A stretch of DNA of 51,090 nucleotides from Candidatus Levybacteria bacterium RIFCSPHIGHO2_01_FULL_36_15. Its GTDB lineage: Bacteria; Patescibacteriota; Microgenomatia; Levybacterales; GWA1-39-11. A model generated the notes under the pieces. It was given only the letters and a program-made list of their open reading frames with translations. It did not search any database and was not told the origin of the DNA. Location of the stretch: assembly GCA_001782015.1 (NCBI GenBank), contig MFNJ01000056.1, forward strand, positions 1 to 51,090. Reading direction: 5' to 3'. Positions 1 to 51,090 of this stretch are shown one piece after another (position 1 is the first letter of the stretch; each line of letters opens with the position of its first letter). The position numbers and the translations under genes were made by a program.

Positions 1-972
1 AACAATCCATGGAATTAAAAACCACAAACCAAATAAATAACATATCGTAAATGTATTTTTTGTAGGTTTTTTTAGATAAAAAATAATAACGAAAAGTGGG
101 TAAATTAAATATTTTACAGGTTTTAAGATTTTGAAAAATATGGTTGCTTCAGCCTCAATGAAGGCATCTGTTACCATTTGGATAAATCTCACAAAATGAA
201 ATCCGTGGTAATAAGTATTTATATAACCTGACAAATGCTTACTTGAGGATGCTTTTGAATTGAGTTCATAAATAATATTTGGGATAAGGAAAATTACAAA
301 TAAAAGAACAGCGACTATGGAATATTTTAAGGTTTGAATTGTCTTTGGGAAAAAAGGGAGGGAAAACAATATCATTATTGGAAAAAATACTGCGGTAAAA
401 TGCATACTGAAAGAAAATCCCAAAGCCACGGCAAGCAATAATAAATATTTTTCTTTACCTGTAATAACTTTATATAGAGAATAAAAAATTATAAGAGATA
501 AAGGGAATATGAAATTAACCGGCCATTGTATTCTATCAAAACCAATAGCATAATAAGAAACCGTATGAATAAGTACTGCAATTAAAGCAGTTCTGAAAGA
601 AAATACTTTATTAGCTACATAAAATAGTGTTACAAAAGTGAATATGCTTGCTACACCGGCTGCCCAACCAGCAGCAATAGGATCAAGCTTTGTAATAAAA
701 TAAAAAATTGATAAATAATAATAATAAAATGGTCCTACATAAAATCCTGAATTTCCTTTTGCTACCGGACCAACCAGTAATAATTTATGATCCAGAATAA
801 AATCTTTCATTGCCCAAGCGTTAGTTACCTGGTCAAAACTGAAAGGAGTTCTGTTCTCCAAATCATAAAATCTCAGAAAAATGAAAAAGGAAAAAATTAC
901 TAACAAAAGTAACCACTTACTATTTTTTAATAATATTAATCTTAAATCAAGAATAACTTCTTTAACTGGCAT
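1..972 (-). CDS. Polytopic membrane glycosyltransferase (GT39/ArnT-like), 3' end truncated by window edge
   Basis: Manual translation of the minus strand from ATG at 970-972: MPVKEVILDLRLILLKNSKWLLLLVIFSFFIFLRFYDLENRTPFSFDQVTNAWAMKDFILDHKLLLVG..., open to position 1. Resembles the neighbouring 977-2503 product (FDQ motif, DHKL..GP). Absent from the ORF track because it runs off the edge. Confidence 0.85.
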   Translation of the reverse strand, partial: MPVKEVILDLRLILLKNSKWLLLLVIFSFFIFLRFYDLENRTPFSFDQVTNAWAMKDFILDHKLLLVGPVAKGNSGFYVGPFYYYYLSIFYFITKLDPIAAGWAAGVASIFTFVTLFYVANKVFSFRTALIAVLIHTVSYYAIGFDRIQWPVNFIFPLSLIIFYSLYKVITGKEKYLLLLAVALGFSFSMHFTAVFFPIMILFSLPFFPKTIQTLKYSIVAVLLFVIFLIPNIIYELNSKASSSKHLSGYINTYYHGFHFVRFIQMVTDAFIEAEATIFFKILKPVKYLIYPLFVIIFYLKKPTKNTFTICYLFGLWFLIPWIV

Positions 973-976
973 AAAA

Positions 977-2503
977 TTAATGCATTATTCGTTTTTGGAC
1001 TATTAAGCCGCTTGGAAGTACTTCAGTCTTTTCTATTGTACCATCTTTTATAACAGTCTCAAGCCAGCCATTATAAGACCATGGTTTTCCAGGATCTTTT
1101 TCCATCAACAAATAAAATAATCCTTTCTTTTCTTTGTGCGGAATATATCCATACCTATTTTTACCATACCATAACACAATGTAATCATAGGGATATGTGT
1201 AAACCGGTGGACTGAAAACCAATAAACCGAATTTCTCACCTTTTGAATCCTTATATATGTAGTCGATTGCGTCCACTCTTCCTTTTATTTTTGCGTCGCC
1301 CCCGTAATCGAAATAATCTTTTATAAAAGTATTTATAGAAAATGGTATAAACTGCAAAATACTAATTATACCTATCAGTAGAAAAAGCAACGAAAAATAG
1401 AATTTTCTTTTTTTATATGAAGAAAAAAATCCGTACGAAAAAAGGAGAATGATAGACAAGTTGAGATGTGCCAGATAGTAAACGTATACAGGTATCCTGA
1501 AAAACAGGTAAACAAAAAAGGTAATCAGAGGAAGAATCAGTAAATACAATATAAAGTACTTCAGTTGCTTATTGCTTTCCTTATAAATCATAAAAACAAC
1601 AACTATAAATATGAATAAAATAATTAGCCACCCGGGCAATAAACTCTGTTTGGGAAAAGTGTCAGAATAGCTGTAAGTAAACGAAGATATAATATCCTTG
1701 CTTGAATTTAGTATTTTATGGATATCGATTAAATTATTTTTGGGGTTGGAAAAGTGATTAAATAATCCTCTGGATGCCTGAAAATTATGTTTAATATCAA
1801 AAATAATCATAGGCGAAAAAGAAAAGACATATCCTGCGATTAGATATAAATACTGTTTAAGTTTTTTAAACCTTAAGACGAATAAACAATATAAAGCCAA
1901 ACCCAAGGAAACTGGTACAGCCGTAGCAAGTTCAAAGTTATAAATAAAACCTGAGAAAAAAGAAGAAAAAAATATATATTTGGCTCCCCGATTAATATAA
2001 TAAGTAAAATAGAATGCAAGAAGGATAAAGAAAGAAACCGGATTTGGACTCCATAAAAAGCGTGATTGTGAAATTAAAGGAGGAGAGATAGATACTAATA
2101 TTGCGGCAAATAAACCAAAGAGATAGCCAAATAATTTTCCGACAAGAAAAAAAGTAAAAATAATAGTTGCAAGTCCAAATATAAACATGAGCACTATTCC
2201 CCCATATGGATCCCCATTAAAAAATATGTAGGCTAGGCTTAAAAAGTAATAAAAAACCGGTCCATGGAAAATTCCCGTAAAACCGGCAGAACCCGAACCT
2301 ATTTCAGATCCAATAAGTCTTAACTTGTGATTTAATACCATTTCCCTTACAACCAAATACTCTCTCCCCTGATCAAACCCAAATACATAGTTATGATTCA
2401 AAAGTTCAGTAGATCTGAGAATTACTCCTGCTGAAATTGCCAAAATTAATATCAGGATTTTCAACAAATTACTTTTTTGTATAAGCATAAATTTATTCTC
2501 CAC
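977..2503 (-). CDS. GT39/ArnT-like membrane glycosyltransferase ('FDQ' subgroup)
   Basis: 508 aa polytopic protein; FGFDQGREYLVVREMVLNHKLRLIG first loop. The track start at 2503 is GTG; ATG at 2488 preceded by GGAGAA looks more likely. Confidence 0.8.
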   Translation of the reverse strand: MENKFMLIQKSNLLKILILILAISAGVILRSTELLNHNYVFGFDQGREYLVVREMVLNHKLRLIGSEIGSGSAGFTGIFHGPVFYYFLSLAYIFFNGDPYGGIVLMFIFGLATIIFTFFLVGKLFGYLFGLFAAILVSISPPLISQSRFLWSPNPVSFFILLAFYFTYYINRGAKYIFFSSFFSGFIYNFELATAVPVSLGLALYCLFVLRFKKLKQYLYLIAGYVFSFSPMIIFDIKHNFQASRGLFNHFSNPKNNLIDIHKILNSSKDIISSFTYSYSDTFPKQSLLPGWLIILFIFIVVVFMIYKESNKQLKYFILYLLILPLITFFVYLFFRIPVYVYYLAHLNLSIILLFSYGFFSSYKKRKFYFSLLFLLIGIISILQFIPFSINTFIKDYFDYGGDAKIKGRVDAIDYIYKDSKGEKFGLLVFSPPVYTYPYDYIVLWYGKNRYGYIPHKEKKGLFYLLMEKDPGKPWSYNGWLETVIKDGTIEKTEVLPSGLIVQKRIMH

Positions 2504-4172
2504 TAACTATTGCTATAGCTGGTTTGCCGTTGAGGTATGGTATTGTTTTAATAAGTTTTGCCTCAGAAGGAAAATCACCGGGTAAACCAACGTATAAAAA
2601 TTTATTATTCTTTTTCTCTTCATTCCAGTCAATCGGCCTGAATGAATAATTGGAAAAACCTTTGTGGTTTTCCTTAAAACCTCCGCTTATGGTTCCACCT
2701 GATTTTAGATAAGCAACAGGATCATACTTCAGGTAAAAAAGGAAAAATATATATGACTGATCAAGCGGAGCCTTATTTGAGACGATAATTTGATCATAAT
2801 TGCCCGCAATAGGCTTGAGGTAAGAAACCACCTGCTTATAACCATACTGCCAGTCCTGAGAATAATAGTAGTTTTGCTGAATGAAATACTGATTAAGATA
2901 ATAAGCGATATTCAAAACAATAATCAAAAGTATAAACAGGGTAACTGGAATTTTATAGTATATTTTTCCAAGATTCCTAATTCCTTTAATTAACTCATAA
3001 GCTCCAAAAGCAGAAAAGATCTGAAACAATGGAAGAAAATTCAGAGTTCTGACAGCGTGAGGAACTCCACTAGTAATAGATGCAGGTATAGGAACGACTA
3101 AAAACCAAAAAAATATAGCCATTTTTATTTTCCTATTAAAATTTCCAAACATCAGTGTATAAAATCCAACTAATATTAACGGAAGTTCGAATAAATATAT
3201 TATTCCCATATAAGGCGCATGATGTCTTGCAATGTCACCTGTAATAAATAACCAGTTAAGATCAAAATGAGATATGTATCCCCCAACCATTGCTTTAAAA
3301 TACTCTATTCTTCTATTGTCAAATACCAGACTTAAATATTTCCCGTTATTTTTATCAAACATAACTTTTTCTGAATTCCGTTTTAGAAATTCTGTCTGAT
3401 CTGAAAAAACGCTTACACCTTTTGCTCTCATTAGCGCATTTTGGTTAGTAATTATGGAAATAATCATAGGAAGTGTTATAACAACTCCAGTTATAAACGA
3501 TAACAATAACCATTTTTTACCGATCTTTAAGATGTCACAGCGGAAAATAATAAAAAATGACAAAAAGAATAAAGGTACAAAAACTTTCTCGCTTTGATAC
3601 ATATAGATGTTTAAGGCGCCTAGAAAGACAGACAGAGCCAAAAAATATGGCTTCCTAAGTCCTTTTAGAAAAAACAAGGCGGAAAAAATATTAAAAGAGG
3701 CTGCTACACTGGACTCAAAAGCAATGCGGGAAAACTGTAAGTGCCATGGGGAAATAGATAAAAATGCGGCCGAAAGCAAGGCGAGAGTTTCCTTATATTT
3801 ATTGCTTTTTCCTTGTTTATCTTCGATTGACAAAATTTCTTTTACTAATAAATAAGTAGCAAAAACCGCCAGCACTCCAAATATAATTGCCGGAAGGCGA
3901 ACTGAAATTATATTTAAATCAAAAATTTTAATGAAAGGAATTATGAGATATGAGTAAAGGGCGGGTTTATAATCATCAAAAGAACGCAGCACTAAAGGCA
4001 TAAACTGCCCGTACTCATCTCTACCAGTTAATAATATGGAATATGCATTGTAGCCTAAGGCTGCCTCATCCCAGTCCGGTGACGGAGGAACGTTCCCTAC
4101 TTCCCACAGCCTCAACAATAAACCAAGAGCTAATATTAACAGAAGCAATAATAATTCCAGTTTTTTTCTCAC
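2493..4172 (-). CDS. GT39/PMT_2-like membrane glycosyltransferase
   Basis: 559 aa; WDEAALGYNAYSI first-loop acidic motif, many TM segments. Confidence 0.85.
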   Translation of the reverse strand: MRKKLELLLLLLILALGLLLRLWEVGNVPPSPDWDEAALGYNAYSILLTGRDEYGQFMPLVLRSFDDYKPALYSYLIIPFIKIFDLNIISVRLPAIIFGVLAVFATYLLVKEILSIEDKQGKSNKYKETLALLSAAFLSISPWHLQFSRIAFESSVAASFNIFSALFFLKGLRKPYFLALSVFLGALNIYMYQSEKVFVPLFFLSFFIIFRCDILKIGKKWLLLSFITGVVITLPMIISIITNQNALMRAKGVSVFSDQTEFLKRNSEKVMFDKNNGKYLSLVFDNRRIEYFKAMVGGYISHFDLNWLFITGDIARHHAPYMGIIYLFELPLILVGFYTLMFGNFNRKIKMAIFFWFLVVPIPASITSGVPHAVRTLNFLPLFQIFSAFGAYELIKGIRNLGKIYYKIPVTLFILLIIVLNIAYYLNQYFIQQNYYYSQDWQYGYKQVVSYLKPIAGNYDQIIVSNKAPLDQSYIFFLFYLKYDPVAYLKSGGTISGGFKENHKGFSNYSFRPIDWNEEKKNNKFLYVGLPGDFPSEAKLIKTIPYLNGKPAIAIVSGE

Positions 4173-4176
4173 ATTG

Positions 4177-5820
4177 CTAAATTGTATAAGCTACTAAAGA
4201 AATTTCACCATTCAATAAATAAAATGTCTTTAATATTTTTGCTTCGCCCGGAATGTTATAAGGCACATCAAAATATAAATTTTTCCTGTTATCTCTGTTT
4301 GCTTTTACATCTTTTGGGAAAGAATATTTTCCAAAATCATTAATATGTACAAAACCAAATACCTCGCGCTGTATGTTTGCTTCTGACCTGAAATCCTGCG
4401 GATTGTACTGTAAATAGAAGAGAAGGTATATATATGGCCTTCCCAAAACATTAGTAAAATACACTTTATCATATTGCGTTTGAACTTGTTTTATATACAA
4501 AATCGCATCTTTATATCCGTATTGCCATTCGCTTGAGTACAGACGCGGATAATGCAAAAAATAATTATTTAAAAAATAAAATAAATTAAAAGCTATTATA
4601 ATAAACAACATTAATATTGCAGTTCTTTTCAAAATCATATTTTTCAGTCTGAAATTTAAAAAAGAAATAAAACTGTACAGTCCGAATGCCGAAAGTATTT
4701 GAAAAGTTGGGAGAGACGATTCTATTCTTAAAGCATGAGGTGTCTCACGAGCAGTTGCAGCAGGGATTATTGAAATAATAAGCCAGTAAAAAACTAACCA
4801 CCATCCTCCTTCTTTCTTGCGTATCAACAAAAATATACCGGCAATAAAAAAAGGAATTTCCCATAGATACATTTGCCCAACATCCTGAACAGAAAACTTA
4901 GGATTTCCGTCACCTTTAATAAATAAAAAGGAAGGATTAAAATTATCAAAGTAATGCCTTAAATACTCAACAGTATAGGCAAATCTTCTGTTATGAATAA
5001 TTTTTGACCAAACAGAATTGTAATCATTTTTTGTTTCCTGATTTATTCTTTCTATAACGTTAATATCTGAAAAAATATTTACTTCCTGGAATCTTAGTTT
5101 TGCCTGAGGAGTAACTAAAAATAAAAGCAGTGGAACAACTATTGCTACTCCTATAACAAAAGAGGCTAACAGCTGTTTTTTAAACTTAAGAAAGTTTTTT
5201 ATACATTTTATTAATAATCCTACCAAGAGAATAGGAACAACTATGCGAGCAGTGTTGAAAGTATACATAGATATAACAAATGAGATAACTGAAAGTGGCA
5301 ACAGCCACGGTATATATTTAGCTCTTAAAAACAGATAAACCCCAAGAACAATAAAAAACGTTGCAACATTTGCTTCAAAAGCGGCCCGGGAAAGAAGAAT
5401 ATGCCAAGGTGATATTGCCAGAATAAAAGAAGCTGTTAATCCAAGCTTTACATATCTATCCTCTTTTCTTGTTCCATCACTAAATAGATCTTTTGTTAAT
5501 AAAAATGTTAGAAAAACTGTGAGTGAACCTAACAATGCAGAGGCAAAACGTGTGGAAAATTCATTGAGCCCGAAAATTTTCACAGGCAGTACCGAAAGAT
5601 ATGCATAAACGGGAGGTTTAAAATCACCAAATGACTCAAGATAGGTAATAGGTAAAAACTTACCAAATTCATCTTTACTGTCAATACCTAAAGCATAGGC
5701 ATTATAACCCCAAGCTGCCTCATCCCAAGTTAATGATGGAGGGTTTTGGCCTAGCTGGAAGAAACGCAAAAAAACAGCCAATACCAAAATCAGAAACAAA
5801 AATAAATTAATTTTTCTCAT
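4177..5820 (-). CDS. GT39/PMT_2-like membrane glycosyltransferase
   Basis: 547 aa; WDEAAWGYNAYALGIDSKDEFGKFLP; clear paralog of 2493-4172. Confidence 0.85.
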   Translation of the reverse strand: MRKINLFLFLILVLAVFLRFFQLGQNPPSLTWDEAAWGYNAYALGIDSKDEFGKFLPITYLESFGDFKPPVYAYLSVLPVKIFGLNEFSTRFASALLGSLTVFLTFLLTKDLFSDGTRKEDRYVKLGLTASFILAISPWHILLSRAAFEANVATFFIVLGVYLFLRAKYIPWLLPLSVISFVISMYTFNTARIVVPILLVGLLIKCIKNFLKFKKQLLASFVIGVAIVVPLLLFLVTPQAKLRFQEVNIFSDINVIERINQETKNDYNSVWSKIIHNRRFAYTVEYLRHYFDNFNPSFLFIKGDGNPKFSVQDVGQMYLWEIPFFIAGIFLLIRKKEGGWWLVFYWLIISIIPAATARETPHALRIESSLPTFQILSAFGLYSFISFLNFRLKNMILKRTAILMLFIIIAFNLFYFLNNYFLHYPRLYSSEWQYGYKDAILYIKQVQTQYDKVYFTNVLGRPYIYLLFYLQYNPQDFRSEANIQREVFGFVHINDFGKYSFPKDVKANRDNRKNLYFDVPYNIPGEAKILKTFYLLNGEISLVAYTI

Positions 5821-7450
5821 AAATTTTCCAGATCGGCCTCAATGGCTCTCCAACCTCATTTATTGTTGATGTTGGAAAAAACTTTTTATGACAGAAATCG
5901 GGTACTATATAAAGAGTGCTTCTGGGCAGAAATTGGCTTGGATCAAATTCTGTTTTGTCTATATCCCCAAAACAACTTTCCAATAACGTGAGCTTTCCAT
6001 ATTTTTTGGGCCAGGGGTCACTCCATAATTTTCTTATTTTGTCTGGCTCAAGCTTATTATAAATTCCGTATTGAAAAATAAACATAATACCTGGTTGGGC
6101 TATATAAATATTATCGTAACTCTTACCGTTTTTTTGCATATAAGTTACCATATCTTTACTGCTTCTGAACCAAGATTCCGCTCCGTAAATACTGTACCTG
6201 AAATGATACTGATATACATACTCTAATATTAAAAATGCATACACGGAAACAAAAGCAATTAATATTACCTTAGCCGGCAGTTTATTATTATTTTTTAACA
6301 ATAGATAAAAAGAGTAAATTCCGTAACCCACAATTATGGATAAAACCGGTATCAACATTGCTGATCTCATAACGTAACTTTTATCAATAACCAATGCGGA
6401 AGACAAAGGAGAAATTAATAAAAGAGAGAACAAAAGCAATTTAACTCTATTATTTTTCTCCCTCCAGAGAAAATATAATCCCACAATTAGTAAGGGCAAT
6501 TCCAATATATACATCACACCTCTATAGAAAGTGCCATATATTCCCCCAAGTCCTTCTGTTTCTCCGTATAAAAATAAAAATTGTGTTGAAAAGACCTCAA
6601 GGTAATTTTCTCTTATGACCCTAAGATAATACAGTGGTTTATTATTGAATATCTCGCGCACAAAAAAAGGCGCCGTATTTTTATCTCTTTCCCAATTGAC
6701 CATATCCGAAGCTTTCTTCGGCTCACTCCATAACAAAACGCTTTGTCTGCTAACATTTTGTTTGGAAGAAATAAATATAAAAGATATTAAGATAAAAATA
6801 TTTAGTAGAATGAATAGAATCAGTTCCTTTTTTCTTCTTAATAACCTGTCCTTATAGACAAAAATCAGTATTGGTATAAGAGCAAGATAAAATATTTTTG
6901 TTGCGTGATATGTATAGAAGCCAAAAAGAAAAGGAAGCACTGACCAATTAATATTTCCTTTTTCAGCATTTTTTAAAAATATAAATATCCCTAAAAGAAA
7001 GAAAAAAACAGCCACCGGCGTTTCATAAGCTATTCTAGTAATCTGCAGATGCCATGGTGAGACACTCATTACAAAGGCAGACAACAAAGCAATGTAATCA
7101 TTATTAAATAATCTTTTAGTAATAACGTACACAAGAACAATAGACAATATACCAGCAACGGCAAAAGGTAAACGACCCGAAGTGGGTGATAACCCTAAAA
7201 CCCTTATGAAAGGGGCTGTAAGGTAGATTGAAACCGGAGAAAAGGAATTATCCAAATTTATTGATAAAGGCAGAAATTCACCTGCAACATCGTGCCCCGT
7301 TTTTGAAATTGAGTATGTACTATATATTAATCCTGCTTCATCATTGGTTATGCCCGAAGGAACCGAACCTAATTCCCAAAGTCTCAGAAACGAAGCAAGA
7401 ATAATTATACTTACCAGGATCAATAATTTTATATTTTTAAATCTGACCAT
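5807..7450 (-). CDS. GT39/PMT_2-like membrane glycosyltransferase
   Basis: 547 aa; NDEAGLIYSTYSISKTGHD first-loop motif; polytopic. Confidence 0.82.
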   Translation of the reverse strand: MVRFKNIKLLILVSIIILASFLRLWELGSVPSGITNDEAGLIYSTYSISKTGHDVAGEFLPLSINLDNSFSPVSIYLTAPFIRVLGLSPTSGRLPFAVAGILSIVLVYVITKRLFNNDYIALLSAFVMSVSPWHLQITRIAYETPVAVFFFLLGIFIFLKNAEKGNINWSVLPFLFGFYTYHATKIFYLALIPILIFVYKDRLLRRKKELILFILLNIFILISFIFISSKQNVSRQSVLLWSEPKKASDMVNWERDKNTAPFFVREIFNNKPLYYLRVIRENYLEVFSTQFLFLYGETEGLGGIYGTFYRGVMYILELPLLIVGLYFLWREKNNRVKLLLFSLLLISPLSSALVIDKSYVMRSAMLIPVLSIIVGYGIYSFYLLLKNNNKLPAKVILIAFVSVYAFLILEYVYQYHFRYSIYGAESWFRSSKDMVTYMQKNGKSYDNIYIAQPGIMFIFQYGIYNKLEPDKIRKLWSDPWPKKYGKLTLLESCFGDIDKTEFDPSQFLPRSTLYIVPDFCHKKFFPTSTINEVGEPLRPIWKIYEKN

Positions 7451-7457
7451 CCAGTCT

Positions 7458-7463
7458 ATTGTA
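7458..7463 (-). promoter_or_regulatory. -10-like box (TACAAT) 7 nt before ATG of 5807-7450
   Basis: minus strand TACAAT-AGACTGG-ATG. Confidence 0.4.
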
Positions 7464-7490
7464 ATACAATTATATGAAATAGAATAATAT

Positions 7491-8201
7491 CTAATTATTT
7501 ACTTCTCTTTCCCATCTGGACAGATAATTTCCAGTTCTAAACTTATAAATATTTTTAATGAATTCCGTGTAGGTATGAATACTTCTGGTCGAACTGCCTC
7601 CAGCTCTGTCCAAATTTTTCATGCTGATTTCTTCAATAGACCAACCAAGCTTACTCATCTTTATTAGAAATTCCCCATCAATGAACGAGTCTCCCGATTG
7701 CAAATTCATTTTTTCCAAATATTCTCTTTTGAAGATTCTTGGACTGCCATTAGTATCAATCCAGAGCGTCCCAAAAACTATTTTCATGATAAGAGAAAAA
7801 CTCCATGAGGTAAAATCCCTTAACCATGACTCTCTTTTTCCTCTTTTCACTTTAACCAAATTAAACTTTCCTGAAATTGCCTCTTCCCAAAGAACAGGAA
7901 AAATTTCCATGTCAACCTGACCATCAGATGGCATATAACAAACATACTTTCCCTTTGAAAGCTGTAAGCCTTTTATAACAGCATTTCCATAACCCTTTAG
8001 AGAAACAGCGGGCACGACATATTTGCGGCTTTTGGAAAGACTTTTTATAATTTGGGGTGTTTTGTCCGAAGAGCCATTCTCAACCAATATGATTTCATGT
8101 CTGATTTTAAGATTATTAATTTTTTTCTCTATATCATCTAAAACCTGTTCAATAATATCTTCTTCGTTATGAACGGGAAGGATAAGGGAAAGTTCTATCA
8201 T
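7491..8201 (-). CDS. GT2 family glycosyltransferase (polyprenyl-phosphate sugar synthase/DPM1-like, soluble)
   Basis: LSLILPVHNEEDIIEQVL... NGSSDKT; no C-terminal TM segments. Confidence 0.82.
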   Translation of the reverse strand: MIELSLILPVHNEEDIIEQVLDDIEKKINNLKIRHEIILVENGSSDKTPQIIKSLSKSRKYVVPAVSLKGYGNAVIKGLQLSKGKYVCYMPSDGQVDMEIFPVLWEEAISGKFNLVKVKRGKRESWLRDFTSWSFSLIMKIVFGTLWIDTNGSPRIFKREYLEKMNLQSGDSFIDGEFLIKMSKLGWSIEEISMKNLDRAGGSSTRSIHTYTEFIKNIYKFRTGNYLSRWEREVNN

Positions 8202-9112
8202 AAAGCTTTTGAAATTAAGTTTGCAATTCCTTCCGGATCAAGTCCAAATTTCCTTCTTAAATAATCCTGTTTTCCCATTTCAGAAATAAATATATCAGGG
8301 ATACCAATTCTTATTAATTTTGAATTATATCCACTTTCACTTATAACTTCAGCAACTGCCGATCCCAATCCTCCCGTAATCAGATGCTCTTCTGCCGTAA
8401 ATATTTTACTGTGTTCTTTGGCTATTTTATTAATAAGATTCTTATCTAATGGTTTTAGCGTATGCAAATCCACAACGGTGATTTCTATTCCCTTGCCTTT
8501 CAATATGTCAGCTGCATCCAGCACATTTTTTACTATGTTACCGGTTGCAAATATCGCTGCCTTATTGCCTTTTCTAAACAACATACCCTCTCCCAGTCTA
8601 AGCAATGACTTGTCTTTGTGTATCATAGGCTCCCCTTTTTTCCCAAGTCTTAAATAGAATGGACCCTTTTTATTGGCAGCCTCCAGTGTTGCCCACGCTG
8701 TCTCAATCGGATCTGCAGGGCAAATTACAGTCATATTGGGAATACCTCTCATCAAAGATATATCTTCAATTGCGTGGTGCGTGGGACCCGCATCACTATA
8801 AGAAAGTCCGGCACCGCTTCCTATAATCTTGACATTTGCCCTGTGAACTGCCACGTCGGTTCTTATCTGCTCATATGGACGCATTGTAGAAAAAGTAGCA
8901 ATAGAGTAAATAAAAGGAATTTTACCTGACAGCGCAAGACCCGTTGCAACTCCTGTCATATTTGCTTCAGCAACTCCTACATTTATAAACTGCTTCGGAA
9001 AAGACATCGCAAAGTCTTCAAAGACGGTAAAACCTAAATCCCCTGTTAAAAGCATTATTCTTGGATCTTTTTTCGCAAGCTCTGTTAATGTTTTTATAAA
9101 TGCATATCTCAT
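8198..9112 (-). CDS. Transketolase, C-terminal subunit (split enzyme)
   Basis: GDLGFTVFEDF..FINVGVAEANMTGVATGLALSGKIPFIYSIATFSTMRPYEQIRTDVA; overlaps the next gene by ATGA. Confidence 0.9.
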   Translation of the reverse strand: MRYAFIKTLTELAKKDPRIMLLTGDLGFTVFEDFAMSFPKQFINVGVAEANMTGVATGLALSGKIPFIYSIATFSTMRPYEQIRTDVAVHRANVKIIGSGAGLSYSDAGPTHHAIEDISLMRGIPNMTVICPADPIETAWATLEAANKKGPFYLRLGKKGEPMIHKDKSLLRLGEGMLFRKGNKAAIFATGNIVKNVLDAADILKGKGIEITVVDLHTLKPLDKNLINKIAKEHSKIFTAEEHLITGGLGSAVAEVISESGYNSKLIRIGIPDIFISEMGKQDYLRRKFGLDPEGIANLISKAL

Positions 9113-9113
9113 T

Positions 9114-9932
9114 TCAATTTTCTTTCATTGCCAGATTATATAAATTCTCGTCTAAATTATTGTAATGCCATTCAATTTTTCCTTCCATAAAAGAAACACC
9201 TTTACCAGCAGTCGTTTTTGCAACCAAAACGGTGGGTTTTTCTTTAATAAGCGGCATTTTCTCCAGTATTTCAAACAGTTTTTCATGATCATGACCGTTT
9301 GTATTTATAGAGGCCCAGCCAAAGTCCTTAAATTTAACTGAAATATCTTGAAGATCCAAAACATTTTTTGTTTTTCCAAATGCTTGAAGACCGTTTTCAT
9401 CAATAATTAATGTCAGATTATCCAATTTGTGATGAGCGGCAAACTGTGCTGCTTCCCAAATACTTCCCTCATTCAGTTCTGCGTCCGACATTAAAATATA
9501 CACCTTATATTTTTTTTTGTCTAACTTTGCCGCCAAAGCCATCCCCACCCCAACAGAAAGCCCATGTCCCAAAGATCCGGTTGAAAATTCAATTCCAGAA
9601 ATACCATATTCGGGATGTGTGCCAAATTTACTGCCGTTTTTACAAAAATTACTCAGGCTTTCTTTTGAAAAAAAACCTCTGCTTGACAAACACGCATACA
9701 AAGCAAGAGCCGCATGGCCTTTACTTAAAATGAATCTATCTCTATTAACATCGGTCGGATTTTTGGCATCAATATGTAAAATTGAACCATATAATACGGA
9801 CAAGATATCTGCAACAGATAAACATGAACTGATATGCCCTGTATGATTAAAATAGGAATAAAAAAGAATATCCCTTCTGATTTTTTTACTCAGATTTATT
9901 AAATTCTCTATCGATTTTTTTTTAAAATTCAT
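9114..9932 (-). CDS. Transketolase, N-terminal (TPP-binding) subunit
   Basis: GHISSCLSVADILSVLYG; DRFILSKGHAALALYACL; GDAELNEGSIWEAAQFA TPP motif. Confidence 0.9.
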   Translation of the reverse strand: MNFKKKSIENLINLSKKIRRDILFYSYFNHTGHISSCLSVADILSVLYGSILHIDAKNPTDVNRDRFILSKGHAALALYACLSSRGFFSKESLSNFCKNGSKFGTHPEYGISGIEFSTGSLGHGLSVGVGMALAAKLDKKKYKVYILMSDAELNEGSIWEAAQFAAHHKLDNLTLIIDENGLQAFGKTKNVLDLQDISVKFKDFGWASINTNGHDHEKLFEILEKMPLIKEKPTVLVAKTTAGKGVSFMEGKIEWHYNNLDENLYNLAMKEN

Positions 9933-9942
9933 AAAATAAATT

Positions 9943-10899
9943 TTATAAATACAAGTTGCTATTCTTTTTAATCCAGTCGATTGTTTTTGATAAACCGGAT
10001 TTAAGATTGTTTTTTGGCTTAAAACCTAGAAGTTTTTCTGAAAGCTTTGTGTCAGCAACCCAGTAATTGCTATCCCAGGGCCTTTTGGGATAAGATTCTC
10101 TCACAATGTCAACATTGTTACCTACAATCGGCAAAATCATTTTTGCAACCTCAAAATTGGTGTATTGCATCCCGGATCCCACATTAACAATTCTACCAAA
10201 AAGTTTATCTTTATGCTTAATAGCCAAAATGTAGGCGTCAACCACATCATCAATATGTATGAAATCGTGAGAGATATCTTCTGCTGTAATATTTATAGAT
10301 TGATTTGATAATGCTCTTTTTATAATCGTTGGGATAAAACGGGTTGGTTGCTCATAAGGACCATATGCTGAAAAAAGACGGAAAGTTGCTACCGGCTTAT
10401 TATACTGTTTTGCAAAAACCTGGGAAAGGTAGGTAGAAGAAGCTTTTGTGGCGGCATAAAAAGTGAGCGGTTCCAGTAAATCCGTTTCGCTCATCGGTTT
10501 TTCTTTTAAACCATATTCTGATGAAGAACCAGTATTGACAAAAATATCATAATCCACATTTTTGCTTGCTACAAGTAAGTTAAGAGTTCCCTTAATCGCC
10601 ACATCAACCATTTGATCAATATCAATTTGTGTAGGATATGCTCCATGAGCGGCAAGATGATAGATAGCGTTTGGTTTTATGCTATTTATAAGTTTTGTTA
10701 GACTTTCCCTATCCGATAAGCTAACCTCATGCAGTTTAATTTTTTTCATAATTTCCTTAATTCTCCATGGATTAGTTGTATGTTTCCAAATCAAATGCAC
10801 ATCATAATCCAAATCCAAAAATTTTCTTGTTAAATTAGCGCCAACAAATCCGCCGCCGCCTGTAATTAGAACTGACCTATGTGATAAAATATTATTCAT
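9943..10899 (-). CDS. NAD-dependent epimerase/dehydratase (extended SDR, nucleotide-sugar modifying)
   Basis: ITGGGGFVGANLTRKFL Rossmann motif; Y-x3-K active site (YAATK). Confidence 0.88.
   Translation of the reverse strand: MNNILSHRSVLITGGGGFVGANLTRKFLDLDYDVHLIWKHTTNPWRIKEIMKKIKLHEVSLSDRESLTKLINSIKPNAIYHLAAHGAYPTQIDIDQMVDVAIKGTLNLLVASKNVDYDIFVNTGSSSEYGLKEKPMSETDLLEPLTFYAATKASSTYLSQVFAKQYNKPVATFRLFSAYGPYEQPTRFIPTIIKRALSNQSINITAEDISHDFIHIDDVVDAYILAIKHKDKLFGRIVNVGSGMQYTNFEVAKMILPIVGNNVDIVRESYPKRPWDSNYWVADTKLSEKLLGFKPKNNLKSGLSKTIDWIKKNSNLYL
10885..10890 (+). promoter_or_regulatory. Extended -10-like box (TGA-TAAAAT) 7 nt before ATG at 10898
   Basis: plus strand TGATAAAAT-ATTATTC-ATG. Confidence 0.45.
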
Positions 10900-11803
10900 G
10901 ATAGATATTATATGCGCTTTATGCGGGAAAAATCAACAAACCGAGGTATTATTTCCCTCAACTTTTAATGAAAAAAACATATCGTCAGATATATATTCCG
11001 CCAGAAGGCTTCCTGACAAAATTCATTATCAGATATTAAAATGTAAAAACTGCGGACTGGTTTTTTCTTCTCCTATTTTTAAGCCGGAGCAAATAGAAAA
11101 ATTATACAGAGAAAGTTTATGTAATTATCACGATCAGATTCCCTATTTAACCAATACTTATTTGGGTCTATTCGAAACTATATCCAAAGATTTACCCAAT
11201 AATCCAAAAGTTTTAGAGATTGGCTGCGGAAACGGATTTTTCCTGGAAGCACTAAAAAAAAGAGGTATAAATCAAGTCTATGGCGTTGAACCAAGTAAAA
11301 AAATTGTTTCTGAAGCGTTAAAAGACCTTCAAAAAAAAATTAAGGTAGATATTTTTAAAAAAAACCAATTTCTCAAAAATAGCTTTGATCTGGTCTGTTG
11401 TTTTCACACATTAGACCATATAGTTAATGTCAATGAGTTTATATCTGAAATTTTCTCCGTTTTAAAAAAAGGCGGTATTGCTTTAATTGTAGTACATGAC
11501 ACTGAAGGACTATCGGTAAAAATATTCGGAGAGAAGTCTCCAATATTTGACATAGAACATATATATTTGTTCAACAAAAAAAACTTGGCCGATCTATTCA
11601 GGAAACACAATTTCCAAACACTTAAGCCACTTGATTTAAAAAATACCTACCCCTTGATCTACTGGTTAAAAATGGCTCACCTGCCCTCAAAAATAAAAAA
11701 TTTGCTAATCAATTTCTTCAACCTTTTTAAAATAAGTAAAATTGAACTGAAGATAAAAGCCGGAAATATTGCCATAGCCGCTGTCAAAAAAAAATATAAA
11801 TGA
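10898..11803 (+). CDS. Class I SAM-dependent methyltransferase with N-terminal Zn-ribbon-like Cys motifs
   Basis: CALCGK...LKCKNCGLVF Cys pairs; VLEIGCGNGFFLEALKKRG SAM motif I. Confidence 0.85.
   Translation: MIDIICALCGKNQQTEVLFPSTFNEKNISSDIYSARRLPDKIHYQILKCKNCGLVFSSPIFKPEQIEKLYRESLCNYHDQIPYLTNTYLGLFETISKDLPNNPKVLEIGCGNGFFLEALKKRGINQVYGVEPSKKIVSEALKDLQKKIKVDIFKKNQFLKNSFDLVCCFHTLDHIVNVNEFISEIFSVLKKGGIALIVVHDTEGLSVKIFGEKSPIFDIEHIYLFNKKNLADLFRKHNFQTLKPLDLKNTYPLIYWLKMAHLPSKIKNLLINFFNLFKISKIELKIKAGNIAIAAVKKKYK
10907..10936 (-). promoter_or_regulatory. Sigma70-like promoter (TTGATT-18-TATAAT) 7 nt before ATG of 9943-10899, inside the divergent methyltransferase CDS
   Basis: -10 at 10907-10912, -35 at 10931-10936 (minus). 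Confidence 0.55.
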
Positions 11804-13146
11804 AAAAACTATCCAGGTATTTTGTAGTAACCCTCATTTTAGGATTAATACTTAGAATGGTAGTTATGTTCTGGGCTTTTAACTTCAGGGAAAACACGGA
11901 TATTCTACACTACAAAGATTGGGGAAGAGTTTCATACCTATACGGACCTGCAGACACTTATAAGCATGAACATTTAACTTTCGATACACTTCTGGCAAAC
12001 AATCAACCACCATTATCAACTTATATAATCATGGGAATGTATTATTTGCAGGTACAAACAAGCAAAGTTTATTTAAAAATAACTCATATTAAAGAAGGAA
12101 GCAATCAGTGGATTAATGGACCTATGCTGAATATGTTTTTAAGAATCCCGTCAATTATTGCCGATATAATAATAACTTTTCTTATATACATGTTTGTTAA
12201 GAAGAGAAAGACTGAAAAAACTGCATTACTTGCGTCCGGATTTTTCCTTTTCAACCCGGCTGTTATTTATAACAGCGCTTTTTGGGGACAAATGGATGCA
12301 ATAAATAATTTGTTTTTTTATTTGTCTCTCTTTTTAATATGCAGAAGAAAGTATCAGCTTTCAATTTACTTTTTTCTGTTATCTCTCTATACAAAATTAT
12401 CTTTAATCTTTGTTGCACCAATATTTTTTCTTATAGTACTGTTCGCAGTCAAAAGCAAGAGAATAATTTTATTAAAATCAACTTTTATAAGCTTTTTAAT
12501 ATTATATGTTGCAACTTTACCGATTTCCTTTAATCCTATAGATTGGTTTACGAATTACGTTATTAAGAATTCATCGGGAGTTATGGACAACATAACAGCC
12601 TTTGCCTTTAACTTTTGGTGGTTTATATTCAAGCCTATGATTAAAATCGGAGAACCTAAAATAGCATTCGACTTTAGTCAAATCCAGTTAACAGGATCGC
12701 CTTTAAGCAGCGAGAAATTATTAGGCCTCTCCTTTAACATGTGGGCTTTACTTATTTTTTTGATTGTTCTGTTACCATTGTTAAGAAAAATATTTATATT
12801 AAAAGAAAAAATTATTCAGTCTGAAAACTTGTTCCTGTTTTTTTCCACATTAACCTTAATTGGATTTTTGTTTCTGCCCCGCATGCATGAGAGGTACATA
12901 TATCCCGTTTTCCCATTACTTGCAACATCCATAGGATTTGGTACAAACAAAATTATAATAATATACATTTTATTATCTCTAATGAATATGATAAATCTAT
13001 ACCTTGTCTGGCATCCAATGCTCCCTCCGCTGGTTCCTTATTTTCTTATGTCAAACCAAACTTTTCAGTGGATAATAAGCGGTGCTACTTTGTTAATAAG
13101 TCTGTTTTTGTACAAAGATTCTCTGAAATTATCAAAAAATGAATAA
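11800..13146 (+). CDS. Gpi18/GT-C-like mannosyltransferase-type membrane protein
   Basis: NQPPLSTYI, FNPAVIYNSAFWGQMDAINN, MHERYIYPVFPLLA. Confidence 0.75.
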   Translation: MKKLSRYFVVTLILGLILRMVVMFWAFNFRENTDILHYKDWGRVSYLYGPADTYKHEHLTFDTLLANNQPPLSTYIIMGMYYLQVQTSKVYLKITHIKEGSNQWINGPMLNMFLRIPSIIADIIITFLIYMFVKKRKTEKTALLASGFFLFNPAVIYNSAFWGQMDAINNLFFYLSLFLICRRKYQLSIYFFLLSLYTKLSLIFVAPIFFLIVLFAVKSKRIILLKSTFISFLILYVATLPISFNPIDWFTNYVIKNSSGVMDNITAFAFNFWWFIFKPMIKIGEPKIAFDFSQIQLTGSPLSSEKLLGLSFNMWALLIFLIVLLPLLRKIFILKEKIIQSENLFLFFSTLTLIGFLFLPRMHERYIYPVFPLLATSIGFGTNKIIIIYILLSLMNMINLYLVWHPMLPPLVPYFLMSNQTFQWIISGATLLISLFLYKDSLKLSKNE

Positions 13147-15544
13147 AAACCTAAAGGCGATAATTCTTATTATTATTTTTTCGCTTTCTATTTTCTGGCA
13201 GTTTTTTATTAACGGGTTGTCTCCATATCCGGGTAATTATATGCTCGCCTGGTATGAACCTTGGAAAACTGATTTTTCCTTAAATAAAACTATTATCATA
13301 GCACATAAACCTGTAGCTGATGATACTTTTAGACAACTTTTTCCGTATAAAATACTTACCGCTGATGCAATAAGAAAATTTGAACTGCCTCTTTGGAATC
13401 CCTACAATGGTGCAGGAATGCCGCTAATGGCAACTATGCATGCAGGATTTCTAAATCCTTTTAACCTATTGTTTCTATTTCTGCCCAATTTTTTAGCTTG
13501 GAGCATATATATACTAATTCAGTCTTGTATGATTTCAGTATTTACATATTTGTATTGCAAAAAGATAGGACAAAGCATAAAAGCCTCAATATTCTCAAGT
13601 CTTTCATTTTGCTTATCAGGTTTTGTAGTTGCAAGGTTACTTTTTGGAGAATATATATATACGTTATCAATGTTGCCGTTAATGCTTTTTTTGCTTGAAC
13701 TATTTATCAAAGACCCCAGTTCTAAAAAAAAATTTTTTCTGCCTTTTTCTGTTCTATTTATGTTTATATCAGGACAGCCTCAAGTAACGTTTTACGTGAC
13801 TGGGTTTTCTTTAGCCTATTTCTTTTACAGATATAATACTTTAAACCAAGATATCAAAACTGCACTTAAAAAATATCTGCCGCTTCTTCTTATTTTATTT
13901 TTAACAGGTTTAGGAATGTCTTCGGTGCAAATAATCCCTACCATAGAGCTTTTTGGGAACGCAAGCATTAATTCCTTGTCTTCAAAATTTATATTTGAAA
14001 GATTTTTATTACCTCTTCAGCAACTGGTTACCATCTTTATACCTAATTATTTTGGAAACCAATCTACATACAACTATTGGGGAACGACAGATTACATAGA
14101 AACAATAATAAGTATTGGAACTATTCCTGCATTTTTTGCTTATCTTGCCATTACCAATAAAAAAGACTATGCTGTAAAATTTTATGCTGTATCTATTTTA
14201 ATAACAATACTTTTTGCGATCAACTGGTTCGGATCTAAAATAATTTATTCCTTACCGATACCCATAGTCTCAACAGGCGTACCAACAAGAATATTTGCGC
14301 TAACAACTTTCTCTTTTTCAATACTTTCCGGATTTGGTTTTGACTACTGGATAAAAATAAAAAGTTTTGAAAAGGGATTTATTAAAAAAATATCTTCATA
14401 TTTTTTTTTATTGCTAGTGATTCTTTCCTTAACTTTAATATTTTACATAAAAAACTTGCCATGTAATAATCCGGTGATAATTTCATGCCGTACGATAGCT
14501 CTAAGAAATACTTTATTCGAATTAACTTTCTTTGCGGGTTTTTTATTTTTATTCTATTTTGGTAAAAAAATACAAAAATTCTCAAATCTATATCCAAAAT
14601 TAATTATATTTATAATAATTTTTTTGGGGCTTTATAATAGCAACAAATTTCTACCTTTCTCCCCCAGTCGCACATTCAATCCCGATAACAAGCTGATAAA
14701 GTTGCTTCAGGAAAAAACTCTGCCCGACAGGGTTTTTGGTTTTGATAAAGCCAATATTAAAACGGATCTCGCAACGTCTTTTCATTTCTTTGATCCTGAC
14801 TATTATGATCCTTTATATTATAAAACTTATGGGGAGTTGATCGGTTTCGCAAATACAGGCAAGCTACTAGATATTTTACCAAGAAGTGATGTGGAAATCA
14901 TAAACAACTCAACAATAAGCGCTTCTTTGGAGCGCAGAAGATCTCGATTACTGAATATTCTGGGAGTAAAATATTTAATTTTTAATAAATCGGAGTTGCC
15001 CAATACACAAAACTTGGAAGTTTTTTGGGAAGACAGCAACTGGTATGTAAAAGTGAATAAAAATGCCCTTCCCAGAGTTTATGCTGTAGAAAATTTTGAA
15101 GTTGAGGAAAATAAGGAAAAAATGCTGCAAAGATTGTTTGATCCTTCGTTTGACATAGAAAAAACGGTCATATTTCAAGAAAATCCGAATATTAAAATTG
15201 AAAAGAGCGAAAAAATAATCAGTCATTTGAAAATTACCGACTATGAGGGAAATAAGGCCCAAATAGATACTGTAACAAATTCAGACGCGTTGCTCATTTT
15301 ATCAGATAACTACTTTCCCGGCTGGAAGGCTTTTTTAGACGAAAAAGAAACTAAAATATATAGAGCAAATTATTCACTCAGAAGCATTTTTCTACCAAAG
15401 GGAAAACATAACGTAACTTTTGCCTACAAGCCAATGTCCCTAACAATAGGAATAATAATATCTTCAATATCTCTGCTGGTTTTTTTTGTAGTGTATTATA
15501 GAAAAAAAATCGGTAAAATTATTAGAGCCTTTATTCAAAAATAA
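13139..15544 (+). CDS. YfhO-like membrane protein (putative GT-C)
   Basis: LPLWNPYNGAGMPLMATMHAGFLNPFN; C-term DNYFPGWKAFLDEKETKIYRANYSLRSIFLPKGKHNVTFAYKPMS. Confidence 0.85.
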   Translation: MNKNLKAIILIIIFSLSIFWQFFINGLSPYPGNYMLAWYEPWKTDFSLNKTIIIAHKPVADDTFRQLFPYKILTADAIRKFELPLWNPYNGAGMPLMATMHAGFLNPFNLLFLFLPNFLAWSIYILIQSCMISVFTYLYCKKIGQSIKASIFSSLSFCLSGFVVARLLFGEYIYTLSMLPLMLFLLELFIKDPSSKKKFFLPFSVLFMFISGQPQVTFYVTGFSLAYFFYRYNTLNQDIKTALKKYLPLLLILFLTGLGMSSVQIIPTIELFGNASINSLSSKFIFERFLLPLQQLVTIFIPNYFGNQSTYNYWGTTDYIETIISIGTIPAFFAYLAITNKKDYAVKFYAVSILITILFAINWFGSKIIYSLPIPIVSTGVPTRIFALTTFSFSILSGFGFDYWIKIKSFEKGFIKKISSYFFLLLVILSLTLIFYIKNLPCNNPVIISCRTIALRNTLFELTFFAGFLFLFYFGKKIQKFSNLYPKLIIFIIIFLGLYNSNKFLPFSPSRTFNPDNKLIKLLQEKTLPDRVFGFDKANIKTDLATSFHFFDPDYYDPLYYKTYGELIGFANTGKLLDILPRSDVEIINNSTISASLERRRSRLLNILGVKYLIFNKSELPNTQNLEVFWEDSNWYVKVNKNALPRVYAVENFEVEENKEKMLQRLFDPSFDIEKTVIFQENPNIKIEKSEKIISHLKITDYEGNKAQIDTVTNSDALLILSDNYFPGWKAFLDEKETKIYRANYSLRSIFLPKGKHNVTFAYKPMSLTIGIIISSISLLVFFVVYYRKKIGKIIRAFIQK

Positions 15545-15553
15545 TAGCTTACT

Positions 15554-16798
15554 CTAGTCTTTTTTTTGAGCAACAAGATTTTCTTCCGGCCAAAAATAAG
15601 CAGTAATAAAAATCACAGAAAGATATCCAAAATGGCTGTTATTCAAATAACGGGAAAAATACCAAAAGACAAAAAGGAATAGACCATAAAAAAGAATTAA
15701 TTTATTAATACTTGTATTCTTTCTCAAATATTTAATGAGTATAACCGATAACGGCAGGCCAAATAACAACTGCCAGATCCAAAACGGATAATACGCGTTA
15801 AGATCTTTTATGATGCCTAACTCGTGTAAAACCATGCCAAAACCATAGCCGGAAACAGGATAGGAATGCAATACAGAACCTGAAAGATAGAGTATAGTAC
15901 TATCAATAAAAGCTTTCGGATTCCATGCAAAAAAGGGTAAAACAATCGCTAAAAACACAAAGAAAAATAATGATAATTCTTTTAAAGTTTTCTTTAAAGC
16001 TTTATTTTTAAAGTATAGAAAAGCAAAATATAAAGGAAAAATCGGCCAGACTGATTGTTTTACTGCAAAAGAAAGTGCTATGGGTATCCCGGAAAGAAGA
16101 TATTTTTGTTTATGCAGGAGATAAAAACCTAAAAATAAAAATGCGTATGCGAACATATCTGATCTTCCTTCAAGAGTGTAGGAAAGCATTGCGGGATTAA
16201 AAGTAAGAAGAATAACAAATAATAATTTTTTTTCTTTATCTTTTATTAGAATGAAAGCATTTATAAGCATTAGGAAAAATAAAAAAAATAAAGGCATTCT
16301 TCCATCAAAAAAACCAAACAATCTTACGCTTGCTGCATAAAAAGGTATAGAAAACAAGAGATAAAAAGGTTCCATGACAAAATGATATAATGCGGGATTC
16401 ACTTGTGTATCTGAATAATGCCATTGCTCAAGAAATGTACCAAAATACGTTGTTGCATATGGATTAATGCCTTTGACAAAAAAGTGAATTGCGGCTTCAA
16501 GCTGAAGAATAATGTCGTGGATCATGTACACAGGCGCAACCTTATACCTAACTATGATTGCCGACAGAAAACCTGCACCAATAGTTGAGAGTATAATAAA
16601 CCACAACAAAAAGAATTTAATAAAATAATATTTTTCTCTATCTATTTTTATTAAATCCATAAATATATTAAAAAATAAAGCAAGAACTATTAAACCAAAC
16701 AGCCAATAAGGAGTATCTCCTGGGCTTATTCTATAACCCATCACAAAAGGTATAGCCAAACACAAAATTAAAACAGAACTTAATGAAATCTTATTCAT
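15554..16798 (-). CDS. GT87/DUF2029-like polytopic membrane glycosyltransferase
   Basis: 414 aa; FNPAMLSYTLEGRSDMFAYAFLFLGFYLLHKQKY, ALSFAVKQSVWPIFPLY. Confidence 0.7.
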   Translation of the reverse strand: MNKISLSSVLILCLAIPFVMGYRISPGDTPYWLFGLIVLALFFNIFMDLIKIDREKYYFIKFFLLWFIILSTIGAGFLSAIIVRYKVAPVYMIHDIILQLEAAIHFFVKGINPYATTYFGTFLEQWHYSDTQVNPALYHFVMEPFYLLFSIPFYAASVRLFGFFDGRMPLFFLFFLMLINAFILIKDKEKKLLFVILLTFNPAMLSYTLEGRSDMFAYAFLFLGFYLLHKQKYLLSGIPIALSFAVKQSVWPIFPLYFAFLYFKNKALKKTLKELSLFFFVFLAIVLPFFAWNPKAFIDSTILYLSGSVLHSYPVSGYGFGMVLHELGIIKDLNAYYPFWIWQLLFGLPLSVILIKYLRKNTSINKLILFYGLFLFVFWYFSRYLNNSHFGYLSVIFITAYFWPEENLVAQKKD

Positions 16799-16808
16799 TT
16801 TACGTCTA

Positions 16809-19193
16809 CTATTTAATTTTCTTACTTATTAAGAAAAATATCAATAAGCCAAAGAGCGTAATTATTGCGCCTATAACAAATGATAGCGGCTGATAAATAA
16901 ATCTGACCACGTGTTTCCCTGCCGGTACCACTACTGCTCTAAAACTGTAATCTGCTCTGTAGATTTTACTGGGTTTACCATCAACCAAAGCGTTCCAACC
17001 GGGGTAAAAATTATCAGAAATAAAAAGAAGCATATTAAAATTAGAACTAGTCTTTATTGCCACTTCTGTAGGTTTATAAGAAATAAGGGTGCTCTTACCT
17101 GCGGCATTGGAGTTTTTGCTGAAATTTTTAGGGGTTTCTTCCAAAATTATTTTTTTGGATAAATCTATTGAATCACTGTAAATCTGATCGAGAATCTTTT
17201 GTCTATCATCTGCTACCTCATAATCCCCGACCATAAAAAATCTTGGCAGAGCATCTTTATATTCATAAATATTGAATTTTCCGTCATTCCAAACTTTTTT
17301 TAAATGATAAGAACTTAATGTATTATCAAGATTTGTATGTTTATAATTATTGCTATCTATTATATATTTCACATTTAACAGTGAAAATAATTTCAACCTG
17401 TACCTATTTTCAACAGCATGTTCAAGTGTATCTGCCTTCATGAGTACCGCATCAGCTCTTGGCATGTTAGAAGACAAAAGACCATTGGTATGGGAAGAAT
17501 ATAAAAGCTCACCATATCTGCTTGGGTAAAAAGGTTCGTAACCATCAGGTGCAAATATTTTGTAATAAGTTGCAAAATTTCTGTCGATATAACCGTCTCC
17601 AACACCCCAAAAACGATTTATAGAAGAAATTTTTTTAATTCTTGAAATAACCGGTGTGTCGGCAAAAACGAATGTTCTATCTGAGAAATACAGATATTTA
17701 TTAGCAAAATAAACAATTCCAATAAAAGTAATTAGTACAATTACATAAAACATTTTTTTTCTTAACTTACCGAACAACAATCCCGAAATCAAAACAACAA
17801 CTGCAGCTGACCAGAAGACAAACGGAATAATCAAATTTCTAAGTGCCACCTGATAATAATTGACAAGAGCTAAATTAGCTTTATACGTTGTATTAACATC
17901 AATCCAGCTTACAAATAAAATAAGAAAGACTGCTATTAAAGGCAAAAAAATCTTTTTACTGCTTTTTTGTTTCATATACCTTTTTATTCCATAAGCGGAA
18001 ACAATGGACATACAGAACATTGATATGAAAAATATTCTTGAAGGAAGCATTACGGAAATCAAAGGAAGTTTAAGATAATATAAAATAAACCAACTGGTAG
18101 GCAGAGAAAAACCAAGAGACAGACTTATAATCCAAGCAATCTTAAAAAACTTTTCATTTGAATTATTTTTTCTTATGTAAAGAAGCTCAAATAAAGCAAA
18201 AATAAAACCCAGCATCCCTATAAATATAACTTTTTCATGATAGAAGCCTCCGCCGTAGTAATTATGCACTGCGGGATTACCAAAAAAATCAGGAGCTACA
18301 AAAGTAACCAAATGATTTAAAGGTACAAGATAAGTCTGAAAAACTGTTTTTATATCGATCGAACCTCTTGGTGAATAGAGATATGCCTCAATAGAGGGAA
18401 GAAGATGAATTGCGCAAATCAAAATAGAAAGTAGATAACCACACAAAATATATAAAAAATTTCTCTTTACTTGTACTTTACTGGTCAAGTATTTATACAA
18501 ACCCCAAATAAAAGAAAATGTCCAAATATAGAATGACCCCTGAAACCAACCGGAAAATACGGAAAAAGACAAACCAACTATCAAAAGCGCAAATATCTTG
18601 AAAGTTATATTTTTATATAATTTTTCTATACTAAACAAAATCAGCGGTAAAAACAGCACGGAATAACCGGCCATAAACATTTCCTCCCACCAGACAATCA
18701 TGATTCCTGAAAAACCGAAAGTAACTGCTCCAAAAAAACTTGCTTTTTTATCCAATGAAATTTCCCTTAAAAACAGATATGTAAAAAATGAAGCTAAAAA
18801 CGGTTGAAGTATTATTGCTATTGACCATGCATCGATTTGAGGCAGGAATAGAAACAAAAATGATAAAGGATGAAATACCGCTGACTGATAAGTTCCCAAA
18901 AGAACATTGCCGGAAAAATTATATGGATTCCAAAGAGGTAGTTGAAAGTTTCTTATTTGGTCAATAACCAGCCTTCTTGAGGGATAGAATATTCTAAGAT
19001 TATCAAACCCTAAAGGTCTACCAGGAGGTCCATTAGGATATCCTTCCCACCTATAAGATGCCCAAGGTTGATAAAAAGATCCTAAGAGGTTTGCAGGAAA
19101 AGGAACAAGGTTTTTAAAAAAGTAGTCTCTAAAAATAAATAATGAAAGAATGGCAAAAATTACTATAACAGAAATGTTTACGTATCTTTTCAT
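16809..19193 (-). CDS. YfhO-like membrane protein
   Basis: LPLWNPYNFSGNVLLGTYQSAVFHP; C-term DNFYPGWNALVDGKPSKIYRADYSFRAVVVPAGKHVVRFIYQPLSF. Confidence 0.87.
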   Translation of the reverse strand: MKRYVNISVIVIFAILSLFIFRDYFFKNLVPFPANLLGSFYQPWASYRWEGYPNGPPGRPLGFDNLRIFYPSRRLVIDQIRNFQLPLWNPYNFSGNVLLGTYQSAVFHPLSFLFLFLPQIDAWSIAIILQPFLASFFTYLFLREISLDKKASFFGAVTFGFSGIMIVWWEEMFMAGYSVLFLPLILFSIEKLYKNITFKIFALLIVGLSFSVFSGWFQGSFYIWTFSFIWGLYKYLTSKVQVKRNFLYILCGYLLSILICAIHLLPSIEAYLYSPRGSIDIKTVFQTYLVPLNHLVTFVAPDFFGNPAVHNYYGGGFYHEKVIFIGMLGFIFALFELLYIRKNNSNEKFFKIAWIISLSLGFSLPTSWFILYYLKLPLISVMLPSRIFFISMFCMSIVSAYGIKRYMKQKSSKKIFLPLIAVFLILFVSWIDVNTTYKANLALVNYYQVALRNLIIPFVFWSAAVVVLISGLLFGKLRKKMFYVIVLITFIGIVYFANKYLYFSDRTFVFADTPVISRIKKISSINRFWGVGDGYIDRNFATYYKIFAPDGYEPFYPSRYGELLYSSHTNGLLSSNMPRADAVLMKADTLEHAVENRYRLKLFSLLNVKYIIDSNNYKHTNLDNTLSSYHLKKVWNDGKFNIYEYKDALPRFFMVGDYEVADDRQKILDQIYSDSIDLSKKIILEETPKNFSKNSNAAGKSTLISYKPTEVAIKTSSNFNMLLFISDNFYPGWNALVDGKPSKIYRADYSFRAVVVPAGKHVVRFIYQPLSFVIGAIITLFGLLIFFLISKKIK

Positions 19194-19202
19194 TTATATG
19201 CA

Positions 19203-19211
19203 ATTATAGCA
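19203..19211 (-). promoter_or_regulatory. Extended -10 (TGC-TATAAT) 9 nt before ATG of 16809-19193
   Basis: minus strand TGCTATAAT-TGCATATAA-ATG. Confidence 0.6.
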
Positions 19212-19284
19212 AACCAAATAACCAATAGTTATATTCTCTGGCTATATATCCAAATTTGAGGAATTATGTTCTTTAAGAAGTCTG

Positions 19285-20442
19285 CTATGATTTAGAGTTT
19301 GTTGCTAACATTTTCTCGTATACTATTTTATACTCGTTAACCATTTTTTCAACAGAAAAGTTCCGATCAACGTGTTCTCTGCATTTTCTACGCATTTCTT
19401 GATATTGTTCAGCAGGCATAGAATATATTCTTTCAACCGCTTCGCACAATCCCTCAATTCCTGTTTTTTTTATAATCCAGTTTCCCCTTATGTCTTTTTC
19501 TGAAGAATTAACAATAAAACCAGTTTCACCGTCTTTAACAACTTCAGGTATCGATCCTCTTGCATATGCAACAACAGGTGTACCGCAAGCCATTGATTCT
19601 ATAGTTACCAAACCAAAAGGCTCTTCCCATTTAATTGGAAAAAGAAATAATTTAGATTTTGAAATAATTTCATTTTTTTTGTTAAGATGAAGTTCTCCGT
19701 AATATCTTAAGTTTTTGTTCTCTTTAATTTTATTCATTATATAATTAAAATAATCTACTTCTTTATCATCCTTATCTCCAGCAATAATTAATGTTTTATT
19801 ATAGCGCTTAGCAATATCTATAATTTCACCCAGTCCTTTTCCTTCAGATATTCTTCCAATATAAAATAATGTATTATTAGTATTTTTGTTGTCAGGACTA
19901 AAATTGAAAAGATTAAGAGGAATTCCATGGTATATATTCTTATATATTTTTACACCTGAATTGCTAACTATTCTTGATTGATTTTTAGAAATTGATATTA
20001 AATAGTTGTTATTACTCAGTTTTGAGTATACGTCATTTGCATAATCCGATAAAGGATTATTATGTAATGTTGTTATAGTTGGATAATGAATATTTTCACT
20101 GAAAACATGATATCTCCATACCAGATGATTGTGTATCACGATTTTATTACTGATATTCTTATTTAAATAATTAAAAAGTGAAGAAACTGATTTTACCTTT
20201 AACAAATCTTTGACTTTGCTCTCTAAACCTTCTATTTGATCTAAGTGAACGGGAACAACCGGTACTAATTTTGCTGATGTTTCGGAATCTCCCGAAGCAA
20301 ATAATACAACTTCATATTTTTTTTTAATAAGTTCTTCAACCAAGTAATATACAATCTTATTCACTCCTCCACCACCGTGGGGACTAACCGGTTTAGTCAA
20401 TTCTGCTAAAAATAATAATGTCATATCTTCAGACATAATCAT
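19285..20442 (-). CDS. GT4 family glycosyltransferase
   Basis: GGGVNKIVYYLVEELIKKKYEVVLFASG; YIGRISEGKGLGEII; EPFGLVTIESMACGTPVVAYARGSIPEVV. Confidence 0.9.
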   Translation of the reverse strand: MIMSEDMTLLFLAELTKPVSPHGGGGVNKIVYYLVEELIKKKYEVVLFASGDSETSAKLVPVVPVHLDQIEGLESKVKDLLKVKSVSSLFNYLNKNISNKIVIHNHLVWRYHVFSENIHYPTITTLHNNPLSDYANDVYSKLSNNNYLISISKNQSRIVSNSGVKIYKNIYHGIPLNLFNFSPDNKNTNNTLFYIGRISEGKGLGEIIDIAKRYNKTLIIAGDKDDKEVDYFNYIMNKIKENKNLRYYGELHLNKKNEIISKSKLFLFPIKWEEPFGLVTIESMACGTPVVAYARGSIPEVVKDGETGFIVNSSEKDIRGNWIIKKTGIEGLCEAVERIYSMPAEQYQEMRRKCREHVDRNFSVEKMVNEYKIVYEKMLATNSKS

Positions 20443-21073
20443 TTAACCAAATTATTTCCTTCTCCCTCTGTCTTCTTAGAGCATATTTATAATAAGCTAA
20501 TTTATCCCAATTTTGTTCTGCTTCGTAGCGAGCAATATTCTGTAAAATCATCTCTTTATAACGAACAAAACGCTGAACTTGTTCTTTTTTTGTTTTATTA
20601 TGAATTAAAAATGAATTCTCGTCCTTTAGATTAACAATATTTTTCAATCCCTCTACCTTTTCATGCAGTTCATCTTTATAATATCCATATCTTCTAAATA
20701 AACAAAGTTTTCTTGGCACTTCAACCAAATTACTATCACAATAATTTTTCCATAGAATTGAATAGCCGTCGTGTTTTTTATTAAAAGGGATTTCTTTAAG
20801 ATTTTTTTTAAGGTTATCTGAACATCTTTCGTCTGCATCAATCATGAATATCCATTCATGTTTTGCTTTATTTATTGCAAAATTTCGTTGGCTTCCATAA
20901 TCTTTGAAATGATTTTTAAATACGACTGCTCCATATTTTCCAACAATATCAGCTGTATTATCCGAGCTAAAGGCATCAACTACAACAATTTCATCAACAA
21001 ATCCCTTAATATCAAGAACTATTTCTTTTGCGTTTTTTTCTTCGTTTAAAGTAATAATACATGCAGATATCAT
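20429..21073 (-). CDS. GT2 glycosyltransferase, WaaE/KdtX-like
   Basis: ISACIITLNEEKNAKEIVLDI; DAFSSDNT; MIDADERCSDNLK; FRRYGYYKDELHEKVEG. Confidence 0.87.
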   Translation of the reverse strand: MISACIITLNEEKNAKEIVLDIKGFVDEIVVVDAFSSDNTADIVGKYGAVVFKNHFKDYGSQRNFAINKAKHEWIFMIDADERCSDNLKKNLKEIPFNKKHDGYSILWKNYCDSNLVEVPRKLCLFRRYGYYKDELHEKVEGLKNIVNLKDENSFLIHNKTKKEQVQRFVRYKEMILQNIARYEAEQNWDKLAYYKYALRRQREKEIIWLNDYV

Positions 21074-21105
21074 ATAAAAATTAATTTTTAACTTTACAAT
21101 AAGAA

Positions 21106-22344
21106 TTATAAGCTTAATGTTTTAGGATCAGACTGTTGATTTTTATAGTTCCTAATTAAATTTTTATATAGAATCTCAAGCTTATCGCCTGTCTTTTCCC
21201 AAGAAAAGATATTCTTCATTCTTTTTGATCCCTCTTTTCCCATTTGTATTGCTTTTTCAGGGTTCTTCACTAGTTCAACTATCGCTTGAGAAAAAGAAGC
21301 TATATCTTCCTGATTTTTCACTAAAATTCCATCCACTCCATTTCTAACAACATAACGACAACCTCCAATATCTGTTGTAACAACAGGTATTTTACAGTAT
21401 AAAGCTTCTGCCAAAGCTATTCCAAAAGCCTCGTACATTGTTGGTGATATAAAAACATGGGAACCAGACAGAAGACAATATTTATCCATATCCGTTACTC
21501 TACCTGTAACAGTAACATGATTTGCCTTGGCAAGTTTAGCAAGAACTTTGGTAATAACATTCGCCCTTCCTGGAATATTCAATCTTCCATCCCACGCACC
21601 TATCAAAATTAAGTGCAAATCCGGATATTTTTCTCTCGCCCTTCTAAAAGCCTGTATTGCTTCAAAAGCGCCTTTTCTGGGATTAGTTAAAGGCCCTATA
21701 AATACAACGTATTTCCTTCCCTCGGGTATTGAGTATTTTTGAAAAACTTCTTTTATTTTAACGGCTGTAATTTGCTCGGGTTCTCGTTCAAAACCATTTG
21801 GAATAATCTCAAAATTATCTCCTTTATAGTTTGTGCATTTTATTATATCTTCTTTTTCGTTTGGAGAAACGCAAACAATTCTATCTGATCCTCTAAGCAT
21901 ATTAAAAACATGATAGGTTTGAAGTACCTTCCAGATATGAGCTGCGCCTAACTTTTCATATACAAAATAAGGGGCAAAATGCAGAGTAAAAACAAATGGT
22001 ATCTTTTTTATTTTTGCAACATAAAAAGCGTCTTCTGTTGTTCCTTCCCCCATCCCGTGCGCATGAATTATATCTCCCTGATAGTCTATTAAAAAATCCA
22101 TAAGATCCGGTATTTGTATTCTGCCAGGAGGAATATTAGTAAGATAACCCTTGAGCGTAACTAATTTAATACCGGGAATTTTATCAGCTTTCTTTTTAAT
22201 AAAATAGTCACCGGTAGGCGTATAATCCGATGTGACTATAGTTACTTTATGGCCTTTCAAGGCTAAATACTTGGAAATCTGAAAAACATGCTCCTCCCGT
22301 CCCCCTCCATCCAGAAACATATGGTTAACCTGGATTATATGCAT
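21106..22344 (-). CDS. GT4 family glycosyltransferase
   Basis: MFLDGGGREEHVFQISKYLALKGHKVTIVTSDY; SPTMYEAFGIALAEALYCKIPVVTTDIGGCRYVV. Confidence 0.9.
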   Translation of the reverse strand: MHIIQVNHMFLDGGGREEHVFQISKYLALKGHKVTIVTSDYTPTGDYFIKKKADKIPGIKLVTLKGYLTNIPPGRIQIPDLMDFLIDYQGDIIHAHGMGEGTTEDAFYVAKIKKIPFVFTLHFAPYFVYEKLGAAHIWKVLQTYHVFNMLRGSDRIVCVSPNEKEDIIKCTNYKGDNFEIIPNGFEREPEQITAVKIKEVFQKYSIPEGRKYVVFIGPLTNPRKGAFEAIQAFRRAREKYPDLHLILIGAWDGRLNIPGRANVITKVLAKLAKANHVTVTGRVTDMDKYCLLSGSHVFISPTMYEAFGIALAEALYCKIPVVTTDIGGCRYVVRNGVDGILVKNQEDIASFSQAIVELVKNPEKAIQMGKEGSKRMKNIFSWEKTGDKLEILYKNLIRNYKNQQSDPKTLSL

Positions 22345-22352
22345 ATTGCTGT

Positions 22353-22358
22353 ATTATA
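22353..22358 (-). promoter_or_regulatory. -10 box TATAAT 8 nt before ATG of 21106-22344
   Basis: minus strand TATAAT-ACAGCAAT-ATG. Confidence 0.5.
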
Positions 22359-22393
22359 CAATAAAATAGTATTTAATGTCTTAATAGCATTAT

Positions 22394-23107
22394 TTAATTG
22401 ATAATTCTATATTTTATTAATGTCCATAAGGCTTTAAGTCCGTCTTTGACAGTATTGATTTTTTTTCCTTCTTCATAACCCCTCGGTTTTGTTTTTATAT
22501 TAATTTCATGTATTTTTATGCCTTTTTTTAGGATTTTTGCCGTTATCTCCGGTTCAAAATCAAAAGAACACGCTTGTAGCTTTATACCTTTGAGTATATG
22601 CTTATCAAAAGCCTTATATCCTGTTTCCATATCCGAAATATTTGAGGAGTAGAGAAAACTTGTAATCATACTTAAGAGTTTATTTCCAAAAAAATGAGTT
22701 AAAAAAGGGGTTTTATTTTTACCTGTGAAAACAGGCTTAACCTTTAAACGTGTTCCATATACTACTTGAAACTTATTTTCCAATATAGGTTTTATCAATT
22801 CCGGAATGTCACTGGGGTCATATTCCAAATCTGCATCCTGAATTAATATTATGTCGCCCTTTGAGTTCTTTATGCCTGCTTGAACAGCCGCTCCTTTACC
22901 CATATTTTTGTTGTGCTTGATAAGATGAATACTTGAATCTTTTTTGCTTAGCAATTCAGCAATTTTAGTTGTCCTATCAGTAGATCCGTCATCAACTATA
23001 ATTATTTCTTTTTTTATGTCGCCAAGATCAACTTTTTGAACTTTAGTTAATATTTCCCCAACAGTTTTTTCTTCATTGTAAGCAGGAATAATAATAGACA
23101 ATTTCAT
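22394..23107 (-). CDS. GT2 glycosyltransferase (DPM1-like)
   Basis: LSIIIPAYNEEKTVGEIL; VDDGSTDRT; IQDADLEYDPSDIPELI; FDFEPEITAKILKKG. Confidence 0.9.
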   Translation of the reverse strand: MKLSIIIPAYNEEKTVGEILTKVQKVDLGDIKKEIIIVDDGSTDRTTKIAELLSKKDSSIHLIKHNKNMGKGAAVQAGIKNSKGDIILIQDADLEYDPSDIPELIKPILENKFQVVYGTRLKVKPVFTGKNKTPFLTHFFGNKLLSMITSFLYSSNISDMETGYKAFDKHILKGIKLQACSFDFEPEITAKILKKGIKIHEINIKTKPRGYEEGKKINTVKDGLKALWTLIKYRIIN

Positions 23108-23125
23108 ATTTTGTAATTTTTATAA

Positions 23126-24091
23126 CTAAGCACATTTATTTGCGAGTAGTACAAATTGTTCAAGCACCTCTTTATCTTTTAATAAATAAAGCTTTTGCTG
23201 TTTAAGCCTTTTTAAAATTATACCAGGAAATTTTGCCAGAGCAAGAAAAAAGCCTTTATAAAATGCTGTGTCAAATCGTAAAGCAGACACAATAAAATAA
23301 TATGGAAGCCAAACTATATGAGATACAAGAAAATCCGTATCAGTAATGTTTTTCCAAACAAAAATGAACTGGTTCCTGTATGCGATTGTTTTTATCTCAA
23401 AGCTGCTATAATGTCCTTTTATGGATCCCTCTTCGTGTTTATGTACCACAACACTGTCTTTTTCAAATATCAATTTATAACCCATTTTCTGTGCCCGATA
23501 AGAAAGATCTATGTCTTCCCAATAGAAAGGGCTATACAGCACATCAAACCCGCCAAGTTTTATAAAAAGATCGCGCCTTATGGTACTGCTTCCGCCAGCA
23601 ACCCACAAAGTAGTGGATTTATCTATATCTCCTTTTAAATGTGTCAGAAAACCTTTTTCCCACACACCAATCCCTCTTCCCCTTAAAACAACATCTCCTT
23701 CTTCAATGCTTTTATCCATACACCCCACCCCAAAAAGGTCTTTTTCTTTTGAAAAATGTTTTAATACCGGATCAAGAAATTTTTTTTGAGGAACAACATC
23801 CGTATTAAGTAAAACTACTAATTCTGCTTTTGAAGCAAAAACCCCCTTATTTACCGCATAAGAAAATCCTTTATTTTTATCATGTCTGAAAATTTTTATT
23901 TCTATATTGTATTTATTTTTAATATTTTCAATAAAATTTCTGACATTTGAAAAATCATTATATTCTGAACCATCATCAACCAAAGTAAGAGATACGTTTT
24001 TATACCCTGAAATAACATCTAATATCTCAGGTAAATTTTTTTTTATCAAATTGTGTCCGTTGAAATTCGGAATTATAATTTCTATGGTCAT
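23126..24091 (-). CDS. GT2 glycosyltransferase (rhamnosyltransferase-like)
   Basis: IEIIIPNFNGHNLIKKNLPEIL; LLNTDVVPQKKFLDPVL; PFYWEDIDLSYRAQKMGYKLIFEKDSVVVH. Confidence 0.88.
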   Translation of the reverse strand: MTIEIIIPNFNGHNLIKKNLPEILDVISGYKNVSLTLVDDGSEYNDFSNVRNFIENIKNKYNIEIKIFRHDKNKGFSYAVNKGVFASKAELVVLLNTDVVPQKKFLDPVLKHFSKEKDLFGVGCMDKSIEEGDVVLRGRGIGVWEKGFLTHLKGDIDKSTTLWVAGGSSTIRRDLFIKLGGFDVLYSPFYWEDIDLSYRAQKMGYKLIFEKDSVVVHKHEEGSIKGHYSSFEIKTIAYRNQFIFVWKNITDTDFLVSHIVWLPYYFIVSALRFDTAFYKGFFLALAKFPGIILKRLKQQKLYLLKDKEVLEQFVLLANKCA

Positions 24092-24098
24092 TTAACTG

Positions 24099-26405
24099 TT
24101 AAAAGCCGGAATCATAAAATTTTATTTCATGTTCGCCTCTTGGAACTACTATTCCTCTAAAAGCATAGTCAACCTTATATATATGGTCACTTTTACCATC
24201 TATTAATACTCTCCATGTGGGATAATAAATGTCAGTCAAAATCAAGAAACTTTCTCCTTCGCTTTTTGTTTTTATCAGGATGTTATTTTCATTATAGCTT
24301 ATTATCTCAGCCTTGCCTCCAGTAAAATTTGAACTGGGAAGTTTTTTATTAATAGTTGCTAAACTCCTGAGGTCAATTAAAAACATTTTGTCTATCTCTT
24401 CCTGCTTGCTGTTAACAAATATAATTTTATTTACAAAAAACGCTCTGGGAAGGTAATTTTTATTCTCATAAATGCGGGTGCTGCCCTCTTGGAATACTTT
24501 TTTAAAATTTTTTGAACTAATATCGGAAAGGGACAATATATATCTGACATTTAATAAATCAATCAATTTTGAGTCTATGTTATGAGGCGTAATAATCCTG
24601 TTGAAACCAAATGGAGCAGAGATGTCACCTTTATTTCTTTCTGATGCGGCAATTAATTCTCCAAAAGACAGAAGATACAAAGGATCATAACCTTCAACAG
24701 ACTGAATTTTATAGTATGTGGAAAAATTCGGGGGAAAGATTCTGGAATCTTGCGACAAAACTCTAAAAATACCTTTTTGGGTTTTTAGAAATTCTATAGC
24801 TTTTGTGGTCGGAAACAAATAATCCTTTTTAGCAAACGGTTCAAATTTAATGGCAAACCTTAATAAATCAAAGCAGGAAATAAGTAAAAATATTAAAACA
24901 AATACTTCCCGAATGCCTTTATTTCTAATATACTTGAATACATAAATCAGGACTGATGAAAAAAGGAATATAACTGAAGGTAACAATATATTTCTTCTGG
25001 TAACAGAAAGGTTATCTAAAGATATTAAATGCAGAAAGTTTCCTCCAAATAAAACGTAAATCCATATCAAAATAAATACCAAGCAAATAAATGACAAAGG
25101 TAAAATTACTTTTTTATTATTTTTTAAGAATAAATCAAAACCCAAAGAGGCAAGCACCGCTAGTGAAAAACAGGTCACAAATAAAAGTCTCGTTGGTTGA
25201 GATGTAGATAAAAATGGTACTGCAAGCTTATAAGGAATAATGGCAAAAGGAGTTGGCAGGGAAAATAATAAAGAAGCAAAAAACACCATTCCAAAAAATA
25301 ATGTTTTTCTATCAATCCTTAAAAACAAAGCAAGCATTGCAAAAATTAAAGGAACTATGCCAATATACCCAACAAACTCAGCATAGTTAAATACTCCCCA
25401 ATAATTGAGAGTTGCGGGGTTTCCGAAAAAATCCGGGACAAAAAACTGCAGCAAATTCTGCCATGGAATAAACCAACCTTCATTTTGAATATATATCTGA
25501 TCTGCCCCCCGTGCCGAGAGAAGGATAAGTTGAAGAGTAGGAAGCCATTGAACCGACGTAATTATTGTAAATATTAAATAGCAAAAAGCAAATATAAATA
25601 GGAATTTAATTTTTCTTTCATACTGGAACCATCTGGAGACAATATAGACTACTGAAAGAATAAGAAGATAGAAGAATACTTGAAGATGCCCGGCTAGGAA
25701 AGAAGAGATAACAGAAAAAGTAAATATCAAACTCCAAACTAAATACTTTTTAATTTTGACTTCTAATTTTAAATTTTCAATTTTAAATTTTAAATCATTC
25801 AGGAGATTCAAGTTAGAAAATACCTTATCTGTTGAAAGAAGAATCAATGGCAACCATAGTGCCGTATGCAATACCGTTCCCCATTCAAGCCATGAAACGA
25901 AGAATCCGGAAAAAGAAAAAACAATTGCTCCCAATACGCTTGCTCTTCTATTGAGATTGAGATTATTTAAGTATAAATATAAAAAAATTCCAGCCAGAAG
26001 AGGCTGCAGAACAATAAATATACTCCAGGACAGGTAAAAAGGTTTTATAAATAAAATCAAATTTAAAGGATAAAAAGCACTTGATTGGAAGTTTGCAAGC
26101 AAAGGCTTACCTGCCATTTCGTAAGGATTCCACAAAGGTAATTGAAAATTTGCAATTTTTTCAATTGACAGATTTTTCCAAATAAAAGTTTGCCTAACAG
26201 GATCTGTAACCAAAAAATTTTTAAAGGGTATACCGTTAGGATATTCAGAGGAATAAAAATCTCTAAAGGGATGGTATAAACCCACAATCGTATCGGAAGG
26301 AATCGGAAGCTGGCCTTTTGCTAAAAACGGGAAGAAAAGCCAGATTATCGCGACAATAAATATGATAAAAAACGCGTTTCCTCTTAAAACTTTAATTAAT
26401 CCCAT
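24099..26405 (-). CDS. YfhO-like membrane protein with an in-frame AT-rich insertion
   Basis: LPLWNPYEMAGKPLLANFQSSAFYPLN; C-term DIYYPTWRVLIDGKSDHIYKVDYAFRGIVVPRGEHEIKF; insertion NLNLLNDLKFKIENLKLEVKI. Confidence 0.87.
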   Translation of the reverse strand: MGLIKVLRGNAFFIIFIVAIIWLFFPFLAKGQLPIPSDTIVGLYHPFRDFYSSEYPNGIPFKNFLVTDPVRQTFIWKNLSIEKIANFQLPLWNPYEMAGKPLLANFQSSAFYPLNLILFIKPFYLSWSIFIVLQPLLAGIFLYLYLNNLNLNRRASVLGAIVFSFSGFFVSWLEWGTVLHTALWLPLILLSTDKVFSNLNLLNDLKFKIENLKLEVKIKKYLVWSLIFTFSVISSFLAGHLQVFFYLLILSVVYIVSRWFQYERKIKFLFIFAFCYLIFTIITSVQWLPTLQLILLSARGADQIYIQNEGWFIPWQNLLQFFVPDFFGNPATLNYWGVFNYAEFVGYIGIVPLIFAMLALFLRIDRKTLFFGMVFFASLLFSLPTPFAIIPYKLAVPFLSTSQPTRLLFVTCFSLAVLASLGFDLFLKNNKKVILPLSFICLVFILIWIYVLFGGNFLHLISLDNLSVTRRNILLPSVIFLFSSVLIYVFKYIRNKGIREVFVLIFLLISCFDLLRFAIKFEPFAKKDYLFPTTKAIEFLKTQKGIFRVLSQDSRIFPPNFSTYYKIQSVEGYDPLYLLSFGELIAASERNKGDISAPFGFNRIITPHNIDSKLIDLLNVRYILSLSDISSKNFKKVFQEGSTRIYENKNYLPRAFFVNKIIFVNSKQEEIDKMFLIDLRSLATINKKLPSSNFTGGKAEIISYNENNILIKTKSEGESFLILTDIYYPTWRVLIDGKSDHIYKVDYAFRGIVVPRGEHEIKFYDSGF
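25765..25791. repeat. 13-nt tandem duplication AATTTTAAATTTT-C-AATTTTAAATTTT within the YfhO-like CDS
   Basis: Exact copies at 25765-25777 and 25779-25791; encode part of the inserted LKFKIENLKLE peptide. Confidence 0.85.
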
Positions 26406-26411
26406 AAATTT

Positions 26412-27479
26412 TCATAAAACACTATTTATTTCGCTACAAAATCTCTGTTTGTTGAAGCAGGACGCAGTTTTTTTTGCGTTTTCAGACAGCTTGCTCCATA
26501 AAATATTATTATTTATTATAAGCTGAGTCTTTTCAACCAATTCTTCAGTGTTATTCCATAAAAAACCATCTGTTTTATCTTTTACTATTTCCATTTGCCC
26601 TCCCGCACCATAAACTACCGGAACACAACCAGCTACCATTGCTTCAGCTGTAGATATTCCAAAATGCTCGGCCCGCTCCGGATGTTTTTCCAAATCCTCA
26701 CCAAACCCGGCAGCATGCCAATATATTCTTGCCTTATTATATAACTGTAAAATTTCATTGTTTTTTATACTCCTATGGATTTTTACAGGATAGCCTTTTG
26801 CTCTCTTTTCTAATTCATTAACATAAATTTCATCTTTCGGTAAATTGCTTGTAACAATACAAAGCTTCCAGCTTTTAAGCCCTTGATCAATCATTTTCTT
26901 AAAAACATCTATCAAAATTTCCTGTTTTTTAAAATCTCCTCCGCTTGGCATCCTGCTGTATCTTCCCACGGTTAATATTAAATTCTCCTTATTGGTGTTA
27001 TATTCCAGCATGTTAATATCCACGGGTGGATAAACAACGATGCTCTTTTTATGCATTTTTCTGTCTATATATTCTTTTGTGAAACGTGAATTGCAGATAA
27101 TCATATCTATTCTTGATTTTTTAAGATTAAAGGTTAGTGAGCTTGTATCAACCCATTCTATGGGAAATTGAAAATGCAGTATCAATTTTTTGGAAAGTAC
27201 TATAGGTATACTTCCGTCTGAAAGAAATATGATTACATTAAATTCGCTTGTTTTCTTTAATCTTTTCAGTAAAGATACTTTAGGAGAAAAGATATTTTCT
27301 TCAATTTTTATTTTATTTAGATCTAAAGCAAATTTTTCTTCTGCCTGCTTCAAATCATCAGTTTTGTCCCAAAAAATACTGACTGTATGGCTTGCGGAAA
27401 GACACTGCGCTGCAGTAAGCATATATTTTTCACCGCCTCCAAGAGTGTCAAGGTAGGGATCATATATTCCGATCTTCAT
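26412..27479 (-). CDS. GT4 family glycosyltransferase (ALG11-like)
   Basis: DPYLDTLGGGEKYMLTAAQCLSASHTVSIFWDKTDDL; HPERAEHFGISTAEAMVAGCVPVVYGAGGQMEIV. Confidence 0.88.
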   Translation of the reverse strand: MKIGIYDPYLDTLGGGEKYMLTAAQCLSASHTVSIFWDKTDDLKQAEEKFALDLNKIKIEENIFSPKVSLLKRLKKTSEFNVIIFLSDGSIPIVLSKKLILHFQFPIEWVDTSSLTFNLKKSRIDMIICNSRFTKEYIDRKMHKKSIVVYPPVDINMLEYNTNKENLILTVGRYSRMPSGGDFKKQEILIDVFKKMIDQGLKSWKLCIVTSNLPKDEIYVNELEKRAKGYPVKIHRSIKNNEILQLYNKARIYWHAAGFGEDLEKHPERAEHFGISTAEAMVAGCVPVVYGAGGQMEIVKDKTDGFLWNNTEELVEKTQLIINNNILWSKLSENAKKTASCFNKQRFCSEINSVL

Positions 27480-27481
27480 AT

Positions 27482-27505
27482 ATCAATATTCTATCAAGTA
27501 TTGAT
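27482..27505. repeat. Inverted repeat ATCAATA-N10-TATTGAT in a divergent promoter region (possible operator)
   Basis: Arms 27482-27488 and 27499-27505; overlaps the divergent promoter elements. Confidence 0.5.
27488..27496 (-). promoter_or_regulatory. Extended -10-like box (TGA-TAGAAT) 8 nt before ATG of 26412-27479
   Basis: minus strand TGATAGAAT-ATTGATAT-ATG. Confidence 0.45.
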
Positions 27506-27529
27506 AATCTTTAAAAGTTCTGTTATATT
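27501..27529 (+). promoter_or_regulatory. Sigma70-like promoter TTGATA-17-TATATT for the small DUF5652-like gene
   Basis: -35 27501-27506, -10 27524-27529, ATG at 27538. Confidence 0.65.
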
Positions 27530-27537
27530 TGAAAAAT

Positions 27538-27786
27538 ATGAATCAACCGCAAATTAATCCTTTTATAGTAATTTTTGTCATTTTAGTGTACGCTTGGACA
27601 ATTCTCTGGAAGTCAGTTGCTTTATGGAAAGCAGCCAACAATAAGCAGAGAAACTGGTTTGTTGTATTGGTAATCTTATCAACTATTAACCTTGCAGGAA
27701 TACCTGAACTAATTTATCTTTTTAAATTCTCAAAAAAGAAATTAACATTTGAAGAAATTAAATCCTGGTTGCCCAAAAAAAATTAA
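27538..27786 (+). CDS. Small two-TM protein, DUF5652-like
   Basis: MNQPQINPFIVIFVILVYAWTILWKSVALWKAANNKQRNWFVVLVILSTINLAGIPELIYLFKFSKKK. The track start at 27529 is TTG and lies on the predicted -10 box; ATG 27538 preferred. Confidence 0.75.
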   Translation: MNQPQINPFIVIFVILVYAWTILWKSVALWKAANNKQRNWFVVLVILSTINLAGIPELIYLFKFSKKKLTFEEIKSWLPKKN

Positions 27787-27840
27787 CTGTTTTAATCTTC
27801 CTCTAAACTCATTGTTCCTCTAATAATTTTAGCAGTACTC

Positions 27841-27855
27841 GCAATCTCTGATTGC
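27841..27855. terminator. Short hairpin GCAATC-TCT-GATTGC between convergent genes; possible terminator
   Basis: Perfect 6-bp stem between convergent 27538-27786 (+) and 27859-28611 (-); weak T tracts. Confidence 0.3.
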
Positions 27856-27858
27856 TGC

Positions 27859-28611
27859 TTAATTTACTTTTTCATAGAATAAGTGAGGGTTTTCAGCGCG
27901 CACTTTCAGAATAGGGGTTGTTCCGTTATAGTGATACTGCAGGTGGGGAAATTTTTTATAAACACTTTCTTCTAAGTCTACAACATCTCCTGATTGGGTA
28001 AATCCGAGTAAAACAGGGATTCCATTATTAAATCCCATACCAGGCTCATAGTGCTGAAGATGTTCAAAAACTTTGACAAAATCATCAGCTTGCTCTTCAA
28101 AGTTAACGTATTGTAAGTAAATTGATCTAGGCGGTTGCATTCTTGAAACCCTGATCCTGCTATCCATTAGTATTACGGGTATCCTATTAAACTGAACTGC
28201 TTTTTGTGCCTCTATTCCATAACCCGTTGATGGTAAAATATTGTGTCCAACAAAATAACGTGATCCAACAATTTTCCCAGAATCAACCAGATACACTTCG
28301 TTTGGTTGAACTGATAGGTCGCGATCAGGGGAAAATGGCGACGTTGCTGGATCATAAGCTGTAATACCGGCTTTTTGGAGAACCTGCTTCAGCACTTCTT
28401 GTCTTCTTTTTATTAGCAGTTTTAGTTCATCTGGAGTTGAGGTTAAAGAAATCGGACAATACGCAGACCCCCTATCTTCTTGCACATGAGAGAGTCCATC
28501 CAGCGACAAAAGAAAATTAATATACTCAGATCTACCTTCAGGGTTTAATGCAACCTTTATACCGCATTCTGCATTTTCATTATGTTCTGCTGCGTTCCAT
28601 ATTTCAAGCAT
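27859..28611 (-). CDS. Nucleoside 2-deoxyribosyltransferase-like protein (superfamily-level call)
   Basis: CPISLTS...RRQEVLKQVLQKAGITAYDP...EVYLVDSGKIVGSRYFVGHNILPSTGYGIEAQKAVQFNRIPVILMD resembles the NDT pattern (P-I-S, YDP, D..I..S..., PS.G.G.E...A, PVI). Confidence 0.55.
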   Translation of the reverse strand: MLEIWNAAEHNENAECGIKVALNPEGRSEYINFLLSLDGLSHVQEDRGSAYCPISLTSTPDELKLLIKRRQEVLKQVLQKAGITAYDPATSPFSPDRDLSVQPNEVYLVDSGKIVGSRYFVGHNILPSTGYGIEAQKAVQFNRIPVILMDSRIRVSRMQPPRSIYLQYVNFEEQADDFVKVFEHLQHYEPGMGFNNGIPVLLGFTQSGDVVDLEESVYKKFPHLQYHYNGTTPILKVRAENPHLFYEKVN

Positions 28612-28695
28612 ATAATTTTGCAGAGTTATTTATTATTGCTGTTTGCATAAGCATTTCCGAACAGATTATCATAACACAGTAAAAATTGTAAGAGA

Positions 28696-29445
28696 TTACT
28701 TTTGAGATCTTTGTTTTTCCCAAAGCTTAGCATATGTAATAAACAAAGAAAAACTTTGATATATGCTTTCAATTATTCCTTCTGTTCCGTTCTTATATCC
28801 TTTCTCCGCAAAATATGATTTTAAAAAACCGGTTACCATTACCCTAGCAAATCTCCACCAGGACATTTTTGGATGGTTTGATGCAAATCTAAGATCGGCT
28901 TCAAACTCAGACCATTCATTTGTCTTGTTAAGCATTTTTGATAAATCACGATGCGTAAAGTGGAGAATAAATGATTTTACTTCAGAAAACTGTCCTTCTA
29001 TTTTGGGTGTCTCATGCACTTTGCCCTCCCAGCCTAAAATAAATTTTCTATAAAATAAACGCTGAACTTTGTCATAATATTTCCAGTCTTTATCAAAAAA
29101 AAATGTTTTTCTAGTGATAAAATAGCCGCCGACTCCGTTATCTTCTTTAAAATTTTTAATAATCTCTTTAACTTCGCTGTTAAAACCATAAGTTGCCCTC
29201 TCATCCGCGTCCAGATATAAAACCCAATTTCCTTTAGACTTTGAGAGAGCAAAATTGCGCTGGTCGGAAAAATTCACAAATTTATTAATGTATATTTTTG
29301 CTCCTGATTTTTTTGCAATATCTACTGTTCTATCTGTTGACTGGGAATCAACAACTATAATTTCAGAAGCCAGATCTTTAACTGACTCCAAGCAATCCTT
29401 TATAACATCTTCCTCGTTTTTGGTAAGTACGATTACCGATAACAT
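28696..29445 (-). CDS. GT2 glycosyltransferase, WaaE-like
   Basis: LSVIVLTKNEEDVIKDCLESV; VDSQSTDRT; LYLDADERATYGFNSEV; YFAEKGYKNGTEGIIESIYQSFSLFITYAKLWEKQR. Confidence 0.9.
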   Translation of the reverse strand: MLSVIVLTKNEEDVIKDCLESVKDLASEIIVVDSQSTDRTVDIAKKSGAKIYINKFVNFSDQRNFALSKSKGNWVLYLDADERATYGFNSEVKEIIKNFKEDNGVGGYFITRKTFFFDKDWKYYDKVQRLFYRKFILGWEGKVHETPKIEGQFSEVKSFILHFTHRDLSKMLNKTNEWSEFEADLRFASNHPKMSWWRFARVMVTGFLKSYFAEKGYKNGTEGIIESIYQSFSLFITYAKLWEKQRSQK

Positions 29446-29446
29446 C

Positions 29447-31783
29447 TTACTTTTTAATATACTTTTTATTAAAATTAAGTAAACCTAAAATAATTATTCC
29501 ACAAATACCAAATAAAGCAAGGTTAACACCAAGCTTATAACTTAAAGGCCTGTAAGAAAATTTAATTTTATGCTTGCCTTCTGGCACCACAATAGAGCGG
29601 AAAGCATAATCAGATCTGTAAATGGGTGTATTAACCCCATTAATTTCTGCTTCCCATCCGGGATAAAATACATCTGTTAGTATCAATAATCCTCTTTTAT
29701 CCGACCAGGTATTAATTTCTATCTGGTCTGCCGAATATTTGGTTATTTTAACATTACTTGCTATTTTATTTTCTTGTTTTACATTCAGGTCTTGTTCAAC
29801 AATAACCTCCTTGAAAGGCATAAACTTATTACTGAATAATGTGCTTAAAATCTTTGCGTCGTCTTTAATCACCCTGTATTTTCCTACAATAAAAGCTCTT
29901 GGAAAAACCTGTTTATTGTTATAGATTTCAAACTTATCATCTTTATAAATTTGCTCATATTTATTAGGATAATTCCAAAACGGAAATGCCCACACTGATT
30001 GTCCGTCTGAGACTTTATGTAAAACATACTTAATTCCCAAAAGATTTACTGCTCTTTGTGTATAGGATGAGTTAATCGGGAAAGTTACAACAGAGCGAGC
30101 CAGTTCTGAAAACTTACCGCTATTTACAAAAGCGATAAATTCTCCATATCTTTTTACATAAAGCGGATCATATCCATCCACTGATGGTAAATGGTAGTAA
30201 ACAGAGTTTTCCGCAGTAAAGTTTCCATAAACTCTATAGAAACCGGAAATATTGGGATAATAATCAGATATGGGAATATTGACAAAAACAAGATTTTTAG
30301 GATCAAAAGATTGCCACTTTGAAGAAAAGCGCAATAAATCAAAAGAAACTATAGCCAGCAAAATAAATGGAAGGACAAACAGTAGCTTTTTATTCTTTAA
30401 AAATATGGAGGATAGTATAAAGATACAAGACGCAATAAAAATAGATGTGGGTAAAATTAGATTGCTTTTTGCTATAGAGATTTTTGAAACATCAAGAAAT
30501 AATTTAAAGCTTACCACGCCCCACAAAATCAGAAAAAGAAGAAAAAACAAAGATAACCAAAATATTACTGCTTTTTTTCTGCTTTTGCCTATGTCACTGG
30601 TTAACTGATCCAGGCCAAACGCAGACAGCACCGCAATAGAAAAACTAAAAAGAACGATCACTCTGCTTGAAGCACTCGTTGACAGAACCGGAAGATGAAG
30701 CGCTACCAAAAAATCTGCCAGCGGTGTTCCATACGCAAGAAGTAAAGAAACCACAAATAATATTAAAAAGAAAATTGTATCTTTGAATTTTTTTTTAATT
30801 AAAATGAAGACTGCTAACATTAATGGCAATAAACCGGCATAAGCATTCCATTCCGCATAATGTCCAAACCAGTCATTTCTTGTAACCGGATTTCCGTAAA
30901 AATCGGGGCTTATAAGGGTAGGCAGATATCCCCAGGGAATTACTTCAAATTTCTGAAAAAGATCACTGCGGGTTGTCTGTGTATAAAATTCCAAAGACGG
31001 AAGAAGCTGCGGCAGGCAGAGGAGTAATCCAAAAAATGTATATAAAAAAAGGTTCACGCCTTCCCAGCTTCTTTTGTAAAGTAACATTTTATACACAATG
31101 TATGCAAAAACTGTCAGAAGCAAATATAAACTCGTTTGAAAATGCCCGCTGAAAAACGATAAAGGAATTGTAAAAGCAAGTAAGAATAAATATTTTCTTT
31201 GATTATTTTTGTAATATTCTTCTATTGAAAACAGGGCAAGGGGCAAAAAAAGTATGGCATAAGCCAAAGTAGCATAACCCATCCACGTTGTTATAAAACC
31301 GCAAAACATAAAGGAAACGGATGACATAAGTCTTGCGGGCTTACTGAAATTATTCAAACTTCTAATAAAAAAGTACATGAATATTCCGGCCAGAAGAGAC
31401 TGCAAAAGAACTAGAATACTCCACGCATCAACAAATTTGAAAAGCAGAAAAAGAAAATTAAAAGGAGAAAGTACAGCCGACTGGTAATTCGCAAGATGGG
31501 GAGTTCCGGAGAAACTGTATGGATTCCAAAGCGGTGTTACACCAAGAAGCCATTGTTCAATTGTAAAATGCCTCCAGGGGTATATTTGTGTAATAATATC
31601 CGGCATCGCGTTATTTTTAACTGGACCCCAAAATTTCTCATATGCGCTCCAGGGAGGAAAAAAATTCATCTGGTAATTTGAAGGGAAAGGAACCTTGCCT
31701 TTTAAAAAAAAGGGGGAGGAAAAGATAAACCAGACCGAAAAAATAAATAGTAAAGGCCAGTATTTATCCAGTAATTTAATCAT
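29447..31783 (-). CDS. YfhO-like membrane protein
   Basis: TPLWNPYSFSGTPHLANYQSAVLSPFN; C-term DVFYPGWEAEINGVNTPIYRSDYAFRSIVVPEGKHKIKFSYRPLSY. The track start at 31801 is TTG; ATG 31783 preferred. Confidence 0.85.
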   Translation of the reverse strand: MIKLLDKYWPLLFIFSVWFIFSSPFFLKGKVPFPSNYQMNFFPPWSAYEKFWGPVKNNAMPDIITQIYPWRHFTIEQWLLGVTPLWNPYSFSGTPHLANYQSAVLSPFNFLFLLFKFVDAWSILVLLQSLLAGIFMYFFIRSLNNFSKPARLMSSVSFMFCGFITTWMGYATLAYAILFLPLALFSIEEYYKNNQRKYLFLLAFTIPLSFFSGHFQTSLYLLLTVFAYIVYKMLLYKRSWEGVNLFLYTFFGLLLCLPQLLPSLEFYTQTTRSDLFQKFEVIPWGYLPTLISPDFYGNPVTRNDWFGHYAEWNAYAGLLPLMLAVFILIKKKFKDTIFFLILFVVSLLLAYGTPLADFLVALHLPVLSTSASSRVIVLFSFSIAVLSAFGLDQLTSDIGKSRKKAVIFWLSLFFLLFLILWGVVSFKLFLDVSKISIAKSNLILPTSIFIASCIFILSSIFLKNKKLLFVLPFILLAIVSFDLLRFSSKWQSFDPKNLVFVNIPISDYYPNISGFYRVYGNFTAENSVYYHLPSVDGYDPLYVKRYGEFIAFVNSGKFSELARSVVTFPINSSYTQRAVNLLGIKYVLHKVSDGQSVWAFPFWNYPNKYEQIYKDDKFEIYNNKQVFPRAFIVGKYRVIKDDAKILSTLFSNKFMPFKEVIVEQDLNVKQENKIASNVKITKYSADQIEINTWSDKRGLLILTDVFYPGWEAEINGVNTPIYRSDYAFRSIVVPEGKHKIKFSYRPLSYKLGVNLALFGICGIIILGLLNFNKKYIKK

Positions 31784-31824
31784 AGTTAATAATAAGTTCA
31801 ATTAAACATAAAGATTTTAGTTTT

Positions 31825-33510
31825 TTATCTCAGATTTAACTTTTGTTCTTTACGACTCGTAATCAAAAATATTAAACCATAAGTTATTATAATCAAAAAG
31901 GAAGAAACTGATAAAACGTTTGCAAACTTTCTCAATTTCGTATCTTCAAATTTTATACTCACATTATTTAATCCTTTTTCTAAATTGAAAGTAATAACTC
32001 CTCTGTTTAAAGGATCCTGAAATTGTACTGGAATTTCTCTGCCATTAACAATAACCGCCCAACCCGGAAAGTAGAGGGTATTTTCTCTGATACGACTCAG
32101 AGAGATAGAATCTATTTGATACTTGTGTTCAGTGGAATTTCTTGATTTTTCTGAAATTTTTGCTTCGCCGCTTATTACCTTAATCCTGAAGGAAGACCTG
32201 GCTTCCATAAATCTGACAGACCATATTGGAGAACTTTCTCCCGTATCGGTTGTTCCATCATAAATGCCTTCAAAAAAGTTATCAGGTTTATACAAAAAGC
32301 TCTTTGCATGCCAGTAATTCCTGTTTATAAGTAAAATCAATATAATAAATATAAGTAAAAAATATTTGGAAAACTTTCTTTTTGAAATATAATAAAAAAC
32401 AAATCCTCCTAAAACTGCTGTAGAAAAAATTGTAACATATAAGAATCTCCACGGAAACTGGAATTTTTGCAGGATTGTCACAGTTTCCCAGATTATGTCA
32501 GACTCCCTGAACATCAGGAAAGTGGAAATAACAAAAACTACCAGAAACAATAAGCAGAGTGCTGCCAATCTTCTATTTTTTTTAAAAAATTTCACTATTA
32601 GTAAGGGCGATAATAAAACTGATAGTATCTGCAGTAATCCTATTTGTACGCTAAACTGCCCGGTTATCCCATAACTCCAATCCCCGTATAAAAGATCTTT
32701 AAAGTTAACAAACCTTGATGTATACACTAAATCAGTAACGATATCACGAAGCGTGTATTTCCCTTCAAAATAAGCGGGCAGTAAAAAGAAAGATGAAAGA
32801 ATAAATCCAAAAAAAAGAGCCGCAATACTTTGCGCAAATAAATATTTATTTTTTGATATGTAAAAAAGGTATAAGACATATCCTGCTATTATCGGTAAAA
32901 ACATAACGGTAACTGCATTGTGCGCCAAAATTAAACCAACCATAGAAAATGATATTCCGGTAAAATACGGGTAATTTTTTATATCAAAGTATCTGTCTGG
33001 TTTAAGTTTGTAAATTTTTATAAGAAAGTATAAAACAAGCGGTGGAAATACAAATGCAACATGTTCACCGATATCTCCCCTTACATAAAGCTCAACAAAT
33101 CTGTAGGGCGCAAACATATATAAAATTGCCGCAACGAAACCAGCTTCCCGGCTTAAGAATTCTTTAACCCATAAATACATGGCAATTCCACTCAAAATAT
33201 ACGTCAATCCGTATACCAGCTTAACTGAATCAATAAGTGAAAAACCTAACACGTGGAATAAGGATGATATGTAGGAAGGCAGAGGATAAAGAAACATGAG
33301 TATAGGGTGTCCGTATCCCCAGTTTAAATTGCCTGCCCAGCGCGGAACTATATTTCCCTCAGACAAAGATTGATAAAAATTAGCGATTCTTGCCACATGA
33401 TCCTGCCCGTCATGAGTTAATGGTAATCCCGGATGAAAAAGATCAAGAAGAGGAATAATTCCCAAAAATATTATCAGCAGTAATAATAAATGCTCTTTAA
33501 TGATTTTCAT
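31825..33510 (-). CDS. 6-pyruvoyl-tetrahydropterin synthase-related (PTPS_related) membrane protein
   Basis: LTHDGQDHVARIANFYQSLSEGNIVPRWAGNLNWGYGHPILMFLYPLPSYISSLFH; polytopic; C-term YFPGWAVIVNGREIPV. Confidence 0.8.
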   Translation of the reverse strand: MKIIKEHLLLLLIIFLGIIPLLDLFHPGLPLTHDGQDHVARIANFYQSLSEGNIVPRWAGNLNWGYGHPILMFLYPLPSYISSLFHVLGFSLIDSVKLVYGLTYILSGIAMYLWVKEFLSREAGFVAAILYMFAPYRFVELYVRGDIGEHVAFVFPPLVLYFLIKIYKLKPDRYFDIKNYPYFTGISFSMVGLILAHNAVTVMFLPIIAGYVLYLFYISKNKYLFAQSIAALFFGFILSSFFLLPAYFEGKYTLRDIVTDLVYTSRFVNFKDLLYGDWSYGITGQFSVQIGLLQILSVLLSPLLIVKFFKKNRRLAALCLLFLVVFVISTFLMFRESDIIWETVTILQKFQFPWRFLYVTIFSTAVLGGFVFYYISKRKFSKYFLLIFIILILLINRNYWHAKSFLYKPDNFFEGIYDGTTDTGESSPIWSVRFMEARSSFRIKVISGEAKISEKSRNSTEHKYQIDSISLSRIRENTLYFPGWAVIVNGREIPVQFQDPLNRGVITFNLEKGLNNVSIKFEDTKLRKFANVLSVSSFLIIITYGLIFLITSRKEQKLNLR

Positions 33511-33513
33511 AAT

Positions 33514-33636
33514 TTATAGATATTTTTCAAGGAACTCAATTTCTTTTTTATAAACCTCTTGTGCTATATCATACTCCCAGCGACTATGATCCTGATTTTC
33601 AAGAATCTTATAAAACTGGTTTTCTCTTAAGGATAT
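33514..33636 (-). pseudogene. Start-less ORF fragment, possible gene remnant, downstream of and in frame with the 33646-34563 GT2
   Basis: Manual translation: ...TGA GCG CTA TAG ISLRENQFYKILENQDHSRWEYDIAQEVYKKEIEFLEKYL*; protein-like composition, no start codon. Confidence 0.35.
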
Positions 33637-33645
33637 CTATAGCGC

Positions 33646-34563
33646 TCATAAAGAATAACTCCCTTTTCCAAATCTTCTTAAATAAAAATCCATAACTCCT
33701 TTTTTTTGCCATTTTCTGCCATTTAAAAAAAAATTAACACTTTCTTTTATTAAAGAAAATTTAGTTCTTGTTGGAGCATATTTAAATCCAAACACGAGTC
33801 TGTTTCTTGTAATATAATAATCCTGTAAAGAAGATCCTGATCCGCCCGATGACCCAGCGTTTTTGTGCCAGATTACAGATTTTGGAGCAAAAACAATTTT
33901 ATATCCAATTTTTTTTACTCTTTGGCATAAATCATTGTCTTCATAATAAAGAAAATATTTTTCATTAAATAAACCTACTTTTTCTAAAACATCTCTTTTT
34001 ATCATCATGCAGCAACCGCTTGCAAACTCTGTTTCCTCTATTTTTTCAAACTGATCGTGATCTACCTCATCTACGCCTTTGTGATGCCCAATAAGATTAC
34101 TCCAATCCATTATTCCACCTGCATACCAGATAACTTTTCCCAAATCTTCTTTCTTGTATCTGCTTTTATGATACTCAAATCCTTTTGAAAAATATATTTT
34201 CGGAGAGACTATACCGATATTATCAGAGGAATCAATTGTTTTTAGCAGTTCATCAATAAAGTTTTTACTAACGGTTGTATCGTTGTTTAAAATAACAATA
34301 TGAGTCGCACCTTCTTTAAGAGCATGTTTTATACCAATATTATTTCCTCCTGAAAAACCTAAGCTTATTTCACTTCTGATAATTTTTAGCTTTCCTTTTG
34401 TGAATTGAAAGCTTCCGATTGAAAATTTTTCTTTTGATGCATTGTCAACAACCACTACAAACAACTCATTATCTTCTTTTTTCAAATTCTCGATAGATCC
34501 AAGACAATCCAGCGTATCTTTTTCTCCATTAAAATCTAATATAACGATCGCAATTTTATTCAT
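33646..34563 (-). CDS. GT2 glycosyltransferase (rhamnosyltransferase-like)
   Basis: IAIVILDFNGEKDTLDCLGSI; ILNNDTTVSKNFIDELL; YFLYYEDNDLCQRVKKIGYKIVFAPKSVIWHKNAGSSGGSGS. Confidence 0.9.
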   Translation of the reverse strand: MNKIAIVILDFNGEKDTLDCLGSIENLKKEDNELFVVVVDNASKEKFSIGSFQFTKGKLKIIRSEISLGFSGGNNIGIKHALKEGATHIVILNNDTTVSKNFIDELLKTIDSSDNIGIVSPKIYFSKGFEYHKSRYKKEDLGKVIWYAGGIMDWSNLIGHHKGVDEVDHDQFEKIEETEFASGCCMMIKRDVLEKVGLFNEKYFLYYEDNDLCQRVKKIGYKIVFAPKSVIWHKNAGSSGGSGSSLQDYYITRNRLVFGFKYAPTRTKFSLIKESVNFFLNGRKWQKKGVMDFYLRRFGKGSYSL

Positions 34564-34569
34564 GTAGCT

Positions 34570-35220
34570 CTATTCTGTAATTATATGAAGCCTCGCCTGA
34601 TCTATAATCGCGTTATCCCCAACTTCTGTCTTAAGTCTTACCTGATAGAGTTTATTTGCGTTAACCAGATTAAATGGTTTTGATACGAGTAATTTTGGCT
34701 GGCCTCCTGACATAGTAACCTGCGAATCCCAAACATAACTGCTGTCAGTAGCGTTATACAACACAATCCATATGATTTGATTTGCATTCGGAATACGGGC
34801 GGCAACTTCAAAAACAATCTTTTCTGTCTTTCCATATTTTGAGCCATCAACATACGCTGATAATCCAATCACGTCTTTCCAATCCAAAAAATTACCGGAA
34901 CCTGCTCCAAAAGTGACAAAATATTCTTTAACTCTTGCATTCTGTTCTTCTAAATCACTTGATACGGATGCATTTCCAATGGATGATTTATAAGAAGAAA
35001 GGGCTTCATCTATTCTAGCTACGCAATTTGGCGAACAATCATTTCCCAAAACAGGTGCAGACTTAATAACTTCAGACTCTTTATCGCTATTCCCTTTTAA
35101 ATTAGAATATTTATTCTGGAAAATAAAAAAATCCAAAACCAGCAGATTAACAAACATTAAAGTAAAGGCGCCTATAATCACCGGCTTAACTAAAGACCGA
35201 TTTCCTGACGTATTTTCCAT
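34570..35220 (-). CDS. N-terminally anchored exported protein with soluble beta-rich C-terminal region, unknown function
   Basis: Single N-terminal TM (PVIIGAFTLMFVNLLVLDFFIF) then ~180 aa soluble region (YVWDSQVTMSGGQPKLLVSKPFNLVNANKLYQVRLKTEVGDNAIIDQARLHIITE). Confidence 0.7.
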   Translation of the reverse strand: MENTSGNRSLVKPVIIGAFTLMFVNLLVLDFFIFQNKYSNLKGNSDKESEVIKSAPVLGNDCSPNCVARIDEALSSYKSSIGNASVSSDLEEQNARVKEYFVTFGAGSGNFLDWKDVIGLSAYVDGSKYGKTEKIVFEVAARIPNANQIIWIVLYNATDSSYVWDSQVTMSGGQPKLLVSKPFNLVNANKLYQVRLKTEVGDNAIIDQARLHIITE

Positions 35221-35221
35221 A

Positions 35222-36130
35222 TTAAATAAATTTTAATTTTAATCTTAACCAGGTTTTTTTAACTAAGTTCTTCGTATCCTCTCTTTTTTTTGTTAAAAAC
35301 CAGAACATAATTTCTTTATAGCTCTTTTTTATTTCTTCTTCTGCTTCAGTAAGTAAATTTTTATTGCTTATGTCCTTGAATTTCTGTTTTTCCCATATAC
35401 TGGCAAAGACTATAAAATGATAAAAACTCATGAAAAGTGAAAGCATTAAACCATGAAAACCATCTTTATATCCTTCTCTTGCAAAGAATCTGCTTAGAAA
35501 TTCCTTCAGCGGGAAACGAATCGCATCCAAATAATTAAAAATGTATCCGTCTTTAATAAGCTGTTCCGATTCATTTGGAACATAAATATCTTCAAGTTTC
35601 TGCAAAAATTGAGGTACTGTTTCGTAATTATAATGAATCAGATTTTCTTTGAGATATTCAGTTTCACCGCTCACTTTAATCATCTCATGAACATGTTCTT
35701 CTGGAAATTGACCTACCCCCTTTTTAAAAAGACGGAGTTGGTAATCAGGGTACCATCCGGTATGCTCTATCCATTTGCCAAAAATTATATTTTTTCTGGG
35801 AATCCAGTATCCCACCTTCTTATCAGGAGAATCAGTTATTTTTTTAATTTCTTCAGCAAGCTGCGGCAAAACACGCTCGTCAGCATCAAGATTTAAAATC
35901 CAATCATGCGTTGCTTTTAAAAAACCATAATTCTTATTGATATTCAGCATTTGGTTATTTGGCCTGGTAAATATTTTTGAAGTATATTTTTTGGCTATCT
36001 GAACAGTTTTATCAGTGGAAGAGTTGTCAATAAAAATAATTTCCTCAGCCCATTTTACTGATTCCAGACAGTCTTGAATTTTCTTTTCCTCATTACAGGC
36101 AGATATAACAACAGAAACTTTAGCTTTCAT
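35222..36130 (-). CDS. GT2 glycosyltransferase, WaaE-like
   Basis: VSVVISACNEEKKIQDCLESVKWAEEIIFIDNSSTDKT; LNLDADERVLPQL; FFAREGYKDGFHGLMLSLFMSFYHFIVFASIWEKQK. Confidence 0.9.
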   Translation of the reverse strand: MKAKVSVVISACNEEKKIQDCLESVKWAEEIIFIDNSSTDKTVQIAKKYTSKIFTRPNNQMLNINKNYGFLKATHDWILNLDADERVLPQLAEEIKKITDSPDKKVGYWIPRKNIIFGKWIEHTGWYPDYQLRLFKKGVGQFPEEHVHEMIKVSGETEYLKENLIHYNYETVPQFLQKLEDIYVPNESEQLIKDGYIFNYLDAIRFPLKEFLSRFFAREGYKDGFHGLMLSLFMSFYHFIVFASIWEKQKFKDISNKNLLTEAEEEIKKSYKEIMFWFLTKKREDTKNLVKKTWLRLKLKFI

Positions 36131-37575
36131 TTTTTAACATACAATACTTGTAAACCGTTTTTTATTTCATTTTTTGCCGATAAATAAATACCTGTCAGAT
36201 ATACTATACCACCAAATACAGCAATCAGTAAAAGACTGGTAAAATCATGTACGAACAACTTTGCGCTTGTGTAAACTATTGCACTCATAACAAGTGATGA
36301 TAAAAATGATTTGTATATGCTTCCAATCAAGTTAAAAACTACAATCTTTCTGACAAGATATACTGTCAGACAAATTGTTAATGTTACCAGAAATGAAGCA
36401 ATTGAAACTCCATTAAACCCGTACATTTTTATAAGAATTGGTGTAAGAACCCAAGTCAGAATTGTCCACAGAACCATAAGTTTAAGCGTGGTTTTAACCT
36501 TGCCTGTTGAATCCAGCACATTCACCAAAATACCTGATATTGATGACACTAAAGCATTTAAACAGAAAAACACAAGGCTTATTAAAGCCGGTTCCCATTT
36601 ATTATGCCATTTGGGAAAATAATTTATTATATAAGGAGCGGTAATAATTATTCCAAAAAGTATTGGAAACATTGCCGCACTCACAAAAAATAAGGACTTT
36701 TCAATTGCTCGTCTTAAGGAAATAGTATCATCCTGAATTCTTGCGTAAGCCGCAAAGGTTACTTTGGTAACACTGTCAACAACATACCTGAACACAAAAA
36801 ATGCAAGCCTTTGGGCAAAGCCTATATAGCCGATTTCGGTAAAAGAAAGAAATTTAGTAAGTATTACCGTTAACAAGTCATCTTTAATGGTTGCCAAAAT
36901 ATTTTTAAGTTGAAATTGTGCGCCAAATTTTAAATGATGAAGGGCCTGCCTGTTAATTCCAAAACTCAACTTCCACGGGGAAACATAATAATAAAATGGT
37001 ATACCCACTAAAGACGATACAAGAAAAGCCCATGTAAAACTGTCTAATCCGTGTCTGGTAAGAACAAGAACAATAAGGATAACATTGAAAGTTAAAGATT
37101 CCGCAATTTGGGGTATAACAAGCCTTTGAAATTTGATATTTCTTTCAAGAAGGATTGACGGAATTACTTTAAAAGATGAAAGAAAGATTGAGAAAACCAG
37201 AACCAGCAAAAGCCGTAAAGCATCTTGATTTAACTTAAAGAATGAAACAAAAACACTTTGCAGAACAAACACTATTAAAAAAACAAAAAAAGTCAGGGAG
37301 GATTGAATTGTAAAACTTGTTGTTAAGTCTGCCTGTTCAAGTTTTTCTTTTTTCTGCACAAGAGAGGCTCCAAGACCAAAGTCCGTAAAAAAACTTATTA
37401 CTCTTTGTATAGCAATAACAGCCGTATATATTCCCAAATCTCTTGCAGGAAGCTCCGTTGAAATCAGCAGGAAAGATGCAAAGGAGATTATATTTAAAAC
37501 TAACGTTCTAGATATTAAGACTAGAATACCATGAGCTGATTTTTTGCCTATAGTAGCAGTATCAAAATCTTCCAT
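36127..37575 (-). CDS. Polysaccharide flippase (Wzx/MATE-like)
   Basis: 482 aa polytopic; ARDLGIYTAVIAIQRVISFFTDFGLGASLVQKKEKLEQADLTTSFTIQ typical of oligosaccharide flippases. Confidence 0.88.
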   Translation of the reverse strand: MEDFDTATIGKKSAHGILVLISRTLVLNIISFASFLLISTELPARDLGIYTAVIAIQRVISFFTDFGLGASLVQKKEKLEQADLTTSFTIQSSLTFFVFLIVFVLQSVFVSFFKLNQDALRLLLVLVFSIFLSSFKVIPSILLERNIKFQRLVIPQIAESLTFNVILIVLVLTRHGLDSFTWAFLVSSLVGIPFYYYVSPWKLSFGINRQALHHLKFGAQFQLKNILATIKDDLLTVILTKFLSFTEIGYIGFAQRLAFFVFRYVVDSVTKVTFAAYARIQDDTISLRRAIEKSLFFVSAAMFPILFGIIITAPYIINYFPKWHNKWEPALISLVFFCLNALVSSISGILVNVLDSTGKVKTTLKLMVLWTILTWVLTPILIKMYGFNGVSIASFLVTLTICLTVYLVRKIVVFNLIGSIYKSFLSSLVMSAIVYTSAKLFVHDFTSLLLIAVFGGIVYLTGIYLSAKNEIKNGLQVLYVKK

Positions 37576-38275
37576 TCTTCAAATCCCACCAGAGAATAAA
37601 ACTTTCAAGAACCGCTCTCACAACAACGGCAACATTACCTCCGCTTTGGTCGCCAAACTTTCTTGAGTAATGACTTACTTCAACTTCCTTGATGGTCAAT
37701 TTTTTCTTTTTTGCTTTGGCAAGTATCTCTGTTGTTATCATTGCTCCTTCTGATCTTAACGGAGTGATAGACTCAACTGCTTTGCGGGTAAACATTTTAA
37801 AACCGCAGTCTATATCTTTGAAGTAAAATCTAAAGAAGACATAATCCCAAACTCGCAGCATTTGCATGAGAAGATGCCTGATATAATTATCTTTTCTTTT
37901 TTTTCTGAAACCTATAACCATGTCAAATTCATCAATATAGTCCGTGAATTTTGTAACCTCGGAAAAATCAAACTGGCCATCTCCATCCGTAAAGACCACA
38001 TACTTATATGAAGCATTCAAAAATCCTTCTTTCAGAGCTGACCCATATCCTCTGTTGGGAATATGGGATACCATTCTCAGATTTTTATTTTTGTGAACTA
38101 GTTCCTGTGCTTTTTTAAGCGTACCGTCAGATGAACCGTCATCCACCATGATGATTTCCCACTTCTGGGCTACTTGCTCTGCCACTTCAATAGCCGGCCT
38201 TATAACATTTTCTATGTTTTTTTCTTCATTCCAGAAAGGAAAAAATATTGAAAGTTCAGGAAGTTTTTTATTCAT
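37562..38275 (-). CDS. GT2 glycosyltransferase (DPM1-like)
   Basis: LSIFFPFWNEEKNIENVIRPAI; MVDDGSSDGTLKKA; FTDGDGQFDFSEV; DIDCGFKMFTRKAVE. Confidence 0.9.
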   Translation of the reverse strand: MNKKLPELSIFFPFWNEEKNIENVIRPAIEVAEQVAQKWEIIMVDDGSSDGTLKKAQELVHKNKNLRMVSHIPNRGYGSALKEGFLNASYKYVVFTDGDGQFDFSEVTKFTDYIDEFDMVIGFRKKRKDNYIRHLLMQMLRVWDYVFFRFYFKDIDCGFKMFTRKAVESITPLRSEGAMITTEILAKAKKKKLTIKEVEVSHYSRKFGDQSGGNVAVVVRAVLESFILWWDLKNGRF

Positions 38276-39965
38276 AAGTTCTGTATTTTATTATAGCAGT
38301 AAAAATAATTAAAATACCAACCAGGGTAAGTACATTTGCCATCTTTTCTGTTGAAGTTTGCACAAACCTTGCCTCAACCTTACTTGCGCCTTTATCAAGA
38401 TTTAAATACAGACCTTCTCTACCCACTTTATAATCCTGAGGTTTTCCATTTATTAAAATCTTCCAGGCAGGAAAATAGGCAATATTCAACTTTACCAAGG
38501 AATTCTCTTTAAGGTTAATATCTGCTGATATTCTTCCTGTATTTGCCAAAAGATTGTTAATGTTTCCGGTACCTAAAATTTCAATGGGTTTATCCGGAAC
38601 TTCACTTTCCATTTTTGGTTTTGAAAATCCAACCGGCATATACTCATCTGAAATTTTTGATGTGGTCCAGTTTAGATGCTGCTTATTTATATAGCTTTCT
38701 GCATTCCTCTGGTAATAAAACTGTGGTTGAAAAAGTTTTATATTTAAAAACAAAGTGAGCAAAATTACAGCTATTGATCCTAAGCCAACGATTTTTTTAT
38801 CAATCCGCACCTGCGCCTGCTGAGCAGAAAATCCTATCACAACACCCATAAATAGACCTAAGAAACTCAAGAAACGCCAGGGATACTGCAGGAAAGGCAT
38901 AAAAGGAACAGTTTTCCAGATAGGTTCTGAAATATCAAAAACAAAATAAGAGGCTGCCAAAAACAAAACAGAAGAGGAAAAATAGATAAATACATAATCT
39001 TTGATTTTTTTCTTTATAAAAAAATACGAAAACAAAGGTATAGAGAGAATAAATAATATTATATTTGATTTCCCGAGCCTGAAAGAAAGACCGTCAACGC
39101 AACCTATTGCCGAACCTCCGTAACCCCACGGACTATCCCATAGCTGTATTGGACAAATAAAATGATCTTTATAATCAGCTCCCCCACCCACTTGCGAATA
39201 AACATTTGTGTATTTCATCTCCATAAGTGCCGGTATTATATAAAAAGATGATAAAAGTAAACCAAGAAAGAGTGCTAAAAGGTAAAACGTCAACAACCTG
39301 ATTTTATTTTTTGAATAAAAAAGAGAAAGGATAATTAAAAGACCGATAAAAATTAAAAGCATAAAAGATGAAAGATTATGAGAAAGAACAACCAAAGCAA
39401 GGGTAATTGAAGAAAAAATAATCCATTGTATGTTATTACGCAATAATGGTTTTTCCTGGACTATATAAAAAATTTTGTAAAATCCCAGGAAAACCAGAGG
39501 CAATAAAGCGTAAGAAAAAAGCTCATCCAGATTTCCTCTAACATAGATATTTACTGCATGATACGGAAAATAAAGATACAAAACTCCTGCCAAAATTGCC
39601 GCCATCCCACCTGTGAAACCTCTAATAAAAAAGTGCATTGAAAATCCAGCCAGAATTATACCTATTATAAAAACAATTTTTGTTGCAAGAAGAGCATCAA
39701 AACCAATCAGGGTTAAAAAGCCGCCTATATAATAAGGCAGCGGAGAATAAAAGTTAAAAATTGGGTAGCCAAAACCATAACCCAGATCCTGCACCCACCT
39801 TACCGGAAACATTCCGTCTTTAAGCGCTTTTCCCATTTCATATACCCGTGCTACCTGCGTATCATCATGCATAGAAAAAAACCCTGAATGAAAAAATGGC
39901 AGTATAGAAAAGACTGAAAAAAGAAAGATTAAAAACAATCCCGCATTCCTTCTTAAAAAAGCCAT
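38268..39965 (-). CDS. PTPS_related polytopic membrane protein
   Basis: FSMHDDTQVARVYEMGKALKDGMFPVRWVQDLGYGFGYPIFNFYSPLPYYIGG; C-term AYFPAWKILINGKPQDY. Confidence 0.8.
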   Translation of the reverse strand: MAFLRRNAGLFLIFLFSVFSILPFFHSGFFSMHDDTQVARVYEMGKALKDGMFPVRWVQDLGYGFGYPIFNFYSPLPYYIGGFLTLIGFDALLATKIVFIIGIILAGFSMHFFIRGFTGGMAAILAGVLYLYFPYHAVNIYVRGNLDELFSYALLPLVFLGFYKIFYIVQEKPLLRNNIQWIIFSSITLALVVLSHNLSSFMLLIFIGLLIILSLFYSKNKIRLLTFYLLALFLGLLLSSFYIIPALMEMKYTNVYSQVGGGADYKDHFICPIQLWDSPWGYGGSAIGCVDGLSFRLGKSNIILFILSIPLFSYFFIKKKIKDYVFIYFSSSVLFLAASYFVFDISEPIWKTVPFMPFLQYPWRFLSFLGLFMGVVIGFSAQQAQVRIDKKIVGLGSIAVILLTLFLNIKLFQPQFYYQRNAESYINKQHLNWTTSKISDEYMPVGFSKPKMESEVPDKPIEILGTGNINNLLANTGRISADINLKENSLVKLNIAYFPAWKILINGKPQDYKVGREGLYLNLDKGASKVEARFVQTSTEKMANVLTLVGILIIFTAIIKYRTYE

Positions 39966-39975
39966 ATTAATTGGT

Positions 39976-39981
39976 ATTATA
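39976..39981 (-). promoter_or_regulatory. -10 box TATAAT 10 nt before ATG of 38268-39965
   Basis: minus strand TATAAT-ACCAATTAAT-ATG. Confidence 0.5.
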
Positions 39982-40009
39982 CTAGAACGTATTTCAAAAC
40001 TCTATTTAA

Positions 40010-41560
40010 TTAGGGGTAAATTTTTTTAGTTAAAAACAACAATATTAAAAAGGACAAGATTGAAAGTACGTCTGAAAATAGCCTTAAAGAAGTTTCGCCA
40101 AAAAATAATTTTACATTGTGATTTCCCGGAGGAATAATAATATCCATTACCCCATTATCATTTTTATAATTTATATTGATTGCTCTACTGTCAATGTATG
40201 CCTGCCAACCGGGATAGTAAATTGTGTTAATACGGACTTTTAACTGATCATGCCCTGCAGAAGAAAAAGTTATTTTATTGGAATTGTAAATTATATTGTT
40301 CAACTGTCCGGCGCCGTTTAACAGTTCTACCTTATTTTTAAAATGTTCAAAAGGCATATTTTTTACCCAAATCGGCATATATTCATTCTGTACAGTTGTT
40401 GTAGCCTCATTAGTAGAATAAAAATTTTCTCCCTTATCAAAAAATTTTGAAGGCGCTAAATACTCAGAAGAATTGAGCAGTAAAACAAAGACAAGAATAC
40501 ATATCACTATCCATTTTTTGGAATTGGTAAAAAATGAAACAATATAAGAGGATAAAAAACTTAACGCAATAATTAAATAAGAGAGCAACCTGAAAGGAAA
40601 CTGAACAACAGACGAAGGAATAAAATTCCATAAGATCATGCTTGCCTCGGAGGAAAAAAAGATTGAAAAAACACTTATGACTACAAACAAAATAAGAAGA
40701 TCGGAGAACTTGTTTCCTTTTAACAACTTGTATTTTGAAAACATAAATAAGATTGCTGAGGAAAAAAGAACAATAAAACTTATGGATCCCACCAAGGGAA
40801 TAGGAGCAAAATAATCTGTTATGTTTGAAATTTGGGTGGTAGAAAATCTGGTATAAGGCAATTCAAAAATTGCCGGTATAGTGAAAAATGAGGACATTAA
40901 AATACCAATGATGAAACTGAAAATAATATTTTTGGCTGAAATTTTTCTTCTCAAAAAAGCGTAAATGAATAAAAGAGGGATAAAAAATGCCGCAAGCGTA
41001 TTGTGGGAAATCATAAGTAAAAAAATTCCGCCGGAGATTAAAAAAATATTTTTTCTTTCAATCATCCATAATATGAGTGGAATAAAAAGCAGAGCAAATA
41101 TTTCACCAACTGATCCTCTCTTGTAAAGGTCAAACAGGTGATAAGGAAGATATAAATAGAATAAAGCTCCCACAGCTGCTGTAGTTTTTTCAAAAATTGT
41201 GGAAAGCCACAAAAACGCAAAAAGCGCAGAGCCTATCATTGACACAACTAAAACAGCTTTTATGCTGTTAACAAATCCAAGTCCAAGAGCATGAAAAACT
41301 TCGGAAAAATACATAAATCCTGGATATAAAAAGTTAGCAACAGGATAACCATAGCCCTGATTTAGCCTACCTAGAAATCTCACTGGGAATTGCCCGTCCC
41401 GCAAACTCTCATGGAAAGCCGATAATCTGATTATCATCCATTCACCATCGTCTGATTCAAAAAAACCGGAATGCAGAAGAGGAATAATTACCGGTATAGA
41501 CAATACCAGCAAAATTAGCATTACAAGTAGTGTGTTTTTATTTCGTTTCAACCAGGACAT
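40010..41560 (-). CDS. PTPS_related polytopic membrane protein
   Basis: FESDDGEWMIIRLSAFHESLRDGQFPVRFLGRLNQGYGYPVANFLYPGFMYFSEVFHALG; C-term IYYPGWQAYIDSRAI. Confidence 0.8.
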   Translation of the reverse strand: MSWLKRNKNTLLVMLILLVLSIPVIIPLLHSGFFESDDGEWMIIRLSAFHESLRDGQFPVRFLGRLNQGYGYPVANFLYPGFMYFSEVFHALGLGFVNSIKAVLVVSMIGSALFAFLWLSTIFEKTTAAVGALFYLYLPYHLFDLYKRGSVGEIFALLFIPLILWMIERKNIFLISGGIFLLMISHNTLAAFFIPLLFIYAFLRRKISAKNIIFSFIIGILMSSFFTIPAIFELPYTRFSTTQISNITDYFAPIPLVGSISFIVLFSSAILFMFSKYKLLKGNKFSDLLILFVVISVFSIFFSSEASMILWNFIPSSVVQFPFRLLSYLIIALSFLSSYIVSFFTNSKKWIVICILVFVLLLNSSEYLAPSKFFDKGENFYSTNEATTTVQNEYMPIWVKNMPFEHFKNKVELLNGAGQLNNIIYNSNKITFSSAGHDQLKVRINTIYYPGWQAYIDSRAININYKNDNGVMDIIIPPGNHNVKLFFGETSLRLFSDVLSILSFLILLFLTKKIYP

Positions 41561-43268
41561 AAGCGATCTCCTCTATAGGAAAACTTATAACTTTTTCTTT
41601 AACTGAAAAAACTACCGGTTTTTTAGGATAATAAAATGTTACCAGGGGCGGAATTTCCAATGGCTTTCTGTCAGCTGTAGTAATAAATAACATCCTTTTC
41701 TTTTTGTAGTCATTTGGCCAGTCTACGTCCCTAAATTCGTATTTTCCAAAAGATCTGACAAAACTAAACCCTTCCGAATCATCGGGGTCACGGATAACCG
41801 TATTTTGGAAACCCAAAGGAGTATAAGAGAGGTAAAATAAAAGGGATGTGTACATAAATCCTGCATTTTTGTCAAAAATAATTTTGTCATATTTATGCTC
41901 GTTGTCTTTTATGTATAATGAAACACTTTTGTCCTCCAGTCTCCAGGCTTTTGCATAAAGAATAGGGAACCTGAAATAGTAAGAGATAAAATAATATAAA
42001 ACGCTAAATAAAACAATAAAGCCAAAAAAAACTCCTGAAAAAATCTTTACAGCGTTATTAAATTTTTTTATTAAAGACAATAAGTACAAAGCGCCGATTG
42101 CGGAAAAAACTTGAAAAGGTATGACAATAAAATAGCCTCTTGTTGCATGAGGAACCTCTTTGCTTAAACTCAATACAAGAAAAGAAATTATTGCCCAATA
42201 AATGAAAAGATTTAAGTCTTTAATTTTATTTTTAAATATGCTTATCAATCCTAAGATAACCAGTGGAAACTGAAACAAATAAAACATGCCCACTCCTATT
42301 CCCTGGTTTCCATGAGCTGTACCGGAAACAAAGAAAAATGCAGGAGATAAAGAACTCACAACGTTCTCCAAATACTGCCAGACCAGCATAAATGTGTCAT
42401 TAAAAAATGCTACGGGAAATATTCCCGGTAAATCCGCAAGATAACTTTTGAATTCTATTATTTTTGACTGTATATCAGAGCTTGTTATCAGCGCGCCTTT
42501 GCTGGACAGCAGTCCCGAGGGAAAAAATAAGGTTGTCAAAAACGGCAGCAGTAAAAAAACAAAAAAAATGCCCAGCGCAAAAATAGTTTTCTTGGGAATT
42601 ATTTTTACCTTATCAAAACAAACAATAATAAGGCAAGTTAAAAGCAGTGGGGCAAGTAATCTGGTAACATTATAAGAATACAGTGATAAAGCAAAACTTA
42701 ACACTGAAATAAACAAATAAATAGGTTTTGTTTTTTCAAATTTTACAAACATCCAAACTCCAAATAGAGCAAAAAATAAAGCTATGTTAACCTCAAAAGC
42801 GGCTCTTGAAAAATGCAGGTGCCATGGGTTTATGGCAAGCAAAAAACTTGAGAGACCGGCCATTTTTTTATTTCCAGAAATATCTTTAACTAAAAAATAT
42901 AAAATCACCACAGACACACTACCCAGTAAAGCGGAGGAAAACCTTACGGAAAACTCATTCAGATTGAATATTTTAACTGATAAGGCTGTCAGGTAAAAAT
43001 ATACAGGCAGTTTGTAGTCTCCGAAGGATTTAAAATAAACGGGTAAAAATTTTCCATATTCATCTTTTCCTGTCTGTAAAATTGAATAAGCATTGTATCC
43101 GATAGCGGATTCATCCTGAGAGAAACCAAAAGGTATTTGGCCCAACTTATAAAACCTGAGTAAAAAAGACAGAATAAATATAAATATAAGAAATAAATAG
43201 AACCTGTTATTTCCCGCTAATACCCTTCTGGTTGCCACAGCAAGATATTCTTTCATAAATAACATCAT
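41538..43268 (-). CDS. GT39/PMT_2-like membrane glycosyltransferase
   Basis: FSQDESAIGYNAYSILQTGKDEYGKFLPVYFKSFGDYKLPVYFYL; paralog of 2493-4172 and 4177-5820. Confidence 0.85.
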   Translation of the reverse strand: MMLFMKEYLAVATRRVLAGNNRFYLFLIFIFILSFLLRFYKLGQIPFGFSQDESAIGYNAYSILQTGKDEYGKFLPVYFKSFGDYKLPVYFYLTALSVKIFNLNEFSVRFSSALLGSVSVVILYFLVKDISGNKKMAGLSSFLLAINPWHLHFSRAAFEVNIALFFALFGVWMFVKFEKTKPIYLFISVLSFALSLYSYNVTRLLAPLLLTCLIIVCFDKVKIIPKKTIFALGIFFVFLLLPFLTTLFFPSGLLSSKGALITSSDIQSKIIEFKSYLADLPGIFPVAFFNDTFMLVWQYLENVVSSLSPAFFFVSGTAHGNQGIGVGMFYLFQFPLVILGLISIFKNKIKDLNLFIYWAIISFLVLSLSKEVPHATRGYFIVIPFQVFSAIGALYLLSLIKKFNNAVKIFSGVFFGFIVLFSVLYYFISYYFRFPILYAKAWRLEDKSVSLYIKDNEHKYDKIIFDKNAGFMYTSLLFYLSYTPLGFQNTVIRDPDDSEGFSFVRSFGKYEFRDVDWPNDYKKKRMLFITTADRKPLEIPPLVTFYYPKKPVVFSVKEKVISFPIEEIAYVLVETK

Positions 43269-44767
43269 TCACTTACAACTTGATAAATGCTAAGCCATGC
43301 GTTCCCTGCCCCTTTTTGGTATTTAGCAATAAGCCTGACAGGCCAGCCAAAGGGAGGATTACTGGTTTGGTTAAAAATAAAATAAACGGGCATTTGCTTT
43401 GCTTTTTCAACAAGGTCCGGCGGAATATTGTCATGAATCGGCCAAATACCTCTCTTATCAATATTTTTATTCTCACCAAGATATATTTCTACGGCATAAG
43501 TGGGCAAAGATCCGAATGTTCCCTGAGAAGCAACATATATTTTACCGGTGCTTGCCTGAAACTTTAGAAATTCAATCATTTCATTTATTCCCCCGCCTGC
43601 CGGCCAATCGTTTACATACTGCTGAAGATCAGCATACGGTATGGGAGCATGAGCAAAATTTGTAAGAATATAATAATCAGACCTAAGCATCAGTAAAATG
43701 AACGCAAAAAACAATAATGCTTTCAGTATGTTTTTTTTCATTTTATCAAGAATATAAATTAAAGAAAATGATGCCAAAATAAGAAGAGGCATTGTCATAA
43801 AAAGAATAAATCTTGGATACAGCGTTTTACCAAATAGGGCCAAAGACACAAACGGAATAAGAAACCACGACAGAAGAAGCAATTTTTCTCCTAAAAATTT
43901 CTTTTTTCCGATAATAAAAGAGGCAAAAGTAAAAAACAGCAGAGGAAATGTTGAATAAGTTACAAGCCAGTCTATAACTCCTTTTAAATTGCCTTCCAAA
44001 AAGGTGAAGGGGTGCTGCACCCATTCTGAAAATGGATAAGCAAATGTAGCATTCTTTTCAGCTATTATATGAAAAAAGGGAGATAGTCTTAAAATAGAAT
44101 AGTAAAATAATGCTAAACCTGCCGACAAAAGCGCCAAGATTGACCATTTTATGAACTGTCTTCCAATGTGTCTTTCTCTTAAATTAAACAGAAGAAGAGA
44201 GAAAGGAAGAAGATAGACAAAGAAAAATGCATTACTTTTTGTTAATGTTCCAGCTCCCAGAACCATACCAAGAATAAGCGCTATATCCAGCCTTTTCAAA
44301 CGCACCAACATGACTTCAAAATAAAGTGCCCATACGGCAATGGATGCAACAAGAGAGTCATAAAGCGCCATCCTGTCATAAACAAGAGAAAAAGGATAAA
44401 ATACATAAATCAATGAAGCAGCAAAACCAATTTTTTTATTTTTAAATATTTCTGTCGCAAGAAAAAATAAACCTATCATTGTGAAAAATCCCGCTCCAAG
44501 GGATACCAGACGTCCTGCAAGAAGCGGATCTTGAACTACTTTCATAAAGATCATGTCAAACCAGACAAATAAAGGCTGTTTTCCATCGGTGAGGGATATA
44601 AACCTCCACCCAGCATCCTGTTTTGCGATCTGCGACCAGCGCGTGTATATGGCCTCATCCGTGAACATAGGGAGGCTTAAGATGTTGTAAATACGGGTAG
44701 AAAAAAATAAAAGTATGAGTGAGAAAGCAAAAATTATATCTTTTGCGTATTTTTTTAGAGAAACCAT
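43265..44767 (-). CDS. GT39/ArnT-like membrane glycosyltransferase
   Basis: FTDEAIYTRWSQIAKQDAGWRFISLTDGKQPLFVWFDMIFMKV. Confidence 0.85.
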   Translation of the reverse strand: MVSLKKYAKDIIFAFSLILLFFSTRIYNILSLPMFTDEAIYTRWSQIAKQDAGWRFISLTDGKQPLFVWFDMIFMKVVQDPLLAGRLVSLGAGFFTMIGLFFLATEIFKNKKIGFAASLIYVFYPFSLVYDRMALYDSLVASIAVWALYFEVMLVRLKRLDIALILGMVLGAGTLTKSNAFFFVYLLPFSLLLFNLRERHIGRQFIKWSILALLSAGLALFYYSILRLSPFFHIIAEKNATFAYPFSEWVQHPFTFLEGNLKGVIDWLVTYSTFPLLFFTFASFIIGKKKFLGEKLLLLSWFLIPFVSLALFGKTLYPRFILFMTMPLLILASFSLIYILDKMKKNILKALLFFAFILLMLRSDYYILTNFAHAPIPYADLQQYVNDWPAGGGINEMIEFLKFQASTGKIYVASQGTFGSLPTYAVEIYLGENKNIDKRGIWPIHDNIPPDLVEKAKQMPVYFIFNQTSNPPFGWPVRLIAKYQKGAGNAWLSIYQVVSE

Positions 44768-44778
44768 ATAGTAAAAAG

Positions 44779-44808
44779 ATTATAATAGAAAAGCCGCGTA
44801 TTAAGCAA
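44779..44808 (-). promoter_or_regulatory. Sigma70-like promoter TTGCTT-18-TATAAT before 43265-44767
   Basis: -10 44779-44784, -35 44803-44808, ATG at 44767. Confidence 0.6.
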
Positions 44809-44819
44809 ATTAAAAAAGA

Positions 44820-46289
44820 TCAGAACCACTCCTCGGTTGCATGGTAAATGAAACTTGGATTAGCAAAATACCAATCTTTATTTAATGACCCTTTAATTCC
44901 GTAGCTACCTAAATTAACTATTTTGTAAGTATCTTCATTATTTAATACTGCCTCATGTCCTTCCAGCAGATCTTTAGGTCCAACACCAATTGCCATACCT
45001 TTGTCATCTATTGCTCCCGCAGCTTCCAAATATAATGCCAGAGGCAGACTTCTTACCGTACTTTTATATTTATAATCATAAATAGCGAACTTCTTACCCG
45101 GATATTTCTGCAACAGAAATTTTGAGTTTGAATCTGCATAATATGATGTGTAATTTGTGGCATTCTTAATTTCAGTAAAGTCTTTACTTAAACTGGCAAG
45201 AACTATAATTGCAATGGACAATAATGCGATTAAACTGCTTCTTTTAAACAATTCAAAAATCACGACTGCGGACAATAAAAGAACAACAGGATGAGTAAAA
45301 ACAAGATAGCTTTCAAAAAGAACACTTCTGGTATATCTAAGCAGAATAAGCATGGAAGCAAAACCTGCAGTTATAAGAATCCATTCTTTGGAGATTGATT
45401 TTTTTATAATTTTTAATCCTAATACAATAGCAACACCCAGCATTAAGAACAACCCGATTATTTTTTGCCCTCCAATTATGTGCGCCCATTGCTGCGGCCA
45501 GAAAGACATAATATAAGTTGACCAGCGCCTGCCCAGCACATCCAAAGAAATTCTGTATTGATCATGAAGATAATAATAAAGCATATTTTTTATATTAAAA
45601 AAGTTGTGTCCGAAATCAGAAATTATAATCGGAAGAAGCGGTAAAACAATACCACAGACAAGAAGTATTATGTGTTTTAACCTGAAATACCTAAGAATCA
45701 GTAATGTAAGTAAAACTATAAAAAATAAGGCAACTCCCTGCAAATGTATGGAAGCGGCCATGCTAGCAAAAAACCCCAATAAAAATATATATTTTGCCTT
45801 CTTTTCTCTTATGTATCTTACTCCGGACCAGATTGCCGCAAGAGATAACAATGAAATAGGAGACTGATTTGTAAGATTTGTTCCCTGCGTAATTTGTGCT
45901 GATGAAACCGCAGTTAATATTCCAACAATAATTCCAAATTTTTTATCAATAAGCTCTGCTCCCAACTTAATCATTAAGTAAACAAAAAGAACATACAATA
46001 GTGTTAAGAATACCCAGGGCGATATTACGGAATACGGATAGAAAACAGTTCCCAGCATAATAAACCAGTACCACTGCCCGCCGGTCTGAAACGGCCCCGC
46101 AGAAGAAAATGGCCCCAGAAGAGGAAGTTTGCCGGAAGAAAGCGCGTGCCTTGCAATAAGAGCATCATGCGCCTGATCATACGCAAGGCCAAACCTGTTC
46201 TGGTAATTATAAAATCTCAAAACAAAAGCAAGCAAAACTATAAGAATTGCGGAAATCCCAAACCAGTGCAGTTTAACTTTTTTTAACAT
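44820..46289 (-). CDS. GT39-like membrane glycosyltransferase ('DQ' subgroup)
   Basis: FGLAYDQAHDALIARHALSSGKLPLLGPFSSAGPFQTGGQWYWFIML; polytopic. Confidence 0.78.
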   Translation of the reverse strand: MLKKVKLHWFGISAILIVLLAFVLRFYNYQNRFGLAYDQAHDALIARHALSSGKLPLLGPFSSAGPFQTGGQWYWFIMLGTVFYPYSVISPWVFLTLLYVLFVYLMIKLGAELIDKKFGIIVGILTAVSSAQITQGTNLTNQSPISLLSLAAIWSGVRYIREKKAKYIFLLGFFASMAASIHLQGVALFFIVLLTLLILRYFRLKHIILLVCGIVLPLLPIIISDFGHNFFNIKNMLYYYLHDQYRISLDVLGRRWSTYIMSFWPQQWAHIIGGQKIIGLFLMLGVAIVLGLKIIKKSISKEWILITAGFASMLILLRYTRSVLFESYLVFTHPVVLLLSAVVIFELFKRSSLIALLSIAIIVLASLSKDFTEIKNATNYTSYYADSNSKFLLQKYPGKKFAIYDYKYKSTVRSLPLALYLEAAGAIDDKGMAIGVGPKDLLEGHEAVLNNEDTYKIVNLGSYGIKGSLNKDWYFANPSFIYHATEEWF

Positions 46290-47457
46290 ATTTTTTTAGA
46301 AAAACACCCTTCAGAAAAAGTATTAAAACTGTCAGAAATGAAGACCCTATGGCAATAATATTCATAAAGGACAGGACCTGCGGAACCGGCTTATCCCAAT
46401 TTCCAAGATATATAAAAGGCGCATATTGAAAAATTGAAAGTATGGAAAAAATAATTACCGGTATAAATATAAAATAACTTTTTGAAATATACGCGGCAAA
46501 CGGTAAAGCATACAAAAGGTACCAGGGTTGAAAATTTGTCCTAAGACATGCAAGTATAACGGGAATAATCATGGATACAAATGACAGATAAAAAAACTGT
46601 TTGTAATTCTCTTTATTTCTGTTACTCAATAAATAATAAATGTAAACCGGTATCAAAAACACCGTAGCAAACTTAATTCCAATAGACAAGGCAAGAGCCA
46701 GGAAAGAATAAAATAATTTTTTTTCCAACAAAAGATAAACGGACAAAATAGCAAAAAACATCATTACAATATCGTTATGCGCGGACACCAATGATTCGGT
46801 TAAAATAAGCGGATTTAAAGCAAAAAATGCCAGCCCGAATAACGGATTAACTGATTTAGTTTTAATAAGCACTTTTTCTATAAAATAAGCGCTTCCGATA
46901 AAGCTTGAAAGAACCAACAGTTTAAATAAATAAAAAGTTAATAGAAAATAATTTAAACCGATAAAAGAAAATGGAACCGTAAGGATAAGCCATACTGGAC
47001 CATAAGGATATGTTCTATGGGTCCAGTGCATAAATGAAAGCATGGGATCACCAGGAAAGTCAAGAGCTTTATGAACGTAAGGATTTTGGTTATAATAAGT
47101 TATTATCTTTGCGTCAAAAATATAATTAAATAAATCATAAGAAAATGCGTTGTAGGAAAGAAACAAAATAGCGCTAACTGTAAGAATTATTGTCCACACT
47201 TCTCTTCTTTGCAGTTTGCCCAATTTGATAAGTTTTAAAGTCCAAAGAAAAAGTGAAAAAATAAATATCACCGCGAATGAAAAAATATAAGTTGACAACG
47301 GCCGCTGGAAATATCCAATGTACTGAAAGAATTTTTGTATTTCCTGCCATATTGAAAGGCGCGACAAGGTAAGACTAAGATCTACCTGGGTAAAAGAATA
47401 AAGCGAGATAATAACAGATGCAATAATCCAGCTAATAAACAGAATTTTTTTACCCAT
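46273..47457 (-). CDS. GT87/mannosyltransferase-like polytopic membrane protein
   Basis: YDLFNYIFDAKIITYYNQNPYVHKALDFPGDPMLSFMHWTHRTYPYGPVW; FFALNPLILTESLVSAHNDIVMMFFAI. Confidence 0.8.
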   Translation of the reverse strand: MGKKILFISWIIASVIISLYSFTQVDLSLTLSRLSIWQEIQKFFQYIGYFQRPLSTYIFSFAVIFIFSLFLWTLKLIKLGKLQRREVWTIILTVSAILFLSYNAFSYDLFNYIFDAKIITYYNQNPYVHKALDFPGDPMLSFMHWTHRTYPYGPVWLILTVPFSFIGLNYFLLTFYLFKLLVLSSFIGSAYFIEKVLIKTKSVNPLFGLAFFALNPLILTESLVSAHNDIVMMFFAILSVYLLLEKKLFYSFLALALSIGIKFATVFLIPVYIYYLLSNRNKENYKQFFYLSFVSMIIPVILACLRTNFQPWYLLYALPFAAYISKSYFIFIPVIIFSILSIFQYAPFIYLGNWDKPVPQVLSFMNIIAIGSSFLTVLILFLKGVFLKKYVKKS

Positions 47458-47520
47458 ACATGTTGTTAAATCTTAAAACCTGAATCTAAAAACTTTCAGA
47501 TTTGAAATGTAGTTTTGATC

Positions 47521-48285
47521 TTAACTATATATTCCTTTTAAAATATTTGATCTTATTTTAAAAAGTTCCAGCAGACCTTCCAGTGAATCTCTTATTGGAC
47601 TTACTCTTCTTGTTTCAACATAGAGCCATTCTACAGGTACTTCCTTTATTTTAAAACCCATGTTGCCTGCTATATATAAAAGTTCCACGTCAAAACCTGC
47701 CGTAACCGATGAGCCTTTTATTTTAGAAAAGCCGTGATGTATTTTGGAAATTTTTGAGAAAACATCATGAGCTGATTTTTTGGTAAAAACTTTAAAACCG
47801 CACTGGGTGTCTTTAATGCCATTTAATCCTACGAGCATTGATCTTAAAGTAATCATACCCTGAGCCATAATGAGTCTGGTGAAAGGCGCACCGCGTCTTT
47901 TGCTGCTTCTTGAACCTATCACAACATCATAACCGTTGTTAAAGTAAGGCAACAGTTTTTCAATTTCTTCTATGGGTGTTGCCTGGTCCATATCGGTAAA
48001 CAAAATAAAATCTCCTTTTGCGTGTAAAACACCGCTTGTAACCGCACCGGCTTTACCCAAATGATTATTTTTTAATATCCTGAACTCGTTATGATTTTCT
48101 TTTACAAATTTTTCTACAAATTCACGGCTTCCGTCATCGGATCCGTCATCCACAACAATAACCTCATAAGAAAAATTTTTCCTTTTCTTGCTCAAATAAC
48201 TTTTAATCTTATCGAGTGTTCCTTTTTGCAGATTCGCCATTTCATTGTATGAAGGAATCACCACAGAGAGCAGAAAATTATCCAT
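47521..48285 (-). CDS. GT2 glycosyltransferase (DPM1/dolichyl-phosphate glucosyltransferase-like)
   Basis: LSVVIPSYNEMANLQKGTLDKI; VDDGSDDGSREFV; FTDMDQATPIEEIEKLLP; DTQCGFKVFTKKSAHDVF. Confidence 0.92.
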   Translation of the reverse strand: MDNFLLSVVIPSYNEMANLQKGTLDKIKSYLSKKRKNFSYEVIVVDDGSDDGSREFVEKFVKENHNEFRILKNNHLGKAGAVTSGVLHAKGDFILFTDMDQATPIEEIEKLLPYFNNGYDVVIGSRSSKRRGAPFTRLIMAQGMITLRSMLVGLNGIKDTQCGFKVFTKKSAHDVFSKISKIHHGFSKIKGSSVTAGFDVELLYIAGNMGFKIKEVPVEWLYVETRRVSPIRDSLEGLLELFKIRSNILKGIYS

Positions 48286-48297
48286 AAGCTCATGTTA

Positions 48298-48326
48298 ATT
48301 ATACAAAACTTTATACTATTAAACAA
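48298..48326 (-). promoter_or_regulatory. Sigma70-like promoter TTGTTT-17-TATAAT before 47521-48285
   Basis: -10 48298-48303, -35 48321-48326, ATG at 48285. Confidence 0.65.
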
Positions 48327-48333
48327 AAAGATA

Positions 48334-49671
48334 TTAGAGGTAAGAATTGTTAAGCTGAAGAATATTTCCTTTTTTATCCTGGAGTTCTACATGCAATTTT
48401 ATATTTCCTATGTCTGAATGGTATGCACATATTCCACCAGAAGAACAGGTTCCAAGAATAATGTCACGGCCCAACTCTTCCTGTTTATCAAGATCTACCA
48501 AACCACTCACTCCCTGGGCAACCGTATCTGTATCATAGGTAAGCGTGTATGAAAGTTTCTCAAAATCTTTGATGTTATTAACCGTAAACGTGAGAGTCTT
48601 TGCATCTTCCGAAAGTTGCATTGACAAAGAAGGATTTTTTTCATTTTCTGAAAGATTTGCTGCCTTTGGCGTGCCAAAGTCATTTCCCTCAACATCCCAA
48701 TAAGTAGTGTCATTACACTCCTGATCATTGCAGGTATGCCAGCTGGTTACCAAAGCGCCATTTCCCGGAATATCATCTCTTTCCATAGAACGTTTATTAT
48801 TAGTTCCGTTTACACCATGGAATGGTTGGTTATTACTATCATCTGCGGTATCAATCAAATTTCCAGAATCAGTCCAAAGTCCTTTATAAAGCTTAATTTG
48901 CAGATCACTGTTTCTTAAGACTAAACCGGAATCAACAATGTCAGGATCAACATTAATAGCAGAAGCAGCTTTACTAAGTCTTGTTATTAAAAATAAACCG
49001 TTGGCAGAGATAGAATAACCCGAAGGAATAGTAACTATTAATGTCTCCGTATTACCTCCAACCAGAGCAGTAATCTGCCATCCTGAAATGTCTATTTGCT
49101 GGCTAGTCATGTTTCTAAGCTCAAGCCATTCATCATTTGAATTTTCATCCGATCCCATCCACATTAATTCATTAATCACTACGTCTCCTTGATTAATTGC
49201 GGGAGGCGTGACAACAGGAAGTTGAACCGTAAGCAGCCATGGCAAGCTATACGCGCTTTCATATCCATACTGATCTTTTGCCCGCGCCTGCCAGTAATAC
49301 GCTCCTTCAGGAAGCTGAGTGAGCATAAATGAAGCATCACTTATCCACCCCGAATCCGCGTATAAATCGGTCAAAGAAGAATCTTTAAAGGCTTTAAATT
49401 TGTAAGAAATATCAGCATCCGGACACATACTGGTAGAGGAATTCCAGGTAAAAGTTTGATCGGCAATAGTACTTACTGTGGTTTCATCCGCCGGAGATAA
49501 TAAAACAGGAACAGATGGCGTTGACCAGCAGCCTGTAGAAACAATGTTTCCGGAAATTGATGCTTGTGATGTAAAAGCGGAATTAGTAACAGGTATAAAA
49601 TTCAGGGCAAGTAAAACTGTAAATATTGATAGTTTTGAAAATAATCTTAATAATGTATTTTTAATATTCAT
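48334..49671 (-). CDS. Secreted lamin-tail-domain (LTD) protein with SipW-type N-terminus and Fn3-like region
   Basis: N-term signal then SAFTSQASISGNIVSTG; INQGDVVINELMWMGSDENSNDEWLELRNMTSQQIDISGWQI LTD motif. Confidence 0.82.
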   Translation of the reverse strand: MNIKNTLLRLFSKLSIFTVLLALNFIPVTNSAFTSQASISGNIVSTGCWSTPSVPVLLSPADETTVSTIADQTFTWNSSTSMCPDADISYKFKAFKDSSLTDLYADSGWISDASFMLTQLPEGAYYWQARAKDQYGYESAYSLPWLLTVQLPVVTPPAINQGDVVINELMWMGSDENSNDEWLELRNMTSQQIDISGWQITALVGGNTETLIVTIPSGYSISANGLFLITRLSKAASAINVDPDIVDSGLVLRNSDLQIKLYKGLWTDSGNLIDTADDSNNQPFHGVNGTNNKRSMERDDIPGNGALVTSWHTCNDQECNDTTYWDVEGNDFGTPKAANLSENEKNPSLSMQLSEDAKTLTFTVNNIKDFEKLSYTLTYDTDTVAQGVSGLVDLDKQEELGRDIILGTCSSGGICAYHSDIGNIKLHVELQDKKGNILQLNNSYL

Positions 49672-50252
49672 GTACTTACGCCCTCCGATTTTACTTCTTC
49701 TTTTGCCTTTCTGCCGGCAAGCATCTTGCTTATTTCCTTTTTAATGTTTAACACTTCGCTATACACAATAATTGTGGCAGGAATAACAACTAGCAGCACA
49801 AATCCAATTGTTGTTTTAGCAAATCCGATTGGATAACCTAAATACGGAATAGACGCTATCACTTTTCCTAAAATCATATTTGGATAAACAGGCATAGAGT
49901 CTGGAAACTTATTAGCATCTCCTTTTGTTATATAGACTATGGAATTTTTGCTGTTTTTCACCTCGAATATCCTATGCGTGATGGTGCTCTTGGGATCTTT
50001 AATGCTTGATTCAGATGATGTTTTGAATGTTATGATATCCCCTTTTTTGTAGTCATCAATAGGATGTGAGACAACAAGACTATGTGTTTTTACCAATGGC
50101 TCCATGGAACCAGATTGGACCACAAAGATTCTATAATCTTTTGGCCATCCCAGTACAGAAAGAACAGTAATAACCCCTACGAATATAAGGAGTGTCAATA
50201 CGACCCAATATATGAATCTTAAGATTTTTGTCATATCTACCTTAGATTTCAT
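49668..50252 (-). CDS. Signal peptidase I, SipW/ER-type (S26B)
   Basis: VVQSGSMEPLV (Ser motif), STITHRI (His in place of Lys), ITKGDAN motif, two TM segments. Second Met at 50234 has an AAGG SD and may be the true start. Confidence 0.88.
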   Translation of the reverse strand: MKSKVDMTKILRFIYWVVLTLLIFVGVITVLSVLGWPKDYRIFVVQSGSMEPLVKTHSLVVSHPIDDYKKGDIITFKTSSESSIKDPKSTITHRIFEVKNSKNSIVYITKGDANKFPDSMPVYPNMILGKVIASIPYLGYPIGFAKTTIGFVLLVVIPATIIVYSEVLNIKKEISKMLAGRKAKEEVKSEGVST

Positions 50253-50254
50253 TT

Positions 50255-50313
50255 GATCATCTAGTGAGTTGCATAAGGATTTTTCTGTCCCTATGCAACC
50301 TGTCTAGATAATC
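50255..50313 (-). other. Composite intergenic stem-loop between TasA-like and signal peptidase genes
   Basis: Outer arms 50255-50264/50304-50313 (10 bp, one wobble), inner arms 50268-50278/50289-50299 (11 bp, one wobble), 10-nt loop. Confidence 0.8.
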
Positions 50314-50323
50314 AAGATTAATC

Positions 50324-50884
50324 TTATGGGGCAACGTTTTCCGCTACAAAAACTTCTCTCCAAGAACAAACTTCACCTTGATCACCACTATCTGCTGAGT
50401 CATCAAGTTGTGCACGTTGCCATACAACTTGACTCCAGTTAGGATTAAGCTGATCAAACGGCGGATTTCCTGTAATCTCTTCTCTATTCTCTGGACCAAC
50501 TAAGTCCATAAGAGGACCGTTATATATCTCCCTAACTTTCTCGTCTCCTCCTGCCCAACCTGTTCTAAGCTCAAGGTTCGTCTTTCCGCAGACAACACCT
50601 TCAACATTGTCTACATACATGTAAACCTGAACAGGTACATTTCCTGTATTGTAAGCTTCAGCTCTTCCCCAGGGCGTCCATTCCCCCGGTACCAAAAGAC
50701 TGGTGTTTATGGGTTTGTTTTCACTAAAATTATGGACTACCAAATTCACGCTTCCTGTAGCTATAGTGTTTCCTTCAATTTCATCTTGTGAGCTGAATAC
50801 TCCTGCTACCGTAGCTCCTGCAACTACTGACACGGCCGCTACTATCATTACTAAAGAAAGCAATATTCTTTTCATTTTTTTCAC
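50324..50884 (-). CDS. TasA/camelysin-like SipW-dependent exported protein
   Basis: RILLSLVMIVAAVSVVAGATVAGVFSSQDEIEGNTIATGSVNLVV; strong SD (AAGGGGGG) before ATG; adjacent SipW-type peptidase. Confidence 0.82.
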   Translation of the reverse strand: MKKMKRILLSLVMIVAAVSVVAGATVAGVFSSQDEIEGNTIATGSVNLVVHNFSENKPINTSLLVPGEWTPWGRAEAYNTGNVPVQVYMYVDNVEGVVCGKTNLELRTGWAGGDEKVREIYNGPLMDLVGPENREEITGNPPFDQLNPNWSQVVWQRAQLDDSADSGDQGEVCSWREVFVAENVAP

Positions 50885-50972
50885 CCCCCTTCGCCCGCCG
50901 GATTTTTTACATAGGCGGTATTTGTTTAAATCTTTTTATTTTTATCAAACTCTTAATAGTCTTCATGCTTCG

Positions 50973-50990
50973 GAGGGGCAGCCTCCCCTC
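50973..50990. repeat. GC-rich hairpin GAGGGG-CAGCCT-CCCCTC in the region upstream of the TasA-like gene
   Basis: Perfect 6-bp inverted repeat in otherwise AT-rich DNA. Confidence 0.55.
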
Positions 50991-51034
50991 TTTGTCCGCC
51001 GTAGTTTTAATGAAGGCGGATCCAGTTTTTCTAT

Positions 51035-51062
51035 AAAAAAACCGATTCTCTAAGAACCGGTT
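51035..51062 (-). terminator. Rho-independent terminator (minus strand) for a gene right of the window
   Basis: minus strand AACCGGTTC-TTAGA-GAATCGGTT followed by a T-run (TTTTTT); the one non-Watson-Crick pair is G-U on the minus-strand RNA but A-C on plus, supporting minus orientation. Confidence 0.75.
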
Positions 51063-51090
51063 TCAAATCATTATTGCGAATTTTCCAAAA

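Follow-up and report, generated by a model that had tools for sequence, protein, structure and literature searches.

How can two divergently oriented genes that leave no DNA between them both be transcribed and translated, and does their arrangement join their expression or set one against the other? The question is raised by a window of 51,090 nucleotides (the whole stretch of DNA that was analyzed, contig MFNJ01000056.1) from the small (1.37-Mb) draft genome of the uncultured Candidatus Levybacteria bacterium RIFCSPHIGHO2_01_FULL_36_15, in which an epimerase/dehydratase gene (SDR) on the minus strand and a methyltransferase gene (MT) on the plus strand begin on the same bases.

Two genes with shared start codons

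The two genes and the site at which they meet are as follows.

9943..10899, minus strand: SDR, 318 aa, NAD-dependent epimerase/dehydratase (ORF and family match, Pfam Epimerase)
10898..11803, plus strand: MT, 301 aa, SAM-dependent methyltransferase (ORF and family match)
10897..10900, no strand: CATG, overlapping start codons (read from the sequence; same CATG in loci L023 and L024)

The minus-strand ATG occupies 10899-10897 (CAT at 10897-10899) and the plus-strand ATG 10898-10900, with A10898 and T10899 common to both. The 2 genes therefore form a divergent overlapping pair, with a coding overlap of 2 bp at their 5' ends on opposite strands. Both are real genes, with family matches and orthologs that have the same start, and MT further carries an N-terminal CxxC and a weak similarity to sugar 3-C-methyltransferases (TcaB9, D-mycarose 3-C-methyltransferase). 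Each ATG is the earliest possible start downstream of an in-frame stop, and no alternative ATG, GTG, or TTG was found between either start and the conserved N-terminal motif of its protein (CxxC from residue 6 in MT and ITGG from residue 12 in SDR), so that both starts are effectively fixed.

Promoter boxes and their geometry

Candidate promoter elements were identified on both strands within the first codons of the opposite gene.

10907..10912, minus strand: TATAAT, SDR -10 box, 7 nt (10906-10900) before the ATG (read from the sequence; invariant in L023 and L024)
10931..10936, minus strand: TTGATT, -35-like hexamer, separated from TATAAT by 18 bp (also TTGATT in L023, TTGCTT in L024)
10885..10890, plus strand: TAAAAT, MT -10 box, 7 nt (10891-10897) before the ATG (read from the sequence; TATAAT in L023 and L024)
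10882..10884, plus strand: TGA, extended -10 (TGn), equal to SDR codon 6 NCA (read from the sequence)

A preliminary description of this DNA had reported start codons that share bases with zero intergenic DNA, a minus-strand TATAAT with TTGATT 18 nt off, and a plus-strand TGA-TAAAAT, each -10 box 7 nt from its ATG. That description is correct to the base for the start codons and the boxes alike, but its term for the promoters, back-to-back, was wrong: the -10 boxes point at each other, and the arrangement is face-to-face. The plus-strand -10 box lies on the left and the minus-strand -10 box on the right, 16 bp apart and both within coding sequence, and the predicted start sites coincide between them, near 10897-10900. 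Each promoter thus sits in a stretch that would be transcribed from the other. Given this geometry, the polymerase footprints overlap, and 2 polymerases are likely to be hardly able to bind together. No Shine-Dalgarno sequence (GGAG/GAGG/AGGA) was found ahead of the SDR or MT ATG in the window, and no good plus-strand -35 was found for the MT promoter.

Signs of leaderless initiation in the genome and class

We searched for the position of -10-like words relative to start codons in a 647-kb sample of the genome (573 genes, longest-ORF caller). TATAAT words showed a sharp peak starting 12-15 nt before the ATG. In divergent pairs, 33% of the first genes carry a box that matches TATAAT in at least 5 of 6 positions and lies 6-9 nt upstream of the start, compared with 8% when the position is shifted; for exact TATAAT, the figures are 12.8% and 1.0% (binomial p about 1e-18 for the enrichment). 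Operon-internal overlapping genes had a -10 box in 8% against 5%, and the genome-wide Shine-Dalgarno excess was small (9% against 4%). All 10 further Microgenomatia genomes in the sample showed this enrichment of boxes too, a few of them on the basis of just 11-18 genes. Given the strong genome-wide enrichment and its counterpart across the class, leaderless initiation is probably common locally.

A TA-like signal about 10-12 bp before the start is the mark of a leaderless gene in the survey of Zheng et al. (2011, PMC3160421). With their 7-nt spacers, both boxes at the SDR/MT locus are centered about 10 bp before their start codons; like the leaderless genes of that survey, SDR and MT each have a TATAAT-like box spanning -13 to -8, and both lack a Shine-Dalgarno sequence in the window, and here too such genes form a genome-wide class. 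That survey predates the Microgenomatia genomes and omits divergent pairs, whereas here 2 leaderless genes share start bases. Box position across the genome and class, together with conservation of the boxes, gives good support to the prediction, already made in the preliminary description, that both mRNAs are leaderless, with the start sites themselves predicted.

The leaderless signature (box at 6-9 nt, weak Shine-Dalgarno) appears widespread, in the window and in loci L002-L021, L088-L107, L115, L116, and L123-L162. We found no direct statement on leaderless initiation in Microgenomatia or Patescibacteria in the open full-text literature, a weak negative. If it is a common mode in Microgenomatia, it would affect the annotation of start codons there and could matter across Patescibacteria.

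Conservation of the overlap

The homolog set comprised 35 distinct MT homologs, with orthologs mainly from the class-level relatives Gottesmanbacteria, Daviesbacteria, Curtissbacteria, Levybacteria, and Woesebacteria, which places the window's genome in the Microgenomatia of the Patescibacteria. A divergent SDR gene adjoins MT in 13 of the homologs; in 10 cases 11-288 nt lie between the two genes, and in the other 3 they overlap by exactly 2 bp at CATG. The overlapping trio consists of the window and genomes G052 and G029 (3 genera, 2 families, and 1 order), the latter 2 having MT 58% and SDR 51% and 47% identical to the window; both boxes stand at 7 nt in all 3 loci. A check of the CATG overlap in related genomes, as the preliminary description had proposed, thus found the exact layout again in 2 other genera. 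In the 10 spaced lineages, the gap is mostly sufficient for 2 separate leaderless promoters. No more overlapping SDR/MT orthologs were found in 2 further orders and the phylum.

On the MT tree, the trio falls, with weak support, in a 5-member clade together with L052, which has a spaced pair, and L053, which has lost SDR. With the overlap as a single clade on this tree, 2 changes are needed, which fits 1 gain of the overlap plus the SDR loss in L053. A distant SDR/MT pair, L080 (G261), has an 11-nt gap, with CATAAT, the -10-like box of MT, extending over the start codon of SDR; it is possibly an independent approach to the CATG-type layout.

Dual coding in codons 4 and 5

With the CATG overlap and a 7-nt spacer, the opposing -10 box falls on nucleotides 10-15 of each gene, that is, in frame on codons 4-5. 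The minus-strand TATAAT is MT codons 4-5 (ATT ATA, Ile-Ile), and the plus-strand TAAAAT is SDR codons 4-5 (ATT TTA, Ile-Leu); the N-termini in the 3 overlap loci read MIDII, MVDII, and MIDII for MT and MNNIL, MKSII, and MSPII for SDR. ATTATA for Ile-Ile at MT residues 4-5 was identified in all 3 overlapping loci and in none of the 32 other orthologs; in the window's genome, ATT[A/T]TA stands at codons 4-5 in just 4 of the 573 genes. Across the 3 loci, 13 of 14 bases of the boxes and TG are invariant, compared with 51 of 105 in the flanks and spacers (Fisher p 0.0013), p-values here overstating independence because the 3 sequences are related. SDR codon 6 is TCA (Ser) in the window, GCA (Ala) in L023, and ACA (Thr) in L024; its constant bases, CA, are those that form TGn on the opposite strand, and the residue varies. 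Synonymous conservation was not raised over the whole genes (38 seen versus 33.6 expected and 29 versus 26.5), and because codon identity gene-wide is near expectation, the constraint appears local to the boxes.

Rarity of the layout

The layout goes beyond chance: among 1576 CATG sites in 647 kb, 3 have boxes of at least 5/6 match 6-9 nt away on both sides, and the SDR/MT site is the best of them. It is also the only 1 of 74 divergent pairs with overlapping starts between 2 long genes. Among the 374 class genomes, the strict pattern TAWAAT-N6-CATG-N6-ATTWTA turned up in 7 (1 with the reversed control), flanked by 2 long genes only at the SDR/MT locus; G052, which lies outside the 374-genome sample, has the pattern too. 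At the other 5 strict-pattern sites (4 without long ORFs on both sides and a fifth at a 51-aa ORF), no more than 1 side has a long ORF, so these are probably chance occurrences. Apparent overlaps in L019, L102, L137, L157, L158, and L161 were rejected as short ORFs, as probably misplaced starts, or for having no double-box layout.

Short divergent overlaps are reported to be strongly under-represented in prokaryotes, the reason given being that promoters and translation signals need room upstream (PMC2174442). The SDR/MT pair resembles those overlaps in that the start regions overlap divergently, and differs in that leaderless initiation would lift the translation-signal constraint and the promoter fits into the neighbor's codons 4-5(-6). 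Because the pattern is scarce among the 374 class genomes and divergent overlaps are under-represented, the locus is a rare, conserved form of leaderless genes with overlapping divergent promoters and no new category.

The surrounding sugar module

Downstream of SDR, the same minus-strand cluster continues with 3 genes.

9114..9932, minus strand: N-terminal half of transketolase, directly after SDR in its operon, conserved sugar module (family match and neighborhood)
8198..9112, minus strand: transketolase C-terminal half, conserved sugar module (family match and neighborhood)
7491..8201, minus strand: family 2 glycosyltransferase, sugar module also in L117, L121, and L122 (family match and neighborhood)

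SDR usually occurs with the split transketolase halves and the glycosyltransferase, facing MT, and this arrangement recurs whole or partly in other lineages. Judged by gene neighborhoods in 13 lineages, the divergent arrangement of SDR and MT is an old feature of this sugar module.

Among the transketolase halves next to SDR (L116:7893-9013 and L115:7885-9023, compared with window:8198-9932), the C-terminal half is short in G052 and G029 (164-170 aa) and has 304 aa in the window, and the full-length form of the window is closer to Gottesmanbacteria and Curtissbacteria loci. The existence of 2 types of this half suggests module shuffling or transfer. On the other side, MT, a gene for a membrane protein that matches nothing in Pfam, and a YfhO-like gene form a plus-strand operon whose genes overlap end to start (window:10898-15544), the sole plus-strand operon within an otherwise all-minus polysaccharide/glycosyltransferase region.

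Proposed explanation and alternatives

We consider it probable that the locus is a conserved head-to-head leaderless pair with face-to-face, fully interleaved sigma-70-type promoters that give joint, modest expression. Each RNA would begin no more than about 1-2 nt from its ATG and have no 5' leader; with neither a leader nor intergenic DNA, each -10 box must then sit inside the opposing gene. The plus promoter would be of the extended -10 kind (TGnTAWAAT), and the minus promoter would consist of a perfect TATAAT with the TTGATT/TTGCTT -35-like hexamer. Both would serve a single sugar-modification module, with SDR and the transketolase halves read one way and MT the other, and the most likely effect would be that both genes are expressed in coordination and at a low level, with 1 polymerase bound at a time. 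Several observations count against this explanation: the plus-strand box of MT in the window is a 5/6 match without a good -35, a promoter scan of the region scored the minus promoter alone, GGGAG before the MT start in G029 could serve as a Shine-Dalgarno sequence were the transcription start further upstream, and the 3 overlap cases, being related to each other, are not 3 independent trials. If the explanation is right, the locus illustrates how a leaderless genome packs a divergent pair below zero spacing by writing promoters into the neighbor's codons.

Compaction without any regulatory selection, in which the gap in a divergent pair of a streamlined leaderless genome drifts down to nothing and each box is kept simply as a promoter, has in our judgment a little under an even chance of being the whole account. 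Leaderless initiation is common here, the class contains further closely spaced divergent pairs (gaps of 2-11), and the distant ortholog L080 has a gap of 11. However, the exact -2 spacing has been kept across 3 lineages about 0.8-1.3 substitutions per site apart, and the gap is 11-288 elsewhere. A ratchet is plausible, since un-overlapping would require an insertion without damage. Compaction is hard to separate from the interleaved-promoter explanation and may simply be its cause.

A stronger reading of the dual-coded bases, which we put forward tentatively, is that of a selected architecture, in which the shared leaderless start and the dual-coded -10 boxes form a locked segment that couples or partitions expression of the sugar module and constrains the N-termini of both proteins (M-x-x-Ile-Ile/Leu).

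The preliminary description had gone on to propose that the polymerases compete for overlapping sites and so exclude each other, which would make expression of the minus-strand cluster and of the plus-strand island mutually exclusive. The overlap of footprints stands, as it follows from the geometry, and an elongating polymerase would cross the opposite promoter within its first 40-50 nt; binding of 1 polymerase at a time is likely. Built-in mutual exclusion between cluster and island is not supported, and a regulatory switch, by which interleaved promoters would let the cell express either the SDR/transketolase side or the MT side, is speculative and in our view improbable. In Escherichia coli, a bidirectional promoter that is strongly activated in 1 direction can be repressed in the other, but basal bidirectional promoters in the same study operated without competition (PMC12825309). 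Moreover, both sides belong to one ancient shared module and are expected to be needed together, and because the pair is spaced apart in 10 other lineages, exclusion is not a required property.

That one gene starts elsewhere and the TATAAT matches merely reflect AT-rich codons is very improbable and mostly refuted: at 35% GC, TATAAT-like words are frequent and the strict double box does arise at the chance sites described above, but neither gene offers another start codon before its conserved motif, starts, boxes, and spacings are identical in 3 assemblies at 58% protein identity, and SDR codon 6 keeps its bases rather than its residue.

Comparison with bidirectional and interfering promoters

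Face-to-face (convergent) interfering promoters, such as phage pairs, have -10 boxes that point toward each other and give overlapping transcripts. The SDR/MT promoters share with the phage pairs the facing -10 boxes and the passage of each polymerase over the opposite promoter, and differ in that the predicted transcripts come from divergent genes and would have about 0-3 nt in common.

In the bidirectional promoters described by Warman, Grainger, and co-workers, the -10 element is shared or overlapping, and the opposite start sites, for the most part spaced by 10, 18, or 23 bp, flank it or fall inside it (PMC12825309). As at the SDR/MT locus, opposite strands are transcribed from a single polymerase-sized stretch to give divergent mRNAs; simultaneous binding is sterically excluded there, and the overlapping footprints imply the same here. 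The SDR/MT locus has no shared -10 element: the box at 10885-10890 faces a second, separate one at 10907-10912 across the coincident predicted start sites, and each is embedded in coding sequence. At basal opposite promoters in E. coli, there is little or no competition; it sets in only under strong activation of one direction, and noise falls as a result (PMC12825309). Being small and clean, the SDR/MT locus lends itself to tests of how polymerases compete where start sites coincide. Two further loci in class relatives may have interleaved promoters, a tight divergent pair of a MiaA-like and a TPR-like gene with a gap of 11 (L126:5357) and 2 large ORFs overlapping by 19 (L137:10057).
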